A DNA stretch of 64,000 nt from Verrucomicrobiota bacterium (GCA_030831965.1 JAURJZ010000080.1:124819-188818), one strand, 5' to 3'; shown: positions 1 through 64,000, counted from the stretch's first letter. Program-made: numbers and translations. The notes: generated by a model from the sequence alone, not told the origin.

Positions 1-333
1 CCCAGCCCCGGGACGATCGGCCTCTACTATTCCCCGGGCGGCCACGGGGTGCGCATCGACTCCCACTGCTACTCGGGCTACACCATCCCGCCGCTCTACG
101 ACTCGATGATCGCCAAGGTCATCTCGGTCGGCGCCACCCGCCAGAAGGCGCTGGACCGCATGCACCGCGCCCTCGGCGAGTACATCATCCGCGGGGTGCA
201 CACCACGATCCCGGTCTGCCGGTCGATCATGAAGGACCCGATCTTCCGCCAGGGCGGGGCCACGACCAAGTACCTCGAGGACTTCTTCGAGCGCACGCCG
301 AAGGAGCTCTGGTCGGCCGCGCCGCTGACCTGA
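1..333 (+). CDS. accC: Acetyl-CoA carboxylase biotin carboxylase subunit, C-terminal part
   Basis: The frame is open from base 1 and ends with TGA at 331-333, so only the last 110 residues are in the window. They match the C-terminal end of the biotin carboxylase fold of Acc[31 protein letters not shown] and [15 protein letters not shown] are typical of this region. The enzyme carboxylates biotin on the BCCP protein using ATP and bicarbonate, the first half of the acetyl-CoA carboxylase reaction in fatty acid synthesis. The ATP-grasp core lies upstream of the window. accB usually sits just before accC but cannot be seen. The next gene starts six bases after the stop, so the two are probably co-transcribed. 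Confidence 0.93.
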
Positions 334-339
334 GGGGCG

Positions 340-1332
340 ATGGGCGAGACCGCCCGGCGCCTGCCCGACACGGTCCTCCGCCGACTGCGGACCGCGGGCG
401 ACTGGCTGCGCTACGGCGCGCGGCTCCTCGAGAGGTCGGGAGCGGCGCACGGCCAGGGCTTCCTCGACGCGGGGGAGGAGTCGGCCACGCTGCTCGCCCA
501 CGCCCTCGGCCTGCCCTGGGAGGCGCTCGGGGAGGCCCTGCCCCGCCCCATGCCCGTGCCGGCGGCCGCGCGCCTGCGCGACCTGCTGGAGCGACGCGCG
601 CTGGACCGCGAGCCGACGGCCTACCTGACGGGCGAGGCCTGGTTCGGCGGGCTGCGCTTCCGGGTCGACCCTCGGGTGCTCATCCCGAGGTCGTACCTGG
701 TCGAGTGCCTGCCGACGCTGGCGGAGCGGCTTGGCGCCGAGAGGGTGCGGCGGGCGGCGGACGCGTGCACCGGCTCGGGCTGCCTGGCCATCCTCATGGC
801 CAAGGCCTTTCCCGACGCGGTGGTCGACGCGACGGACCTCTCGCCCGGGGCGCTCGAGGTGGCGCGGCTGAACGTCGCGGACCACGGCCTGGGCGCGCGG
901 GTGCGCCTCGCGCTGGCCGACGGGCTGGGCGACCTCCGGGGGCCCTACGACCTGATTGTCAGCAACCCTCCCTACGAGCCGGAGGAGCTGCGGTCGACCC
1001 TGCCGGATGAGTTCCGGCGGGAGCCGGCGATGGCGCTCTTCGCCGGCGCGGACGGCATGGATGTGGTGCGGACGCTGCTCGCGCAGTCGGCCGAGCGCCT
1101 CTCGCCCGGGGGCTTGCTGGCGATGGAGGTGGGCGGCCTGCGCGGGGCGATCGAGGTCGCCTATCCCGAGCTGAGGGCGGAATGGCTGCCCACGGCGGAC
1201 GGGAGCGACTGCGTGCTGTGCGCGACGCGCGCGGCGCTGCGCGCGGGGGTCACCAAACCCGCGGCGCGACGAGCTTCTCGAGGCGGGACTGGGCGGGCTC
1301 GGGCAGCTCGGGGAAAAGGTCGAGCCCGGTGA
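340..1332 (+). CDS. prmB: Ribosomal protein L3 N5-glutamine methyltransferase (PrmB/HemK family)
   Basis: The 330-residue protein is a class I SAM-dependent methyltransferase of the HemK/PrmB type. An N-terminal helical domain leads to VLIPRSYLVE near residue 109, then the SAM loop ACTGSGCLAILMA, and the catalytic SNPPYEP motif near residue 206. VLIPRS, and the LPDEFRREPAMAL block after NPPY, favour PrmB (methylates L3) over PrmC (release factors, usually VLIPRPDTE). The last 20 or so residues are a basic Ala/Arg tail. That tail overlaps the end of the convergent nuclease gene by 83 bp, so the true functional end may lie near CVLCATRAALRAG. The gene follows accC by six bases. Confidence 0.82.
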   Translation: MGETARRLPDTVLRRLRTAGDWLRYGARLLERSGAAHGQGFLDAGEESATLLAHALGLPWEALGEALPRPMPVPAAARLRDLLERRALDREPTAYLTGEAWFGGLRFRVDPRVLIPRSYLVECLPTLAERLGAERVRRAADACTGSGCLAILMAKAFPDAVVDATDLSPGALEVARLNVADHGLGARVRLALADGLGDLRGPYDLIVSNPPYEPEELRSTLPDEFRREPAMALFAGADGMDVVRTLLAQSAERLSPGGLLAMEVGGLRGAIEVAYPELRAEWLPTADGSDCVLCATRAALRAGVTKPAARRASRGGTGRARAARGKGRAR

Positions 1333-2242
1333 GCCGCTCGACCTGGTCGACCGAGACGAGGTAGGGGCGGAGGTCGCGGGCGCGCCAGATGTCGTCGTGG
1401 GGGATGACGAGGGCCTGGACGCGGAGGGCGCCCGCGGGCGTGCGCTCGGCCACGACGAGCCAGAAGGCGTCGGGCACGCGGATGGCGGCGTCGAACGCGC
1501 CGATGCGGCGGGCGGCGACGCCAGGCAGGAAGACGGGGCCGTTGGCCACCCAGACGTCGCCATAGCGGCGCGCGTAGCGGTCGGCGACGCGCACCTCGAG
1601 GTCGCGCCAGAGCCCGGAGTTGAGGGCGTGGAGCTTCGGCACCACGTTGCTCATGAGGAAGCTGGCGCGCTGGGCCTCGGGGCCGTGGCAGACGGCGAGG
1701 GCGTAGTTGGGGGCGAGGTGGCCGCGGTCGAAGCCGGTGCGGGTGTAGAGCTCGGTGCGGACGCGCGACTCGGTGCGCTCGTCGATGCGGAAGCGCGAGG
1801 GCCGGTCGGGCAGGTCGAAGCGGGCGGGGAAGACCTTGTAGGCGGCCCAGCGCGGGAGCTTGCCGTCCTCGTCATAGCCGACCTCATAGCCGGGATTCTC
1901 GAGATGCAGCAGGCCGAGGCCGCGCGGGTCGCCGAAGGGCGAGGCGTCCTTCGGGGCGGGAACGGGAACGGGGACGGGTGTGCCGATGACGACGGGAAGG
2001 GTGTCGGCCCAGTCGTCGAGCGCGTCGACCAGGGGGCGGGGCGCCAGGCTGGAATCCCGCACCCAATCGGAGACGTCGAGGAAGGCGTGCTGGAAGGCCT
2101 CCTTGCCCTGCCTGTCCTGCCACTCGTAGACAATCCAGAGGAGGAAGAAGGTCGACCACACGGCGAACAGCGCCAGGCCGAGGCGACGAAGGACCTTCTG
2201 GAGTCCGGGGGGTATCAGGCGGGCAAGGTCCACGCTAGCCAC
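1250..2242 (-). CDS. Membrane-anchored DNA/RNA non-specific endonuclease (NUC1 family)
   Basis: The protein has one N-terminal membrane segment (ALFAVWSTFFLLWIVYEW), a Pro/Val-rich linker (PVPVPVPAPK) and a Serratia-type ββα-Me nuclease domain. The signature DRGHLAPN carries the catalytic His and is followed by the downstream Asn-rich segment MSNVVPKLHALN expected for Mg2+ binding. The family cleaves DNA and RNA without strong sequence preference. A single anchor with the nuclease outside suggests a periplasmic enzyme for nucleic-acid scavenging or defence; that location is inferred. The start is uncertain: GTG at 2242 or 2233, both inside the end of the upstream DUF2752 gene, so translation is probably coupled. 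The 3' end overlaps prmB. Confidence 0.8.
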   Translation of the reverse strand: MASVDLARLIPPGLQKVLRRLGLALFAVWSTFFLLWIVYEWQDRQGKEAFQHAFLDVSDWVRDSSLAPRPLVDALDDWADTLPVVIGTPVPVPVPAPKDASPFGDPRGLGLLHLENPGYEVGYDEDGKLPRWAAYKVFPARFDLPDRPSRFRIDERTESRVRTELYTRTGFDRGHLAPNYALAVCHGPEAQRASFLMSNVVPKLHALNSGLWRDLEVRVADRYARRYGDVWVANGPVFLPGVAARRIGAFDAAIRVPDAFWLVVAERTPAGALRVQALVIPHDDIWRARDLRPYLVSVDQVERLTGLDLFPELPEPAQSRLEKLVAPRVW

Positions 2243-2640
2243 ATCCAATGGATAATCAGGCCGATGGCGAGTCCCCATCTGAGGAGGCGGGAGCCCGACG
2301 GGTCGGTGACGAGGCGGACCCTCAGGGATTGCCCCCGGATCCGGTCGAAAACCGTCCAAGCCGACCAAAGGGCGGCCAGGCCAAGCGAGAGGACGAAGAG
2401 GGGGTTGAAGGCCAGGGCGGACAGGAAATCGGCGGCGAGCAGGGACCGCGCGGCGCGCGTGCCCCCGCAGGCGAGGCAGGGCAAATCGGTGAGGCGTCGA
2501 AAGCCGCAACCCGGGGTGGTGAGGCCGAAATGAAAGGCCGCCCAGGCGGCGAAACCCGAGGCGACGAGGGCCAAGGGCAGCCACTTCTCGGCGTCAAACT
2601 CACCCGGTAGGAGCGGGCGGCGGACCAGGCGAATTTGCAT
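2215..2640 (-). CDS. DUF2752 family small membrane protein
   Basis: This 141-residue protein shows the DUF2752 signature, in which a Cys-containing CxACGGTRA motif (here LPCLACGGTRAARSLL) precedes an amphipathic stretch and FNPLF. Hydrophobic segments follow at roughly residues 75-95 and 115-135. The family function is unknown; it is a small integral membrane protein found in many bacteria. The ATG at 2640 overlaps the stop of the GYF_2/Yip1-like gene by one base (TGATG), and its own end overlaps the nuclease start, so genes 3473 to 1250 read as one translationally coupled unit. Confidence 0.8.
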   Translation of the reverse strand: MQIRLVRRPLLPGEFDAEKWLPLALVASGFAAWAAFHFGLTTPGCGFRRLTDLPCLACGGTRAARSLLAADFLSALAFNPLFVLSLGLAALWSAWTVFDRIRGQSLRVRLVTDPSGSRLLRWGLAIGLIIHWMWLAWTLPA

Positions 2641-3473
2641 CAATCGGGCGAGGGTAGGCTGCCGGCGAGGGCGAGGGCGACGAGGACAAGGGCGAGGGCG
2701 CAGCAAACCAGGAGCAGGAGCGAGATGAGCACCTTCCACCAGGCGAGCCGATGCACGCGGGAGAGCGCGATGATGGAGATGACGAGGGACCAGGGGCCGG
2801 CGAGGTAGTTGAGGCAGGGGATGAAGCTGAAGGGCAGGAAGGCGCCCTGGACGTAGCCGACGACGCGGTAGGTCTGGCCGAAGCCACCGGCGGGCCCCCA
2901 GGGAAGGAGGATGACGTGCTGCAGGGCGGCGCCGACGACATTGAAGAGGGGGAGCAGGACGACAGCGCAGCCGAGGATGACGCACAGGATGCCCGCGAAC
3001 ACCGCCGGGCCGAGTTGCCCGAGCGCCTCCATGCCCTCGATCTGGGAGAGCTCGCCCGAGCCAAGCGCGCCGAGGAAGGCGAAGAAGAGGGCCCAGAGGA
3101 CAGACGCGCAGAGCCAGGCGGGAAGCGCGGCGGCATACTGGAAGCCGACGACCTTGCCGAAATTGCCCCGCGGCAGGGCGTCGAAGGTCGCAACCGGGTT
3201 CAGGATGACGTCGTGGAGCGTGCCGAAGAAATTCCGGAATCCGGCGCCGCGCTCCCAGGCGGGCAGGACCGGGGCGGAAGGCGCGTCGGCGAGGAGGGCG
3301 GGCGCGGCGAGGCCGGCGAACTCGGGCCAGCCGGCGAGCGGGGTCCAAGCGGGCATCCCTTGGCGCCAGGCGAGATCGGACGCGCGGAAACGGCCGCCGG
3401 CGAGCCCCTCGCGCACCTCGGCCTCGGTGAACACGCCCAGCGAGGAGCCGTCGCGGGCCAGGTGGATTTCCAT
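2640..3473 (-). CDS. GYF_2 (DUF4339) domain plus Yip1-like multi-pass membrane protein, copy 1
   Basis: The first 55 residues form a GYF_2/DUF4339 module: MEIHLARDGSSLGVFTEAEV, then DLAWRQGMPAWTPLAGWPEF. A linker follows, then a Yip1-like membrane region of about five hydrophobic segments containing the typical RVVGYVQG and FSFIPCLNYLAGPWSLV stretches. GYF_2 domains are thought to be protein-interaction modules. In bacteria the Yip1 fusion is common but uncharacterised. This is the last of three adjacent paralogues (with 3527-4420 and 4464-5276), and its first 50 residues are nearly identical to those of the middle copy. The start is the ATG at 3473, fixed by alignment with its neighbours. 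Confidence 0.78.
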   Translation of the reverse strand: MEIHLARDGSSLGVFTEAEVREGLAGGRFRASDLAWRQGMPAWTPLAGWPEFAGLAAPALLADAPSAPVLPAWERGAGFRNFFGTLHDVILNPVATFDALPRGNFGKVVGFQYAAALPAWLCASVLWALFFAFLGALGSGELSQIEGMEALGQLGPAVFAGILCVILGCAVVLLPLFNVVGAALQHVILLPWGPAGGFGQTYRVVGYVQGAFLPFSFIPCLNYLAGPWSLVISIIALSRVHRLAWWKVLISLLLLVCCALALVLVALALAGSLPSPD

Positions 3474-3526
3474 AGGTCTTACCTTAGGCCCGGCGTGCGG
3501 CGGGGAAACGGCAAAATGCGCGAGCC

Positions 3527-4420
3527 TCAGCCGGCCAGGGCGCCGACGAGGCCCGCGCAACCGCAGACGCAGCAGGCGAGGAGGAAGGCGATCATCAGCC
3601 AAGCCAGGACAATCCGCCAGGGATTGAGGGCAAGGGCGCGGCCGAGGGCGAGGGCGAGGAAGGCGAGCGAGACAAGGGCGAGGGCGACATCGGCTCCAAG
3701 CCCGGCCAGGGGCAACGCGAGGCCGAGGGCGGCGCCCAGGAGGGCGAGGGGCAGGAACGCGACGCTGACGAGGGCATGGAGGGTCATCGACGCCATCACG
3801 GTGCGACCGAAGGCGAGCCTGGAGCCGGTGACGCGCAAGGCCGACCACTCGAGGATGCCGATGACGGCGTAGACCAGCGGCGAGAGGAGGGCGCCGCAGG
3901 CCGCGGCGGGGATGCCAAAGGCGACACCGTCGCCGTCGGCTTCCTCCAGCGAGCTCCTAAAGCCTTCGAAGAACGGCCCGTCAAGGCCCTCGAGCAGGCT
4001 GGCCACCGCCTCGCGCTGGCCTTCCTGGGCGGCGGCGGAAAGCGCGGCGACGGCGAGGATGGGGAGAAAGCCGAGCCCGATGGCGGCATAGGCCAGGCCG
4101 AAGGAGCGGCCCTCCTCGAAACGTCCCGACGCCAGCTTGCGAGGCGAGGCGAGGACCAGCCAGAGGGTGCGGAGAAGCGAGCCGAGTCCGGGCGACTGTT
4201 CCCAGGGAATCTCGGAGACGGGGGCGGGGGCGTCGGCGGGGAGGCCGCTCGCGGCGACACCGGCGAACTCGGGCCAGCCGGCGAGCGGGGTCCAGGCGGG
4301 CATCCCTTGGCGCCAGGCGAGATCGGAGGGCTGGAATCGGCCGCTCGCGAGGCCCTCGCGCACCTCGGAATCGGTGAAGATACCCAAGGCTGAGCCGTTG
4401 CGTGCGAGGTGGATTTCCAT
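3527..4420 (-). CDS. GYF_2 (DUF4339) domain membrane protein, copy 2
   Basis: The 297-residue protein opens with a GYF_2 module almost identical to that of the downstream copy (MEIHLARNGSALGIFTDSEV, then DLAWRQGMPAWTPLAGWPEF). The membrane region is diverged, with Ala/Leu-rich segments near residues 110-130, 170-195, 215-260 and 265-295. It ends in a Cys cluster (LLACCVCGCAGLVG) inside the last membrane segment, which is unusual. Strong conservation of the soluble module against a divergent membrane part suggests a shared partner and different membrane roles; that is inference. It lies 53 bp upstream of copy 1. Confidence 0.72.
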   Translation of the reverse strand: MEIHLARNGSALGIFTDSEVREGLASGRFQPSDLAWRQGMPAWTPLAGWPEFAGVAASGLPADAPAPVSEIPWEQSPGLGSLLRTLWLVLASPRKLASGRFEEGRSFGLAYAAIGLGFLPILAVAALSAAAQEGQREAVASLLEGLDGPFFEGFRSSLEEADGDGVAFGIPAAACGALLSPLVYAVIGILEWSALRVTGSRLAFGRTVMASMTLHALVSVAFLPLALLGAALGLALPLAGLGADVALALVSLAFLALALGRALALNPWRIVLAWLMIAFLLACCVCGCAGLVGALAG

Positions 4421-4463
4421 CGGAAAGGACTAGGCACAAACACCCGTAAGGGGAACCCGGAAT

Positions 4464-5276
4464 TCAGAGCTGCGCCAGGAAGGGCAGCAGGGCGATCGCC
4501 AAGGCGGCGAGAAGGCAGGCCAGCGCAAGCAGGCCGGTGAGGACGAAGGCGCCGACGGACTTCAGGGGGGTGTCGCCATGGGCGGCGGCGAGGCCGAGGG
4601 CGGCGCAGGCGAGGGCCCAGGGTCCGGCGAGGATGCCGAGCAAGGGCACCGCGAGAAGGAGGTTGGCGGAGCCGCCGACGTAATTGAGGACGCGAAAGGT
4701 CGAGACCCAGCCGGCCTTGCCGCCCCGCATCAGCCGGAGCATGGCGTGGACGAGGGTGGCGCCGACGAGGGTGCCGACCACGACCAGCAGCGGGGAGACC
4801 AAGGCCCAGATTTGGAAGAACTCCCAGGCGGCGCCCCAGCTGGGGAGAAGGCCCTCGAGGAGCTGCTCGGAGCGCTGCCAGGGGTTGCGGAGGTAGCGCT
4901 CGGCCCAGTAGAGGCCGGCGAGATTGGAAAGGAGGGCGAGGGAGGCATGCCAGGCGAGACCGGGGAGGATGCGGGGCGGGCGGGGCGAGGGGCGGAAGGT
5001 GACGCCGGGGGCGATGAGGGTCTCGCGGAAGGTCGGAAGGAGCGCGCGCCACCAGGCAAGGCCGGGGCGCTCGAGGGCGGGGCCCTCTCCGATGGGGGCG
5101 CGACGGGCGGCGGCGGCGCACCAGGAACGCGAGGCCAGGGGCACCCAGGCGGGCTCGCCGGGGGCCCAGGTGAGGTCGGAGGGACGCAGCTCGCCGGCGG
5201 CGAGGCGCGCGAGGATCTCGGCTTGGTCGAGCTGGCCGAGGGAGGCTCCTTCGCGCGCAAGATGGTACCGGATCAT
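4464..5276 (-). CDS. GYF_2 (DUF4339) domain plus Yip1-like membrane protein, copy 3
   Basis: The 270-residue protein is the most diverged and most upstream member of the trio. It begins MIRYHLAREGASLGQLDQAE, then DLTWAPGEPAWVPL, a GYF_2 module, and continues into about five membrane segments with the Yip1-like blocks FRVLNYVGGSANLL and GILAGPWALAC. Function is unknown. It is separated from copy 2 by 43 bp and is the probable first gene of the minus-strand unit running down to the nuclease. The tRNA-Arg gene lies immediately upstream on the same strand. Confidence 0.72.
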   Translation of the reverse strand: MIRYHLAREGASLGQLDQAEILARLAAGELRPSDLTWAPGEPAWVPLASRSWCAAAARRAPIGEGPALERPGLAWWRALLPTFRETLIAPGVTFRPSPRPPRILPGLAWHASLALLSNLAGLYWAERYLRNPWQRSEQLLEGLLPSWGAAWEFFQIWALVSPLLVVVGTLVGATLVHAMLRLMRGGKAGWVSTFRVLNYVGGSANLLLAVPLLGILAGPWALACAALGLAAAHGDTPLKSVGAFVLTGLLALACLLAALAIALLPFLAQL

Positions 5277-5287
5277 GGGGCGGGGGG

Positions 5288-5362
5288 CGAGGGGGGCGGG
5301 ACTCGAACCCGCGACCGGCGGTTTAGAAAACCGCTGCTCTAATCCGGCTGAGCTACCCCCTC
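5288..5362 (-). tRNA. tRNA-Arg (anticodon TCT)
   Basis: Read on the minus strand, the sequence folds as a cloverleaf. The acceptor GAGGGGG pairs with CCCCCTC. The D arm begins GCTC, and the anticodon stem GCGGT/ACCGC encloses loop TTTCTAA, giving anticodon TCT (codon AGA). The T arm is GCGGG, TTCGAGT, CCCGC. Discriminator base is G. The CCA end is not encoded. Confidence 0.95.
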
Positions 5363-5412
5363 GTTGGCCCGCAGGTTACGCGGCGGGAGGGGGCGCGCGC
5401 AACAGCGGAAGG

Positions 5413-6375
5413 TCAGCAGATGAGATCTCTGAAGTCGGCGAAGTCGGCCGCCAGGCCCCCGGGGAGGCCCTTGTTGATGACGGAGACGGCGTCGTGGGAG
5501 TGGAGGGACTCGAGGTGGGAGCAGGCGACGCAGAAGTCGCGCACGCGCAGGTCGGCGTCGAGCCGCTCGTAGACGAGCCGGGCGGCGTCCTCGACGAACT
5601 TGGGGTAGGCGCCGTTGAGCTCGGCGAAGGCCTGCTCGTCCTCGCGCTTGACCATGACCTGGGTCTCGGTCTGGAGGGCGTCGAGGCAGAGCTCCTGGAC
5701 ATCCTCGACGGCGAGGGACTTGCCGGGGTTGGTCTCGACGATGACGCGGGCCTTGGAGCGCTGGGAGTGGGGGATGCCGTAAACGCTGCGGGTCTCGCGG
5801 GCGTGCTCGGTCAGGTCGGCCGAGCAGGGGCAGGCGGAGGAGTAGACGAAGTCGAAATGGGTGTAGCGACGGTAGCGGTCGAGGTCGTCGATGGTCCCCT
5901 CGAGCACGACGCGGTAGTACTGCCAGCCCTCGAGGCCGGAGCGGAGGGAGCGCTGGAGAATGGGGTAGCGGAACTCAGCGCGGAGGCGGGCGCGGCTGCA
6001 GCCGAGCTCCTTCTTGTAGCGGAGGAGGATCTCCTCGAGGAGCTCGTGGGAGAGGGCGCGGTCCTTGAACTCGTAGAAGCACCGCACGATGCGGGACATG
6101 TTGATGCCCTTGAGGTCGGCGGCGAGGGAGACGGTGCCCGTGACGGCGACCTCGAGGACGAGGGCGCGGCCGTCGCGGGCGCGGACGGACATGGGGAGGC
6201 GGAAGCCGGAGACGCCGACGTGCTGGATGGGGACGTTGGCCCCTTGGATGAGCGAGGCGTCGGTGTTCTGGACGTCCGGGAGGCTGGCGCGGTAGGCGGC
6301 GTCGAGGCGGAACTCGCGGTCGTAGGCGCGGGTCAGGCCGTCGGCGCGGGTCCGGGCGGAGGTGTCTTTGCTCAT
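5413..6375 (-). CDS. folE2: GTP cyclohydrolase I type 2 (FolE2, GCYH-IB)
   Basis: The 320-residue protein matches FolE2/COG1469, which makes dihydroneopterin triphosphate from GTP, the first step to folate (and, in some bacteria, queuosine). Diagnostic blocks are [19 protein letters not shown] at the start, the metal-site segment [25 protein letters not shown], and the C-terminal [16 protein letters not shown] with further His and Cys residues. FolE2 is not homologous in sequence to the zinc enzyme FolE and works with several divalent metals, so it is often used under zinc shortage. An alternative ATG lies nine bases upstream (6384); neither start has a clear ribosome binding site. It sits alone between two tRNA genes. 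Confidence 0.93.
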
Positions 6376-6442
6376 GCGAGCCATAGGGGGAGGGGGAAGG
6401 CGGCGGGGCGCAAGCGGGAGGGCGGATTTGTCCGCCGGGTGG

Positions 6443-6515
6443 AGCCGCTTGTCGGACTTGAACCGACGACCCTCTCATTACGAATGAGATGCTCTACCAA
6501 CTGAGCTAAAGCGGC
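6443..6515 (-). tRNA. tRNA-Thr (anticodon CGT)
   Basis: The minus strand folds into a full cloverleaf. The acceptor GCCGCTT pairs with AAGCGGC, the D arm begins GCTC, and the anticodon stem TCTCA/TGAGA holds loop TTCGTAA, giving anticodon CGT (codon ACG). The T arm is GTCGG, TTCAAGT, CCGAC. CCA is not encoded. Confidence 0.95.
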
Positions 6516-6617
6516 GTCCCAGGGGAGGCGGGAGCATGGGCGCGGGCGGGCGGGAATCAAGCCCCCAATGGGCGGAAATGGCCTCGCCTCGGCATGGGCC
6601 GGGGGAAAAATGGCCCC

Positions 6618-7724
6618 ATGCGCGCCGCCCTGATCGCCCGCCAATTCGACGTGCCCGGACGTCTTGTGACCATCGAGCCCTACGGCTCGGGCAACGTCAA
6701 CGACACCTACCTCGCCATCTTCAGGACCACCTTCGACGAGAAGCGGTTCGTGGTGCAGCGCATCCGCAAGGCCGTCTTCCCCGAGCCCGAGGCCATCATG
6801 CACAACATGCGGGTGATCACCGACCATTGCCACGCGAAGCTCGAGGCGGAGGCGGAGGGCGCCGACCGAATCTGGCAGCTGCCGAAGATCATCCCCACGC
6901 GGGACGGGGGCGACTGGGTCGTGGACGCGGACGGCGACCTGTGGCGGGCCATCTCGCAGATCGCGAGCGCGCAGGCGCACGAGCGGGTCCTGGGGCCGGA
7001 GCACGCCCAGGAGGTCGGCATCGTGCTCGGCCACTTCCATCGGATGGTGAGCGACATCGACCCGGCCCGGCTGAAGGTCGCCCTGCCCGGCTTCCACGTC
7101 ACCCCGGGCTACCTCGCGCGGCTCGACGCGGCCAAGGATTCTCCCATCGGTCGCGAGCGCCTGGCGGAGTCGCCCGAGGCCGCGCTGGCGCTGCGTTTCG
7201 TCGAGGCCCGGCGCGGGGTCTGCCCGGTCCTGGAGGACGCGGTGGCGGCGGGACGGCTGGAGCGGCGGGTGATGCACGGCGACCCGAAGGTGGGGAACGT
7301 GATGATCGACGAGGCCACGGGCAAGGGGACCTGCATCGTGGACCTCGACACCGTGCAGGCGGGGCTCGTCCACTACGACATCGGCGATGCCCTGCGCTCG
7401 GCCTGCAACCCGGCGGGCGAGGACGCGCCGGACCTCGGGGGGGTGGCGTTCGACACCGACCTCTGCGAGTCGATCTGGCGGGGCTACCTCGGCCAGGCGC
7501 GCGAGTTCCTCGGCGAGGGCGACCGCGACCTTCTCTTCGCCTGCGTCCACCTGATCCCGCTCGAGCTGGGCATCCGCTTCCTGGCCGACCACCTGGCGGG
7601 TGACACCTACTTCAAAATCCGGTACCCGGGGCACAACCTCCGCCGCGCCAGGGTGCAGTTCCGGCTCGTGGAAAGCATCGAGGCGAGGGAATCCGCCATC
7701 CGCCGCATCTTCGAGCGACGCTGA
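6618..7724 (+). CDS. APH/choline-kinase-fold small-molecule kinase (possibly an N-acetylhexosamine kinase-like enzyme)
   Basis: The 368-residue protein has an aminoglycoside-phosphotransferase fold. An N-terminal nucleotide-binding lobe contains GSGNVNDTYLA. The catalytic loop is MHGDPKVGNVMID, with the HxDxxxxN pattern (H, D and N). The metal-binding segment is IVDLDTVQAGLVHYDIGDAL. The HGDPKxxN/DLDTV pattern resembles the NahK-like branch that phosphorylates N-acetylhexosamines, but the substrate cannot be fixed from sequence. The start at 6618 has GGGGG about eight bases upstream; an in-frame ATG at 6594 would add eight residues. The next gene starts directly after the stop. Confidence 0.72.
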   Translation: MRAALIARQFDVPGRLVTIEPYGSGNVNDTYLAIFRTTFDEKRFVVQRIRKAVFPEPEAIMHNMRVITDHCHAKLEAEAEGADRIWQLPKIIPTRDGGDWVVDADGDLWRAISQIASAQAHERVLGPEHAQEVGIVLGHFHRMVSDIDPARLKVALPGFHVTPGYLARLDAAKDSPIGRERLAESPEAALALRFVEARRGVCPVLEDAVAAGRLERRVMHGDPKVGNVMIDEATGKGTCIVDLDTVQAGLVHYDIGDALRSACNPAGEDAPDLGGVAFDTDLCESIWRGYLGQAREFLGEGDRDLLFACVHLIPLELGIRFLADHLAGDTYFKIRYPGHNLRRARVQFRLVESIEARESAIRRIFERR

Positions 7725-8522
7725 ATGGACCCGAGCCTCGCCCAGATTCTCGCGCTCGCGGCCCTGGCGGGGTTGATGGTGGCCGGGGCGGCCGCGGGCC
7801 ACCGGCGAGGGCCGGGTCGGCAGCTGGCCGGCCCCGTGGCTGGCGCGGCCGCCCTGCTGGTGGGCTGGCTGGCGGGACCGGCGGCGGGCCACGCCCTGCT
7901 GGGCGCGATCGGCGTGCCTTGGATCTTTCGCGCCGGCGCCGGCATCGCGCTGGTTTTCCTGGCGACCTGGCTGGTGGTCGTCGCGCTGCTCTGGCGCCTG
8001 GGCAAGCCGGCCGCGGCCTCGGGCGAGGCCGACCGGCCGGTGCTCGGGGCGATGGTCGGGTGCTGGACCGGGATGCTTGGCTGGCTGATGGTCGTGGTCG
8101 CCTGGGGTTCGGTGGACGCTTGGCGGCGCGAGCTTTCGGGGCCGGCTGAGCGGGGCCGCGCGGCGGCGGGGGGCTTTGTGGCGGAGGTGGCGGCCTTGCC
8201 CGGGATGGGGTGGCTGGGGGAATTGCCGGCCTGGCCGGAATCGGCGGCGAGGGTGGTGAGGCTGAGCCGGCAGGTGATGGCGGACCCGGCGAAATCGCGC
8301 AGGCTGATGGCCGATCCCCGGGTCAGGGCCCTGGCCTCGCATCCGAGCTTCTATCCGGCATGGGGCGATCCGGAGGTGAAGAGCCTGGCCCAGCAGGGGC
8401 GCTACTGGACCCTGCTGCAGCATCGCAAGGTCCAGCCCCTGCTGGAAGACGAGGGATTTCAGCGGGAATTGGCGGCGCTGGACCTGGAGGACGCGCTCAC
8501 CAAGGCCCTGCGCGGTGAATAA
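7725..8522 (+). CDS. CvpA-like integral membrane protein
   Basis: The 265-residue protein has four N-terminal hydrophobic segments (about residues 8-25, 35-60, 62-90, 103-127) arranged as in CvpA/colicin V production-type proteins, then a soluble C-terminal region of about 130 residues rich in charged and aromatic residues. CvpA proteins are linked to envelope homeostasis. The assignment rests on topology and length rather than a sharp motif, so an unrelated four-helix membrane protein is possible. ATG 7725 follows the previous stop with no gap, implying translational coupling with the kinase. Confidence 0.5.
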   Translation: MDPSLAQILALAALAGLMVAGAAAGHRRGPGRQLAGPVAGAAALLVGWLAGPAAGHALLGAIGVPWIFRAGAGIALVFLATWLVVVALLWRLGKPAAASGEADRPVLGAMVGCWTGMLGWLMVVVAWGSVDAWRRELSGPAERGRAAAGGFVAEVAALPGMGWLGELPAWPESAARVVRLSRQVMADPAKSRRLMADPRVRALASHPSFYPAWGDPEVKSLAQQGRYWTLLQHRKVQPLLEDEGFQRELAALDLEDALTKALRGE

Positions 8523-8524
8523 GT

Positions 8525-8548
8525 CCCCGGGGAGGGGCGGCTTTTTTT
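8525..8548 (+). terminator. Possible intrinsic terminator
   Basis: A short GC hairpin (CCCC, loop of five, GGGG) is followed after four bases by a run of seven T just past the CvpA-like gene. The stem is short, so this is tentative. Confidence 0.35.
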
Positions 8549-8606
8549 GTGGCGGCGAGGACGGGCTTGGGCAAAAATGACAACTCCCCGCAACCCAACC
8601 TTCACC

Positions 8607-9443
8607 ATGAAAATTCCCACCCTGCTGTCCCTGCTTCTCGCCCTGGCGGTCACCGCCCAGGACAAGCCCGCCCAGAACGACGAGAAAAAGGCCGAGGCCG
8701 CCTCGCTCGAGGTGCTCGAGATCCAGGGCAAGCGCCTCGCCTTGGTGCGCCTGATCGCGTCGGCCGCCGACTTCCAGGCGTTCCAGAAGGAGGTGGAGGC
8801 CATCTCGAAGGAGCGCCAGGAGGCCACCCAGACCAAGCAGCTCCTCGACCTCGCGCTGACCTCGCCGGAGAAGGAGGCCCGCCAGCGCCAGCTCGACACC
8901 CGCCTGCAGAAACTGACCGTCTCGAACCAGGCCATGAACAAGGCGTACGGCTTCGACCTGACCCGCCAGTACCTCATCGTCCCGACCAAGCTCGCCGTCT
9001 ACAAGGTCCTGACCGACGACGAGTACATCAAGCTGGCCGCCGCCCCCAACTTCGACAAGGCCTCCGTCACCGAAGCCAACGGCAAGAAGCTGCAGGTCCG
9101 CGGCACGGTCGCGGGCGCCGTCGAGGTGGAGACCTTCCAGATTCAGGTGCGCGCCGTGGCCGAGGCCAAGCAGCGCCTTCTCCAGCTCGTGGAGCTCAAG
9201 CCCAAGCTGACCAAGGACGAGGACAAGCGCAAGGTGGCCGACGCCCTCAAGCGCATCCAGGAGGAGGTCAACGAGGCCGAGGCCGACTTCGCCAAGAAGC
9301 ACAACTACCCCTTCTCGGACACCCTCGCCACCCAGATCGCGGAGGCCAAGCTCTACGTGCTCCTCTCGGACGAGGAGAACAAGGCCATCGACAAGGCCGC
9401 CGCCGAGGCCAAGGACGGCAAGAAGCCCGAGCCGGCGAAGTGA
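8607..9443 (+). CDS. Secreted helical protein with a duplicated ~90-residue domain, copy 1 (unknown function)
   Basis: I do not recognise a named family. The ATG at 8607 gives a clean signal peptide (MKIPTLLSLLLALAVTAQ), so export is likely. The mature part is charged and mostly helical. It appears to contain the same unit twice: a long helix pair ending in a (K)xYxF-like turn, then a strand with LYVLL.DEE or VYKVLTDDE. Compare NKAYGFDLTRQYLIVPTKL with KKHNYPFSDTLATQIAEAK. The downstream gene carries two further, more diverged units. A Lys/Glu/Pro tail ends the protein. The gap to the next gene is 31 bp, so co-transcription is likely. Confidence 0.7.
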   Translation: MKIPTLLSLLLALAVTAQDKPAQNDEKKAEAASLEVLEIQGKRLALVRLIASAADFQAFQKEVEAISKERQEATQTKQLLDLALTSPEKEARQRQLDTRLQKLTVSNQAMNKAYGFDLTRQYLIVPTKLAVYKVLTDDEYIKLAAAPNFDKASVTEANGKKLQVRGTVAGAVEVETFQIQVRAVAEAKQRLLQLVELKPKLTKDEDKRKVADALKRIQEEVNEAEADFAKKHNYPFSDTLATQIAEAKLYVLLSDEENKAIDKAAAEAKDGKKPEPAK

Positions 9444-9474
9444 TTCCCCGCCCCGCCCCCATCTCCACCGACCC

Positions 9475-10317
9475 ATGAGCACCCCCGCCGAAACCCCCGC
9501 TCCCGCCGCCACCGAGGCCGCCGACCGCCCCAAGGCCGAGAGGACCTATCTTCCCTTCAACGGCCAGATGGCTCTCCATGAGAGCCTGCTAATCTTCCGC
9601 AACGGCCAGGCGCTCAAGGAGTTCCTCGACGGCTTTCGCTCTCTAGGTGAGCAGTTCCAGCGAGCTCGCGGTCTCGCCATTCGCAGGGAACAGGCCCTCA
9701 CCACGGGAGAAAAGGATGCGCTGGCCAAGGTGATTGAACAAGAGGCCAAGGACTTCGACTCCAAGGACAACCTCTTCCAGAAGGTTTATGGTTTCCGCTC
9801 CGGGGCAATTTTCAGCCAAAACCGCCCCTGCTACATCTACCGCACCTGCAACCTGCTTACGCAGGTAAACGAGGAAGAGGTCGCCAAGATTAAGGCCGAG
9901 AAAGATTTCAAGCCCGAGACCCTCGTCGAGCGCGACGGAAAGATGCTGCACCAGCTCGCCACCCTCGGGGGGCTGATCTTCGACGAGTTTGAGCGCAATC
10001 TTGGCAATATCACCGCCAGGCGCGATAATCTCGCCAAAGCCCGCGAGAACCTCGTCAATATCTCCGCCGAAGAGCGACCCAAAGCTGAGGCTGCCCTTGC
10101 GGAATTCGAGGCAAACCTCGCCAAGGATGACGAGCTGATGTTCAAGACCTACCGCTTCACCCTCGGACGGAACATGGTTCTCGATTTCGTGGACGCCAAG
10201 TTCTTCGTCGCCCTGACCCAGGAGGACATCCAGAAGTCCCAGTCCGGCGCCGCCGCCGCGCCCGCCGCCAAGGCGCCCGAGGCGAAGAAGGATAAGCCCG
10301 CCGCCAAGGCCAACTGA
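9475..10317 (+). CDS. Paralogue of the upstream duplicated-domain protein, copy 2 (unknown function)
   Basis: The 280-residue protein aligns with its upstream neighbour by pattern. The first unit ends QKVYGFRSGAIFSQNRP, then a strand and QVNEEE; the second ends FKTYRFTLGRNMVLDFVDAK, then FFVALTQED. It lacks a clear signal peptide: the N-terminus is a Pro/Ala-rich tail, so it may be cytoplasmic or exported another way. Codon use between about 9590 and 10170 is visibly richer in A/T at third positions (AAT, CTA, TTT, GAA) than in the flanking genes, which may mean more recent acquisition or relaxed selection. A strong terminator follows. Function unknown. Confidence 0.68.
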   Translation: MSTPAETPAPAATEAADRPKAERTYLPFNGQMALHESLLIFRNGQALKEFLDGFRSLGEQFQRARGLAIRREQALTTGEKDALAKVIEQEAKDFDSKDNLFQKVYGFRSGAIFSQNRPCYIYRTCNLLTQVNEEEVAKIKAEKDFKPETLVERDGKMLHQLATLGGLIFDEFERNLGNITARRDNLAKARENLVNISAEERPKAEAALAEFEANLAKDDELMFKTYRFTLGRNMVLDFVDAKFFVALTQEDIQKSQSGAAAAPAAKAPEAKKDKPAAKAN

Positions 10318-10338
10318 CCCTCGGCCGGATCGGACGTG

Positions 10339-10367
10339 GAACCCGCCCTCGCGGCGGGTTCTTTTTT
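10339..10367 (+). terminator. Intrinsic terminator
   Basis: A perfect 9-bp stem GAACCCGCC/GGCGGGTTC with a five-base loop is followed by six T. It ends the 8607-10317 transcript. Confidence 0.9.
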
Positions 10368-10399
10368 GTCCAGGCGCCCGGAACGAGGGGTCGGGCAGG

Positions 10400-11302
10400 T
10401 CAGAAGAGCTCGCCCTGGGCCTTGGCGGCGCGCTCGGACTCGCGGCGCCTGGCGGCCTTGAGGGTGCCGTCCATACCCATCTCGGCGAGGAAGGCCTCGA
10501 GGCCGGCGGCGTCGCGGGCGGGGCGCCGGGCGGGGTCGAAGGGATAGTCGTCCTTGAACCGGACGAGGCCGAGGTTGACGCGGATGCGGTCGGCCTCGGC
10601 GGCGACCTGCTCGCGGAAGCGGGCGGGCTCGAGGCGGTCGGCGGCGGCGAGGACGCGCGCGAGGTCGCCATGCTCGGACAGCCACTTGACGGCGGTCTTG
10701 GGCCCGACGCCGCGGAGGCCGGGGATGTTGTCGGAGGTGTCGCCGACGAGGGCGAGGTAGTCGGGGATGAGCTCGGGCGGCACGCCGAACTTGTCGCGCA
10801 CGCCCGCGGGGTCGAGCCGACGCCAGCCGAGGGCGGGGTTGGCGGTGGGGGGAGGAACGAGCTGGACGACCTTGCCGCCGACGCATTGGCCGAAGTCCTT
10901 GTCGGCGCTGACGATGACCACCTCGTGGCCGTCGGCGGCGAGGCGCTTGGCGGCGGAGGCGAGGAGGTCGTCGGCCTCGACCCCGCTTTGCTCGACGACG
11001 CCCATGCCCATCAGGGCGGTGAGGCGCTTGAGCTCGGGGATCTGCAGCTCGAGGTCGGCCGGCGTGTCCTCGCGCTGGGCCTTGTAATCGGGGAGCGCGG
11101 CGAGGTGCCGTTCGGAGCCCCCGAGGTCGAAGAAGACGACGGTGCGGTCGGGCTTCTCGCCGTCCTCGACGGACCAGAGCGTGCGCACCCAGCCGTGAAG
11201 GGCGCCGGTGGGGAAGCCGTCCTTCCGGCGAAGGTCGGCCTTCTCCATCCCGTAGTGGCTCCGGAAGGCCAGGTTGAAGCCGTCGACGAGCAGCCAGCGC
11301 AT
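10400..11302 (-). CDS. Stand-alone 5'-3' exonuclease / flap endonuclease (Pol I N-domain type)
   Basis: The 300-residue protein is the 5'-3' exonuclease domain found at the N-terminus of DNA polymerase I, here without a polymerase. Acidic metal-binding motifs are in order: LLVDGFNLAFR, TVVFFDLGG, GVEADDLLAS, VIVSADKDFGQ and GDTSDNIPGLRGVGPKTAV (helix-hairpin-helix). This family removes flaps and RNA primers. Such solo proteins coexist with full Pol I in many bacteria (compare ExoIX/Xni). The ATG at 11302 begins directly before the first motif; an upstream in-frame start at 11344 would add residues unrelated to the fold. It is convergent with the duplicated-domain genes. Confidence 0.88.
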   Translation of the reverse strand: MRWLLVDGFNLAFRSHYGMEKADLRRKDGFPTGALHGWVRTLWSVEDGEKPDRTVVFFDLGGSERHLAALPDYKAQREDTPADLELQIPELKRLTALMGMGVVEQSGVEADDLLASAAKRLAADGHEVVIVSADKDFGQCVGGKVVQLVPPPTANPALGWRRLDPAGVRDKFGVPPELIPDYLALVGDTSDNIPGLRGVGPKTAVKWLSEHGDLARVLAAADRLEPARFREQVAAEADRIRVNLGLVRFKDDYPFDPARRPARDAAGLEAFLAEMGMDGTLKAARRRESERAAKAQGELF

Positions 11303-11350
11303 GGGGGCGATGCTCGCGAGGGCGGGGGGTGGCGACCAGCCCAAACAAGC

Positions 11351-11372
11351 GGGCCCGCCGGAGGGCGGGCCC
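11351..11372 (-). terminator. Hairpin ending the secretin operon
   Basis: A perfect 9-bp stem GGGCCCGCC/GGCGGGCCC with a GGAG loop lies 20 bp past the secretin stop. The downstream T tract is weak (GCTTGTTTGG on the minus strand), so termination may be partial and the exonuclease may receive read-through. Confidence 0.65.
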
Positions 11373-11392
11373 GGAGCGGCGCCGGCGGGCGC

Positions 11393-14374
11393 TTACTTGG
11401 ACGCCGGGGCGGCGGGCGCGGTGGGCGTGGCGGCCTCGGTGACCTCGCGGTAGACGGGGCCTCCGGGGGTGACGACCACGGGGTTGGAGAAGGTCGCGCC
11501 GTTGTTCACGCCGGGAAGCTTGCTGCGGAGGGTGGAGCCTCCGGGCGAGATCAGGTTGGCGGTGACGAAGACCATGAGGTTGCGCTTGCTGGTGGTCTTG
11601 CCGCTGGAGCGGAAGGCGGCGCCGAGCAGGGGGATGTCGCCCAGGACGGGGACCTTGTCGTTGACGGTCTTGACCTCCTCGCGGGTCAGCCCGCCGATGA
11701 CGACGGTCGCGCCGTCGAAGATGGTGACGTCGGTGGTCACCTCGCGGAACGAGAAGATCGGCTGGAAGAAGCCGGAGGGGATGGTGACGGTGGTGTTGCC
11801 CTGGATGGCGACGGAGGTGCCTCCGTACTCCACGAAGCCCTCGAACTCGATGACCTGGGGCTTGAGGTTGAGGGCGATGGAGTCGTCCTGCTGGACGGTC
11901 GGGGTGACCTCGAGGATGACGCCAACGTCCTGCTCCTTGAAGTCCTGCGGGGTGCCCGCGGTGATGGTGACACCCGCGGCGCCGCCGCCGATCTGGCCGC
12001 CGCCGCCCTGGCCGACGTTGGACTGCACGTCGCCGTAGGAGTCGGGGTAGCGGAGGGTCTGGACGATGCGGATGGTGGCGGTCTTGTTGTCGACCACGGT
12101 GAGGCTCGGGGCCGACATCAGGTCGGAGCCGTTGTTCTGCTCGACCGCGCGGAGGAACAGGTTGAGGTCGTAGGAGCCGATCGTGCCGATGAGGCCGGCC
12201 GCGCCGGCGCCGCCGAAGGTGAAGTCGCGGCTGCCGAAGTTGCCGCGGGGGATGTTCGGCGGCGCGTTGGGGATGTCGAGGGTGGGCTCGGAGATGGTGT
12301 TGATGATGCCGGTGACGGGGTCGACCGTGGACGAGGTGCGGAGGATCTGGCCGGGGTTGGCGACGGCGGACTCGCCGAAGGCCTCGTTGACGCCGCGCAG
12401 GCCGGTGCGGGCGCGGATGACCTCGGCCCCGCCGATGGTCTGGGAGAGCTGCCAGTTGGCGGAGAGCTCGTTGAGGGTCTGCTCGCTCACCTCGATGAAC
12501 TTGGCCTCGATGTGGACCTGCTTGGTGTCGGAGTAGCGGCGGAGGATGTTGCGGATGCGGTCGAGGTTGCGCCGGGTCTGGGTGGCGGTGAGCATGGCGC
12601 CGTCCCAGGCGAGCGTGGCGCCCTGGACCTCGAAGCTGACGCCGGAGCGGGTGAAGAAGTTGCGGATGGCGACCTCGCGGGGGCTGGCGCCGCCCGCGTC
12701 GCCGGGGCCGGCGGAGGCGCCGGCGCTGAAGGGGCTGCCCCCGGCCTGCTGGCCGGAGGTGGAGGTGGAGGAGATGCCGGTCATCTTGGTGACGGCGGCG
12801 TCGGGCAGGGGGAAGAAGTCGGTCTCCAGGTCGCTCGAGCCGGAATCGGGGCGGACCTCGATGATGCCGTCGTTGACGGTGTAGGTGAAGTTGACCTGCT
12901 TGACGACGAACTCGAGGGCGCGGTCGAGGGAGACGTTGCGCAGCGTGATGTTGACGCTCGGGTTGCGCTTCTCGGGGTCGATGGGGACGATGTTCACGCC
13001 CTTGGACTCCTTGTCGTAGGCCTGGGAGACGATGACCAGCTGGTCGAGGGCGCGGTTGAGGGGAAGGTCCTTGATGTTGATCTCGGGGACGGTGATTTCC
13101 TTGAGCTTCTGGAGGACGGGGTCGACGGTGAGCTTCTCGACGTTGGTGGTCTCGCGGTTGTAGACCTCGGGGAGCTTCCAGGACTCGTCGAGGAGCTCGA
13201 GCAGCTTGCCCTTGGTCACGCCGCGGTTCCACTGGCCGGAGTTCTCGGAGAGCATCTTGCGGATGCGCACCTGGTAAGCCTTGGCCTCGGGGTTGAGGGG
13301 CTGGTACTGGAGCACCTCGCGGTAGGTGTCGAGGGCGCCCTGGTAGTCGCCGTAGAGGTAGCGGGCGCGGCCCTTGACGAGGAGCTCGTCGACCTTGCTG
13401 TCCTTGGCCTGGAGGCCGGGGGAGATTTCCTCGACGCTGCGGTAGGCGGGGTCGGCCTTGCGGACGGCCCAGAGGGCGGCGAGGCGGCGGTAGGGGAGCT
13501 CGTCGAGCTCGTTGTCCTTGTTGTTGACGAGGGTTTCGTACTCCTTGAGGTGGATCTGCGCCTTGGCGAGGTCGCGGGCGTCCATCGCGCGGTTGACGCG
13601 CTCGGCGAGGAGGGCGGCGTAGAGGCCCTTGATCTCGCGGCGGACGGGCTGGGTGGCGACGTTGCCGGGGAGCTTCTTCTCGGCGAGGTCGAGCTGGTCC
13701 TTGGCGGCGTCGAGGTCGCCGGATCGAATCAGGGAGCGGGCGGTGGAGATATGGTCCTCGGCCTCGTCGACGCGGGCCTGGTTGCGCTTGGCGACCTCGC
13801 GCATGCGCTGGTTGACCAGGCGGTCGCCGTCGCCGCCGCCGGACTCGCGGGCGGAGAGGACGTCCTGGCGGGCGAGGAAGATGTTGTCGCGCTGGGCCTT
13901 GGCGCCGGCGCTGCGGGGGAGGGCGCGGTCGGCATCGGCGAGCAGGCGGAGGGCCTGGTCGTGGCGACCGGCGGCTGAGAGGGAGCGGGCCTCGGCCACG
14001 GCGGCGTCGACCTCGGCGTAGAGGGCGGCGCGCTCGCGCGAAATCTGCTCGAGCAGGGGGGTGTTGGGGTCGGCCGGGGTGGCGGGCTCGGGGGTCGGGG
14101 TGGGAGCCGGGGCGCCCTTGCCGGCGGCGGCGGCCAGCTCGGCCTCGATGGTGGCGAGAGCCTCGCGGGCGCCGACGTCCTTGTCGTTGATCTTCAGAAG
14201 GGCCTCGTAGGCCTCCTTGGCGGCGGCGAGGTCGCCGCGCTCCTGGGCGGCGACGGCCTTGTCATGGAGCGCGAAGCGGGGGTCCTCGGAACTGGCGGCC
14301 TCCTGGGCGACCAGGACGAGGGCAAACGCCGCGGTCAGGGAGGCGAGGAGCAGTTTGCGTTGGGGCGAGCTCAT
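11393..14374 (-). CDS. Secretin with N-terminal TPR region (Amuc_1098-like, GspD/PilQ superfamily)
   Basis: The 993-residue protein has a signal peptide (about 1-24), a long helical TPR-like region (about 30-370, e.g. GDYQGALDTYREVLQYQPLNPEAKAY in the last repeat), secretin N-domains and a C-terminal secretin pore. The pore carries the hallmark VPVLGDIPLLGAAFRS and MVFVTANLI segments, plus the LEVTPTVQ-type strand. It should form an outer-membrane channel for a pilus or type II secretion-like machine. TPR plus secretin in one chain is typical of the Verrucomicrobia version (Akkermansia Amuc_1098). It is last in a five-gene operon with 12 bp to the upstream gene. No export ATPase is present here. 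Confidence 0.92.
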   Translation of the reverse strand: MSSPQRKLLLASLTAAFALVLVAQEAASSEDPRFALHDKAVAAQERGDLAAAKEAYEALLKINDKDVGAREALATIEAELAAAAGKGAPAPTPTPEPATPADPNTPLLEQISRERAALYAEVDAAVAEARSLSAAGRHDQALRLLADADRALPRSAGAKAQRDNIFLARQDVLSARESGGGDGDRLVNQRMREVAKRNQARVDEAEDHISTARSLIRSGDLDAAKDQLDLAEKKLPGNVATQPVRREIKGLYAALLAERVNRAMDARDLAKAQIHLKEYETLVNNKDNELDELPYRRLAALWAVRKADPAYRSVEEISPGLQAKDSKVDELLVKGRARYLYGDYQGALDTYREVLQYQPLNPEAKAYQVRIRKMLSENSGQWNRGVTKGKLLELLDESWKLPEVYNRETTNVEKLTVDPVLQKLKEITVPEINIKDLPLNRALDQLVIVSQAYDKESKGVNIVPIDPEKRNPSVNITLRNVSLDRALEFVVKQVNFTYTVNDGIIEVRPDSGSSDLETDFFPLPDAAVTKMTGISSTSTSGQQAGGSPFSAGASAGPGDAGGASPREVAIRNFFTRSGVSFEVQGATLAWDGAMLTATQTRRNLDRIRNILRRYSDTKQVHIEAKFIEVSEQTLNELSANWQLSQTIGGAEVIRARTGLRGVNEAFGESAVANPGQILRTSSTVDPVTGIINTISEPTLDIPNAPPNIPRGNFGSRDFTFGGAGAAGLIGTIGSYDLNLFLRAVEQNNGSDLMSAPSLTVVDNKTATIRIVQTLRYPDSYGDVQSNVGQGGGGQIGGGAAGVTITAGTPQDFKEQDVGVILEVTPTVQQDDSIALNLKPQVIEFEGFVEYGGTSVAIQGNTTVTIPSGFFQPIFSFREVTTDVTIFDGATVVIGGLTREEVKTVNDKVPVLGDIPLLGAAFRSSGKTTSKRNLMVFVTANLISPGGSTLRSKLPGVNNGATFSNPVVVTPGGPVYREVTEAATPTAPAAPASK

Positions 14375-14385
14375 GTTGCGTAAGG

Positions 14386-15330
14386 TCAGCGTTTGGGAGT
14401 GGGGAGGGGAAGGGGCGCCGGGGCGGGGGTGGCGGCGGACGGGGCCGGGGCGGGCTTATCCTTTGGGGCGGGGGCGGGGGCGGGTGCGGGTGCGGGGACC
14501 GCCACGGAGAGCACCTCGGTGAGGGTTCGGGCCCCCTTGCGGGGGTTCAACGTAAAGGTTTTGTCAACTGTCACCGTGCCCGCGGCAAGGTCAACCCCTT
14601 TGACGACATAGGTGGCCCCGTTGTGCTCGAATCTGGCCCCGGGACCGCCGAAAGTCCATGAGGCCGAGCCGGCATCGGCTTGGAGGACGATGTCCACCTT
14701 GTCCTTGAAAAGGAGGGGGGCCTGGTCGTCGATCTCGAGATCCCGGCCCAGCTTGGCGTCGCGGACGACGAGGACGCTGCGCTTGACGGGGGCCCCGTCG
14801 GGGGCGGTGCCGGGGACGACCCTGTACGAGAGCGGCGTGATGCCGATTTCGGCGACGGGCTTGCCGATGCGGGCGTTGTAATCCTCGTTGGTGTCGAGAT
14901 TGACGAGGAAGAGGATGCGGTCGGTGTCGGGCTTGCCCGGAGGAGGGGCGATGGTGCCGCGGAGCATGACCGGGTAGCGAGGGTGGCCGAGCTTCGCGAG
15001 GCGGACGCCGAAATCGGGGATGACGGGCGGGGTGTAGTCCCTGGGGAGGTATTCCTTGAGCTGCTCATCCCACACGGTGGGCACCTGGTCGAAGAGGTCG
15101 TAGCTCCAGCCATCCTCATTGTCCTCGGGGCGAGTCCAGCTCGCGCGAAGCGGCAGGGTGTCGTCCTTGGTCAGCAAGGGGTAATCGGCGCCCGAGGGGA
15201 GAAGGCCCTGGGAGGCGATCTTCGGCCCCTGGGCGGGGTCGCTGCGCAGGCCGAGGAAAGCGTAGGCGGCGGAGCCGACCAGGAGGAGACCGGCGGCGGC
15301 GATGAGGGGCTTGTCGTAGCGCGGGGACAT
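14386..15330 (-). CDS. Amuc_1099-like pilus operon protein (PilP/GspC-like position)
   Basis: The roughly 314-residue protein has one N-terminal membrane segment (LIAAAGLLLVGSAAYAFLGL), a central soluble β-rich region, and a C-terminal Pro/Ala-rich tail. It ends in a small β domain (YVVKGVDLAAGTVTVDKTF) reminiscent of the PilP/GspC domains that contact the secretin. Sequence identity to named families is not obvious; the call rests on position between the PilO-like and secretin genes, as in Akkermansia. The start may be ATG 15330 or GTG 15336, the latter overlapping the upstream stop in a GTGA arrangement. Confidence 0.68.
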   Translation of the reverse strand: MSPRYDKPLIAAAGLLLVGSAAYAFLGLRSDPAQGPKIASQGLLPSGADYPLLTKDDTLPLRASWTRPEDNEDGWSYDLFDQVPTVWDEQLKEYLPRDYTPPVIPDFGVRLAKLGHPRYPVMLRGTIAPPPGKPDTDRILFLVNLDTNEDYNARIGKPVAEIGITPLSYRVVPGTAPDGAPVKRSVLVVRDAKLGRDLEIDDQAPLLFKDKVDIVLQADAGSASWTFGGPGARFEHNGATYVVKGVDLAAGTVTVDKTFTLNPRKGARTLTEVLSVAVPAPAPAPAPAPKDKPAPAPSAATPAPAPLPLPTPKR

Positions 15331-15332
15331 GG

Positions 15333-16448
15333 TCACTTGGCCGGGGGCGTGGCGGGGTTGGCCTCGGCGGGAGCCGGGGTCTCGGCGACAGGGAAGAGAT
15401 ACTCGATCCTGACGATGAACTCGGCGGCGCCGTCGCGGACGACGGGCAGGCGCTCGGCCTTGGGTTTCTCGGCCGCGGCGCCGGGCGCGGAGGGGGCATC
15501 GGCTAGCCCGCCGAAGGCGAGGGAAGGGAGGCCGCCGGGCGCCGCGGCGGTGGGCGTCAGGCTGGCGGGTGCGGCGAAGAGCTCGCGGAGGGCCTCGGCG
15601 GAGGGCGCGGCGACCTGGATGGAGGAGATGGCCACGGGTCGGCCGGAATTCTGGACGAGGTTGACGAAGGCCCGGAGGGTGTCGGTGCGGCCGACGAAGC
15701 GGACCTGGAAGGCGAGGGAGCCGACGAGGCCGGGCCGGCGGTAGGTGTGGCCGGCGAGGATGAACTCGTCGCTCTGCGGCTTGACGTTGAGAACCTCGGC
15801 CGAGGGCGTGTCGAGGGTGAAGACCTGGCTGTCGCCGGCGGGGCCGCTGACCTGGGGGAAGGTCTCGATCGGCTCGCGGTCGATGGACTGGAGAAAGAGG
15901 GGGGCGCCGGCGGCGCGGGACTCGAGGAGGGTGCTGAAGAGCCAGCCGATGATGAGCCGCTGGCGGTCGACCTCGGTGTAGAGGCGCTGGGGCTGGGTGC
16001 CGACGTTGCGGACGTAGCGGCGGAAGCCGAAGCAGATCTCATCCTTGGGCAGCTTGACGTCCTTGGCGGCGGCGTCGCGGCGCCAGCGGGAGACGGATTC
16101 CTGGATCTGGGTGCCGAGCTCGTTGGCGATGCCGCCGAACTTGGAGACGATCTGGTTGTCGGGCTCGCCGGCGATGGCGTTGCGGAGGGCGACCCGGCGG
16201 GCGGTGAGAGCCGCGAGGTCGTTCTTGGCGGCGGTGACATTGGCCTCGGTCAGGGCGACGGGGTCGGCCGCGCCCTCGACGGCGGAGCCGCGGAGGAGGC
16301 CGCCGACGGTGACATCCGCTCGGCGGAGGTCGTCGAGCGCCTTGCCGTGGCTCTGCCAGGCGGCGTGGGCGAACCAGGCGCCGAGGGCGAAGACGGCGAC
16401 CAGGGCGCCGACCGTCGCCTGGAAATTGATGTTGGGTCTGCTGGCCAT
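15333..16448 (-). CDS. PilO-like inner-membrane protein (Amuc_1100-like)
   Basis: The 371-residue protein has a single N-terminal membrane helix (VGALVAVFALGAWFAHAAW), a coiled-coil region (about residues 30-130), and a ferredoxin-like C-terminal part ending in a low-complexity Ala/Pro tail. This is the architecture of PilO and of Akkermansia Amuc_1100, the protein known for host immune effects. Supporting blocks are FGFRRYV, then a helix QRLIIGWLFSTLLES, then LAFQVRFVGRTDTLRAFVNLVQNS with the β-α pattern of the C-terminal domain. It follows the PilM/N gene by four bases. The Amuc_1100 relationship is inferred from layout and synteny; I have not aligned them formally. Confidence 0.75.
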   Translation of the reverse strand: MASRPNINFQATVGALVAVFALGAWFAHAAWQSHGKALDDLRRADVTVGGLLRGSAVEGAADPVALTEANVTAAKNDLAALTARRVALRNAIAGEPDNQIVSKFGGIANELGTQIQESVSRWRRDAAAKDVKLPKDEICFGFRRYVRNVGTQPQRLYTEVDRQRLIIGWLFSTLLESRAAGAPLFLQSIDREPIETFPQVSGPAGDSQVFTLDTPSAEVLNVKPQSDEFILAGHTYRRPGLVGSLAFQVRFVGRTDTLRAFVNLVQNSGRPVAISSIQVAAPSAEALRELFAAPASLTPTAAAPGGLPSLAFGGLADAPSAPGAAAEKPKAERLPVVRDGAAEFIVRIEYLFPVAETPAPAEANPATPPAK

Positions 16449-16452
16449 GGTC

Positions 16453-18159
16453 TCAGAGGGGCTTCTCGGCCTTGACCGTGAAGGTGAGGGTGAGCTTGGG
16501 AAGGTTGGGCTGGGAGGTGTCGGCGCGGATGTCGCCGTCGGCCAGACCCGAGACGAAGCTGTTCTTGCGCAGGGATTCGACCAGCTCGCGCTGGCGGCGG
16601 CGGAAGGCCTCGGCGTTGATCACGGCGTCCTTGGCGGGGCCGACCTCGGGCAGGAGAAGGCGGGCGACGAGCGTCACGCGGACGACCTGGGCGGGCGGCG
16701 GGGGCGGCGGCTCGCCCTCGGGGACGGCCGGGGCGGGGAGCGTGGTGCGGGTGAGCCGGAGCTCCTCGATCCAGACATGGCGGTTGGCGAGCACCTGGGT
16801 CTGGAGCTCGGCGAGGAAGTCGTTCCAGTTCGCGCGGTTCTGGACCACGGACTCAAGCTGGGCGTTGACGGCGGCGAGGGACGCGGACTTGGCGCGGATG
16901 TCGGCCAGCTCCGTGCGGCGTGCGGCGAGCTCGGCCTCGCGGCCCTTGACGCTGCTGACGAGGGCGACGGCCTTGGCGGCGCCGGACTGGAGCCCCCACC
17001 AGAGCGGGAGGGGGCTGAGCGCGAGAAGCGCGGCGGCGGCGATGAGGAGGGGCTTGCGGGCGTCGAAGGCGAGCTGGGCGGCGATGGCCGGGGGGATGAG
17101 GTTGACGCCGGCGGGGTCCGGGAGCACGAGGCGCGCGGCCTCGCCGATGGGCTCGGAAATCTGCGCGCGGCAGGCCTCGACGTACTCGGGGTTGACGGAG
17201 GCGCCGAGCGAGACGGCGCCGAGGGGGTCGAGGGTCTCGACCGGCACGCGAAGGGTCTCGGCGAGCTGCTCGCGGAGTCCGGGGAGCTGGGCGGTGCGGC
17301 CCGTGAGCAGGACCCGGGAGAGCTGGCGGCCCTGGGTGCCGCGGCGGAGGCCGATGAGCCGGCGGTTGATATCCTGGGCAAGGCGCTTGGAGAAGGCCTG
17401 GGCGTTGGCCACGAGGACGGCGGCCTGGGGATCGGACTCGGCCAGCTGCAGCACGCCGGAGAAGAAGCCCACCTTGAGGGCCTCGGCGTTGGCGAAGGCG
17501 TTGCCGGTGTTGTCCGAGACGGCCTGGGTGATGGTGTTGCCGCCGAGGGTGGCGGTCTGGACGCTCATGCCCTGGGCGCCGAGGAAGGTGAGGTTGGTCG
17601 TGCGGGAGCCGACGTTGACGATGAGGACCTCGTCGGCGGCGTCCCCGGAGGCGAGGCGCCAGGCGAGGCCGTCGAGCAGGGGCGAGGCCTGGATGACGGT
17701 CGGGCGGAGGCCGGCCTCGGTGATGAGGCGGGCGATGCGGCCGGAGATGTCGGAGCGGAGGGCGAAGAGAAGGACCTCGGACTCGACGCCGTCGGAGGCG
17801 AGGACCTGGCTGCCCCAGACGACCTCGGAGAGCGGGTAGGGAATCGCGTTCTGGGCCTCGAAGGCGATGATCTGGGCCTGGCGGGCCTTCTCGACCTGGG
17901 GAACCTTGAGGGGCTTCGAGAGGAGGAGAAACCCGGGGACGATGACCGTGGCGGTGCCGGAGAGCCCGTGCTGCTGGACGAGGCCGCGGAGGGCCTCGAC
18001 GGCGGCGGCCAGCCATTCCTCCTCGCCGGTGATGCCGACGGGCAGGTCCTGCGCGAAGAGACGCTCGAGCGAGAGACGGCCCGCGTTGACGGAGAAGGCG
18101 GAGACGGAGACGTGCGAGGCCCCGAGGTTGACGATGGTGGCGTGGGAGCTTGCGCTCAT
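16453..18159 (-). CDS. pilM: PilM-PilN fusion protein (Amuc_1101-like)
   Basis: The 568-residue protein joins two pilus-assembly parts. Residues 1 to about 345 are an FtsA/actin-fold PilM domain: IVNLGASHVSVSAF, VLIVNVGSRTTNLTFL, RVLLTGRTAQLPGL and LGAVSLGASV form the nucleotide-binding loops. From residue 352 the chain reads VNLIPPAIAAQ, the PilN N-terminal signature, then one membrane helix (about 371-390), a coiled coil and a C-terminal β-α domain. In many type IV pilus systems PilM and PilN are separate and bind through that same PilN tail, so the fusion makes the contact permanent. ATG 18159 was chosen because it starts exactly at the first PilM strand. Confidence 0.85.
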   Translation of the reverse strand: MSASSHATIVNLGASHVSVSAFSVNAGRLSLERLFAQDLPVGITGEEEWLAAAVEALRGLVQQHGLSGTATVIVPGFLLLSKPLKVPQVEKARQAQIIAFEAQNAIPYPLSEVVWGSQVLASDGVESEVLLFALRSDISGRIARLITEAGLRPTVIQASPLLDGLAWRLASGDAADEVLIVNVGSRTTNLTFLGAQGMSVQTATLGGNTITQAVSDNTGNAFANAEALKVGFFSGVLQLAESDPQAAVLVANAQAFSKRLAQDINRRLIGLRRGTQGRQLSRVLLTGRTAQLPGLREQLAETLRVPVETLDPLGAVSLGASVNPEYVEACRAQISEPIGEAARLVLPDPAGVNLIPPAIAAQLAFDARKPLLIAAAALLALSPLPLWWGLQSGAAKAVALVSSVKGREAELAARRTELADIRAKSASLAAVNAQLESVVQNRANWNDFLAELQTQVLANRHVWIEELRLTRTTLPAPAVPEGEPPPPPPAQVVRVTLVARLLLPEVGPAKDAVINAEAFRRRQRELVESLRKNSFVSGLADGDIRADTSQPNLPKLTLTFTVKAEKPL

Positions 18160-18181
18160 GGCGGCGGGGCGTGGGGCGGGC

Positions 18182-18865
18182 TCAGCGCGAGGAGACGTCC
18201 TCGCGCACGAACTCAGGGGAGAAGCGGGCGACGTCCTCGACGATGTCGACGAGATACTGGGGCCGGAGAATGCCGGCGTTGAGCATCGAGCCGCGGTCGG
18301 CGAAGCCCTTGGCGCCGTCGAAATCGGCCTTGCTGACAAGGGTGCGGCTCAGGGCGTTCTTCTGGTCGGCGACCAGGGCGCCGCGGGCGTCGAAGAGGGC
18401 CTGCTGGGTGCCGGCGACCTCGAGCTCGACGAAGAAGTGGTCGGGGTCCTTGCGGAGGTTGTCGCGCTTCACGACATCGCCCGGGAGGTAGAAGAAAACC
18501 GAGCGGGGGGAGTTGACCTCGAGGGTGAGGACGGTGGCGGTCGAGCGATAGTAGTTCCACTCCTCGGCGGGCTTCCCGGCGATCTTGAAGACGAGGGTCG
18601 CGGTGACCTTGACCTTGTCGACCCAGCGCTTGTTGAGGGCCTTGGGGTCGGGATTGGCCTTGGGGTCGACCACCACCTCGACCCGGTTCCAGGGATTGGT
18701 GGCCATGCCGTTGAGGCGGGTCTGGGCGAACTTGACGTCCTTGATCACCACCGAGCGATCGGGCGGCACCGCGCCCGGGGCGGCGACGGGTGCGGCCTGC
18801 CCAAGGAGGGAGGGCGCGGCCAGCAGGGACAAGGCCGCCAAGCACCCGATGAGGGGGGAAGACAT
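18182..18865 (-). CDS. Amuc_1102-like exported protein, first gene of the pilus-type operon
   Basis: The 227-residue protein begins with a signal sequence (LIGCLAALSLLAAPSLLGQ). The mature part has a β-rich pattern (VVIKDVKFAQTRLNG, WNRVEVVVDPKAN, VKVTATLVFKIAG, TVLTLEVNSPRSVFFYLPG) consistent with an immunoglobulin-like or β-sandwich domain. I know of no characterised function. Its place at the head of the operon matches Akkermansia Amuc_1102. It is 22 bp from the PilM/N gene. The promoter must lie in 18866-18981, which is shared with the divergent metal transporter genes and contains a perfect palindrome. Confidence 0.7.
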   Translation of the reverse strand: MSSPLIGCLAALSLLAAPSLLGQAAPVAAPGAVPPDRSVVIKDVKFAQTRLNGMATNPWNRVEVVVDPKANPDPKALNKRWVDKVKVTATLVFKIAGKPAEEWNYYRSTATVLTLEVNSPRSVFFYLPGDVVKRDNLRKDPDHFFVELEVAGTQQALFDARGALVADQKNALSRTLVSKADFDGAKGFADRGSMLNAGILRPQYLVDIVEDVARFSPEFVREDVSSR

Positions 18866-18929
18866 AAGCCAAAATGAGGTAAACGAGCACCCGTCATAGG
18901 CAAATCCAAAAAACCCCGGAGAGATGGCT

Positions 18930-18950
18930 AAACGCAAATAGTTTGCGTTT
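18930..18950. promoter_or_regulatory. Perfect palindrome, candidate Fur-family (Zur/Mur/Fur) operator
   Basis: AAACGCAAA-TAG-TTTGCGTTT is a perfect 9-3-9 inverted repeat in the divergent region between the metal ABC transporter and the pilus-type operon. Fur-superfamily operators are palindromes of about this size, and several have TGCAAAT...TTTGCA-like cores. It lies 31 bp before the preferred transporter start, where a repressor would block transcription. No T tract follows on either strand, so a terminator is less likely. Confidence 0.6.
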
Positions 18951-18981
18951 CATGCGACAGGTGTTGTTATGGGGGTTTTCC

Positions 18982-19914
18982 ATGGGACGAATCGGCCTGA
19001 TTCTTGCCTGCCTGATGACCGGGAAAGCCCTCTGTTCAGAGGGGTTTCGGGTGGTTTGCGCCTCGGCCATCCCGGCCGATTGGTCATGGGCGATCGCCCA
19101 CCCCTCGGCTGAGGTGACCAGCTTGATGGCGCCCGGCACCGACCCGCATGCGTTCCAGCCGACGCCGGGGCACGTTAAGCGGCTTCTGCAGGCCGATTTG
19201 ATCGTCGGTTTCGACCCCCTTCTCGAGCCTTGGCTTCAACAAATTATAAAATCCAACAAGTTGGAGACCAAGGTCTTGTGGATGGGGAAGCCGTGGATTT
19301 CGGACAAGGGGGACCATTTGGCCTGCTGCCCTTCGGAATCAACGGGGGCCAAGCACACGCTGCTCCGCCGCCAGGAGGGCGTCGATCCGCATGTTTGGAC
19401 CGATCCGGAGTTGGTCGAGGCGATGGGGCGCAGCCTGCACGCCGCCCTGTTGCGCACACCGGGAAGCCGCCAATCCGAGCAGGGAGAGGCGAGGCTGGCC
19501 GCCTTCGCGACCAAGGCGCGCGCGGTTGACGCCGACGTGAGGGCGATCCTCGGCGCCGTTCCCGAGGAGCGGCGCGGCCTGCTGACGAACCACGACAACC
19601 TGGGGCGGATCGCCCGCCGTTACGGGCTGAGGATCGAGGGGGTGATCCTGAAGGCCTCGACGACGGAGGCGGCGGACCCCTCGGCGCGGGAGATGGTGCG
19701 ATTCGCGGAGCTGGCGAGGCGACGGTCGGTCCGCGCCATCGTGGTCGACCGCGGCCAGCGGGCGACCGCGGCCGAGACAATCGCGAGGGAGGCGGGCCTA
19801 CCGCCGCCGGTGGCCTTGCGCATCGACACGCTGGCGGCCGCGGGCGAGGCGGCGACGTGGGCGGGCATGATGCGCGAGAGCGCGCGGACGCTGGCGGAGG
19901 CGTTGTCGCGATGA
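18982..19914 (+). CDS. Metal ABC transporter substrate-binding protein (ZnuA/TroA cluster A-I)
   Basis: The roughly 310-residue protein starts with a signal peptide (MGRIGLILACLMTGKALCSE) and belongs to the zinc/manganese-binding family. Likely ligands are His in GTDPHAFQPTP, His in GVDPHVWTDPEL and His in LLTNHDNLGRIARRYGL, with an acidic residue from AIVVDRGQ. The long His-rich loop typical of many ZnuA proteins is absent, so Mn or Fe cannot be excluded. The start at 18982 has GGGGG seven bases upstream. Earlier in-frame starts (18952 ATG, 18943 TTG) lie next to or inside the palindromic operator and are less likely. The stop overlaps the ATPase start (ATGA). Confidence 0.83.
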   Translation: MGRIGLILACLMTGKALCSEGFRVVCASAIPADWSWAIAHPSAEVTSLMAPGTDPHAFQPTPGHVKRLLQADLIVGFDPLLEPWLQQIIKSNKLETKVLWMGKPWISDKGDHLACCPSESTGAKHTLLRRQEGVDPHVWTDPELVEAMGRSLHAALLRTPGSRQSEQGEARLAAFATKARAVDADVRAILGAVPEERRGLLTNHDNLGRIARRYGLRIEGVILKASTTEAADPSAREMVRFAELARRRSVRAIVVDRGQRATAAETIAREAGLPPPVALRIDTLAAAGEAATWAGMMRESARTLAEALSR

Positions 19915-20627
19915 GCGGGGGCTGCGGATGCGACGCACCGGCCGTTGAGGCGGAGGCCCTCGCGCTGAGGCCGGCCCCGGGCGCGCCCGTGGTGGTGCGC
20001 GGGGCGCGATTCTCCATCCCAAGAGGGTGCCGCGCGGCCCTGGTCGGGCCGAACGGCGCGGGCAAGTCGACGCTGCTGCGGGCAATCGCCGGGCTGGCGC
20101 CGGTGGCGGCGGGCGGCCTGCGCGTGCACGGGGAGCCGGCGGCGCCGGGCCGCCCGGATGTCGCCCTGCTCTTCCAGCGTCCCGCGCTGACCCAGGGCTT
20201 CCCCTGCACGGTTCGCCGGCTGGCCGAGATGGGTCGGATCGAGCGCTCGCGCTGGGGATTCCTGCTGAGCCGGGGCGATCGGGACCGGGCGGCGGCGGCG
20301 CTCGCCTCGGTGGGGCTTGAGTCCCTGTCGGGTCGGCTGCTGCATGAGCTGTCGGGCGGGCAGCTGCAGCGCGCGCTCATCGCCCGGGCCTTGGCCCAGG
20401 GGGCGACGCTGCTGTTGCTCGACGAGCCCTACGCGGGGTTGGATGACGCCAGCCGCCGGGCGCTCGACGCCATTCTCTTCGGTCCGGCGCTGGCCGGGGC
20501 GACCGTGGTGGTGACCACGCACGACCCGGCGGACAGCTCGCCCTTCGACCGGGTGCTGTCGGTCGAGGCGGGCGCGGTCGAGGTCCGCCTCGCCTGCGAG
20601 GGGCATCACCCGCACCGCCATGCCTGA
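19911..20627 (+). CDS. Metal ABC transporter ATP-binding protein
   Basis: The 238-residue ATPase has Walker A GPNGAGKST, Q-loop LLFQRPALTQGFP, signature LSGGQLQRALIARAL, Walker B LLLLDEPYAGLDD and switch His in VVTTHDPAD. It powers import of the metal delivered by the upstream binding protein through the downstream permease. The N-terminus has a short Cys-containing extension (SGGCGCDAP), which might sense or bind metal; that is speculative. It overlaps both neighbours (ATGA at the 5' end, eight bases at the 3' end), so the three genes are tightly coupled. Confidence 0.9.
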   Translation: MSGGCGCDAPAVEAEALALRPAPGAPVVVRGARFSIPRGCRAALVGPNGAGKSTLLRAIAGLAPVAAGGLRVHGEPAAPGRPDVALLFQRPALTQGFPCTVRRLAEMGRIERSRWGFLLSRGDRDRAAAALASVGLESLSGRLLHELSGGQLQRALIARALAQGATLLLLDEPYAGLDDASRRALDAILFGPALAGATVVVTTHDPADSSPFDRVLSVEAGAVEVRLACEGHHPHRHA

Positions 20628-21435
20628 GTGGATCACCGAGCCCTTCTCGCACGGCTTCATGCTGCGGGCCTGGCTGGGCACGGCCTGCTGCGCGGTGGCC
20701 TGCGCCTGCCTGGGCACGCACCTGGTGGCGCGGCGCATGACGTTCGTGGGGTCGGCGCTGACGCACACCCTGCTGCCCGGGGTGGTCGCGGCCTGGCTCC
20801 TCGGCCTGTCGCCTCAGCTTGGCGCCGCGGCCGCGGCGGTGGCGACGGCGGGCCTGATCGCGCTGGTCGGCGGCCGGCGCGAGGCGGGCGAGGACGCGGC
20901 GGTGGGGGTGGCGCAGTCGGCGCTCTTCGCGCTGGGCATCGTGCTGATGGCGCAGGCGCAGTCGTGGCGCGATTTCACGGGCCTGCTCTTCGGGACGGCG
21001 CTCGGCATCGGGCCGGGCGAGACATGGGGGATGGCGGCGACGGCGGCGGGCGCGCTGGCGGCGCTGGCCGCCGGCCACCGCGCCCTCGAGGCATCGGCCC
21101 TCGACGAGGACTATGCGCGCCTCGCCGGCCTCCGGCCGGCGTTGCTCCGCCTCGGGCTGGTGGCGCTGGCGGGGCTGGCCGCCGCGGCGGCGGTCCGGCT
21201 GCTCGGCGCGATGCTGACATCGGCCCTGCTCATCGTGCCCGCGGCGGCCGGGCTGCTCCTGGCGCGCTCGCTGGCGGGCGCGATGGCCTGGGCCTCGGCG
21301 CTCGCGCTGCTGGGATGCACGGGCGGGCTACTCGCCTCGTACCACCTCGCGGACCTGCCTTCGGGCGCGGCGATGGTCGGCGGGTGCTGCCTGATGTTCG
21401 CGCTCGCGCGCGGCTGGCGGGCGCTGCGCGGCTGA
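20620..21435 (+). CDS. Metal ABC transporter permease (ZnuB family)
   Basis: The 271-residue integral membrane protein has eight or nine hydrophobic segments and the ABC-3 family pattern: WLGTACCAVACACLGTHLV near the start, MTFVGSALTHTLLPGVVAAW and VRLLGAMLTSALLIVPAAAG. It is the channel of the metal importer. ATG 20620 lies inside the end of the ATPase gene. It converges with the FloA-linked operon and ends one base before the next gene's stop, leaving no room for a terminator between them. Confidence 0.9.
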   Translation: MPEWITEPFSHGFMLRAWLGTACCAVACACLGTHLVARRMTFVGSALTHTLLPGVVAAWLLGLSPQLGAAAAAVATAGLIALVGGRREAGEDAAVGVAQSALFALGIVLMAQAQSWRDFTGLLFGTALGIGPGETWGMAATAAGALAALAAGHRALEASALDEDYARLAGLRPALLRLGLVALAGLAAAAAVRLLGAMLTSALLIVPAAAGLLLARSLAGAMAWASALALLGCTGGLLASYHLADLPSGAAMVGGCCLMFALARGWRALRG

Positions 21436-21765
21436 TCAGCGGCCGCGCAGGGAGAGCGGCGGGCCGAGGACCTCGCGGGCGACGACGGCCCGGCGGAGCG
21501 AGGCGGGGTCGCGGAAATCGCGGGCGTACGGCGAGACGCGGCGAGGCGAGGGCATGGGCGCGGACGGCAGGGCGGAGGGCGGACGGGCATCGGCGCGCGG
21601 CCCGGGGTCGGGCGCGGCGGCGAGCGGCTCGGCGCGACGTATCCGGCGCGGACGCGGGGCGGGGACGGGGGGAGGGAGGGGAGCGGGGGTCTCCTCCTCG
21701 GCCGACATCTTGCCCGCCACCCAGCGGAGCAGGGCGATGACGGCGGCGATGAGGAGAAGCTCCAT
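21436..21765 (-). CDS. Small Pro/Arg-rich membrane protein next to FloA (unknown)
   Basis: The 109-residue product has an N-terminal hydrophobic helix (MELLLIAAVIALLRWVAG), an acidic patch (MSAEEE) and a Pro/Arg-rich tail that is probably disordered and cytoplasmic. I recognise no family. Evidence that it is real: it sits 12 bp behind floA in the same direction with a well-placed ATG, and the hydrophobic segment is coherent. A role with the FloA/NfeD membrane microdomain is only suggested by position. Confidence 0.5.
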   Translation of the reverse strand: MELLLIAAVIALLRWVAGKMSAEEETPAPLPPPVPAPRPRRIRRAEPLAAAPDPGPRADARPPSALPSAPMPSPRRVSPYARDFRDPASLRRAVVAREVLGPPLSLRGR

Positions 21766-21777
21766 GCGGGGGCGGGA

Positions 21778-22791
21778 TCAGGGCTTGGGCGCCTCGCCCG
21801 AGCCGGCGATGCCGCGGCGCATGTCGGTGTCGGACCGCAGGTTCTCCATCCGGTAGAAGTCCATGAAGCCCATCTTGCCGGTGCGCAGGGCCTCGGCGAG
21901 GGCCTGGGGAACCTGGGACTCGGCCTCGACGAGGCGGGCGCGCATCTCCTCGACGCGGGCGCTCATCTCCTGCTCGAGGGCGACGGCGGCGGCGCGGCGG
22001 ATCTCAGCCTCGGCCTGGGCCATGTTCTTGTTGGCGTTGGCCTGGGCCTCCTGGAGCTGGGCGCCAATGTTCTCGCCGACGTCGATGTCGGCGATGTCGA
22101 TGGAGAGGATGTCGTAGGCGGTGCCGGCGTCGAGGCCGCGCTGGAGGACGGTCTTGGAGATGCGGTCGGGGTTCTCGAGGACGGTCTTGTAGGAATCCGA
22201 CGAGCCGATGGTGGTCACGATGCCCTCGCCGACGCGCGCGATGATGGTCTCCTCCTGGGCGCCGCCGACGAAGCGCTCGAGGTTGGTGCGCACGGTGACG
22301 CGCGCCTTGACCTTGACCTGGATGCCGTCCTTGGCGACGGCGTCGATGGTGGCGCGTCCGCTGGCGGGGTTGGGGCAGTCGATGACCTTGGGGCTGACGG
22401 AGGTGAGGACGGCCTCGAGGACGGACTTGTTGGTGCCGCGCGTGGCGATGTCGATCGCGCAGGCGCGCTTCCAGTCGAGCGGCATGCCGGACTTCTGGGC
22501 GGCGATGAGGGCCTGCACGGTCTGGACGATGTTGCCGCCCGCGAGGTAGTGGGCGTCGAGCATGTCGATGCCGATGGGCAGGCCGGCCTTGCCGGCGGCG
22601 ATGCGCGCGTCGACCACGACGGCGTACGGCACGCCGCGGAGGCGCATGCCGATGAGCTCGCCGAGCCCGACCCCGGCGCCGGCCAGCTGGGCGCGGGTCC
22701 AGACGGGGAGGAACCCGAGGGAGAAGAGGACGAGGAGGCCGACGGCGGCGAGCGCGACGTAGGCGAGGATCTTGAGGATGGCGGGGTCCAT
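21778..22791 (-). CDS. floA: Flotillin-like protein FloA (SPFH family)
   Basis: The 337-residue protein has an N-terminal membrane hairpin ([22 protein letters not shown]) and the long FloA/YqfA domain: [24 protein letters not shown]-like [16 protein letters not shown], and the SPFH-core stretch [20 protein letters not shown] Glu/Ala-rich coiled coil follows (about 245-300). FloA oligomerises in the membrane and organises microdomains. ATG 22791 ([11 protein letters not shown]) is preferred to the upstream in-frame start. The nfeD-type gene lies seven bases upstream; nfeD and floA genes are commonly paired. Confidence 0.92.
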
Positions 22792-22798
22792 GGGGAAA

Positions 22799-23308
22799 TC
22801 AGCGGGCGCGGCGGACAAGGACGCCGCCGGGGAGGGTGTCGGCGACGGTCACCGTCGTGCCCTTGTCGAGAAAGCCGTCGGCCGAGGTGGCCTCGACGCG
22901 GCGCCCCGCGACCTCGACCGAGCCGGTGGGGCTAAGCGCGGTGAGGGCGACGCCCTCCCGGCCGACGAGGGCGGCGAAGGCGCCGGCGCCGGGCACGGCC
23001 GCGCCGGTGTCGACCGTCGGGTTGGCGATGCCGAGGCGGGCCGCCAGGTCGGGCACGAGCCGGCGGAAGACAAGGAGCTCGACGCCGATGCCCGTCACGA
23101 AGATCGCGGCGAGGGCGAGGAACTCGCCGAGGCCGTGGCTGGCCGCCAGGGCGAGGCCGACGAGGCCGAGGAGGGCGCCGAGGGTGCCGACGATGGCGCC
23201 GGGCAGGAGGAACTCGGCCCCGATGAGGATCAGGCCGGCGAGAACAAGGGCGAGGGGGACGCCGAAGCCGGACTCGGGGAAGAGGGCCGCCAGCGGAAGG
23301 AGGGTCAT
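22799..23308 (-). CDS. NfeD-like membrane protein (short form)
   Basis: The 169-residue protein has three or four membrane segments ([57 protein letters not shown]) followed by a C-terminal OB-fold NfeD domain ([27 protein letters not shown] in two steps, then [20 protein letters not shown]-like ending). The serine-protease domain of long NfeD proteins is absent. It partners FloA in membrane microdomains. It is the first gene of the FloA operon. Confidence 0.88.
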
Positions 23309-23403
23309 GCGAGGGATTCAAGGGGGCCGACGGAAGCCGTCCACCTTTTCCGAACCGCCGCCGCGGGGCTTGCCGAGACGGCGGCCCGGGCCTAGCAAGG
23401 GGC

Positions 23404-23925
23404 ATGGCCCGGAAGCCCCCCCAGCGTCCCAAGACCCGCGTCCGCCGCGCCCACGAGGTGGTCGACGAGGCGCTGCGCGCGGCGGGAGACCGGGCGGTGG
23501 CCGCGGGCGGGACGCGCCAGGCGGCGCATGCCGAGGCGGCGGGCAAGCTCGGCATCTCGACCTCGCTCCTGTACAAGTGGCGAGAGCCCGCCGCCGACGG
23601 CAGCGGGCAGCCCAACCCGCTGGAGCGGGCGGCCCAGCTGATGGCGGCGACGGACGACCCCCGCATCATCGAGTGGCTTTGCCAGCGGGCCGGCGGGCGC
23701 TTCGCCCCCGAGAGCCCGGAGCGCGAGCCGGACCTCGGGCGCGCGGCCAACGGGCTGGTGAGGGAGTTCGGCCTGCTCATCGCCGACGTCGTGCAGGCGG
23801 CGGAGGACCGGGAGGTCGACGCCGCGGAGAGCCGGCGGCTGCGGACCCGCTGGGACGAGCTGCGGCGGCGGGCCGAGGCCTTCGTTCGCACCTGCGAGGA
23901 GGGTGGCTACAGCCGCGGCGAGTGA
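23404..23925 (+). CDS. Helix-turn-helix regulator resembling phage CII (CP76) proteins
   Basis: The 173-residue protein has a basic start (MARKPPQRPKTRVRR), a helix-turn-helix of the form AEAAGKLGISTSLLYKWREP (about residues 40-62), then NPLERAAQLMAATDD and RIIEWLCQRAGGRFA, which resemble the PF06892 phage regulatory CII family. Its C-terminal half is helical. No phage structural, integrase or lysis gene lies nearby, so this looks like a domesticated chromosomal regulator. Its TGA overlaps a GTG that can start peptide deformylase (GTGA), suggesting coupled expression. Targets are unknown. Confidence 0.6.
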   Translation: MARKPPQRPKTRVRRAHEVVDEALRAAGDRAVAAGGTRQAAHAEAAGKLGISTSLLYKWREPAADGSGQPNPLERAAQLMAATDDPRIIEWLCQRAGGRFAPESPEREPDLGRAANGLVREFGLLIADVVQAAEDREVDAAESRRLRTRWDELRRRAEAFVRTCEEGGYSRGE

Positions 23926-24509
23926 CGGTGGCCGTGCTCCCGATTGTCAACTACGGCGACCCTGTCCTGCGGGCCAGGGGCGAGCCGGTGCGGGCGTTCG
24001 ACGCCGCGCTGGCCCAGCTGGCGAGGGACATGCTCGAGACCATGCGGGACGCCCGCGGCATCGGGCTGGCCGCGCCCCAGGTCGGCCGCCCGCTGCAGCT
24101 CTTCGTGCTCGACACGGGCCACGATCGGGAGCCGCTCGAGCTCGACGGGCGACCCATCGCCGATCCCGCCGAGGTCATGCCGCTCGCGCTGGCCAACGCC
24201 GAGGTCACGGTGCTGCCGGGCGAGCCCGAGCCGATGGAGGAGGGCTGCCTTTCGTTCCCCGGCGTCCGCGGGGAGGTGCCGCGGGTCGAGCGGGTGGCGG
24301 TCGACTTCCGCGACCTGGCGGGCGCGCCGCGCCGCCTGGTCGCGACCGGGCTCCTCGCCCGCTGCATCCAGCATGAGCACGACCATTGCCAGGGGGTGCT
24401 CTTCATCGACCGGATGGGGGCCGCGCACCGCCTGCGGGTCGAGCCAAAGGTGCGCCGGCTGCTGCGCGAGACGCAGGCGGGGCGGCGCGGCGATGGCTCA
24501 GCCGCCTGA
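23922..24509 (+). CDS. def: Peptide deformylase
   Basis: The 195-residue enzyme removes formyl groups from new proteins. All three family motifs are present: GIGLAAPQVG, EGCLSFPG (metal-binding Cys) and HEHDHCQGVLFIDRM (metal-binding His pair and catalytic Glu). A short insertion (EPEPM) precedes motif 2. The GTG at 23922 overlaps the upstream stop; GTG at 23928 or 23934 are possible alternatives. The usual partner fmt is not adjacent. The 3' end overlaps the convergent gene by 12 bp. Confidence 0.93.
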   Translation: MTVAVLPIVNYGDPVLRARGEPVRAFDAALAQLARDMLETMRDARGIGLAAPQVGRPLQLFVLDTGHDREPLELDGRPIADPAEVMPLALANAEVTVLPGEPEPMEEGCLSFPGVRGEVPRVERVAVDFRDLAGAPRRLVATGLLARCIQHEHDHCQGVLFIDRMGAAHRLRVEPKVRRLLRETQAGRRGDGSAA

Positions 24510-25691
24510 GGGCTTGACCTCGGGCTCGAGCCGGAGCGCGAGCTCGCCGACATCGACCGACTCGTCGTTGGCGGCCGAGGTCAGGCGATAGGAGCGGAGG
24601 AAGGCGGCGGGGGCGTCGCCGGCCTTGGCGGCGGGCGGGGGAAGGGGTCGCAGTTCCCAGACGGCGTTGGCGCGGCTGGCGCCGGCGGAGCCGGGCAGGA
24701 GGCCGACGAGGGCCTCGTCGGCCCAGACGGTGACATGGCCGAGGCGGTAGCAAAGATGGCGCAGGATGGCGGCGCCGAGGGCCGGGGAACCGGAGGCGTA
24801 GCCGAGCCGCCAGGTGGGCTGGGTCGCGAGCCGCGGGAGGAAGCTGCGGTCGTCGCGCAGGCTCATCGTGCCGCGCAGGGAGGGCTTGGTCCCCTTGGGC
24901 GAGGAGAGGAACGCCTCGGAGGCGAGGAGGCGGAGGGTGTAGGCGTCGGCCACGCGGAGGAAGACAAGCGAGGCCTCGTCGTTGAGCGCGTGGATCTCCA
25001 CCCAGGCCAGGGCGACCTCGCCGGGCCGGGCCGGCGGGGTCCAGCCGGCGGCGAAGGTAGGCGGGGCTCCTTCCGAGCCGGGAGGGCCGAGGCGGTAGCC
25101 TCCGGCGGGCGCGGGTTGGAGCAGCGGCCGCTCGGCCTGGGCCTTGGACCAGGCGGCGCGGAAACTCTCGTTGAGCGCGGGATTGGCCTGCGGAACGCCC
25201 TGGGTGTCGAACGACCAGGTGCCGACGAGGTGGTGCTTGGAGCAGCCGGCGTCGCGCGCGGACTTGATGCCGCGGATGGCGGAGAGGAGAAGGCCGTCGT
25301 CCCAGGACTGCGCGGGCAGGTCGGCGGCGTCGCTGACCGTCTTGGTCATCTCCGCCAGCCGGTTGGCGGCGTTGGCGCGAAGGCGGCCAAGGGTGAGCTG
25401 GGCCCGCGCGACCTGCTCCTGCCCCTCCTTGACCATCTTCTCGCCCCGGGCCTTGGCCTCGGCGGGGGTCTCGAAGCCCTTGCCGGCGCTCTGGAAACGG
25501 GGGGTGTTGATGATGCTGGTGCCCTGGGCGACGCGGGCTTGGCCGGCATCGTGCATCTGTCGGGCGCGCGACCACTCGGCGAGCTCGCCGCCGCGGAGAT
25601 AGCGGGGCACCTCCAGGTCGGTCATCGCCTGGGGAGCGGAGGCCGGGCCGGAGGTGGCGCTCAGGAGGAGGGCGAGGAGAGGGGCCAGCAC
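24498..25691 (-). CDS. Exported protein of unknown function
   Basis: The 397-residue product opens with a signal sequence (MLAPLLALLLSATSGPASA). A conserved-looking charged helical region (residues about 30-110, including EVPRYLRGGELAEWSRA and EAKARGEKMVKEGQEQVA) is followed by a β-rich domain with GCSKHHLVGTWSFDTQG and WTPPARPGEVALAWVEIHAL. I cannot assign it to a family. It lies three bases after the HPr gene, so the two may be expressed together. Codon use matches the neighbours, and the frame is maintained over nearly 1.2 kb, which supports a real gene. Confidence 0.65.
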   Translation of the reverse strand: MLAPLLALLLSATSGPASAPQAMTDLEVPRYLRGGELAEWSRARQMHDAGQARVAQGTSIINTPRFQSAGKGFETPAEAKARGEKMVKEGQEQVARAQLTLGRLRANAANRLAEMTKTVSDAADLPAQSWDDGLLLSAIRGIKSARDAGCSKHHLVGTWSFDTQGVPQANPALNESFRAAWSKAQAERPLLQPAPAGGYRLGPPGSEGAPPTFAAGWTPPARPGEVALAWVEIHALNDEASLVFLRVADAYTLRLLASEAFLSSPKGTKPSLRGTMSLRDDRSFLPRLATQPTWRLGYASGSPALGAAILRHLCYRLGHVTVWADEALVGLLPGSAGASRANAVWELRPLPPPAAKAGDAPAAFLRSYRLTSAANDESVDVGELALRLEPEVKPSGG

Positions 25692-25694
25692 GGC

Positions 25695-25982
25695 TCAGTT
25701 CTCGTCGAATTTGCGCGCGAAGAGCGCCTCCATCTCGCCAAGCAAGGCCGAGGCGCCGACGCCCTTGGCGGAGAAGCGCAGCCGGGAGCCCTGGCCGGCG
25801 GCGAGCATCATGAGGGACATGATGCTCTTGCCGTTAACGGTCTCGTCGTCCTTGGCGACGCTGAGCTCGACATCCGGGTAGCGGTTGGCGAGACGCACGA
25901 TCTGGGCCGCCGGACGGGTGTGGATGCCCATCTTGTTCTGGACAACGAGCTCACGCTCGGCGGGTTCGGGACCGGGCTCCAT
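25695..25982 (-). CDS. HPr family phosphocarrier protein
   Basis: The 95-residue protein contains the phosphorylated-His motif MGIHTRPAAQIVRLAN (His at residue 21 here, because of a seven- or eight-residue N-terminal extension) and the regulatory serine region VNGKSIMSLMMLAAGQG. HPr carries phosphate in the sugar PTS or acts in carbon regulation through Ser phosphorylation by HPrK. No enzyme I or EII gene lies in the window, so its role here is uncertain. It is divergent from the pyruvate dehydrogenase operon with a 116-bp gap. Confidence 0.9.
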   Translation of the reverse strand: MEPGPEPAERELVVQNKMGIHTRPAAQIVRLANRYPDVELSVAKDDETVNGKSIMSLMMLAAGQGSRLRFSAKGVGASALLGEMEALFARKFDEN

Positions 25983-26051
25983 GGGGAGGGTTAAGAGGGC
26001 GACCGAGGGGGCGTAGGGTCAAGGCAAAATCCCGGGCCGGAACCCTCTCGC

Positions 26052-26080
26052 TTGACCTTCTCCGCCCTCCGCCGTCCAAT
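26052..26080 (+). promoter_or_regulatory. Candidate sigma70-type promoter for the pyruvate dehydrogenase operon
   Basis: TTGACC and TCCAAT are separated by 17 bp and lie 18 bp before the GTG start of pdhA. The -10 box matches four of six consensus bases, so this is only a candidate. Confidence 0.35.
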
Positions 26081-26098
26081 CCCGAGCTCGTAACCGCC

Positions 26099-27208
26099 GT
26101 GGCCAAGCCCAACGCCCTCACCCACCCCGAGTCCCTGAAGCGCCCGCCCGGGCCCTCGGCCTACGCAAAGGACCCGGCCAACGCCCGCCTGTCCAAGGCG
26201 GATAAAATCCGGCTCTACACCCAGATGGCGCGCATCCGCCACTTTGAGCAGCGCTGCATCCGGACCTACCAGCAGGGCAAGATCGGCGGGTTCCTCCACC
26301 TCTACGTGGGCCAGGAGGCCATCGCGGTCGGCACCCTCTCCGTCCTGGGCAAGGACGACCACCTGATCACGGGGTATCGCGACCACGGCCACGCCCTGAT
26401 GGTGGGCATGGACATGAACAGCTGCATGGCCGAGCTCCAGGGCAAGGCGACCGGCTGCTCCAAGGGCAAGGGCGGCTCGATGCACTACTTCGCCCCCGAC
26501 AAGAACTACTGGGGCGGCCACGGGATCGTCGGCGGCCAGGCTCCCCTCGGCGCCGGCATCGCCTACGCCCTGAAGCACAAGGGCCTCAAGGGCTGCTGCC
26601 TGACCTACATGGGCGACGGCGCGGTCAACCAAGGCGCGGTGCACGAGGCCTACAACCTCGCGGCGCTGTGGGACATCCCCGTCATCTTCGTCATCGAGAA
26701 CAACGGCTACTCGATGGGCACCTCGCAGGAGCGCTCCACCGCCCACCCCGGTTCCCTCGCGCAGCGCGCGGAGGGCTACGGGATGGACTGGGACCTGGTC
26801 AACGGCCACGACCTCTACGAGGTGCGGGCGAAGACCGCGGCCGCGGTCAGGCGGGCCCACGAGAAGTCGCGCCCGACGGTGCTCGAGATCTTCACCTACC
26901 GCTACTTCGGCCACTCGATGTCCGACCCGGACAAGACCTACCGCGACAAGGAGGAGATCAAGGACTACCGCGAGAACAAGGACCCGATCAAGCTGTGGGA
27001 GAAGGCGCTGCTCGAGGAGGGCGTGCTCGACGCCGCCAAGGTGGCCGCGATCAACGAGGCTGCGATGGACGAGGCCGAGAAGGCCGCGGCCTTCGCCGAC
27101 GCCTCCCCCTACCCCGAGCCCTCCGCCATCACCCAGGACATCTACTGGGAGGAGGACAACCGCGGCCCCAAGACCACCTCGCGCGGCACCATCATCTTCG
27201 GCGACTGA
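26099..27208 (+). CDS. pdhA: Pyruvate dehydrogenase E1 component, alpha subunit
   Basis: The 369-residue protein binds thiamine diphosphate and decarboxylates pyruvate together with the β subunit. Key parts are YRDHGHALMVGMD, GKGGSMHYFAPDKNYWGGHG, the cofactor motif GDGAVNQGAVHEAYNLA ending VIENNGYSMGTS, and the phosphorylation-loop region YRYFGHSMSDPDKTYR. Length and motifs fit the heterodimeric E1 typical of mitochondria and many bacteria. The start is GTG 26099. The gene is followed after five bases by pdhB and then by E2; an E3 (lipoamide dehydrogenase) is not in view. Confidence 0.96.
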   Translation: MAKPNALTHPESLKRPPGPSAYAKDPANARLSKADKIRLYTQMARIRHFEQRCIRTYQQGKIGGFLHLYVGQEAIAVGTLSVLGKDDHLITGYRDHGHALMVGMDMNSCMAELQGKATGCSKGKGGSMHYFAPDKNYWGGHGIVGGQAPLGAGIAYALKHKGLKGCCLTYMGDGAVNQGAVHEAYNLAALWDIPVIFVIENNGYSMGTSQERSTAHPGSLAQRAEGYGMDWDLVNGHDLYEVRAKTAAAVRRAHEKSRPTVLEIFTYRYFGHSMSDPDKTYRDKEEIKDYRENKDPIKLWEKALLEEGVLDAAKVAAINEAAMDEAEKAAAFADASPYPEPSAITQDIYWEEDNRGPKTTSRGTIIFGD

Positions 27209-27213
27209 ACCCC

Positions 27214-28191
27214 ATGCCCGTCCTTTCCTACCGAGAAGCCATCCGCGCCGCCCTCCGCGAGGAGCTGGCGCGCGACGAGAACGTCGTCGTGATGGGCGAG
27301 GAGGTCGCCCAGTTCAACGGCGCCTACAAGGTGACGGAGGGCCTGCTCAAGGAGTTCGGCCCCAGGCGCGTCGTCGACACCCCCATTTCCGAGGCCGGCT
27401 TCATCGGCGTCGGCATCGGCGCCTCCATGCTCGGCATCCGCCCGGTGATGGAGCTGATGTTCTGGTCGTTCAGCTACGTGGCGTTCGACCAGATCGTGAA
27501 CAACGCGGGCAACATCCGCTACATGTCGGGCGGCCTGATCAACTGCCCCATCGTCATCCGCGGTCCGGCCAACGGCGGCACGAACGTCGGGGCGACCCAC
27601 TCCCACACGCCCGAGGCCATCCTCGCCTCCCACCCGGGAATCAAGGTGGTCTGCCCGGCCACGCCCTACGATGCCAAGGGCCTGATGAAGGCGGCCATCC
27701 GCGACAACGACCCGGTGTACGTGATGGAGAACACCATCCTCTACAACGACAAGGGCGAGGTGCCCGACGAGGACTACATCGTCCCCCTCGGCTCGGCCGA
27801 CGTGAAGCGCGTCGGCGCCGACCTGACCATCGTGGCCCACGGGCGGGCGGTCCTGACCTCGCTGAAGGCCGCCGAGATCCTCGAGAAGGAGCACGGCGTG
27901 TCGGTCGAGGTGGTCGACCTCCGCTCCATCCGCCCGCTCGACGAGGCGACGGTCCTCGCCTCGGTGCGCAAGACCCACCGCGTCCTGCTGGTGGAGGAGA
28001 ACAAGCCCTTCTGCGGCGTCGACGCCCAGCTCGCCTACCTGATCCAAGCCAAGGCCTTCGACGACCTCGACGCGCCGATCGGCCGCGTGTCGTCCATCGA
28101 CGCCCCGCAGATCTACTGCAAGCCGCTCGAGGACATCCAGATCCCGAACCCCGCGCGCGTCGTCGAGGGCGCCCTCAAGGTCCTCGCCTAA
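27214..28191 (+). CDS. pdhB: Pyruvate dehydrogenase E1 component, beta subunit
   Basis: The 325-residue protein matches E1β throughout: MGEEVAQFNGAYKVTEGL, TPISEAGFIGVGIGASMLG, MELMFWSFSYVAFDQIVNNA, GTNVGATHSHTPEA and EVVDLRSIRPLDEATV. It completes the E1 active site and binds the E2 core. It has no lipoyl domain fused at its N-terminus, unlike some mitochondrial-type bacterial E1β proteins. The ATG at 27214 follows the pdhA stop by five bases. Confidence 0.96.
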   Translation: MPVLSYREAIRAALREELARDENVVVMGEEVAQFNGAYKVTEGLLKEFGPRRVVDTPISEAGFIGVGIGASMLGIRPVMELMFWSFSYVAFDQIVNNAGNIRYMSGGLINCPIVIRGPANGGTNVGATHSHTPEAILASHPGIKVVCPATPYDAKGLMKAAIRDNDPVYVMENTILYNDKGEVPDEDYIVPLGSADVKRVGADLTIVAHGRAVLTSLKAAEILEKEHGVSVEVVDLRSIRPLDEATVLASVRKTHRVLLVEENKPFCGVDAQLAYLIQAKAFDDLDAPIGRVSSIDAPQIYCKPLEDIQIPNPARVVEGALKVLA

Positions 28192-28211
28192 GCCCCGCAC
28201 CCTTTCCGACC

Positions 28212-29510
28212 ATGGCCGACATCATCGACATGCCCAAGCTCTCCGACACGATGACGGTCGGGACCTTGGTCAAATGGAACGTCAAGGAGGGCGACACGCT
28301 CGCCTTCGGCGACATCCTCTGCGAGGTTGAGACCGACAAGGCGACCATGGAGGTGCAGAACACCATCCCCGGCGTCCTGCTCAAGATCTACGCCCCCGGC
28401 GGCGCCCAGCTGCCCGTCGGCTCCCCCATCTGCGCCATCGGCAAGAAGGGCGAGGCCGCACCCGAGCCCGGCGCCAAGGCGGCGCCCGCGGCCAAGGCCG
28501 AGGCGCCCGCTCCCGCGAAGGCCGCGAAGGCCGCCGCCGTCCCCTCCATCCCCGAGTCCACCGGCGTCTCCTGCGCGCCCCAGGCCCTGCCCGCCGTCTC
28601 GGGCGACCGCGTCGCCGCCTCGCCTTACGCGAAGCGCATGGCCGAGAAGGCCGGCGTGAATCTCGGCGCCCTCCGCGGCACCGGCCCGGGTGGACGCGTG
28701 GTCGGCAACGACGTGATCGCGGCGGCCTCGGCTCCCGCGGCACCCACCGGCCCCGTCAACGTGGCGGTCGCCGCCCCGGCCGACGGCAAGGGCATCCAGC
28801 CCGACGCGGACGTGCCCGTCTCCAACATGCGCCAGACCATCGCCCGGCGCCTGCTGGAGTCGAAGGTCACCGTACCCCACTTCTACCTCGAGACGGAGGT
28901 CGACGCCGCCCCGCTGCTCGCCCTGCGCGAGACGCTGAACAAGCGCCTCGCCGAGGCCGCGGGCAAGGACGCCAAGGACGCGCTCAAGCTCTCGGTCAAC
29001 GACTTCATCCTCAAGGCCTCGGCCGAGGCCCTGCGCCGGGTGCCGGCGGTCAACGCCTCCTGGGCCGGCACCAGCATCCGCACCCACGGCGCGGTGCACC
29101 TCGCCTTCGGCGTGGCGCTCGAGGACGGCCTCGTCACGCCCGTGGTGCGCGACGCCCAGGCCAAGTCCCTCCGCGACGTCGCCCTCGAGGCCAAGGCGCT
29201 CATCGCCAAGGCCCGCGCCAAGAAGCTGACCCCCGCCGAGATGTCGGGCTCGACCTACACCGTGACCAACCTCGGGATGTACGGGGTGACCGGCTTCTTC
29301 GGCATCATCAACGTGCCCAACGCCGCAATCCTCTCGGTCGGAGCCACCGTGGCCAAGCCGGTGGTCGACGCCCAGGGGCGCATCATGGTCGGCCAGCGCA
29401 TGGTGATCGGCCTGTCCGGCGACCACCGCGTGGTCGACGGCGCCGCCGGCGCGCAGTTCCTGCAGGCCCTGCGGCAGATGCTCGAGGAGCCGGCGCTGAT
29501 GATGCTCTGA
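28212..29510 (+). CDS. pdhC: Pyruvate dehydrogenase E2, dihydrolipoyl acetyltransferase
   Basis: The 432-residue protein has one N-terminal lipoyl domain with the lipoylated Lys in VETDKATMEVQ (about residue 43). An Ala/Pro/Lys-rich linker follows, then a peripheral-subunit-binding domain (ASPYAKRMAEKAGVNLGAL, then GTGPGGRVVGNDV). Last is the catalytic domain with GLSGDHRVVDGAAGAQFL, holding the active-site His and Asp. It passes the acetyl group to CoA. The stop codon lies inside a perfect 12-bp inverted repeat. Spacing of 20 bp to pdhB indicates a single operon. Confidence 0.95.
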   Translation: MADIIDMPKLSDTMTVGTLVKWNVKEGDTLAFGDILCEVETDKATMEVQNTIPGVLLKIYAPGGAQLPVGSPICAIGKKGEAAPEPGAKAAPAAKAEAPAPAKAAKAAAVPSIPESTGVSCAPQALPAVSGDRVAASPYAKRMAEKAGVNLGALRGTGPGGRVVGNDVIAAASAPAAPTGPVNVAVAAPADGKGIQPDADVPVSNMRQTIARRLLESKVTVPHFYLETEVDAAPLLALRETLNKRLAEAAGKDAKDALKLSVNDFILKASAEALRRVPAVNASWAGTSIRTHGAVHLAFGVALEDGLVTPVVRDAQAKSLRDVALEAKALIAKARAKKLTPAEMSGSTYTVTNLGMYGVTGFFGIINVPNAAILSVGATVAKPVVDAQGRIMVGQRMVIGLSGDHRVVDGAAGAQFLQALRQMLEEPALMML

Positions 29511-29530
29511 TCGGCCAAGGCCGATCAGAG
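29505..29530 (+). terminator. Perfect 12-bp inverted repeat spanning the E2 stop codon
   Basis: CTCTGATCGGCC-AA-GGCCGATCAGAG is a perfect hairpin with the TGA stop (29508-29510) in its left arm. No T run follows, so it may act as an mRNA 3'-end stabiliser or a Rho-type end rather than a classical intrinsic terminator. Confidence 0.55.
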
Positions 29531-29538
29531 AGCGGGGG

Positions 29539-29730
29539 CTGCGGTGCCTGCGGTGACTGCGGTGTCAGCGGGCGAGAACTCGCCGGCGATCGTTGCCTGA
29601 TGGTTGCAGGACGAGCGCAGCGAGAGTTCGCCGTAATCGCCGCTAGTGTCGCTTCCAGCAAATGCCGCTCGGCAATCGAACAGCTGACACCGCAGTCACC
29701 ACCGACGCCGCAGTCACCGCCGACGCCGCA
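29539..29730. repeat. Fold-back intergenic repeat element, copy A
   Basis: This gap holds nested repeats. Three 9-bp CTGCGGTG(C/A/T) units run from 29539 to 29565. A perfect 17-bp inverted pair (29553-29569 and 29683-29699) encloses a hairpin-rich core. Two 18-bp tandem units CGCAGTCACC(A/G)CCGACGC occupy 29691-29726. The core 29555-29633 is about 85 % identical by eye to 45520-45599. This looks like a REP/MITE-type non-autonomous element; no coding frame is convincing. Confidence 0.75.
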
Positions 29731-29776
29731 TTGCAGGGTCACCAGCAGCCCCAATGCCCAAGGCGCAATGCGTCCC

Positions 29777-30472
29777 TCAGAGCAACCGCACGGACGACAG
29801 GCCGCCGTCGATGCGGAGGACCTGGCCGGTCATGAAGCCGCTGCCGGGGCCGAGCAGGTGCTCGGCCGCCTCCGCGAGCTGGTCGGCGTCGCCGACGCGC
29901 TGGAGGGGATGGCGCTTGGCGGCCGCGGCGCGGCGGGTGTCGTCCGCTAGCAGGTTGCCGGCCAGGGGGGTGTCGGTGAGCGAGGGTGCGATCACGTTCA
30001 CCCGCACGTGCGGGGCCCACTCGGCGGCGAGGGAGCGGGCGAGGCCCTCGACCGCGCCCTTGGCGGCGGCGATGCTGGCGTGCATGGGCATGCCCTGGGC
30101 GACGGCGACGGTGGAGAAGAGGACGACGGAGGCCGAGCCGGAGGCGCGGAGGGCGGGATGGGCTGACTGCAGGGCGGCGACGGCGCCGAGGAGGTTCACC
30201 CGCAGGTCGCGCAGGAAGTCGTCGGCGCTGAGGCGCCCGAACGACTTAAGGGCGATCGTGCCGGGGCAGTAAACCAATCCGTCGAGGCGCTCGGGCCAGC
30301 TGAGCGCGCCGGGCGCCTCGGCGTCAAACGGCTGCACCGGCACCCCCAGCTCCGCCAGCGGCCCGGCCTTCCTCGCGGCGGCGTGGACGGCGTGGCCGGC
30401 GGCGACCAGGCGCCTCGCGAGGGCGAGGCCGATGCCGGAATTGCCGCCGATGAGCGCGTAGGTGCGGGACAT
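29777..30472 (-). CDS. Short-chain dehydrogenase/reductase family protein lacking the catalytic Tyr
   Basis: The 231-residue protein has the Rossmann loop IGGNSGIGLALARRL, the NAG-like region LRVNLLGAVAALQSAHPAL, Ser in SVVLFSTVAVAQG, and the lysine of the active site in MHASIAAAKGAVEGLARSLA. The usual YxxxK is IAAAK, so the catalytic Tyr is replaced by Ile. RVNVIAPSLTDTPLA and MTGQVLRIDGGLSSVRLL complete the fold. A subgroup of SDRs with HASI in this place exists, so it may bind NAD(P)H without classical catalysis. ATG 30472 was chosen; GTG 30481 is an alternative. Confidence 0.8.
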   Translation of the reverse strand: MSRTYALIGGNSGIGLALARRLVAAGHAVHAAARKAGPLAELGVPVQPFDAEAPGALSWPERLDGLVYCPGTIALKSFGRLSADDFLRDLRVNLLGAVAALQSAHPALRASGSASVVLFSTVAVAQGMPMHASIAAAKGAVEGLARSLAAEWAPHVRVNVIAPSLTDTPLAGNLLADDTRRAAAAKRHPLQRVGDADQLAEAAEHLLGPGSGFMTGQVLRIDGGLSSVRLL

Positions 30473-30536
30473 GCCCGGCACCTTCGGGGATAACCCGCGG
30501 CGGTCAAATGGACTGTCGGAGAATCAGGGGCACGGG

Positions 30537-30561
30537 AGGAAAAGACGGCTTCGGGGAAGCC
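30537..30561 (-). terminator. Intrinsic terminator of the ThuA operon (minus strand)
   Basis: On the minus strand GGCTTC-CCC-GAAGCC is followed by GTCTTTTCC, a 6-bp stem with a short T run. It lies about 90 bp past the ThuA gene and just before the SDR gene. A second hairpin (GGCCGG/CCGGCC, about 30627-30643) sits closer to the ThuA stop. Confidence 0.6.
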
Positions 30562-30647
30562 GCCCTGCCTGAGGAAACGAGCTTCGGCGCGTTGTCTCCC
30601 GCCAAGACCGCTGACACCGCATCCGAGGCCGGTTTCGCCGGCCTGGG

Positions 30648-31574
30648 TCAGCGCTTCTTGTCCAAGTTGGCCTTGAGATCCTCCTCGGTGACCTTGGAGG
30701 GGACGCCGCCCGCGGGCACCTCGGCCTTGGCGGTCCAGAGGATGGCGTTGAGGACGACGGTGCGCTGGGCGTCGACGCCCCAGTTCTTGTGGAAGTGGCC
30801 GCCGGTGAAGCCGAAGCCGCGTCCGCCGTCGGCGCGCTGGACGGCCCAGGCGACGACCTGGGCGTCGCCGCGGGCGACGCTGGCGCGGACCTCGGGATTG
30901 CCGCTGTGGGCGCCGTCGCCGCGCTTCATGGTGTCGGGCCCGGCGACCGCCGAGAGGATGGGGGTGACGCCCTCCATCTTGTCCTTGAAGCGCATGTGGA
31001 AGTACCACTCGTCCTGGGAGCCGAAGGGGGTGACGCCGCGGCTGATCGGGTGGTCGGGCAGCTGCTTGAAGTCGGCGTACCAGTGGGGGTTGACGGACCA
31101 ATGCTGCTCGAAGTAGCCGCCGAGCCACTCCTTGAACTCCTTGGCGCCGCGTCCCTTGGAGGAGCGCTCGGGCGCGGGCGGGCGGGTCTTGCCGTCCCAG
31201 TTCTCGCAGGCGTAGGCGGGCTCGACGGCGTAGTGGAGGGCGACGAGGCCGGCGCCGGCGGCCATCCTGCGGGAAAGGTGGTCGAGATGGGGCAGCGCGG
31301 GATGCCCGCCGCCGCCGTCGGAGTAGATGAGGATGGTGTGGGCCTTGTCGACGCGGTCGGCGGAGGGCCACTGGCCGTTGAGGGCCACATCGACGTCGAC
31401 CCGGTCGGCCGCACCCTCGCGCAGGCACTTGGCGAGGAGGAGGACGCCGGCGTTGTGCTCATGCTCGCCGGGCGCGTGGCTCTGGCGGCCGGCGATGAGG
31501 AGGACGTTGCGCCTCTCGGCGGCGGCGAGGGAGGCGGCGGCGAGGAGGAGGGCGGCGAGCAGGCGCGGGTACAT
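30648..31574 (-). CDS. ThuA-like domain exported protein
   Basis: The 308-residue protein has a signal peptide (MYPRLLAALLLAAASLAAA), then a ThuA fold (glutamine-amidotransferase-like): NVLLIAGRQSHAPGEHEHNAG, HTILIYSDGGGGHPALPHLD, GLVALHYAVEPAYACEN, HPISRGVTPF and GRGFGFTGGHFHKNW. ThuA/ThuB proteins act on 3-keto-sugars in trehalose utilisation. In Verrucomicrobia and Planctomycetes many exported ThuA proteins accompany DUF1080 proteins. The ATG at 31574 gives the signal peptide. It is last of a three-gene operon with a 11-bp gap. Confidence 0.85.
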   Translation of the reverse strand: MYPRLLAALLLAAASLAAAERRNVLLIAGRQSHAPGEHEHNAGVLLLAKCLREGAADRVDVDVALNGQWPSADRVDKAHTILIYSDGGGGHPALPHLDHLSRRMAAGAGLVALHYAVEPAYACENWDGKTRPPAPERSSKGRGAKEFKEWLGGYFEQHWSVNPHWYADFKQLPDHPISRGVTPFGSQDEWYFHMRFKDKMEGVTPILSAVAGPDTMKRGDGAHSGNPEVRASVARGDAQVVAWAVQRADGGRGFGFTGGHFHKNWGVDAQRTVVLNAILWTAKAEVPAGGVPSKVTEEDLKANLDKKR

Positions 31575-31585
31575 GGGGGAGGGGC

Positions 31586-32269
31586 TCACTTGGTCTCGCG
31601 GAGGAGGAGGTCCTTGAACTGGACGGTCATGGCGGGGCCGGCGTGGAGCTGGAGGGCGAGGATGCCGCGGCGCGCGCCGATGTCGGTCTCGTCGGTGAAC
31701 TCGGCGGTGGCGACGCCGTTGATGAAGTGACGCAGGTGGCCGCCCTGGGCGACGATGCGGTACTCGTTCCAGTCCTCGTGGCGGATGCGCGCCTGGATCT
31801 CGTCCGACTTGCCAAGGGTGGCGGTGACCTCGGGCTTCTTGGCCCCCGTCCTCCAGACCGTGGCCTGGCCGCGGTTGGCGAGGATGCCCCTGCCCCTCTC
31901 CTCGTAGAGGATGCCGGAGTAGGTCTTGCCCGCCTCGAAGTCGGCCTGATACCCGCCGACCGCGAACTGGGCGGGGTCGGTGAGGCGGCTCCGGTACTGG
32001 ACGCCGGAGTTGCCCCCGACGATGCGGTAGCGGAAGGTCAGCTCGAAGTCGCCGACCTCGCCGCCCTGCCAGACCAGGAAGGTGTTGGCCTTGAGCGGGG
32101 CCTCCTTGGTGGAACGTCCGGTGATGGCGCCGTCCTCGACGGACCAGTGGGACGAGCCCTTCCAGCCATCGAGCGTGCGGCCGTCGAAGAGCGCGCGGGC
32201 GGGCGGCTGGTCGTTGCCCCCGGCGCAGGCGGCGAGGAGGGCGGCGGCGAGGGAGGGAAGGAGGCGCAT
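31586..32269 (-). CDS. DUF1080 (3-keto-disaccharide hydrolase domain) lipoprotein
   Basis: The 227-residue protein starts with a lipoprotein signal (SLAAALLAACAGGND; lipobox Cys about residue 15). The rest is one concanavalin-like DUF1080 domain: ALFDGRTLDGWKGSSHWSVE, FLVWQGGEVGDFELTFRYR, GNSGVQYRSR, EDWNEYRIVAQGGHLRHFING and GILALQLHAGPAM. The domain is now linked to hydrolysis of 3-keto-glycosides. It probably sits on the inner face of the outer membrane or in the periplasm, next to the ThuA protein and a sugar epimerase, which points to oxidised-sugar catabolism. Confidence 0.9.
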   Translation of the reverse strand: MRLLPSLAAALLAACAGGNDQPPARALFDGRTLDGWKGSSHWSVEDGAITGRSTKEAPLKANTFLVWQGGEVGDFELTFRYRIVGGNSGVQYRSRLTDPAQFAVGGYQADFEAGKTYSGILYEERGRGILANRGQATVWRTGAKKPEVTATLGKSDEIQARIRHEDWNEYRIVAQGGHLRHFINGVATAEFTDETDIGARRGILALQLHAGPAMTVQFKDLLLRETK

Positions 32270-32279
32270 GGCGGGGGAA

Positions 32280-33134
32280 TCAGCGGCGGCCGAAGGCCTT
32301 GCGGAGGTTGCGCAGGCCCTTGACGGGGATGTCGTCGCGCCTGGGCTCGATGGCGCGCCAGATGGCGGCGGCGCGGGCGATCACCTTGACGTCGGTGGTG
32401 AAGGACTCGATCACGACGTCACCCTTGTACTTGATCGCCTTGAGCGCGGCGACGATGGGCTTCCAGTCGAGGGAGTCGCCGCCGGGGACGCCGCGGTCGG
32501 TGCCGCAGGCGTGGAAGTGGCCGAGGTGGCGGCCGGCCTTGCGGATGGCGGCGGCCTGGTCCTTCTCCTCGATGTTCATGTGGAAGGTGTCGAGGTGCAG
32601 GCGCACGTTGGGCAGGTTGACCGCCTTGATCAGGCGCAGGCCCTGGTCGCAGGTGTTGAGGAAGTCGGTCTCGAAGCGGTTGAGGGGCTCGACGCAGAGC
32701 TCGACGCCCCTGGCCCGGGCGTGGGCGCCAAGCTCCCTGAGGTTCCTGACCACCAGCTTGAAGTGGGCGGCCTTGGTCTTGTCGTCATGCGAGCCGATGA
32801 GCCCCACGACGGAGTAGAGCGGGCCGATGACGCGGGGGCAGCCCATCGCGGCGGCCTGGTCGACGAGGGCCTTGAGGTACTTCTGGGCGGCGCGCTGGTC
32901 GGCGGCCGAGCCGCGGAAGTCGCGCCCGGGGCCCATGGCGGCGCAGATCGAGCCGATGGCGATGCCGGCCTTGGCGGCGGCGGCCTTGACCTTGGCGGGG
33001 TCGACATGGCTCGGGTCCTCGATGGCGACCTCGACGGTCGCGAAGCCCCAGCGCGCCAGCTTGGCGAAGAGGGCCGGGGCCTGCGCGGTGGTGAAGGGGC
33101 TGGTGTAGAGGAAGGTGTTGAGGCCGAATCGCAT
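32280..33134 (-). CDS. Sugar phosphate isomerase/epimerase, ketose 3-epimerase type
   Basis: The 284-residue TIM-barrel protein resembles D-tagatose/D-psicose 3-epimerases. Putative metal and catalytic residues lie in ELCVEPLNRFETDFLNT (Glu), VRLHLDTFHMNIEE (Asp, His), LGHFHACGTDRGVPGGD (His, Arg) and DVVIESFT (Glu). It has no signal peptide, so it is cytoplasmic, downstream of import. It begins the operon with DUF1080 and ThuA (10- and 11-bp gaps). The substrate is unknown; a keto-sugar released from a 3-keto-glycoside is a reasonable guess. Confidence 0.87.
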   Translation of the reverse strand: MRFGLNTFLYTSPFTTAQAPALFAKLARWGFATVEVAIEDPSHVDPAKVKAAAAKAGIAIGSICAAMGPGRDFRGSAADQRAAQKYLKALVDQAAAMGCPRVIGPLYSVVGLIGSHDDKTKAAHFKLVVRNLRELGAHARARGVELCVEPLNRFETDFLNTCDQGLRLIKAVNLPNVRLHLDTFHMNIEEKDQAAAIRKAGRHLGHFHACGTDRGVPGGDSLDWKPIVAALKAIKYKGDVVIESFTTDVKVIARAAAIWRAIEPRRDDIPVKGLRNLRKAFGRR

Positions 33135-33238
33135 GGTGGGAGGGTTGGGTGGGTGGGTGACCCCATCCTTGTCCCCAAGGTTCCGAGGTCAAGCGGCCGC
33201 GCGTTGCGTTTTGGACAAAAGGTCGGCAGGATGGGGGA

Positions 33239-34252
33239 ATGGACAACGTGACCCATGCCGCGCTCGGGCTCTGCGCCGGCCTGGCCGCGAGGGGACGGAC
33301 CCTGCCCTTGGCGGCCGCGGCGACGGCCGCCCTGGTCGCGGGGGAGCTGCCCGACATCGACCTGCTGATCCGCTCGGCCGACGACCCGCTGGTGGCCTTT
33401 CGCTGGCACCGGCACTTCACCCACAGCCTCCTCCTCTGGCCCTTGCTCGCGGCCGGCGCGGCGGGCCTGGCGGCATGGATCTTCCGAAGGAAGGAGGGCG
33501 CGCGGTTCGGCCCGCTCTACCTGGTCGCCTTGGCGGCGGGGCTCTCGCACGTGCTCAACGACGCCTGCACCAGCTACGGCACGATGGTGCTCTGGCCCTT
33601 CTCGGAGGCGCGGGTGGCGTGGGACTGCCTGCCCATCATCGACCTCGCCCTGACGGCGCCCCTGCTCGCCCTCGGGGTGGCCGCGTGGCGGAGCGGAAAC
33701 CGCGCGTGGGCCGCGGCGGGCGTCGCCTGGTGCGTCGCCTACGCGGGCCTGGGCAAGCTGCAGCGCGACCGGGCGGAGGCGGCGCTCCTCGCCGAGCTGG
33801 GCAAGCGGCCGGCGCGGCTGGCGGTCAAGCCGACGGTCTCCAACCTCGTGCTCTGGCGGGGCATCTGGGAGATGGACGGCGAATGGCGGACCGCCGCCGT
33901 GCACGTGGGCCCCTTCGGCGCGGCCACCATCAGCGCGGGCGAGACCCGGCGCGTCTGGAACCCGCTCGACCCCAGGAACCCGCCCGCCGGAAGCAAGGCC
34001 CGCGCGCTGCTCGACGACTTCAACCGGTTCACCGGCGGGTGGAACAGCATCGAGCGGGCCGAGGACGGCGGGGTGCTGGTGGGGGATATCCGATTCGCGA
34101 TGATCCCGACGCGGGCGAGCCCGCTTTGGGCGGTGCACCTGAAACCGGGCGAGCCGGCCCACTTCGAGGTGCGGATGGACCGGCGCCTGCGCGAGGGGGA
34201 TTGGGGGCGCTTCGGCTCGCTGCTCCTCGGGCGACCCGCGCCGCTGCGCTGA
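33239..34252 (+). CDS. Membrane-bound metal-dependent hydrolase (YdjM/PF04307 family)
   Basis: The 337-residue protein has the family N-terminal motif MDNVTHAALGLCAGL, then GELPDIDLL and RWHRHFTHSLLLWPLL, whose His and Asp residues are thought to bind metal. Several membrane segments follow, then SHVLNDACTSYGTMVLWPF. The C-terminal 150 residues are soluble (WEMDGEWRTAAVHVGPFG). The reaction is not known for this family. A short gap (45 bp) separates it from the acyltransferase, so they may share a transcript. Confidence 0.85.
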   Translation: MDNVTHAALGLCAGLAARGRTLPLAAAATAALVAGELPDIDLLIRSADDPLVAFRWHRHFTHSLLLWPLLAAGAAGLAAWIFRRKEGARFGPLYLVALAAGLSHVLNDACTSYGTMVLWPFSEARVAWDCLPIIDLALTAPLLALGVAAWRSGNRAWAAAGVAWCVAYAGLGKLQRDRAEAALLAELGKRPARLAVKPTVSNLVLWRGIWEMDGEWRTAAVHVGPFGAATISAGETRRVWNPLDPRNPPAGSKARALLDDFNRFTGGWNSIERAEDGGVLVGDIRFAMIPTRASPLWAVHLKPGEPAHFEVRMDRRLREGDWGRFGSLLLGRPAPLR

Positions 34253-34297
34253 TTTGGGACTTCCCTGCCCTGCGAGGGGGCGGACATAAGGGAGGAG

Positions 34298-35206
34298 ATG
34301 GCCAGACGCGCCAAGCCGCACCCGCACCATCCCCTGCTCTGGCCGACCTGGGCGGGCGTGGGACTGCTGTGGCTGGCGAGCCGCCTGCCCTGGTCGTGGC
34401 AAGGCAGGCTGGCCGGGGCCGCGGGATGGCTGGCCTTCCGCGTGCTGCGCATCCGCAGGCGCGTCGTGCTGACCAACCTGGGGCTGTGCTTTCCCGAGCT
34501 GGACGGGCGCGGGCGGGAGGCGCTGGCGGCGCGGCACTACCGGTCGCTCGCGCTCGGCATCCTGGAGGTCGCCCGCTGCTGGTGGCTTCCGACCTCCGAG
34601 CTGCCGCCGCATCGCATCGAGGGTCTCAACCGCCTCCGGGAGGCGCAGGCCCGGGGCAAGGGCGTCATCCTGCTGTCGGGCCACTTCACCACGCTGGAGA
34701 TCACGGGGCGGATGCTCACGCTCCATGCGGGAATCTGCTGCCTTTACCGCGAGCCGAACAACCCGGTGGCGGGCGAGCTGCTGCGCCGCCACCGCTCCCT
34801 CTGGACTCGGCGGGCCATCCCGATGGACGCGGTGGCGGACCTGGTGCGCGCGCTCAAGCGGGGGGAGATTGTCTGGTACGCGCCCGACCAGGGACGCTGG
34901 ACGGCCCAGTCGGCGCTGCTCCCCTTCTTCGGGCAGCCCGCCATCACCAACACCTCGACCAGCCGGCTGGCGGCGATGACGGGCGCGACGGTGATGAGCT
35001 TCTACGGGCGGCGCGAGGAGGACGGGAGCTACACGCTGCGCCTCGGCGAGCCCTTGGGCGATTTCCCGACCGACGACCCGGAGGCGGACACCCTGCGGTT
35101 GGTCGGGGACCTCGAGGCGGCGGTGCGGGCCGCGCCGGAGCAATACCTGTGGGTCCACCGGCGCTTCAAGCGGCGCGGCGGGGAGCCCGACCCTTACGGC
35201 GGCTGA
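34298..35206 (+). CDS. Lysophospholipid/lipid A acyltransferase (LpxL/HtrB family)
   Basis: The 302-residue protein has a short membrane-proximal start, then the acyltransferase motif GHFTTLEITGRML (Hx4E, with His and Glu in HFTTLE), substrate region YREPNNPVAGELL, and the late LpxL-type block VWYAPDQGRWTAQSALLPFFGQPA. Family members add secondary acyl chains to lipid A at the inner membrane, so this supports a Gram-negative envelope. Substrate and chain length cannot be read from sequence. Confidence 0.88.
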   Translation: MARRAKPHPHHPLLWPTWAGVGLLWLASRLPWSWQGRLAGAAGWLAFRVLRIRRRVVLTNLGLCFPELDGRGREALAARHYRSLALGILEVARCWWLPTSELPPHRIEGLNRLREAQARGKGVILLSGHFTTLEITGRMLTLHAGICCLYREPNNPVAGELLRRHRSLWTRRAIPMDAVADLVRALKRGEIVWYAPDQGRWTAQSALLPFFGQPAITNTSTSRLAAMTGATVMSFYGRREEDGSYTLRLGEPLGDFPTDDPEADTLRLVGDLEAAVRAAPEQYLWVHRRFKRRGGEPDPYGG

Positions 35207-35251
35207 GCGGGACGGCGTTGCCAAGCTGGGCCGGGCGGCCACAAGGAAGGG

Positions 35252-36022
35252 ATGCGCCCGCTCCTGTGCCTGCTCGCCGCCCTGGCCGCGGCCAAGCCGC
35301 CCGGGGCGGGCCTCACCCTCGCCTTCGAGGACAACTTCGACGGCGCAGGCGTCGACCCCGCGCGCTGGCAGGTCGCGCAAGGCCCGCGCAAGGGCGGGGT
35401 CAACACGGCCGAGGCGGTGACGGTCCGCGGGGGCGTCCTGCGCATCACGACCTTCACCAAGGAGGGCGTCCACCACACCGGCTTCCTCCGCACCGCGGGG
35501 AAGTTCGAGCAGGCCCGGGGCTACTTCGAGGCCCGCCTGCGCTTCTCGCCCCAGCCCGGGATGTGGTCGGCCTTCTGGATGATGCCGATGACCTACGGCA
35601 GGAGCAAGGACCCGGCGAAGGCGGACGCGGACGGCGTGGAGATCGACATCGTGGAGCACCTCTCGCAATTCGGGGGCCACTTCGACACCACGATCCACTG
35701 GGGCGGGTACGGTCCGCCGCACCAGCGGACGCGGACGCAGCGCAACAAGCCCGCCAAGCCGGCCAACGAGGGCTGGCACACCTACGCGGTGGAATGGTCG
35801 GAGAAGGGCTACCGGTTCTTCTACGACGACGCCCTGACCTGGGCCGCGCCCGGGGACATCCCGGTGTCGCGCGCGCCGCAGCACCTGCTGCTCACGAGCG
35901 AGGTCAAGGACGGGGGCTGGGCCGGCAAGGTGCCCGCGGGCGGCTTCGGGAGCCGGGAGCGGTCGGCCGCATGGATGGAGGCCGACTGGGTGCGCGCCTG
36001 GCGGCCGGGCGAGGCGCGCTGA
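35252..36022 (+). CDS. Exported glycoside hydrolase family 16 protein
   Basis: The 256-residue protein has a short signal peptide (MRPLLCLLAALAAAKPP) and a GH16 jelly-roll domain. The catalytic motif is VEIDIVEHL, with the nucleophile Glu, Asp and acid/base Glu. Supporting blocks are LAFEDNFDGAGVDPARWQV, RGYFEARLRFSPQPGMWSAF, GWHTYAVEWSEKGYRFFYD and PQHLLLTSEVKDG. GH16 enzymes cut β-1,3- or β-1,4-glucans and galactans (laminarin, agar, carrageenan); the specificity here is unknown. A terminator follows. Confidence 0.92.
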   Translation: MRPLLCLLAALAAAKPPGAGLTLAFEDNFDGAGVDPARWQVAQGPRKGGVNTAEAVTVRGGVLRITTFTKEGVHHTGFLRTAGKFEQARGYFEARLRFSPQPGMWSAFWMMPMTYGRSKDPAKADADGVEIDIVEHLSQFGGHFDTTIHWGGYGPPHQRTRTQRNKPAKPANEGWHTYAVEWSEKGYRFFYDDALTWAAPGDIPVSRAPQHLLLTSEVKDGGWAGKVPAGGFGSRERSAAWMEADWVRAWRPGEAR

Positions 36023-36042
36023 CGGGCACACTCGCCAAGCTC

Positions 36043-36066
36043 ACCGGCGCGGGGAGGCCGGTTTTT
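36043..36066 (+). terminator. Intrinsic terminator after GH16
   Basis: ACCGGC and GCCGGT pair across an 8-base loop and are followed by T residues (36062-36066). Confidence 0.7.
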
Positions 36067-36124
36067 CCGAAACCGACTGTTGCCCCTGTGCCCCTGCTCA
36101 CCCCCTTGCGCCCTTGGCGCCGCC

Positions 36125-37282
36125 TCAGGCGTCGCGCTCCCCGCGCAGCAGGGCGGCGAGGCGCCCGCGCTGGGCCGCGTCGAGCCCCTCGGCGCGCAGG
36201 TTCGCGGGGAAGTAATAGGCCGAGACGAGATAGCGCATGAAGCGGTCGCGCAGCACGGGATCGAACCCGAGGCGGTCGGCGTCGGCCATGCGGGCGTCGA
36301 GCTCCGCCTGGGAGGCGGGCCGGGCGACGAGCGGCTCGAAGCCGAAGAAGGCCCGGCCGAGCACAACCACGGGCTTGTCGAAGTAGAAGCTCTGGAGGCC
36401 GACGGAGGAGTTGATGGTGATGACGGCGCGGGAGCGGCGCACGAGCTCGAAGGTGTCGGTCGCGTTGTCGAGCACGCAGCGCGGATGGCGGGCAGGATCG
36501 ACGAGGTGCCCGAGGGGAACGCGCGAGGACGGGTGCTCCTTGATGACCATCCTCCAGCCGACGGGCAGGTGGTCGGAGGCGGCCTGGACGGCCCGGACGA
36601 GCGACTCGACGGAATCGATCCAGCCTCCGAAGTAGCGGATCTGCGAGTCGCCGGGGACCTGGAGCGGCACGAAGACGAACGGGCCTTCCACCCGCGCGGC
36701 GGGAGCGGCCGGCGCCGCCGTCTTCCGGGGCGGCCGGGCCGTGAGATGGCGACCCGTCTCGCGCCAGTCGGCGGCGTCGGGATGCCGGTCGATCCAGGCC
36801 GCGTAGAAGGCGGGCTCCGCCGGGACGCTCCCGGCGAAATTCACGCCGCGCGGGTCGAGCGTGAGGAAGCCGGGAAGGGGGGCGAGCTCCGCGAAGAGGC
36901 AGGGCCGGCCGGCGCGGCGGGCGGACTCGGCGAAGAGGTACCGGCCGCGGTCGAAGCCGTTCCAGCAGAGCCCGGCGGCGCCAGGCAGGGCGTCCCACAT
37001 GCGGCGAAGCCCGGCGTACCGCCAGCGGAGCAGGCAGAGGGCGATCGGCCGGGGCAGCCAACGGGTCCAGTGCCAGGCCCGCGCGGTGGCGAGATAGGTC
37101 TCAAGGGCGCGGGCGGCCACCTCGGCCGCCTCCGGGTAGGAACGGAGGGACCACGGAAGGCGCCAGAGCAGTCGGCTGCCGGGACACGCCCCGGCAAGGG
37201 AGCGGAAGAAGCGCCAGGCGCCCTGGGGCGTCATGTAGGCGACCAACCTCGGGAGAGGGGTGTCGGTGGTCGGCGTTTCCAT
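36125..37282 (-). CDS. Capsular polysaccharide export/synthesis-like protein (KpsS/KpsC type)
   Basis: The 385-residue protein resembles the capsule synthesis family PF05159. VPLQVPGDSQIRYFGGWIDS, WRMVIKEHPSSRVPLGHL, VITINSSVGLQSFYFDKPVV and VLGRAFFGF match the nucleotide-sugar (Kdo) transferase region of these proteins. The start METPTTDTPLPRL lies 25 bp after the TonB-like gene's stop on the same strand. It likely adds sugars to a lipid-linked surface polymer at the inner membrane. No ABC exporter for capsule is nearby. Confidence 0.65.
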   Translation of the reverse strand: METPTTDTPLPRLVAYMTPQGAWRFFRSLAGACPGSRLLWRLPWSLRSYPEAAEVAARALETYLATARAWHWTRWLPRPIALCLLRWRYAGLRRMWDALPGAAGLCWNGFDRGRYLFAESARRAGRPCLFAELAPLPGFLTLDPRGVNFAGSVPAEPAFYAAWIDRHPDAADWRETGRHLTARPPRKTAAPAAPAARVEGPFVFVPLQVPGDSQIRYFGGWIDSVESLVRAVQAASDHLPVGWRMVIKEHPSSRVPLGHLVDPARHPRCVLDNATDTFELVRRSRAVITINSSVGLQSFYFDKPVVVLGRAFFGFEPLVARPASQAELDARMADADRLGFDPVLRDRFMRYLVSAYYFPANLRAEGLDAAQRGRLAALLRGERDA

Positions 37283-37307
37283 CCTGAAAGAAGTCGGGGG
37301 CGGGCGC

Positions 37308-37889
37308 CTAGCGGAGCTCGAAGCGATAATCGGCCGTGGTCTCCGAGGCGACGGGGCGGCCGTCCACGGTGGCGGGCTCGTAGCGGGAGGCACGGGCGGC
37401 GGCGAGGGCGGCCTCATCGAGCAAGGGCTCGCCCGAGGCGACGGCAACCGAGGCGGCGAGGAGCCGGCCTTCCGCCGACAATCGCAGGCGGAGGGTCACC
37501 ACCCCCTCGGCGCCCGCGCGCAAGGCCCGGGGGGGATAGGCTGGCTCGACGCGCGTCAGGAAACGAGGGGCGGTGGCCGGGACAGGGGGCGAAACCTCAT
37601 CGGTGGCGGCCGAGACGGTGGACGGCGAGGCGGAGGGAGGCGCCGGGGCGACGCGGGGCGCGGTGGGAGGCGCAACGGCGGAAACCTCCTCGCCCTGGGA
37701 AGGCGCGGCGGGGTTGACGGACGCGGCGAGAGGCGCGGACGCGACCATCCGCAGGGGGACCGGATGGAGGTCGACAAGCATCCAGGAAGGCGCGGGGGCC
37801 GTCGGCGAGGCGCCGGACCAAAGCGAGCCGAGCACAGCCAGGTGGCCGATGCCGACGCCGCTCCAGATGGCGAGGCCGCGGAGCATCAT
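37308..37889 (-). CDS. TonB-like energy transducer
   Basis: The roughly 193-residue protein has an N-terminal membrane anchor (GLAIWSGVGIGHLAVLGSLW), a long Pro/Ala-rich linker and a C-terminal TonB domain: VEPAYPPRALRAGAEGVVTL, then LLDEAALAAARASRYEPA. It should couple inner-membrane energy to outer-membrane receptors. exbB/exbD and a receptor are not in the window. Its ATG overlaps the sixA stop (ATGA), so expression is linked to that phosphatase gene. Confidence 0.85.
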   Translation of the reverse strand: MMLRGLAIWSGVGIGHLAVLGSLWSGASPTAPAPSWMLVDLHPVPLRMVASAPLAASVNPAAPSQGEEVSAVAPPTAPRVAPAPPSASPSTVSAATDEVSPPVPATAPRFLTRVEPAYPPRALRAGAEGVVTLRLRLSAEGRLLAASVAVASGEPLLDEAALAAARASRYEPATVDGRPVASETTADYRFELR

Positions 37890-38392
37890 GGCGAGGGATG
37901 AGGCTCGGCGAGGCGACCCTGGGGAATGAGCCAAAGCAGGCTCCAGTGTCCCATCGGCGATTCCTTGCTGGCGGACTTCGCCCGCTCAAGGGCGAGGAAG
38001 GCGGCCTTCTTCAGGACAAGGGCAACCTCGCCTTGGCCGCGGCCGAGCAGGAGGCCGGCCAGCCGGGACAGGTGGGGATTATGGCCGACGATGAGACGGT
38101 CGTCGCGGGAGGAGGCGAGCTCCATGGCGAAAAGCCGGGGGTCATCCGTCGGCCGGATCGCGGCGCGGATGGCGAGGGGCTTGCGCAGCGGAACCTCCGC
38201 GGCGAGAAGCTCGGCGGTCTGGCGGGCCCGGACCAGCCCGCTGTGCTCGATCGACTTGACGGCGTCCAGGCACGACCAGTCCAAGGCCCGGGCCATCTTG
38301 GCAACCTGGGCCTTGCCGCGGTCGGTGAGCGGCCGGCCGGCATCGGGCACCCCGGGGGCGGCCTCCGCATGGCGCAGCAGGAATAGACGCAT
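37886..38392 (-). CDS. sixA: SixA-type phosphohistidine phosphatase
   Basis: The 168-residue histidine phosphatase has the RHG-type motif MRLFLLRHAEA, Arg in SGLVRARQTAELL and the second His in LIVGHNPHLSRLAGLLLG. SixA-type proteins remove phosphate from phosphohistidine, for example on HPt domains or the nitrogen PTS. A short Pro-rich tail extends past the fold. It is the promoter-proximal gene of the sixA-tonB-capsule unit, divergent from recA. Confidence 0.88.
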   Translation of the reverse strand: MRLFLLRHAEAAPGVPDAGRPLTDRGKAQVAKMARALDWSCLDAVKSIEHSGLVRARQTAELLAAEVPLRKPLAIRAAIRPTDDPRLFAMELASSRDDRLIVGHNPHLSRLAGLLLGRGQGEVALVLKKAAFLALERAKSASKESPMGHWSLLWLIPQGRLAEPHPSP

Positions 38393-38519
38393 GCCGAAGG
38401 ACAGCCCGAGGCGAGGGGGAGGGCGAGAACGAACGCCCGGGGAAACCCGCGGAAAAACCCGGCGGCCGCCGAGGATAAATCCACCTTGGAACCCCGATAA
38501 ACACTCAGGTAAAACACCC

Positions 38520-38537
38520 TATAGTGAACACTTGTTC
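38520..38537. promoter_or_regulatory. recA promoter -10 element and LexA-type SOS box
   Basis: TATAGT (38520-38525) resembles a -10 box. It is followed directly by GAACACTTGTTC (38526-38537), a perfect GAAC-N4-GTTC palindrome (14 bp TGAACACTTGTTCA when extended). This matches the LexA consensus of Gram-positive bacteria and lies 59 bp before the recA start. A repressor bound here would cover the transcription start. Confidence 0.75.
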
Positions 38538-38595
38538 ATTTTGCTTGCGTCCCCCCTTTTCCTTCCCAAATTGGGCCGCCTCAACCCTCCTCCCC

Positions 38596-39681
38596 ATGTC
38601 ATCCCCCAAGACCGAAAACGCCGAGGCCAAGAAGGCCGCCGCCGCCCAAGCCGCCGACAAGAAGGCCATCGACCTGGCCCTTTCCGCCATCAACAAGACC
38701 TACGGCGAGGGCACGCTCATGCGCATGGGCGAGGCCTCGAAGATGACGGTCTCGAGCGTCTCGACCGGCTCGGTCGCCATCGACCTCGCCCTGGGGGTCG
38801 GCGGCCTGCCCCGCGGCCGAATCGTCGAGATCTACGGCCCGGAGTCCTCGGGCAAGACGACCCTTTGCCTTTCCGTCATCGCGGAGATCCAGCGCCAGGG
38901 CGGCAACGCGGTCTTCATCGACGTCGAGCACGCCCTCGACCCGCGCTACGCCAAGGTGGTCGGCGTCGACCTCGACAACCTCCTGGTCTCGCAGCCGGAA
39001 TCGGGCGAGGACGCCCTCAACATCGCCGAGACGCTGATCCGCTCCGGCGCGGTCGACGTGGTGGTGGTCGACTCCGTGGCCGCCCTGGTCTCCAAGCAGG
39101 AGCTCGAGGGCCAGATGGGCGACAGCACGGTCGGCGTGCAGGCCCGCATGATGAGCCAAGCCATGCGCCGCCTGACCGCGGCCATCAGCCGGACGAATTG
39201 CATCTGCATCTTCACCAACCAGATTCGCGAGAAGATCGGGGTGATGTTCGGCAATCCCGAGACAACCCCCGGCGGTCGCGCGCTGAAGTTCTTCTCGTCC
39301 GTCCGGATCGACATCCGCCGCATCGGGCAGATCAAGGAGCCGACGGGGAAGGTCATCGGCAACCGCACCCGCGTGAAGGTGGTCAAGAACAAGGTCGCCC
39401 CGCCCTTCACCGAGTGCGAGTTCGACATCATGTACAGCGAGGGCATCTCCCGCACGGGCTCGGTCCTCGACCTGGGCATCGAGCACAAGATCCTCGAGAA
39501 GAAGGGTGCCTGGATCGCCCACAACGGCCAGCTGATCGGCCAGGGCCGCGAGGCGGCCAAGGAGCACCTGATGAAGAACCCGAAGCTGATGGAGGAGCTC
39601 CAGAAGACCATCCTGGAGAAGGTCCAGGTGACGGGCGGCATGACGCTGGGCGCCACGGGCGAGGCCCCCGCGGCCGAGTGA
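38596..39681 (+). CDS. recA: RecA recombinase
   Basis: The 361-residue protein promotes strand exchange and LexA cleavage in the SOS response. Motifs: [10 protein letters not shown], Walker [41 protein letters not shown] (Walker B), [20 protein letters not shown] and [20 protein letters not shown] (DNA-binding loops). The N-terminus has an Ala/Lys-rich extension of about 20 residues before the core. ATG 38596 is the best start; an upstream in-frame ATG (38524) would lie inside the operator. A strong terminator follows. Confidence 0.98.
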
Positions 39682-39704
39682 GACTTTGGTGTCGGTAGGG
39701 TCCG

Positions 39705-39735
39705 GGCCGCGCCGAGGGGCGCGGCCTGTTTGTTG
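39705..39735 (+). terminator. Intrinsic terminator of recA
   Basis: GGCCGCGCC and GGCGCGGCC form a perfect 9-bp stem with a GAGG loop, followed by TGTTTGTTG. Confidence 0.88.
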
Positions 39736-40004
39736 TCGGATTCCGGCGCTTGCGCCCCGACGAAAAACCGCCACTATCAATTGTCCCCTGCGGTGTTCGA
39801 CACCCGCGGCAGCATCCTTCTCCCACGATCATAAAAACGGGAGGCATCGACCCGACCGGCCTCGTCCGAGCCGGGCAACGAGCCACCCACTTGAACCCAG
39901 GGAAACCAAGGGGCTCCAATGCGGAATCGGCACAGGCGGGGGACTTTTTTTGCCGAAGGGGGGACGGGGATTCGACCCCCCTGATCCGCCTCCCCCTTCC
40001 CTGA
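39736..40004. other. Convergent intergenic gap with hairpins and a degenerate tRNA-like sequence
   Basis: Between the recA terminator and the convergent DUF1552 gene no convincing protein gene is visible. The stretch holds a small palindrome (GGTGTTCGACACC), a T7 run (39945-39951), and a strong hairpin AGGGGGG/CCCCCCT (39957-39963 and 39976-39982). GCGGAATC (39921-39928), TTCGA (39971-39975) and GATCCGC (39983-39989) lie in the register of a tRNA acceptor stem and T loop, but D and anticodon arms do not form well and the T stem has mismatches. Confidence 0.4.
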
Positions 40005-41315
40005 TCAGGCAAGATCAATCGGGCCGTCGGCGCAGAGGCGGGGATTGCCGAAGGTGGGCGCGTTGCGTCCGAAGGCGCGGGCGAGGGAGAGAAGCACGCG
40101 GTTGTGGGGGGCTTGCTTGAACCTGAGGGCGCGGCCGGTGCGGAAGCCGAGCCCGCTTCCGACGAGGACGAAGGGAATGTCCTCGTGGGTGTGGCTGTTG
40201 CCCTTGCCGAGCTCGTTGGTCCAGACGATCGTGGTGTGGTCGAGCAGGTTGCCCTGGCCGGAGGGCTCGGGGGTTTCCTGGAGGCGCTTGGCGAGGTGGG
40301 CGACCTGCTCGGCGAACCAGGTGTTGATCTTGGTGAGCTTCTCGACGGAGCCCGCGTTGAGGTCGGGATCATGGGACAGCTCGTGGTGGCCCTCCTCGAC
40401 GCCGATCCAGCGCATGCGCGCGTTGCCGACGGAGTTGGTGAACTGGAAGGTGGCGACGCGGGCCATGTCGTTGGCGAAAGCGCTGATGAGGAGCTCGGTC
40501 TGCATGCGCGCCATCTCCGGGATGGCGTCGTTCTCGAGGGCGAGGCCGGCCTTGGGCGGCTGGGGGACCTTGAGGGCGGCGGCCTTGGACTGGTCGCGCA
40601 GGTCGCGCTCGAGGGCGCGCAGGGCGGTGGCGTGGCGGTCGAGGGTTTCGCGGTCGGCCGGGTCGGCGGCGCGCGAGGCGGTGGCGAGGTCGCCGCGCAG
40701 CCCGTCGAGGACGGAGACAAGGCTCTCGGCGTCCTTGTTGCTGCCGTAGAGCCGGTCGAAGAGGGCGTAGGGGCTGGAAATGGGCGCGACAGGCTGGTTG
40801 GGCCCGAGATAGCTCCAGCGGGTCCAGGGGTCGGCCCGGTTGGGGACGGCGACGCCGATCTCGAGGGAGCCGAGGCGGGTGCGGGTGGCGGGTTGGGACT
40901 GGAGATGGCGGGCGAGCTCCTGGTCGAGGGAGGGTCCGCTGGCCCAGCCGGCGGGCGCGCCGCCTCCGCCCATGATGTTGCCGGGGAAGAGCTCGATGCC
41001 GGTGAGGAGGCAGCTCATGCCGCGCATGTGCGCGTCGCCGTCGCCCCGGACGCTGTTGCTGATGCCCTTGAGGGTGAGGAGGCGGTCCTTGAAGGGTGCG
41101 AGCGGGCGGAGGATGGGCTTGAGACGGAAATCGGCGCCCGCCTCGTCGGGCCAGAAGGCGGGGGGCACGGTGCCGTTGGGGGTGAAGAGGAAGATGACGC
41201 GGCGGGGGCGCCCGGCGGACGGCTCGGCGCCGAGGCGGGCGCCGGCGAGCAGGGGCAGGAGGGCGGCGGAGAGGCCGAGCTTGCGGAGGAAGTCGCGGCG
41301 GTGCTGGAGGGTCAT
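40005..41315 (-). CDS. DUF1552 domain protein with Tat-type signal
   Basis: The 436-residue protein begins HRRDFLRKLGLSAALLPLL, a twin-arginine-like leader, and continues as a DUF1552 domain: VIFLFTPNGTVPPAFWPDE, LLTLKGISNSVRGDGDAHMR, MSCLLTGIELFPGN, WIGVEEGHHELSHDPD and TTIVWTNELGKGNSHTHEDI. In Planctomycetes and Verrucomicrobia it is nearly always paired with a DUF1592-type cytochrome c protein. The function is unknown, though the fold resembles DUF1501/sulfatase-like metalloenzymes. It overlaps the upstream partner by four bases. Confidence 0.92.
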   Translation of the reverse strand: MTLQHRRDFLRKLGLSAALLPLLAGARLGAEPSAGRPRRVIFLFTPNGTVPPAFWPDEAGADFRLKPILRPLAPFKDRLLTLKGISNSVRGDGDAHMRGMSCLLTGIELFPGNIMGGGGAPAGWASGPSLDQELARHLQSQPATRTRLGSLEIGVAVPNRADPWTRWSYLGPNQPVAPISSPYALFDRLYGSNKDAESLVSVLDGLRGDLATASRAADPADRETLDRHATALRALERDLRDQSKAAALKVPQPPKAGLALENDAIPEMARMQTELLISAFANDMARVATFQFTNSVGNARMRWIGVEEGHHELSHDPDLNAGSVEKLTKINTWFAEQVAHLAKRLQETPEPSGQGNLLDHTTIVWTNELGKGNSHTHEDIPFVLVGSGLGFRTGRALRFKQAPHNRVLLSLARAFGRNAPTFGNPRLCADGPIDLA

Positions 41316-43639
41316 CGGGAGGCGGGGGCGGCGGGGGCGTGAAGGGCGGCGTGGACGGCGATCTCGACGGCGAGATTGCGGATGTGCAGGCGATCGGCGC
41401 GGAAGCGCTCGCCGAGGCGCGCGAGGGTGTCGGGGCCGTAGGCGCCGGGCTCCTGCTTGACCAGGGAGTGGAAGAGGCTGCGCACGAATCCTTCCTGGCC
41501 GCCGGGGCTGTCGGCGGCGTGGACGGCCACATCGCGCGCGCCGCGGAGGGTGTGGGTGACGCCGGCGGCGTCGGTGTACTCGGCGCGGTCGTCGATCGGC
41601 TTGGCGTTGTCGGTCGCGCGGAGGCGGCCCACGGCGTCGAAGCGCTCGAAGCTGAAGCCCAGCGGGTTGATCGTGACGTGGCAGGACATGCAGGCGGGCT
41701 TCCCGGTGAGCTGCGAGACCTTCTCGCGCATGGTGAGCGAGGGATCGAACGAGTCATCCATGAAGGCGATGGCCATGGGGGGCGGGCGCAGGGTGCGGCC
41801 GAGGATGCTGCGGGTGACGAAGACGCCGCGGTGGATGGGCGAGGTGGACTTGTGGTAGGCGAAGGCGGAGAGAAGGTAGGGGTGCGTGAGCACGCCGGCG
41901 CGCACGCCCGGGTCGAGGCGGACGGGATGGAAGCCGCCGTCATCCGGGACTTGCTGGCCGTAGAAGGCGGCGAGCCGACGGTTCATGGGAAGGGTTTCGT
42001 CGAGCAGGAGGCGGCGGTAATCGGAGGCCTCCGACCAGACGATGTCCGCGACAAAGCGGTCGAGGGAGGCGCGCAGGTCGGCGACCAGGGGGGCGTCGAA
42101 GCCGGGATGGGCCTTGGGGTCCTTGGTGATCTCGGCATCGGCCTCGACATGGAGCCAGCGCTGGAGGGCGTCGCGCAGCTTGGCCCGGGCGCGGTGGTCG
42201 GCCATCATCCGGCGGGCATGGGCGCGGACGTTCGCCGGGTCGGCGAGCTCGCCCTTGGCGGCGGCGGCGAGCAAGGCGGGGTCGGGGAGGGAATCCCAGA
42301 GGGCGAGGGCGAGGCGCGCGGCCACGGCGTGCCCATCGGCGCCGGCGACGTCCGGGTAGAGGAAGTGCGGCGAGGAGAGGATGTGGACGATGGCGCGGCG
42401 CGCCGCCAGCTCGGGGCTGACGGGCTCGGCGAAGAGGCGCTCGATGGGGGCGCGGCGGGAGGCGTCGAGGGGGCGTCGGTAGGCGCGCTCGGCGAGGCGC
42501 AGGCAGAAGTCGCGCAGGCGGGCGGCCCGGTCGGGGGCGCCCTCCTTGTAACCGGCGTATTCCGGAAGCTTGGGCTCGAGGTGGGCGGCGGCGAGGAAGG
42601 CGCCGCGCGCCATGGCGTCGACCCAGGCGCGGGAGACGCCGGCGCCTCGCTCGTAGCCGAGGCTGGAGTCGTCGGCGGGCAGCTCGAGGTCGATGATGTC
42701 GGTGCGGGAGGCGACGCCCGGGGAGAGGTTGGCGGCGGGGACGGGCGACCAGACGCCGCCCGGGGGGCGCCACTCGAGGCGAAGCGAGGCCGTCTTGTCC
42801 TTGAACTTGAAGAAATTGAGCCGGAAGGGATACCAGCGGCCGCCGTGGAGGGTGACGTGGGCCTCGGCGGAGCGAAGCTGCCCCGAGCTGACATTGAGGT
42901 CGATGGTCGGGGCGCGGCCGAGGGGCCCCTCCTCGGCCGCGACGGCCTCGTTGGCGGCGACAGGGGTGTTGAGGAAGAGGCGGGCGCCGTTGGGCGTGGT
43001 GAGGCGCCAGCCATACTCGCCGCTGTCCGGGGCGTAGACGGACCCCGTCCAATCGATGGCGAACTGGTCGGCCTTCATGCCAGGCAGGGGGGCGCGGTCG
43101 CCGAGGTCCAGGCCGGCCGACGGCTCGGTGCGGCTGGCCACCTTGCGCGCGCGGCGGTTCATGCCGTCGGAATCATGGTAGGTCGCGCTGAGACCGCCGC
43201 GCTCGCCCGGCTGTCGCTCCTGCCGGAAGGAGCCGAGCAGGTCCGACAGGCTATGCTGGTACTGCCGGGAGGTCAGGTGGGTGAGCGTGACGCGGGGCGG
43301 ATTGTTGCGGGCGCGCGCCTCGGCCGAGTAAAAGGCGCCGTGGATATGGGAGGCGACCGCCTCGGCCTCGGCCCGGGAGAGGGAGCCTGGGCTGTCCTCG
43401 GGCATCTCGGCTTGGATGTAGCGGGCGAGGGCGGAAACGGACTTCTCGCCGAAGAGAGCCTCGTCGGCCTTGCCCGCGACACCCTCGCCCGCGGGCCCGT
43501 GGCAGCTGGCGCAATCCTGGCGGAAGATGGCGGAACCCTCGCGGGGGCCGATCATCGGCTCGACCCAACGGCGGGGAGTCAGCCACGCGGCCAGCGCGAG
43601 GGCGCCGAGGATGGCGGCGATGAGCGGCGGGCGAGGCAC
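41312..43639 (-). CDS. Planctomycete-type cytochrome c / DUF1592 multidomain protein with PA14-like insert
   Basis: The 775-residue protein has an N-terminal anchor or signal (LIAAILGALALAAWL), a c-type heme motif CASCHG (about residue 43-48), and DUF1587 (LTSRQYQHSLSDLLG). A PA14-like β region with YAPDSGEYGWRLTTPNGARL and GRWYPFRLNFFKFKD follows. The DUF1595, DUF1592 (MNRRLAAFYGQQ, GVLTHPYLLSAFAYHKSTSP), DUF1588 (HRGVFVTRSILGRTLRPPP, ACMSCHVTINPLGFSFERFD) and DUF1585 blocks come last. A second CxxCH (CMSCH) lies in the DUF1588 part. It is thought to act in the periplasm, possibly on polysaccharides, with a redox step. The stop overlaps the DUF1552 start. Confidence 0.92.
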   Translation of the reverse strand: MPRPPLIAAILGALALAAWLTPRRWVEPMIGPREGSAIFRQDCASCHGPAGEGVAGKADEALFGEKSVSALARYIQAEMPEDSPGSLSRAEAEAVASHIHGAFYSAEARARNNPPRVTLTHLTSRQYQHSLSDLLGSFRQERQPGERGGLSATYHDSDGMNRRARKVASRTEPSAGLDLGDRAPLPGMKADQFAIDWTGSVYAPDSGEYGWRLTTPNGARLFLNTPVAANEAVAAEEGPLGRAPTIDLNVSSGQLRSAEAHVTLHGGRWYPFRLNFFKFKDKTASLRLEWRPPGGVWSPVPAANLSPGVASRTDIIDLELPADDSSLGYERGAGVSRAWVDAMARGAFLAAAHLEPKLPEYAGYKEGAPDRAARLRDFCLRLAERAYRRPLDASRRAPIERLFAEPVSPELAARRAIVHILSSPHFLYPDVAGADGHAVAARLALALWDSLPDPALLAAAAKGELADPANVRAHARRMMADHRARAKLRDALQRWLHVEADAEITKDPKAHPGFDAPLVADLRASLDRFVADIVWSEASDYRRLLLDETLPMNRRLAAFYGQQVPDDGGFHPVRLDPGVRAGVLTHPYLLSAFAYHKSTSPIHRGVFVTRSILGRTLRPPPMAIAFMDDSFDPSLTMREKVSQLTGKPACMSCHVTINPLGFSFERFDAVGRLRATDNAKPIDDRAEYTDAAGVTHTLRGARDVAVHAADSPGGQEGFVRSLFHSLVKQEPGAYGPDTLARLGERFRADRLHIRNLAVEIAVHAALHAPAAPASR

Positions 43640-43673
43640 GGGGGAAAGACCCCCGCGGGCGCGCGGGGTTCCG

Positions 43674-44342
43674 TCAGATCAGCCCGGCCTCGCCGAAGCT
43701 GAACCACCCCTTGGCGGCCGGGTCGGACTCGGGCCGGCCGACGACGACATGGTCCAGCAGCTCGACGCCGACGACGCGGCCGGCCTCGGCCAGCTGGCGC
43801 GTGACGGCGCGGTCCGCGTGGCTGGGGGCGGGATCGCCGCTGGGATGGTTGTGCGCGACGATGACGGCGGAGGCGGCGTGGCGGAGGGCCTGCCGGAAGA
43901 CCTCGCGGGGATGGAGAAGGGAGCTGGTCGCGGTGCCGGAGCTGATCTCATGGAGCCCGAGCAGGCGGTTGCGGCGGTTGAGGCAGAGGACCCAGCATTT
44001 CTCCACGGCGAGGCCGGCGGCGAGGGGCTCGACGCGCGCCCAGACCTTGGCGGGGGCGTCGAGCCGCTCGCCGGGGTCGTGGGCGCGCTCGCGCATGCGA
44101 CGGCCGACCTCGAGGGCGGCGACGAGCTCGGCGGCCTTGGCGGGACCAAGGCCGGCCACGCGGGCGAAGTCGGGCATCTCCCAGGAGGCGAGGGCGGCGA
44201 GGTCGCCGGCCTGGCGGAGGATCTCGGCGGCGACGCCGTCGGAGGGGGCGGGGCCGAGCAGGAGGGCGATGAGCTCGGCGTCGAGCAAGGCGCGCGGGCC
44301 GAGGCGGCGGAGTCGGGCGCGGGGAAGGTCGTCGGCGGTCAT
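43674..44342 (-). CDS. radC: RadC family JAMM/MPN-domain protein
   Basis: The 222-residue protein has an N-terminal helix-hairpin-helix region (VAGLGPAKAAELVAALEVGRR) and a JAMM metalloprotease-type core: LHEISSGTATSSLLHPREVF, then VIVAHNHPSGDPAPSHADRA with the HxHx7SxxD metal pattern. RadC proteins are linked to DNA repair and competence in some species, but the old radiation-repair role is disputed. The start ATG 44342 was chosen at MTADDLPRAR. It is not linked by overlap to its neighbours. Confidence 0.92.
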   Translation of the reverse strand: MTADDLPRARLRRLGPRALLDAELIALLLGPAPSDGVAAEILRQAGDLAALASWEMPDFARVAGLGPAKAAELVAALEVGRRMRERAHDPGERLDAPAKVWARVEPLAAGLAVEKCWVLCLNRRNRLLGLHEISSGTATSSLLHPREVFRQALRHAASAVIVAHNHPSGDPAPSHADRAVTRQLAEAGRVVGVELLDHVVVGRPESDPAAKGWFSFGEAGLI

Positions 44343-44403
44343 GGGACCAGCGAACGTCCGGCCGGGCGGCGCGCGAGCGCCCCCTTTGCCCAGGGAAACC
44401 TCC

Positions 44404-45051
44404 TCAGGCCCGGCGGTAGCGGGCGAGGACCTTGCCGTAGGCGGGCGTGAGCTCCTCGGCGCGCGAGACGTTGAGCCCGAGGTCCTTGACGCGCCCGTCG
44501 GTGAGGCCGTAGATCCAGGCGTGCACGCCGAGCGTGGCGCCGCGCGACCAGGCATCCTGGACGATGCTGGTCTGGCAGACATGGAGGGCCTGCTCGACGA
44601 CGTTGAGCTCGCAGAGGGTGTCGAGCTTGGCGGGCCCGAGGACGGACTCGACGGCGAGGGCGTGCCGGTGGTGGACGTCGCGGATGTGGCGCAGCCAGTT
44701 GTCGATCAGCCCGAGCCGGCGGTTCTCCAGCGCGGCCTGGACGCCGCCGCAGCCGTAGTGGCCGCAGACGATGATGTGCTCGACCTTGAGGGCCTCGACG
44801 GCGTACTGGATGACGGAGAGGCAGTTGAGGTCGGAATGGACGACGACGTTGGCGACGTTGCGATGGACGAACAGCTCGCCGGGGAGGAGCCCGACGATCT
44901 CGTTGGCGGGGACGCGGCTGTCGGAGCAGCCGATCCAGAGATACCGCGGGCTCTGCTGGCGGGAGAGGGTCTCGAAGAAGCCGGGCTGGGAGCGCCGGAT
45001 GCCCTCGGACCAGGCGCGGTTTTGCTCGAACAGCTGGGACAGGTCGGCCAT
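44404..45051 (-). CDS. can: Beta-class carbonic anhydrase
   Basis: The 215-residue enzyme converts CO2 to bicarbonate. Zinc ligands are Cys in GCSDSRVPANEIVGL and His and Cys in VCGHYGCGGVQAAL; the Asp/Arg dyad is in CSDSR. LFVHRNVANVVVHSDLNCLSV and LGVHAWIYGLTDGRV are family blocks typical of the Can (plant-like) subgroup. It is cytoplasmic and probably supplies bicarbonate to carboxylases such as acetyl-CoA carboxylase at the left edge. It stands alone, divergent from the DUF486 gene. Confidence 0.95.
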   Translation of the reverse strand: MADLSQLFEQNRAWSEGIRRSQPGFFETLSRQQSPRYLWIGCSDSRVPANEIVGLLPGELFVHRNVANVVVHSDLNCLSVIQYAVEALKVEHIIVCGHYGCGGVQAALENRRLGLIDNWLRHIRDVHHRHALAVESVLGPAKLDTLCELNVVEQALHVCQTSIVQDAWSRGATLGVHAWIYGLTDGRVKDLGLNVSRAEELTPAYGKVLARYRRA

Positions 45052-45117
45052 CGCCGACCATCCCGCACCCGCGGGGACGCGGTTGCAAGTCCTTTTGCCC
45101 GCGCCTAGGAAGCCGGG

Positions 45118-45483
45118 ATGACCCCCTCGCTCGGCACCCTGCTCGCAACGGTCGGACTCCTCGCCGTCTCCAACTGCTTCATGACCTACGCCTGGTACGG
45201 CCACCTGCGGACGATGGCCGACAGGCCTTGGTGGATTGCGGCGGCGGCGAGCTGGCTGATCGCGGCGGCCGAGTACGCGGTGATGGTGCCGGCGAACCGC
45301 ATCGGCCACGCGGGTGGGCTCAGCGGCGCGCAGCTGAAGGTGATCCAGGAGGTGGTGACGCTGGCGGTGTTCGTGCCCTTCATGCTGCTCTTCCTCGGCG
45401 AGCGCTGGCGCTGGGATTTTCTCTGGGCCCTCCTCTGCCTGCTGGGCGCGGCGTTCTTTATCTTCAGGCCGGATAAGGGATGA
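45118..45483 (+). CDS. DUF486 / DMT-superfamily small membrane protein
   Basis: The 121-residue protein has four membrane helices and the DUF486 pattern: SNCFMTYAWYGHL, WWIAAAASWLIAAAEYAVMV, PANRIGHAGGLSGAQLKVIQEV and LAVFVPFMLLFLGERWRWDF. Family members are small transporters of unknown substrate. The gene is followed by the second fold-back repeat. Confidence 0.92.
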   Translation: MTPSLGTLLATVGLLAVSNCFMTYAWYGHLRTMADRPWWIAAAASWLIAAAEYAVMVPANRIGHAGGLSGAQLKVIQEVVTLAVFVPFMLLFLGERWRWDFLWALLCLLGAAFFIFRPDKG

Positions 45484-45495
45484 GAGGCCCGGGGT

Positions 45496-45614
45496 CAGCG
45501 GGCCAGCGGTGTCGGCGGGGACAGCGGTGTCAGCGGGCGAGAACTCGCTGGCGCTCGTTGCCACAGGATCAAGAGGACGAGCGGAGCGAGGGTGCGCCGC
45601 CCGCTGGCCCGCTG
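45496..45614. repeat. Fold-back intergenic repeat element, copy B
   Basis: A perfect 14-bp terminal inverted pair (CAGCGGGCCAGCGG at 45496-45509; complement at 45601-45614) encloses a core with a second hairpin (CTCGCTGGCGCTCGT with ACGAGCGGAGCGAG). The core 45520-45599 is about 85 % identical by eye to 29555-29633. It lies between the convergent DUF486 and ftsK genes. Confidence 0.75.
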
Positions 45615-45635
45615 AAACCGCCGCGCGCTTGCGCG

Positions 45636-45679
45636 CTCAGTCGTCCCGCAGAATCTCGCGGGGCGACCCGGGACCGTTG
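45636..45679. repeat. Direct repeat of the ftsK 3' end
   Basis: These 44 bases repeat 45729-45772, the last 43 bases of ftsK plus one, with a single C/G difference. The two copies are 93 bp apart. The copy carries the final codons and stop of ftsK, just past the true end. The spacer (45680-45728) contains partly inverted versions of the same motif (TCCGGGACCTGCGGG). Confidence 0.8.
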
Positions 45680-45729
45680 GCTGCGCCTTCGGTCTGACGA
45701 GGTCCGGGACCTGCGGGAGAAGGGGAACC

Positions 45730-48342
45730 TCAGTCGTCGCGCAGAATCTCGCGGGGCGACCCGGGACCGTTGTCCGGGCCGATGTAGCCCTGCTCCTCGA
45801 GGATGTCGATGATGCGGGCGGCGCGGCCGTAGCCGATGGAGAGGCGGCGCTGGAGGAAGGAGACGGAGGCCTTCTTGCTGGAGCGGATGATTTCCCATGC
45901 CTTGGCGGCCATGGGATCGTCCTCGGGCCCTCCGCCCCCGCCCTCGCCGCCCTCGCCCTCGTCGCCATCGTCGTCGGCCCGGTCGAGGGCGTCCTGGACG
46001 GCGGCGACGAACTCGGGGGCGCCATTCTTCTCGCGGAGGAAGGCGACGATGCGGGTGACGTCCTCGTCGGAGATGAAGGCGCCCTGGACGCGCTGGAGGG
46101 TGGCGGTGCCGGGGGCGAGGTAGAGCATGTCGCCCTTGCCGACGAGGGTCTCGGCGCCCTTGGCGTCGAGGATGGTGCGGGAGTCGACGAGGGCGGCGAC
46201 CTTGAAGGCGATGCGGGTGGGCAGGTTGGCCTTGATGAGGCCGGTGATGACGTCGGTCGACGGGCGCTGGGTGGCGAGGACGAGGTGGATGCCGGCGGCG
46301 CGCGCCTTCTGGGCGATGCGGGCGACGGAGGTCTCGATGTCCTTGGCGGCGACCATCATGAGGTCGGCCATCTCGTCGATGACGCAGACGACGCAGGGGA
46401 GCTTCTCCTTCGGGATCTCGACCTCGCCGGGCACGGCCTCGGCGGCGGCCTGGGCGGCGGCGGCGCGCTCCTCGGGGGTGAGCTCGAGCTCCTGCTGGCG
46501 GGCCCTCTCGGCCTCGGCGGCGTCCTTGGCCACGCGCGCGTTGAAACCGGCGAGGTTGCGGACGTTGGTCGCGGCGAAGATGCGGTACCGCCGCTCCATC
46601 TCGGAGATGAGCCACTTGAGGGCGGCGGGCACCTTCTTCGGGTCGGTGACGACGGGGACGAGGAGGTGGGGGAGCTCGTTGTAGACCTGAAGCTCGACGA
46701 CCTTGGGGTCGACGAGGATGAGGCGCAGGTCCTCGGGCGTCATCCGGTAGAGGAGGGAGACGAGGAGGGTGTTGATGCAGACGGACTTGCCCTGGCCGGT
46801 GGAGCCGGCGATGAGGGCGTGGGGCATCTTGGAGAGGTCCTGGACGATGGGGCGGTTGGTGACGCTGTCGACGCCGAGCACGACGGGAAGGTCGCCGGCG
46901 AACTCAACCCAGGCCTTGGACTCGAGGATGTCGCGCGCGACGACGACCTGGCGCGAGGTGTTGGGGATCTCGATGCCGACCGTGCCCTTGCCCGGGACGG
47001 GGGCGAGGATGCGGACCGACTCCGCCATGAGGTTCATGGCGATGTTGTTCTGGAGGTTCGCGATGCGCTCGATGCGGACGCCGGGCGCGGGCCGGATCTC
47101 GTAGCGCGTGATGGAGGGCCCCTGCTGGATGCCGACGTCGATGCCGGCCGCGGGGTCGACCGGCACGACGTCGACCTTGAACTCCTTGAGGGTCTGGATG
47201 AGCTCGCCGGCGCGCCGGCGGTAGTCCTCCCTGGCGGCCTCCTTGGCGGACGCGGCCGTGAGCAGGTCGAGGGTGGGGAAGATGTAGTCGCCGCGGCGCT
47301 TGGGAATGAGCGAGGCCGCGGCGCGCTCGATGCGCTCGCCCTTGGTCACGCCGATCTTGCCGGAGATCTGCGGCTTGGGGTCGGGGTCAGCCTTGAGCCG
47401 GGGGGCCTTGGCGGGCTTGTCGGGGAGGACGCCGGAGAGACCCTCGGCGGCCGGCTCGTCCCCGTCGTCGGGCTGGTCGGGATTGCCCACCTCGACGTCG
47501 AGCGGGTCGACGGTCTCGATGACCGGGGCGGGGGCCGGGGTGGCGGGCGCGGGCTGCGGCTCGGCGGCGGGGGCCGCGAGGACGGCGGCGCCGCGGACGG
47601 CGGCGGCGAGGCGCTGCGCCTCGGCGCGGGCGGCGGCCTCGCGGCGGGCGGCCTCGGCGCGCTGGCGGGCGAGCTCGGCGCGCCGGGTGTTCCAATGGAG
47701 GAAGCTGTCGCGCATCTCGGCCAGCCAGGACGCGAGGGTGGCCTTGGGGTCGTCGGCCAGGATGCCGAGCAGGCAGAAGCCGTAGGCGGGCACGAGGAAA
47801 AGCCAGGCGCCGAGGACCCCGAGCGGCTCGAGCGGGTAGGCCATGAGGAAGAGGCCGACCCGGCCGCCGGGGCCCTTGGGGTCGTAGGCGGTCATGCTCT
47901 CGTTGGCGGCGGCCGACTCGGCGCCGAGGAAGAGGTGCATGAGGGCGGCGAAGAGGAAGACGCTGCCCAGCATGAGCAGGACCTTGGCCGGCCAGAGCGT
48001 GTGCGCGCGGCGGTTGAGGGCGAACCAGGCGGCGACGATCAGGGAGAGGGGCCCGAGGAAGGCGGCGAAGCCGAAGGCGACGAAGCCGAGGGTGGCGAGG
48101 AGGGCCCCGAACGCGCCGCAGGGATTGGAGCTGCGCGTGGCGTCGGCGGCGTCGACCGCCGGGATGCCGAGGACGGGCTCGAGGGCGGATTGGAGAAGCC
48201 AGGGCTGGTCGGCCGAGCGGAAGACCATGGCCACGAGCAGGTAGCTGCCCGCGAGGGCGAGGAGCAGGGCGAGGATGGGTCGGCTCTCGCTGGTCTGGCG
48301 GGCCAAGGTGGCGGAGCGCCGGAGCGGGGCTTTCTTGGCCAT
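45730..48342 (-). CDS. ftsK: DNA translocase FtsK
   Basis: The 870-residue protein has four or five N-terminal membrane segments (about residues 25-190), a Pro/Ala-rich linker, an FtsK ATPase motor and a C-terminal γ domain. Walker A is AGSTGQGKSVCINTLLVS, Walker B is in LPCVVCVIDEMADLMMV, and ATQRPSTDVITGLIKANLPT is the family block. The γ winged helix (SVSFLQRRLSIGYGRAARII, then LEEQGYIGP) would read KOPS-like sequences. It moves chromosome ends through the closing septum. The last codons are duplicated downstream. Confidence 0.96.
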   Translation of the reverse strand: MAKKAPLRRSATLARQTSESRPILALLLALAGSYLLVAMVFRSADQPWLLQSALEPVLGIPAVDAADATRSSNPCGAFGALLATLGFVAFGFAAFLGPLSLIVAAWFALNRRAHTLWPAKVLLMLGSVFLFAALMHLFLGAESAAANESMTAYDPKGPGGRVGLFLMAYPLEPLGVLGAWLFLVPAYGFCLLGILADDPKATLASWLAEMRDSFLHWNTRRAELARQRAEAARREAAARAEAQRLAAAVRGAAVLAAPAAEPQPAPATPAPAPVIETVDPLDVEVGNPDQPDDGDEPAAEGLSGVLPDKPAKAPRLKADPDPKPQISGKIGVTKGERIERAAASLIPKRRGDYIFPTLDLLTAASAKEAAREDYRRRAGELIQTLKEFKVDVVPVDPAAGIDVGIQQGPSITRYEIRPAPGVRIERIANLQNNIAMNLMAESVRILAPVPGKGTVGIEIPNTSRQVVVARDILESKAWVEFAGDLPVVLGVDSVTNRPIVQDLSKMPHALIAGSTGQGKSVCINTLLVSLLYRMTPEDLRLILVDPKVVELQVYNELPHLLVPVVTDPKKVPAALKWLISEMERRYRIFAATNVRNLAGFNARVAKDAAEAERARQQELELTPEERAAAAQAAAEAVPGEVEIPKEKLPCVVCVIDEMADLMMVAAKDIETSVARIAQKARAAGIHLVLATQRPSTDVITGLIKANLPTRIAFKVAALVDSRTILDAKGAETLVGKGDMLYLAPGTATLQRVQGAFISDEDVTRIVAFLREKNGAPEFVAAVQDALDRADDDGDEGEGGEGGGGGPEDDPMAAKAWEIIRSSKKASVSFLQRRLSIGYGRAARIIDILEEQGYIGPDNGPGSPREILRDD

Positions 48343-48345
48343 GGA

Positions 48346-49377
<1,032 letters not shown>

Positions 49378-49465
49378 GGGGGAGGAAGAGGGCTTGCTAG
49401 GGCGGCGGGACGGGGACTGCATTCTCCTACACCCGCCCAAGCCCGCCTCCAAGCACCGATTGGCC

Positions 49466-50563
49466 ATGTCCGACTCCGACAACCCGCACGACCTCGCCCC
49501 CCTCCGGGAGCGGCGCGCGGAGCTGGAGCGGGCGCTGGCGGACCCCCGGGTTTTCGCCGACGGGCGGCGGGCGGCGGCCCTGGCCCAGGAGCTCCGCCAC
49601 CTGGGCGGCGCGCTGGCGGCCGGCGAGCGGCTGGAGGCGGCCCGGCGGGCCTTGGCGGAGGCGGCGGAGATGCGCGACGACCCGAGGGCCGAGACCGGCC
49701 TGAGGGACATGGCCGCGGAGGAGGCGCGCGACCTCGCGGCGGAGCTGCCCGGGCTGCGCGACGCCTTCCTGCGGGCGCTCGTGCCCCCCGATCCCAACGA
49801 GGCCCGCAACGTCATCCTCGAGGTGCGGGCGGGCACGGGGGGCGACGAGGCGGCCCTGTTCGCGGGCGAGCTGGCGCGGATGTACGCGCGGTTCGCGGAG
49901 CGTCGGGGCTGGAAGAGCGAGATGCTCAGCCTGACGCAGTCGGACCTGGGCGGCGTGCGCGAGGCGGTCCTCCTCGTGGAGGGCGCGGGCGCGTTCGCGG
50001 CCCTCCGCCACGAGGCCGGGGTGCACCGGGTGCAGCGCGTGCCGGCGACGGAGACCTCGGGCCGGATCCACACCTCGGCCGCGACCGTCGCGGTGCTGCC
50101 CGAGGCGGAGGAGACGGAGGTCGACCTCCGTCCGGAGGAGCTGGAGATCAGCGTGGCGCGGGCGAGCGGCGCGGGCGGCCAGCACGTGAACAAGACCGAG
50201 TCGGCGGTGCAGATCATCCACAAGCCGACCGGCATCCTCGTCCACTGCGCCGACGAGCGCTCGCAGCTGCGCAACCGCCAGAAGGCGATGCGCGTGCTGC
50301 GCGCCCGCCTGCTCGAGCGACAGACGGCGGCGGACCAGGCGGCGCGGGCCGACGCGCGGCGGGGACAGGTCGGCTCGGGCGACCGGTCGGAGCGCATCCG
50401 GACCTACAACTTTCACCAGAACCGCGTGACGGACCACCGGGTGGAGGTGACGTTGCACGGCATCCAGCAGGTGCTGGACGGGGACATCGGCGACCTGGTG
50501 GGCGCGCTGCAGGAGGCGGACCTCCGGGCCCGCGCCCTCGAGGTCACTCGACCGAAAGCGTGA
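49466..50563 (+). CDS. prfA: Peptide chain release factor 1
   Basis: The 365-residue factor ends translation at UAA and UAG. It has the PAT codon-recognition tripeptide ([14 protein letters not shown]) and the GGQ loop ([18 protein letters not shown]) that triggers hydrolysis. The N-terminal coiled coil is slightly Ala-rich. In many bacteria prfA precedes prmC, but here no prmC is adjacent; the related prmB lies 48 kb away. ATG 49466 ([10 protein letters not shown]) was chosen. The gene converges on 50544-51053 with a 20-bp overlap. Confidence 0.96.
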
Positions 50564-51053
50564 GGCCCCAGGCGCCGTCGGCGCGGCGGCGGAACTTGCC
50601 CGAGCCGGGCTGGCCGTCGTCGAGCCGCTGGTCGGCCGACCGCAGGGTGGGCTCGGCGGCCGCGGGGTCGGCCGGGCGGAAGAGGATGACGCCGCGGGAA
50701 AGGCCGTCCTGGGTCTCGGGCGCGAAGCTCCACTCGCCCGGAAGCTCGATCCCGGGGGCGAGCTTGTCCCACGCCTCGGAGAACTTGTAGCGCTGGATGG
50801 CCTCGCCCGGCTTGGCGAAGGGGAAGGCCTCGGGCCAGGCGCGCTGCTCGAGGCGATGCTGCAGAATCGGCTCGGCGATGGCGCGGAAGGCGGCGGCGAG
50901 GGGAACCGCGCGGCGATGGGCGAGGAGCGTGGCCGCGAAGGCGGCGAGGAAGGCGAGGCCGGCGCCGAGCAAGGCCCAGCGCAGCCCGTGGAACCACAGC
51001 GGGGTGCTCGGGGCGACAAGGATGGCGGGGGCCTTCGGTTCCGACGAAGCCAT
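50544..51053 (-). CDS. Single-pass membrane protein of unknown function
   Basis: The 169-residue protein has one membrane helix ([21 protein letters not shown], about residues 25-46) and a soluble C-terminal domain with [39 protein letters not shown] and a Trp-Gly ending. No family is recognised. It overlaps the end of prfA by 20 bp and is divergent from tcdA. The ordered alternation of charged and hydrophobic residues, together with a plausible start, supports a gene. Confidence 0.6.
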
Positions 51054-51139
51054 GGGAAGGCCGACCTTAGGAGCGGGACGTGTCTCGGCAAGGCGGCTTT
51101 TTGCTTCCGAACCGGCCGGGAAAAGCATTCATCGCGCGC

Positions 51140-51922
51140 ATGGACGCGGCCCACCTGGAGCGCTTCGCCGGGGTGGCCCGGATCTACGGGCGCGCGGGGG
51201 CCGAGCGGCTCTCGCGCGCCGCGTTTGTCGTGGTCGGGCTGGGCGGGGTCGGCTCATGGGCCGCCGAGGCCCTCGCCCGCAGCGGCGCGGGCCGGCTTGT
51301 CCTCGTCGACGGCGACGCGGTCTGCGCCTCCAACACCAACCGGCAGCTGCACGCCCTGGCCGGGACGGAGGGACGGCCGAAGGCCGAGGTCCTCGCCGAG
51401 CGCGCCCGGGCCATCCATCCCGGCATCGAGGCGGTGGCGGTGACCCGCTTCGTCGCCAAGGGAGACGCGGCGGAGCTGGTGGCCGGGCACGCCGGCGTGC
51501 TGGTGGACGCGATCGACGCGCTCGGCGTCAAATGCGCCCTGCTCGCCGCGGCGCGCTCGGCTGGGCGGCCGGTTGTCACCACCGGCGGCTGCGCGGGGAG
51601 GAGGGACGGCACCCGGGTGCGGGTCGGCGACCTCGCGGAGTCGAGGGACGACCCGCTGCTCCGCCTGGTCCGGAAGAAGCTGCGCCAGGAGCTGGGCCTT
51701 CCCCGCAAGGGGCCGATGGGCATCCGCTGCGCCTGGTCGGACGAGCCGCTGGTTATCGCCGCCGACTGCGAGGGCGTGCCCGGAGGCTTGATCCCGGCCG
51801 ACGAGGACCTGCGGCCGAACTGCGAGTGGGGCTACGGCACGGTCGCCCACGTGGCGGGCGCCTTCGGGCTCGCCGCGGCCGGCGAGGCGATCCGGCTTGC
51901 CCTCGCCGAGGGTCGGGGATGA
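51140..51922 (+). CDS. tcdA: tRNA threonylcarbamoyladenosine dehydratase (TcdA/CsdL, E1-like)
   Basis: The 260-residue protein is an E1/ThiF-type adenylating enzyme: VVVGLGGVGSWAAEALARSG (nucleotide-binding), LVDGDAVCASNTNRQLHAL with the NTNRQ signature of TcdA, and the Asp in VLVDAIDALGVK. It converts t6A to cyclic t6A at position 37 of ANN-decoding tRNAs. ATG 51140 was preferred to an upstream in-frame start. The stop overlaps the next gene (ATGA). Confidence 0.92.
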   Translation: MDAAHLERFAGVARIYGRAGAERLSRAAFVVVGLGGVGSWAAEALARSGAGRLVLVDGDAVCASNTNRQLHALAGTEGRPKAEVLAERARAIHPGIEAVAVTRFVAKGDAAELVAGHAGVLVDAIDALGVKCALLAAARSAGRPVVTTGGCAGRRDGTRVRVGDLAESRDDPLLRLVRKKLRQELGLPRKGPMGIRCAWSDEPLVIAADCEGVPGGLIPADEDLRPNCEWGYGTVAHVAGAFGLAAAGEAIRLALAEGRG

Positions 51923-52377
51923 CCGCGCTCGCGACCATCCTGCGCCATCCGGCGGAGAACCTGGCCAAGTGCTCGGTCGAGCCCCTGCGCGGTCGCGCCG
52001 ACCTGGAATTCCTCGCCGCGGAGGGGCCGGCCGTGGTGCGGGGCGAAGGCTGCATCCTGCTCGAGGTCGGGGCGCCGCCGCTGACGGCGGCCGACGCCGG
52101 GCGGCGGCTGATCCTGCTCGACGGCAACTGGAAACATGTCCCCCGGCTGCGCGCGCGCGTGATCGGCAACCCCCTGCCCCGCTCCCTGCCATCGGTGCCG
52201 ACGGCCTATCCGAGGCGCAACGCCGAGGGGGCCGACCCGTCGGAGGGGCTGGCCACGGTCGAGGCGCTCTACCTGGCCCTGCGCGTCCTGGGCTCGGACG
52301 ACCCCTCGCTGCTGGCCCATTACCGTTGGCGGGAGGAGTTCCTGCGCAACGTGCGGGCGACGCTGGGCGACGGTTGA
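51919..52377 (+). CDS. Tsr3/DTW-superfamily protein, probable 3-amino-3-carboxypropyl transferase
   Basis: The 152-residue protein follows the order of archaeal and eukaryotic Tsr3 (DUF367): ENLAKCSVEPLRGRADLEFL, LLEVGAPPLTAADAGRRLIL, LLDGNWKHVPRL, then a long loop and LATVEALYLALRVLG with HYRWREEFLRN. Tsr3 adds an acp group from SAM to rRNA, and related DTW proteins (TapT) act on tRNA. Which RNA is modified here is unknown. It is translationally coupled to tcdA, another RNA-modification gene. Confidence 0.62.
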   Translation: MTALATILRHPAENLAKCSVEPLRGRADLEFLAAEGPAVVRGEGCILLEVGAPPLTAADAGRRLILLDGNWKHVPRLRARVIGNPLPRSLPSVPTAYPRRNAEGADPSEGLATVEALYLALRVLGSDDPSLLAHYRWREEFLRNVRATLGDG

Positions 52378-52424
52378 GCGGTTTTCGCTTTCCCCGGGGA
52401 CGGTTAACGCTTCCCCTTCGGCTG

Positions 52425-53318
52425 ATGAGCACCGACCTGCCGCGCGAGGCGCTGATGACCGTCGAGGGCCTGCCCTACCCGAAGGTGGCCACGGGCAAGG
52501 TGCGCGAGATCTTCGACCTGGGCGACCGCCTGCTCATCGTTGCGACGGACCGCCTGTCGGCCTTCGACGTCGTGATGCCCAACGGCGTGCCCGGCAAGGG
52601 CGTCCTTCTCACCCGCATCAGCCTCTGGTGGTTCGCCCAGGCGGCCAAGGTCTTCCCCATCCACCTCGCGCCGGACCACGACGCGGCGCTGGCGGGGGCG
52701 CTGCGCGGGCACGAGGCGCTGATCCCGCGCTCGATGCTCGTGCGCAAGCTCCGGCCCCTGCCCATCGAGGCCGTGGTGCGGGGATACCTGGCCGGGAGCG
52801 GCTGGAAGGAGTACAAGGCGACCGGCGGCATTCTCGACCACCGCCTGCCCGCGGGGTTGCTCGACGGGTCGAGGCTCCCCGAGCCGATCTTCACGCCCTC
52901 GACCAAGGCCGCGGCGGGGCACGACGAGCCGATCACCCAGGCGCGGTGCGCGGAAATCCTCGGCGAGGCGGACTTCCGGGCGGTTCGCGACGCCTCGATC
53001 GCCCTCTACCGCATGGGCGCCGAGCGCGCGGCCAAGGCGGGCATCCTGCTCGCGGACACGAAATTCGAGTTCGGCCGCGCGGCCGACGGCTCGCTCGTGC
53101 TCATCGACGAGGTGCTCACGCCCGACTCCTCGCGCTACTGGCCGGCCGCCACGTGGCAGCCGGGCCGCGGCCAGCCGTCCTACGACAAGCAGTTCGTGCG
53201 CGACTGGCTCGAGGCCCAGCCCTGGGACAAGCGACCGCCCGGGCCCCGCCTGCCCGACGAGGTGGTGACGCGCACCCAGGCGCTCTATGCCGAGTGCCTG
53301 ACCAGGCTGACCGCCTGA
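52425..53318 (+). CDS. purC: Phosphoribosylaminoimidazole-succinocarboxamide synthase
   Basis: The 297-residue enzyme joins CAIR and aspartate in purine synthesis. Family blocks are GKVREIFDLGDRLLIVATDRLSAFD in sequence, VVRGYLAGSGWKEYKATG, IFTPSTKAAAGHDEPI, LLADTKFEFG and LIDEVLTPDSSRYWP, covering the ATP and substrate sites. Length fits the longer PurC type. ATG 52425 was chosen. The gene converges on the ebo-linked operon, leaving six bases between stops. Confidence 0.97.
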   Translation: MSTDLPREALMTVEGLPYPKVATGKVREIFDLGDRLLIVATDRLSAFDVVMPNGVPGKGVLLTRISLWWFAQAAKVFPIHLAPDHDAALAGALRGHEALIPRSMLVRKLRPLPIEAVVRGYLAGSGWKEYKATGGILDHRLPAGLLDGSRLPEPIFTPSTKAAAGHDEPITQARCAEILGEADFRAVRDASIALYRMGAERAAKAGILLADTKFEFGRAADGSLVLIDEVLTPDSSRYWPAATWQPGRGQPSYDKQFVRDWLEAQPWDKRPPGPRLPDEVVTRTQALYAECLTRLTA

Positions 53319-53324
53319 GGCGGC

Positions 53325-53882
53325 TCAGTCGGTCAGGATATCAACCCGGCAGCGCTCGCAGCGGGGGTTGGAGCGGGTCAGCATGAGGTCGCCGCAGAGC
53401 GGACAGGTGTCGCCCGACAGGGGTGCCACGGGCGCCTTGGACTCGACAGCCCCGGGTTCCTCGGCCCGGCGCCGCTGACGCAGGGCCTGCCAGGCGACGA
53501 TGCCGGCCACCATGAGAAAGGTGGCGGCGCCGACGAAGCCATCGGACATGCGTCCATGGCCCTGGGCAAGCGGGTCGCGCCCGGTGACCAGGGTGGCGAT
53601 GAGAATCCAGATCGCCACGGCGGCCAGGAACCCGGCGAAGAGGAAAACCGTCCTTAGCCAGGAGCGGGAGGTCGCGAGCCGCGCCCCAGGGTAATTCCCG
53701 CAGGCGGAGCAGTTCCAGTCCGTCACGCGGGCGACGGGCAGGAGCGGGATGTGGAAAAGATGGAGGAAGACCAGGCTGCGCGTCCCGACGGCCAACCGGG
53801 GCGCCTTGCAGACGGTGCACCAGTCGTTGCGCACGGCGGCGCGGCGAGGGAAGAACTTGTAATGGCCGTGCAGGAGCAGCAC
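53325..53882 (-). CDS. Zinc-ribbon membrane protein linked to the ebo operon
   Basis: The 185-residue protein has four CxxC motifs (CTVC, CSAC, CPLC, CERC), which would form two zinc ribbons, one at each end. Between them are two membrane helices (VFLFAGFLAAVAIWILIATLV and FVGAATFLMVAGIVAW). The starting codon is GTG 53882, six bases past the eboF stop, so it is probably the last gene of the same operon. Its function is unknown. A link with the ebo system is inferred only from position. Confidence 0.65.
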   Translation of the reverse strand: MLLLHGHYKFFPRRAAVRNDWCTVCKAPRLAVGTRSLVFLHLFHIPLLPVARVTDWNCSACGNYPGARLATSRSWLRTVFLFAGFLAAVAIWILIATLVTGRDPLAQGHGRMSDGFVGAATFLMVAGIVAWQALRQRRRAEEPGAVESKAPVAPLSGDTCPLCGDLMLTRSNPRCERCRVDILTD

Positions 53883-53888
53883 GCGCGT

Positions 53889-55250
53889 TCAGAAGCCCTC
53901 GGCGAGGCGGTCGCGGACCTCGGCGGCGGCGAGGGTGGCGGGCAGGCCCTTGCGGGGGGAGACCAGGACGGGCCAGTCGAGGGAGTCCTCGGGGACGCGG
54001 CCGTGGGAGCCGCGGATGAGCTGCGGGTCGAGGGGCGTGAGGCGGAGGAGGCTGCGGAAGCCGAGCTTCTTGCGGAGGAGGAAGGCGGCGACCTTGAGCC
54101 AGGGGAGGCGAAGGGCGGGGTCGACGAGGAGCTCGCAGGGGTCGTAGCCGGGCTTGCGATGGATGTCGACGGTGCGGGCGAAGTCGGGCGCGCGGGCGTC
54201 GTCGAGCCAGTAGTTGTAGGCAAACCAGCTGCGCGCGTCGGCGACGAGGAGGAGGTCGCCGGAGCGGCGGTGCCAGAGGCCCTCGGCGCGCTGCTCGGAC
54301 TCGCCGAGGACGCGCTCGACGCCGGGGAGGGCGGCGAGGGCGGTGCGGACCTCGGGCAGGAGGGCGGGGTCGCGGACGACGACGTGGGCGACCTGATGGT
54401 CGCAGACCGCGTAGGCCTTGGAGTGGAAGGTGTCGAGGACCTCGTGGCCGCGCTCGTCCTTGGCGACGAGCCAGCCGCGCTCGCGAAGGAGGCGGTTCGG
54501 CAGGGCGGCGCGGTCGACGGCGGTGAGGGCGTACTCGGAGACCAGGGTGACCTCGGCGCCGGCTCGCTCCAGGTCGTCGGCCAGGCGGCCGGCGAGCTTG
54601 TCGATCTCAGCCCGGGCGAGGTCGGCCTGGGGCGAGGCGGGGCCGTGGCGCTGGAGGTCGTAGTCGAGATGGGGGAGGTAGACGAGGTGGAGGTCGGGTT
54701 TCTCGTGGTGCTCGATCCAGCGGGCGCAGTCGGCGATCCACTGGGAGGAGTCGAGACCGGCGTAGGGGCCCCAGAAGGCGGCGAAGGGAAAGTCCCAGAG
54801 GTCCTTCTTGATCCGGCCGGCGAGGTCGGGCGGCCAGCTGGCGATGTCGAGTAGCTTGGCGCCGTCGGCCCGGTAGATGGGCCGGGGAGTGACGGCGAGG
54901 TCGACGCCGGAGCCGAGGTTGTACCACCAGAAGGAGTTGGCGACGCGGAGGCCGGGGCGGCGGGCGCGGAGGGTTTCCCAGAGCTTCTCGCCGCCGACGA
55001 GGCGGTTGGATTGCTTCCAGAAATGGACCTCGGCGAGGTCGCGATCGGGCCAGCCGTTGCCCACGATGCCGTGGCCGGAGGGGTCGAGGCCCGTGAGATA
55101 GGTGGCCTGGGCGGTGCAGGTGACGGCGGGGAAGGCCGGCTTGACGCGGGCCAGCGAGCCGGCGGCGGCGCGGGCGGCGAGGCGCGGCATCCTGCCGCCG
55201 GCGAGGTCGCGGGCGGAGAGGCCGACGACGTTCAGGACCGCGCGGCGCAT
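53889..55250 (-). CDS. eboF: Alkaline phosphatase/nucleotide pyrophosphatase-family protein, EboF
   Basis: The 453-residue protein belongs to the AP/NPP superfamily. The likely nucleophile is a Thr in FPAVTCTAQATYLTGLDPS, metal ligands follow in GIVGNGWPDRDL, VYLPHLDYDLQRHGP (Asp, His), LVSEYALTAVD and the C-terminal VDIHRKPGYDPCELL. ebo-type clusters elsewhere encode a member of this family. It has no clear signal peptide. The start overlaps eboD by 19 bp. The substrate is not known; a phosphorylated or nucleotide-linked metabolite is possible. Confidence 0.85.
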   Translation of the reverse strand: MRRAVLNVVGLSARDLAGGRMPRLAARAAAGSLARVKPAFPAVTCTAQATYLTGLDPSGHGIVGNGWPDRDLAEVHFWKQSNRLVGGEKLWETLRARRPGLRVANSFWWYNLGSGVDLAVTPRPIYRADGAKLLDIASWPPDLAGRIKKDLWDFPFAAFWGPYAGLDSSQWIADCARWIEHHEKPDLHLVYLPHLDYDLQRHGPASPQADLARAEIDKLAGRLADDLERAGAEVTLVSEYALTAVDRAALPNRLLRERGWLVAKDERGHEVLDTFHSKAYAVCDHQVAHVVVRDPALLPEVRTALAALPGVERVLGESEQRAEGLWHRRSGDLLLVADARSWFAYNYWLDDARAPDFARTVDIHRKPGYDPCELLVDPALRLPWLKVAAFLLRKKLGFRSLLRLTPLDPQLIRGSHGRVPEDSLDWPVLVSPRKGLPATLAAAEVRDRLAEGF

Positions 55251-56380
55251 GGGGCGAGGTCGCGCGCGCGGAGCTCGTCGGCGGCGGCGCGCACGCGCTC
55301 GGCGGGCATGGCGTGGACCTCGGTGGAGGCGCCGATGGCGGTGGGCAGGACGAGGGTGAGGCGGCCGCCGAGGTGCTCGCGAAACTCCTCGAGTCCGGCG
55401 AGGAGGGGCTTGCCGCCGTCGAGATGGAGCTCCTCGGCGTAGGTGCGGAAGCCAAGGGCCGAGAGCAGGGCGAGGACGCGCGCGGCGTCGGCCGGAGCGA
55501 GGAGGGCGAGGTCGCGCGCGCAGAGGGTGTCGAGGGCGAGGCCGACGGCGACGGCCTCGCCGTGGGTGAGGCGGTGGTCGGTGAGGGACTCGAGCTTGTG
55601 GGCGGCCCAGTGCCCGAGGTCGAGGGGGCGGGCGGAGCCGAGCTCGAAGGGGTCGCCGCCTCCGGCGATGTGGCGGGCGTGCAGCTCGGCGGAGCGCCGG
55701 ACGGCGCGGCCGAGCGCGGGCAGCTCGCCGGCGGCGAGGGCGGGGGCGTCGGCCTCGAGCGCGGCGAGGAAGGCGGGGTCCTTGAGGAGGGCGACCTTGA
55801 CCGCCTCGACGAGGCCGTCGCGCCGGCCGCGGAGGTCGAGCGACGCGAGGAGGGCGAGGTCGTTGACGACCGCGGCGGGCACGGCGAAGGCGCCGGTGAA
55901 GTTCTTCTTCCCGAAGGTGTTGATGCCGTTCTTGACCCCGACCCCGGCGTCGCCCTGCCCCAGCGTGGTGCTGGGCATGCGGATGACGCGGACGCCGCGG
56001 TGGGCGGTGGCGGCGGCGAAGCCGACGGCGTCGAGGAAGGCGCCGCCGCCGATCGCGAGCACGTAGGAGTGGCGGCAGATGCGGTCGGCCTCGATCGCGG
56101 CGAGGACGGCCTTGACCACGGAGGTGTCGCGCTTGGCCGCCTCGCCCCCGGTGAGCACGAGCGGGGCGCGGGTCAGGCGGATGCCGCGGGCGGCGGCGTG
56201 GCCGGAGATGGCGGCGGCGAGCTCCGGGCGCGCGGCGGCGAGGCCGGAGTCGAGGACGGGAAGGACCTTGGCGTCGGCGACCAGCCCGGCAAGGGTCGGG
56301 TTGGCCGGGGCGAACGCGTCCTCGGTGAAGAGGATGCGGTGCCGGTAGGCGACCGAGAAGCTGAGGTCGATCTCGTCCAT
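55232..56380 (-). CDS. eboD: 3-dehydroquinate synthase-like protein, EboD
   Basis: The 382-residue protein has the DHQ synthase fold: LTGGEAAKRDTSVVKAVLAA, VLAIGGGAFLDAVGFAAATA, VRVIRMPSTTLGQGDAGVGVK, NGINTFGKKNFTGAF, and the metal-site HxxxxxHGEAVAVGL (DHRLTHGEAVAVGLALD). Proteins of this branch in ebo clusters are not the housekeeping AroB. In related families such enzymes cyclise sugar phosphates, so a similar cyclisation is possible. It sits 12 bp after eboC. Confidence 0.9.
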   Translation of the reverse strand: MDEIDLSFSVAYRHRILFTEDAFAPANPTLAGLVADAKVLPVLDSGLAAARPELAAAISGHAAARGIRLTRAPLVLTGGEAAKRDTSVVKAVLAAIEADRICRHSYVLAIGGGAFLDAVGFAAATAHRGVRVIRMPSTTLGQGDAGVGVKNGINTFGKKNFTGAFAVPAAVVNDLALLASLDLRGRRDGLVEAVKVALLKDPAFLAALEADAPALAAGELPALGRAVRRSAELHARHIAGGGDPFELGSARPLDLGHWAAHKLESLTDHRLTHGEAVAVGLALDTLCARDLALLAPADAARVLALLSALGFRTYAEELHLDGGKPLLAGLEEFREHLGGRLTLVLPTAIGASTEVHAMPAERVRAAADELRARDLAPCAARS

Positions 56381-56392
56381 GCGACGCGTGCC

Positions 56393-57304
56393 CTAAGTGG
56401 AAGGCATCAGACGCCGGAGGGCGAGCGTGGTTCCGAGGAAAAGGAGGAGCATGAGCCCGCCCATCGAGAGGGGGTCGGAGGGCTCGAAGCGGTGGCGGAC
56501 GGCGACCCAGGCGAGGTAATCGACCAGGCAGAGGCCCGCGATGCGCGCGCCGACCCGCTCGGAGACGTCCCGGAGGCGGCGGCGGGTCCAGCCGATGAAC
56601 ACGACCAGCCCGCAGGCCCAGATGAGGGGCAGCAGGGGCGGGGCGCCCTGGAAGGCGAGGGTGAGCGGCACGGGGAGCGCCGCCAGCGGCGGGGCGACGC
56701 GGGCCAGCCCGCCGGGCTCGCCGCCGGTCGCCTCGTGGCGGGCGAGCGCGGAAATGCCGACCGTGTAGAGGAGGAGCGCGACGGCGTGGGCGAGGACGAG
56801 GGCGAGGCCGGCCGGCGACGCCGCGGGCGGCGCGTTGCATAGCCAGCCGGCGAGGGGAAGCGCGGCCCGGCAGGCTCCCATGAGCCAGGGCGCGGGGGCG
56901 GGCCGGACCTTGTGCCAACGGGTGTAGGCGAGCACGAGCGCGGCGAGGGCGAGGCCGGCCGGGCCGAGCGCGAGCGGGCTGAGCCAAGCCCAGAGGGCGA
57001 GGCCGAGGAGCAGGAGGGCGAATCCGGAGAGCCGGACGGCGCGCGGGCCGAGGCGGCCGGAGGGAATGGGCCGCTCGGGACGGTGGGCGCGATCCCAACC
57101 GGCGTCGGCGGCGTCGTTGAGGAACATCCCGGCGGTGTAGAGGAGGGAACCGCCGAGCAGGAGAAGGCCGAGCCGCGGAAGCGCGCCGGCGTCGAGGTTG
57201 GCGCCGAAGGCGGCGGCGAGGAGCCAGCCGACGAGGAGGTTGGACCAGACCGTCGGAAGGTTGGCGCCGCGCGTGAGCTCAAGCCAGGCCCGGAGGCGGG
57301 TCAT
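56393..57304 (-). CDS. eboC: UbiA-like prenyltransferase, EboC
   Basis: The 303-residue membrane protein has about eight or nine helices and UbiA-family motifs: TRGANLPTVWSNLLVGWL, the first Asp-rich motif NDAADAGWDRAHRPERPI, YTRWHKVRPAPAPWLMGA, and a weak second motif late (DVSERVGARI). It should transfer a prenyl or related group to an aromatic or polar acceptor in the membrane. Its ATG overlaps the stop of eboE (ATGA). Confidence 0.9.
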   Translation of the reverse strand: MTRLRAWLELTRGANLPTVWSNLLVGWLLAAAFGANLDAGALPRLGLLLLGGSLLYTAGMFLNDAADAGWDRAHRPERPIPSGRLGPRAVRLSGFALLLLGLALWAWLSPLALGPAGLALAALVLAYTRWHKVRPAPAPWLMGACRAALPLAGWLCNAPPAASPAGLALVLAHAVALLLYTVGISALARHEATGGEPGGLARVAPPLAALPVPLTLAFQGAPPLLPLIWACGLVVFIGWTRRRLRDVSERVGARIAGLCLVDYLAWVAVRHRFEPSDPLSMGGLMLLLFLGTTLALRRLMPST

Positions 57305-58470
57305 GCCGCATTCCACCCGCGGGACCGGAACTCGGCAAGCGTCCACTCGTACTCGCGGACGACCTGGTCGGCGACGGTGGCGGCGCGAAGCGCGGGCGGG
57401 AGGACGGCCCAGGTGTAGGTCTCGATCTCGAGCTGGTCGCAGGCGGCGGGGTCGGCCGCGAGCGCGTCGAGGAGGCCGAGGAGCTCGGGCGAGGTGGAGC
57501 GGAGGCCGTCGCCGAGGTCGCCGGCGTGGAGGGGGACGTGGAAGTGGGCGCGCGCCTCGCGGACGCGCGCGGGGTCGCGGCGCGCGGCGGCGACGCCCTG
57601 CGGGATGTCGGGGTGGCGCTCGACGGAGCCGTCGGCGAGCCGGAGGAAGGTCTGGTGGAGGTAGGTGGGCTCGTCCATGGCCGCGAGCCGGTTGAGCGCG
57701 GGAGGCGTCGGCGGGAGGGCGAGCGCGGCCGAGAGGTGGACCTTGAGCACGGGGATGCCCTCGGCGCGGAGCAGGCGGAGCGCGGCGGCGGGGCCCTCGA
57801 ACTCGACCGCGTGGTGGCAGGCGTCGAGATTGACCCCGATCCAGTCGCGCGCGGCGGGGTCGGCCTCGTAGAGCGCGGCGAGGAAGTCGGCCGCCTCGCG
57901 GGCGGTGCCGAGAAGGCAGAGCGGCTCGGGCTCGAGGGCGAGGCGGACGCGGCGGCCGGTGCGGTCGGCGAGGCGGGCGAGCCCCTCGCGGGCGGCGAGG
58001 AGGTTGGCGCGCATGGCGGCGTCGGCCGCGGCGTCGCGCGGGAACGCGCCGAAGGTCACGGGGACGGTGCTGACCGTCGGGTCGACGCCCGCGGGGGCGA
58101 GCCCGGCCAGGAGCCCGGCCACGCGCAGGGTGTAGTCGAGCCGCCCGCGCTCCCGCCAGTCGGGCCGGTAGGCGCGGTCCTTGACCGCGGTGCCGTGGAA
58201 AGGGCCGCGGGGGAAGGCGTTGACGGTGAAGACGTAGGCGTCGTGGCGGTCGAGCCAGGCGCGGAGCCAGGCGAGCTCGGCGGGCTCGGCGGCGAGGGTG
58301 TCGGCCGCGGGGCCGGAGAGCCGGAGGCCGAGGGCCCAGGGGCGGCCCGGGGCGACGCGCGCGCGCACCTCCGCGACGGGGCCCTCGAGCGACGCGCGCA
58401 CCTGGGCCCAGTCCTCGCCCGGGTGCACGTTGGTGCAGTAGGCGAGGTGGGCGCGGGGGCCGACCCTCAC
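57301..58470 (-). CDS. eboE: Metabolite traffic protein EboE (TIM-barrel, xylose isomerase-like)
   Basis: The 389-residue protein matches the EboE family: [20 protein letters not shown] at the start, [50 protein letters not shown] (Glu), [18 protein letters not shown] (Asp, His), [22 protein letters not shown] and [14 protein letters not shown] (Glu), a metal-binding TIM barrel. The start is GTG 58470, overlapping eboB. The reaction is unknown. Confidence 0.92.
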
Positions 58471-59288
58471 GGCGCGGGCGCCGCGGTGTCGGCGACGCGG
58501 AAGCCGGGGGCTTGCGAGAGGAAGCGGCGCGGGTTGCCGAAGACGAGGGCGTCGACCGCCGCGGCGGAGTGGCCCCGGCGACGCATCTCGAGGGCGGCGC
58601 GGGGAACGGCGAGCGGCTCGCTGTGGCCCCAGTCGCAGGCGCTGTTGAGCCAGAGGCGCTCGGCGGCGTACCGCTCGACCATGTCGATGGCGCGCGCCGG
58701 GGTGGCCTTGGATTCCGGATACAGGGTGATGCCGCCCCAGTGGCCGGCGTCGAGGACCATCCGGACGGTGTGCTCCTCGACGTGGTCGACGAGGGCGCGG
58801 CCGGGCTTGACGCCGTGGGCGCGGAGGACGTCGAGGATGAGCCGGGTGCCCTTGAGCTTGTCCTCGAGGTGGGGCGTGTGGACGAGGATCAGCCGGTCGC
58901 GCTCGACGGCGATCTGGACATGGCGCTCGAGGACGCGGAGCTCGTTGCGGGAGTTCTTGTTGAGCCCGATCTCGCCGATGCCGAGGACATTGGGGCGGTC
59001 GAGGAACTCGGGGATGAGCGCGAGCACGTCCTCGGCCAGGGCGAGGTCCTCGGACTCCTTGGGGTTGAGGCAGAGCCAGGAGAAGTGGGGGATGCCGTGG
59101 CGCGCGGCGCGGGCGGGCTCGACCTCGGTCAGCTGGCGGAAGTAGTCGCGGAAGCCGTCGGCGGAGCAGCGGTCGAAGCCGGCCCAGAAGGCGGGCTCGC
59201 AGATGGCGGCGCAGCCCGCCATGGCCATGGCGCGGTAGTCATCCGTGGTGCGGCTGACCATGTGGGCGTGGGGCTCGATGTAGCGCAT
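58467..59288 (-). CDS. eboB: TatD-family hydrolase, EboB
   Basis: The 273-residue metal-dependent hydrolase has HxH in [18 protein letters not shown], Glu in [20 protein letters not shown], His in [18 protein letters not shown], His in [17 protein letters not shown] and Asp in [17 protein letters not shown]. The sequence fits the ebo-cluster branch rather than the DNase TatD. It lies seven bases after the small EboA-position gene and overlaps eboE by four bases. Confidence 0.92.
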
Positions 59289-59295
59289 GGGTCGC

Positions 59296-59583
59296 TCAGG
59301 CCCCGGGCCAGGAGCCGGTCGCCCCCTTGGTGCCGGCGCTGGGGATGGGATCGGCGGTGGGGTCGCTCCAGGACTCGAGGATGCGCCGGGTCCGCTCCGG
59401 CTGGCCGTCGGCGAGGAGGGCGAGGGCGGCCCGGAGGGATCGTAGGCGGTGGTCGTCGGCGCCCTCGGCCCGGTCCATCCGGTCGAGGAACGCGGCGAGG
59501 TCGAGGACGCGCGCCCGGGCGTCCATGTAATAGAGGTCGGCCAGGAACTCGCGTCGACGCCAGGGCTCCGGAACGGGGCTCAT
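59296..59583 (-). CDS. eboA: Small protein at the EboA position
   Basis: The 95-residue protein has [21 protein letters not shown], then a charged helical stretch ([20 protein letters not shown]) and [17 protein letters not shown]. It stands first in the run of ebo genes, seven bases before eboB. EboA proteins in cyanobacteria are longer (by my recollection more than 200 residues), so this is either a short or divergent form or an unrelated small gene at that place. The symbol is assigned by position. Confidence 0.6.
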
Positions 59584-59628
59584 CCTGGCAAGGGTGCGGG
59601 AGAGGGGGGCGGGGTCAACCCGGGCGTC

Positions 59629-60078
59629 TCACTTCACGCCGAGCTCGGCGGGGGTGTAGGGCTGCTTCTGGCCCTTGGAGGCCTCGCGGGCGGCCTTGAC
59701 CAAGGCCTCGTCGGCCAGGGCGCCGCCCTTGCCGTAGGTGGCGCGGACGTAGTTGAGGACATCGGCGATCTCGGCGTCCTTGAGGGTGTCGGCGAGCGGG
59801 GCCATGACCCCGTTGAAGTCCTGACCCTTGACCTTGATCGGCCCCTGCAGGCCGCGGAGGACGATCTTGGCGAGGATGGCGTTGTCGAGCTGCAGCCACT
59901 CCGAGCCATCGAGCGGGGGGAAGACGGGCGCGAGGCCCTGCCCGGTCGGCATATGGCAGGCGACGCAGGACTTCATATAGACGGCCTTGCCGCGCTCGAG
60001 GGCCTCGGGCGTGGGCTTGTCCTGGGCCTGGAGGCCGGCGGACAACAGGATGAGGGCGAGGAGAGGCAGGGCGCGCAT
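59629..60078 (-). CDS. Exported monoheme cytochrome c
   Basis: The 149-residue protein has a signal peptide ([19 protein letters not shown]) and a class I cytochrome c fold: [20 protein letters not shown] with the CxxCH heme site, [11 protein letters not shown], and Met in [21 protein letters not shown] as likely axial ligand. [10 protein letters not shown] completes the fold. It lies 45 bp upstream of the eboA-position gene in the same direction, so it may be the first gene of that transcript, and is divergent from the MFS gene. Confidence 0.9.
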
Positions 60079-60206
60079 GGAGGGTGTGTAAACGGAAGGT
60101 GAAAGACACCCGGGGCGTTTGGCAAGTTCCATGCTGGCGGGTTGCGATGCGGCCTCGACAGGCGGGCCCAGATGGGTATCAAGGCAGGACCTACCCCCAC
60201 CCACAC

Positions 60207-61772
60207 ATGACTGAAACAACCGTACCCAACGCTAAGCGGCTCCTCTGGGCCGGCTTCATGGCCATCCTCGCCGCCGGCGTCGGCTTCGCCCTCCGCGGCG
60301 GCATCTTCGGCACCTGGGCGTCCGAATATGGCTTCACCGGTGCCCAGCTCGGCGCCATCGGCGGCGCCGGCTTCTCCGGGTTCTGCTTCGGGATCATCAT
60401 CGGCGGCGTGCTGGTCGACAAGTTCGGCTATGGCAAGCTGGTCGCCCTAGCCCTCATCGGCCACGTGGTCTCGGCGCTGGTGACCTTCGGCGCAAGCTCG
60501 CCGCAGGACGCCTATAACTACCTGTTCTGGGGCATGTTCATCTTCGCCTACGCCAACGGGACGCTCGAGGCGGTGGCCAACCCCCTGGTCGCCACGATCT
60601 TCCCCCAGCAGCGCACCCACTACCTCAACATCCTCCACGCCTCCTGGCCCCTCGGCATGGTCCTGGGCGCCGTCGCCTCGTACATCCTCGGCACCCTGCT
60701 CGGCCTGGGCTGGAAGGCCCAGCTGGCCTTCTACCTCGTCCCCACCGCGGCCTACGCGCTCATGTTCATGGGCCAGTCCTTCCCCCGCTCCGAAGCGGCG
60801 GAGAAGGGCGCCTCGTTCGCGGACATGTTCAAGGATGTCGGCATCCTGGGCTCGATCGTGGTGTGCGGCCTGATCGTGCTCTTCCTGGGCAACACCCTGC
60901 AGCTCTTCGGCATCGCCGCCGGGACCGCCCAGAACATCGGCTATGTGGTCGGCGGCGTCCTCGTCGTCGCGGTCGGCGTCCTGACCCGGTTCTCGCCGGG
61001 CTCGATCCTCCTCTTCATCCTCTTCGGCGTGCACGCCATGGTGGGCGCGGTGGAGCTGGGCACGGACGGCTGGATTGAGAACATCACCGGCAACCTGTTC
61101 ACGCCGACCCAGGGCAAGATCCTCTTCATCTGGACCTCGGCCATCATGTTCGGCCTGCGCTTCTCGGCCCACTTCATCGAGACCAAGCTCGGCCTCTCGC
61201 CCCTGGGCATCCTGCTGGCCTCGGCGATCCTCGCGGTGGTCGGCCTGCAGCTGGCGAGCGGCATGGCCTCGTTCGCGGTGGCCTTCGTCGCCCTCGGTAT
61301 CTACGCGGTGGGCAAGACCTTCTTCTGGCCCACGATGCTGGCGGTGGTCGGCGACCGCTTCCCCCGCTCGGGCGCCGTGGCGATGTCCATCATGGGCGGC
61401 ATCGGCATGCTGTCCGCCGGCCTGCTCGGCGGCCCCGGTCTCGGCTATGCCAAGGACCGCTTCACCGCGGAGAGCCTCCAGGCCACCGCCCCCGCCGTCT
61501 ACGAGGCCAACAAGGCCGGACAGACCTCGAAGTTCGTCTTCTTCAGCGACGTGACCGCGGTCGACGGCTCCAAGCTCGAGGCCGCCAAGAAGGCGGAGGC
61601 GCCCACCCCCGACCAAAAGGCCCTCGTCGCCGCCTCGATCCAGGGCGACCGCGCCACCCTCAAGGTGGACTCCTACATCCCCCTGACGATGGCGGCGATC
61701 TACCTCCTCCTGATGCTCTACTTCCGAAGCATCGGCGGGTATCGCCCCCTCCGAATCGAGGAGCAAGCCTAA
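60207..61772 (+). CDS. MFS transporter
   Basis: The 521-residue protein has 12 membrane helices. The first half carries [20 protein letters not shown] and [20 protein letters not shown], the loop 2-3 MFS motif. [19 protein letters not shown] and [14 protein letters not shown] resemble sugar-type (FucP/NagP-like) permeases of Planctomycetes and Verrucomicrobia. A long soluble loop (about residues 415-485, with [19 protein letters not shown]) interrupts the last two helices, which is unusual. The substrate is unknown. It starts at ATG 60207. Confidence 0.85.
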
Positions 61773-61797
61773 GCTCCCGCAATCCGGTTTGCGCTTG

Positions 61798-61824
61798 CCG
61801 CCCGCGAAAGCGGGCGGTTTTTTT
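61798..61824 (+). terminator. Intrinsic terminator of the MFS gene
   Basis: CCGCCCGC-GAAA-GCGGGCGG is a perfect 8-bp stem with a stable GAAA tetraloop, followed by seven T. Confidence 0.95.
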
Positions 61825-61844
61825 GCCTCCTTGGCTGGTCCAAC

Positions 61845-61934
61845 GGAGAGGTGGCAGAGTGGTCGATTGCGGCTGATTCGAAATCAGCTGGTCCCGCAAG
61901 GGTCCCGGGGGTTCGAATCCCTCCCTCTCCGCCA
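61845..61934 (+). tRNA. tRNA-Ser (anticodon CGA)
   Basis: The acceptor GGAGAGG pairs with CCTCTCC. The anticodon stem GCTGA/TCAGC holds loop TTCGAAA, giving anticodon CGA (codon UCG). A long variable arm (TGGTCCCGCAAGGGTCCC) and the T loop TTCGAAT are typical of tRNA-Ser. Discriminator G is followed by an encoded CCA (61932-61934). Confidence 0.96.
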
Positions 61935-62078
61935 GCCAGGTGGGCCCCGGGCCCACAGGTGGGATGTGCCCGGACGCCCAAGGCGAGGCGAGGCAATCCC
62001 CGCGGGGATTCGGCGAGGTCGCAGGCTCATCACCGGCTTGCGCGAAACCCGGACCCGGTTAAGGGGTATTAGACGGAG

Positions 62079-62759
62079 ATGATAATCAGCCTCGCCAGCC
62101 TTTTGCTTGCTGCGACCGCGGAGCCCCAGTCCGCCAAGGCGGGGCCCGTCGGCGCGGACCTCGAGGCGCTGGTCGCCAACCCGCCCTTCGGCTCGGGCGC
62201 GCCGTCGGCCGGAATCGCCGCGGCGGCGCCGGCGGCCAACTTGGAGCTGCGCGGCATGTACCAAGATGGGGGCAAGACCTACTTCAGCCTCTACAACACG
62301 GCGACGAAGCAGAGCCGCTGGGTGGCCAAGGACGAGGCCTCCGCGGACCCGGCGCTGCCGGCGTTCCGGTCCTACGACCCGGAAACCGGCACCCTGACCG
62401 TGGAGGTCAACGGCAAGCCGTCGCAGGTGGCGATGAAATCCGCGACCGTGGCCAAGTACGAGCCGCCCAAAGAGCCCGCGCCGGCCGCCGAGGCGCCGCG
62501 CGGGGGCCCTCCCCTTCCCGAGCCCGGCCCCGACGGCAAGGTGCAGACGCCCTGGGGCAGCTTCACGCCCGAGCAAATCGCCGCCTACCGCGCCGAGCGC
62601 GAGAAGCGCTGGCAGGAGCGGATGCAGCAGGTGCAGGCCGAGGGAGGCGACCCCCGCAGGAGCCGAGAGGCCGAGCCCGCCTCCCCCGCGGCCGCAGCCC
62701 CCGCGGAGCGAGGCGGACGCGGCGAGCGCAGCGAGCGCGGGGGCCGCCCGCCCCGCTGA
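62079..62759 (+). CDS. Exported protein upstream of the pseudopilin genes (GspC-like candidate)
   Basis: The 226-residue protein has a hydrophobic start (MIISLASLLLAATAEPQS), then a small β domain: LELRGMYQDGGKTYFSLYN, KQSRWVAKDEA, FRSYDPETGTLTVEVNG. This pattern of strands resembles the GspC/PilP homology region that contacts the secretin. The last 100 residues are Pro/Arg-rich, with a gly-arg repeat tail. It ends 11 bp before gspG, so it likely belongs to the same operon. The call is tentative. Confidence 0.5.
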   Translation: MIISLASLLLAATAEPQSAKAGPVGADLEALVANPPFGSGAPSAGIAAAAPAANLELRGMYQDGGKTYFSLYNTATKQSRWVAKDEASADPALPAFRSYDPETGTLTVEVNGKPSQVAMKSATVAKYEPPKEPAPAAEAPRGGPPLPEPGPDGKVQTPWGSFTPEQIAAYRAEREKRWQERMQQVQAEGGDPRRSREAEPASPAAAAPAERGGRGERSERGGRPPR

Positions 62760-62770
62760 GCCTTTCCCTT

Positions 62771-63205
62771 ATGCGCGACCGCACACCCCCCGCCCGAGGC
62801 GGCTTCACCCTCATCGAGATCCTGATCGCGCTGGCGATCGTCGGCCTGCTGGTCGGCGTCGTCGCCACGCGGATGGATGGCATCTTCGGCCGCTCGCAGG
62901 AGCAGGTGGCGGAGATCTTCGTCAACGAGTCGATGAAGACCTCGCTGATGCGCTACCGCATGGACACGGGCGACTACCCCGCGACCGAGGAAGGGTTGGC
63001 GGCGCTCGCGACGGCGCCCGAGGCGCGGGCCGAGCGGTGGCGCGGACCCTACATCGAGACCAAGGGAGGCAAGCTGCCGACGGACCCGTGGGGCGAGACC
63101 TACCAATACCGCTATCCCGGCACCCGCAACGCCGCGGGCTACGACCTCTTCTCCAAGGGCAAGGACCGGACTCCCGACACCGCCGACGACATCGGCAACT
63201 GGTGA
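62771..63205 (+). CDS. gspG: Type II secretion major pseudopilin GspG
   Basis: The 144-residue protein has the prepilin cleavage site RGG|FTLIEILIALAIVGLLVGVV with Glu5, the helix, and the GspG C-terminal domain: DTGDYPATEEGLAALATAPE, WRGPYIETKGGKLPTDPWGE and SKGKDRTPDTADDIGNW, including the calcium-site Asp residues. It would be processed by a prepilin peptidase (not in view) and form the pseudopilus core. Its stop overlaps a GTG start for the next gene. Confidence 0.95.
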   Translation: MRDRTPPARGGFTLIEILIALAIVGLLVGVVATRMDGIFGRSQEQVAEIFVNESMKTSLMRYRMDTGDYPATEEGLAALATAPEARAERWRGPYIETKGGKLPTDPWGETYQYRYPGTRNAAGYDLFSKGKDRTPDTADDIGNW

Positions 63206-63702
63206 CCGCGCAAGGGCAGCGAACCGGGCGCGGCGGCTTCACGCTGCTGGAGGTCCTGCTCGCGCTCGGCCTGGCCACGCTCGTGGCGGGACTCTGGGTG
63301 GCGGGCGCGGCGGGGGTGCTCCGCTCGGGCCAGGCGAGCGACCCGGAGGACGCGCTGCTCGCGCTGTTGCAGCGGACCCGGCGCGAGGCGGTGACGCGGG
63401 GGCGCCCGGTCGACCTGATCCCGCTGGACGACGACCGGACGTTCACCTGGGGGCCGGGGCCGGACGAGACCGCCGTGCTGCCGGAGATCGCCGAGGTGCG
63501 GGTCCGCCTGGTCGAGCCCGACGGCTCAGGCCTCGCCTTGCTCGGGGGCGTCCCCGAGGCGCGGCCGCTGGCGCGCTATCGGATCCATCCCGACGGCACG
63601 GGCGACCCGGCGCGGCTTGAAATCCAGCGCAACGGGCGCGTGCGCATGGTGGACCTCGACCCCCTGACCTGCTCCCCCTTGCCGGGGGCAACCGACCAAT
63701 GA
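63202..63702 (+). CDS. gspH: Minor pseudopilin, GspH-like
   Basis: The 166-residue protein has the cleavage site RGG|FTLLEVLLALGLATLVAG with Glu5, then a β-rich domain (LLQRTRREAVTRGRPVDLIP, LEIQRNGRVRMVDLD) typical of GspH. The start is GTG 63202, which overlaps the gspG stop (GTGA). It should sit at the pseudopilus tip complex. Its stop overlaps the following ATG. Confidence 0.85.
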   Translation: MTAQGQRTGRGGFTLLEVLLALGLATLVAGLWVAGAAGVLRSGQASDPEDALLALLQRTRREAVTRGRPVDLIPLDDDRTFTWGPGPDETAVLPEIAEVRVRLVEPDGSGLALLGGVPEARPLARYRIHPDGTGDPARLEIQRNGRVRMVDLDPLTCSPLPGATDQ

Positions 63703-64000
63703 GGCGGGGGATGTCGCTCATCGAAGTGCTGGTGGCGGTGGCCATCTTCGCCCTCGCGGCCGTGGGCTTGTCGGCGGCCTACGGCAACATCCTGCTGGCG
63801 AGGGCGGCGATGCTTCGGCTCGAGGCGGATGACGAGGCGATGCGGCTGGCCCGCGCGGCGGTGCTGGCGCCCGACGCCCTCTCGAACCGGCAGGTGCGGG
63901 CGGCGGGCGAGCGCCTGGCCGGGCGGGTCACCCTGAGCGACGCCTCCCCGGCCGAGTGGGAGGCGGAGCTCGCGCCCGCCGACCTCGATGCGCTCTTCCT
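63699..64000 (+). CDS. gspI: Minor pseudopilin, GspI-like, 5' part
   Basis: The gene starts at ATG 63699, overlapping gspH (ATGA), and runs off the window. The N-terminus MRRGMSLIEVLVAVAIFALAA in two steps has a prepilin-like cleavage site (G|MSLIEV) with Glu5 and a hydrophobic helix, followed by ALSNRQVRAAGERL. The position after gspH suggests GspI. Only about 100 residues are visible. Confidence 0.8.
   Translation, partial: MRRGMSLIEVLVAVAIFALAAVGLSAAYGNILLARAAMLRLEADDEAMRLARAAVLAPDALSNRQVRAAGERLAGRVTLSDASPAEWEAELAPADLDALF

Follow-up and report, generated by a model that had tools for sequence, protein, structure and literature searches.

The closest described system to the locus studied here is the Amuc_1098-1102 operon of Akkermansia muciniphila, which consists of MUL2 (amuc_1099-1102) and the secretin Amuc_1098. 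Amuc_1100, which is studied as a therapeutic protein, is usually described as an outer-membrane protein, and the purified protein activates TLR2 (PMC5332112). According to published work (PMC13174399, 2026), MUL2 is present in aquatic members of the Akkermansiaceae and in further Verrucomicrobiales, less so in Chthoniobacterales, and absent from Methylacidiphilales.

We analyzed a 64,000-nucleotide stretch of DNA (the window) from a freshwater Opitutae genome, i.e. from the class of Akkermansia but from another order; among named relatives, those closest to it are uncultured Opitutae, and several bear lake names. We found five contiguous open reading frames on the minus strand at 11393-18865, separated by 22, 4, -4 (an overlap) and 11 bp (Table 1). 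Hence, the five-gene run with gaps of 22 bp or less that an earlier note had described is real, and the protein make-up given there (an exported β-rich protein, a PilM/N protein, two single-helix proteins and a TPR-secretin) was borne out for every gene. The PilM reading frame had been mechanically listed too far upstream, and its likely start is the ATG at 18159. The same gene order (1102, PilMN, 1100, 1099, 1098) occurs in ~20 loci of the taxonomic order to which the window belongs, on the Opitutae side, and in ~10 loci from other families of the phylum, including an Akkermansia locus, so the synteny reaches deep into other Verrucomicrobiota. Since ~30 loci share it, the arrangement is not due to chance.

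Table 1. Genes of the five-gene run and the downstream neighbor (positions in the window)
Feature	Coordinates	Strand	Length	Profile match
Amuc_1102 (MUL2A)-like exported β-sandwich protein	18182..18865	-	227 aa	
Amuc_1101 (MUL2B)-like PilM-PilN fusion	16453..18159	-	568 aa	
Amuc_1100-like bitopic protein, PilO/GspM position and type	15333..16448	-	371 aa	
Amuc_1099-like bitopic linker, PilP position	14386..15336	-	316 aa	
Amuc_1098-like TPR-secretin	11393..14374	-	993 aa	
Stand-alone Pol I-type 5'-3' exonuclease	10400..11344	-		5_3_exonuc_N 1.4e-39

For the relationship to the Akkermansia genes, the genes were picked by their position in 40 relative loci, and two disjoint sets of them were compared profile against profile: set 1 from the window's taxonomic order, and set 2 from Akkermansia and other families of the phylum. 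All five diagonal pairs of the 5x5 hhalign matrix (25 comparisons) were significant, with E values of 1e-9 to 1e-119 (1102, 1.3e-9 at 96.4%; 1101, 3e-89; 1100, 4e-30; 1099, 1.9e-19; 1098, 1e-119). The off-diagonal comparisons were null except for 1101 with 1100 (~40-50%), a PilN/PilO cross-signal that would be expected should the two proteins be related. Among the NCBIfam models, window 1101 scored 258 bits with Amuc_1101_fam (1.8e-76) versus 95.8 with PilM, and window 1098 scored 363 bits with Amuc_1098_fam (2.7e-108) versus 149 with GspD and 117 with PilQ; for both proteins, the Amuc families outscore the classical type IV pilus and type II secretion families. Both scores lie under the curated equivalog cut-offs (258 of 650 bits and 363 of 750 bits); hence, 1101 and 1098 are divergent members. 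Searched as single sequences, window 1102, 1100 and 1099 gave no direct NCBIfam Amuc match, and 1102 and 1100 returned nothing from Pfam, NCBIfam or the PDB. Only family profiles worked, and these tie the remaining three proteins to their Amuc families.

The Akkermansia locus of set 2 (L074, genome G166) shows the same order of the five genes, and its proteins score above the NCBIfam Amuc cut-off in all five cases; hence, it is an Amuc_1098-1102 locus irrespective of the strain. The layout of Amuc_1102 to Amuc_1098 that the earlier note recognized is thereby confirmed by the gene order and by all five family profiles, and each of the five genes is the orthologue of the Akkermansia gene at the matching position. 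As a whole, the operon is, judged from these profiles, a divergent member of the wider Amuc_1098-1102 family and not an equivalog by NCBI's rule.

The NLLP motif of PilN binds PilM in Thermus and Pseudomonas. We found that window 1101 combines a PilM domain at residues ~5-345 (PilM_2, 6e-23), an NLIP motif at 353-356, a transmembrane helix at ~370-390 and then a PilN-like periplasmic part. Corroborating this, the 1101 family profile matches solved PilM structures (3jc8, 2ych and 5eou) and, across 350-547, PilN (3jc8_Na, E 5.6e-9), and the motif N-L-[LIM]-P lies between the two parts in many, not all, family members. For membership in the type IVa pilus class, PilM and PilN with a predicted PilM-binding motif are thus present in the window, and the motor ATPases PilB and PilT, the platform PilC and pilins are all encoded in the genome.

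Window 1102 has a classical signal peptide and is β-rich in its AlphaFold2 model (pLDDT 87.7), and the prepilin N-methylation motif is absent from it. Using Foldseek, the best PDB matches of the model were the chains of 7DSZ, which is Amuc_1102 (E 3e-5, prob 1.00), although at TM-scores of only ~0.5; the match is also not fully independent because the input alignment of the predictor contained an A. muciniphila 1102 row. Similarly, the PDB match of the mixed 1102 profile is partly circular, as Amuc_1102 itself is in the alignment, and the Opitutae-only 1102 profile found no match in the PDB. The assignment of 1102 rests on hhalign between the disjoint sets together with position and fold, and the protein would lie in the periplasm.

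Within the 1100 family, 28 of 30 members match Amuc_1100_fam and 6 weakly match a GspM model, the Opitutae-only profile finds the Amuc_1100 crystal structures 6lad and 6kny (E 1e-9), and the classical PilO model of Pfam had no match in the genome. Window 1100 has one N-terminal helix. By inspection and hydropathy, members of the 1100 and 1099 families begin with a short charged tail followed by an uncleaved-looking helix, and for 1102 and 1098 most members begin with a classical signal peptide that ends near A-Q. From this N-terminal topology, the Amuc_1100 family more likely sits in the inner membrane and faces the periplasm, contrary to its usual description, and Amuc_1100-type proteins look like inner-membrane PilO-like parts. 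The PilO position likewise predicts a periplasm-facing machine part in the inner membrane, and the activity on a host receptor would then be incidental.

Window 1099 has an N-terminal helix and then two confident β domains (~86-204 and 205-280), with pLDDT 86 for the AlphaFold2 model and 94-98 in the core blocks. Foldseek with the whole multi-domain model gave no PDB fold match below E 1e-3, and the domain geometry may have masked one. Pfam, a PDB profile search, Foldseek and a search with E. coli HofP all failed to link 1099 to PilP or GspC; the single E. coli sequences HofM, HofO and HofP, which are weak queries, gave no signal, and a genome-wide search for classical PilP was uninformative since its controls themselves gave no match. 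From its position, that of PilP, and its one transmembrane helix, we infer a PilP-like role for 1099. We also found a TSP3/EF-like DxDxDG repeat in 12 of 13 relatives of 1099 outside the window's taxonomic order and in 0 of 19 within it, and Pfam TSP3_bac matches 9 members of the mixed 1099 alignment. Hence, the window 1099 is without the calcium-type repeat that most relatives outside the order keep, and this is a real lineage difference, whether the repeat was lost in Opitutae or gained elsewhere.

The window secretin has a Secretin domain (1.7e-35), TPRs at ~35-75 and 327-378 and an STN-like region at 471-505. Besides this secretin, the genome encodes only one other, which belongs to a type II secretion system. 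On another contig is a pilB-pilT-pilB-pilC cluster that neither a secretin nor pilMNOP accompanies, N-methylated pilin genes are present, and we found no other PilMN or PilQ candidate for this motor in the small genome. By elimination, this leaves the Amuc-type secretin as the gate that the motor can use. In 55 chosen genomes, PilT and the operon were both present in 35 and both absent in 9, with PilT only in 8 and the operon only in 3, which have no recognized PilT (Fisher p ~6e-4, computed with one genome left out and on hand-picked, related genomes). As an indication only, the operon tends to be retained where PilT is retained and to be absent where PilT is; the tie to retraction is not strict.

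Across 289 genomes of the phylum, 280 had some match to the Amuc_1098 model and 32 were above the cut-off; the 280 is not an operon count because the model also matches other secretins, including those of control genomes. The genomes without any match appear to include a group fitting Methylacidiphilales. The 1101 and 1098 trees have 15 of 25 splits in common (with shuffled labels, mean 0.2 and maximum 3), and both set the window's order apart with full support. Hence, the two genes were inherited together. The earlier proposal that the operon is conserved outside the gut lineage therefore holds, both for freshwater Opitutae and broadly across the phylum, although this is not new and is partly published already (PMC13174399). 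New here are its presence in Opitutae and deeper lineages, the reading of the operon as pilMNOPQ, the two-secretin argument and the absence of the calcium-type repeat of the linker in Opitutae.

The operon is the Opitutae orthologue of Amuc_1102-1098 and quite probably encodes the envelope-spanning alignment complex of a type IVa-like pilus, with the gene order read as [1102]-pilMN-pilO-[pilP position]-pilQ. In this assembly, the PilM-PilN fusion would connect through its cytoplasmic PilM domain to the motor platform of the inner membrane, PilC with PilB/PilT, whose genes lie elsewhere. Its PilN part would have 1100 as periplasmic partner, in the manner of PilO, 1099 would make the link to the secretin, and the TPR-secretin would serve as the gate of the pilus in the outer membrane. 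Such a pilus may be used for holding or taking up polymers.

A related reading, which we regard as a real possibility though somewhat short of probable, is a dedicated machine for glycan capture or uptake, as proposed for MUL2 in Akkermansiaceae, built from type IV pilus-type parts and distinct from the general pilus of the cell. MUL genes of A. muciniphila, including pilus genes, are needed for mucin accumulation in internal compartments according to work cited in PMC12418764 and PMC13174399, marine Akkermansiaceae take up fluorescent fucoidan, and a GH16 enzyme is encoded in the window along with PSCyt-type genes, which are common in polymer-degrading PVC bacteria. However, a separate general pilus would then have no outer-membrane gate, given the lack of a second PilMN/PilQ candidate in the genome. 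The two readings are compatible, since glycan uptake may be a task of a single pilus. That the operon mainly serves natural transformation by taking up DNA is unlikely. The genome does have a type IV pilus with PilT and a ComEC gene, and a 5'-3' exonuclease gene adjoins the secretin in many lineages (14 of 40 loci); in the window, it starts 48 bp past the secretin on the same strand. However, ComEC also occurs in Methylacidiphilales-type genomes without the operon and does not co-vary with it, so we rejected DNA uptake as the specific role. In addition, the exonuclease is the only gene of the Pol I-type 5' nuclease family in the genome and is therefore probably housekeeping, and a functional dependence on this neighbor was set aside.

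A type II secretion-like exporter is considerably less likely still, even though the window secretin also scores with GspD and the 1100 family gives weak matches to GspM models. At G000:C61:187.6-197.5 kb, across the end of the window and partly inside it, the genome has a separate type II secretion system comprising GspE, GspG, GspK and a secretin of its own; that secretin is distinct, with three Secretin_N domains, and the pseudopilins and GspE sit with it, and no GspC, GspL or GspM partners or pseudopilins were found tied to the window secretin. Moreover, the PilM-PilN fusion with its NLLP motif is a type IV pilus feature, and the Amuc-family score of the window secretin exceeds that of GspD by over 200 bits. 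Least plausible of all, to the point of being highly improbable, is a host-signaling locus with proteins shaped by evolution for animal contact. The activation of TLR2 by purified Amuc_1100 (PMC5332112) speaks for it, but orthologues occur in Opitutae from freshwater and in many other members of the phylum, and the 1100 family has an uncleaved-looking, inner-membrane-type N-terminal helix and a PilO/GspM-like position. Hence, the operon is unlikely to have arisen for action on an animal host, and the view in the earlier note of an ancestral pilus-like machine is well supported. The either/or that it implied between the Amuc operon and a classical set needs correcting: the Amuc operon appears to be the pilMNOPQ set of the phylum, not an alternative to the type IV pilus set.

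The finding makes it possible to study in culturable Opitutaceae what MUL2 does where no mucin exists. For the phylum as a whole, we tentatively suggest, at slightly less than even confidence, an own type IV pilus envelope complex with fused PilMN, a two-domain linker that is not PilP and in which a calcium-type TSP3 module is either present or lost, an added 1102 and Amuc_1100 as the inner-membrane PilO, specialized for pulling polymers through the secretin. Compared with type II secretion systems, the operon has in common a secretin and the GspM-like signal of the 1100 family. Compared with Amuc_1098-1102, the set of five genes, their order and their orientation are the same, but pairwise identity is low (~10-26% for window 1102, 1100, 1099 and 1101 versus rows outside the order), and the window secretin has ~190 extra N-terminal residues before the match to the Amuc_1098 profile begins. 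Compared with the type IVa PilMNOPQ of Myxococcus, Thermus and Pseudomonas, PilM and PilN are one polypeptide in the window, PilP is not detectable, 1102 is an extra component with no classical counterpart and the motor genes lie outside the operon; shared with these systems are the PilM and PilN domains, the NLLP-type motif, the secretin and the order M-N-O-x-Q.

The surroundings of the operon in the window, which comes from an Opitutales genome (G000), hold further genes outside the five-gene run. The two paralogous-looking genes gave no match in a Pfam search and are kept near the operon in the same family only. The T2SS cluster encodes GspG, further pseudopilins, GspK, GspE and a secretin with three Secretin_N domains.

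Features in the window outside the five-gene operon
Feature	Window position	Setting
Two paralogous-looking genes	8547-9443 and 9475-10317	near operon
Stand-alone Pol I-type 5'-3' exonuclease gene	10400-11344	after secretin
T2SS cluster, start	62771-64000	spans window end, continuing at G000:C61:188.8-197.5 kb

Among the relative loci, we found secretins in tandem at L080, L081 and L082, and the genome of A. muciniphila size (G166) has a second Amuc_1098-type secretin (locus L075, G166:C1 at ~1.98 Mb; 989 bits, above the cut-off) apart from its five-gene operon. The 1099-type linker genes of six loci from deeper families (L083, L085, L086, L087, L090 and L091) have an added cysteine-rich, zinc-ribbon-like stretch ahead of the TSP3 loop, which is unusual for a periplasmic domain.

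In six of the genomes searched (G049, G134, G142, G194, G333 and G307), PilT is present, and Amuc_1101- and Amuc_1098-type genes were not convincingly found, with weak secretin matches only. Hence, these genomes may use another T4P envelope complex.

The 5'-3' exonuclease gene adjoins the secretin in 14 of the 40 loci compared, is kept across distant families, and is the sole gene of its family in the window's genome. In comparison, the A. muciniphila exonuclease domain lies within a 949-aa frame, presumably full PolA. This conserved stand-alone gene suggests that Pol I is split in much of the phylum.
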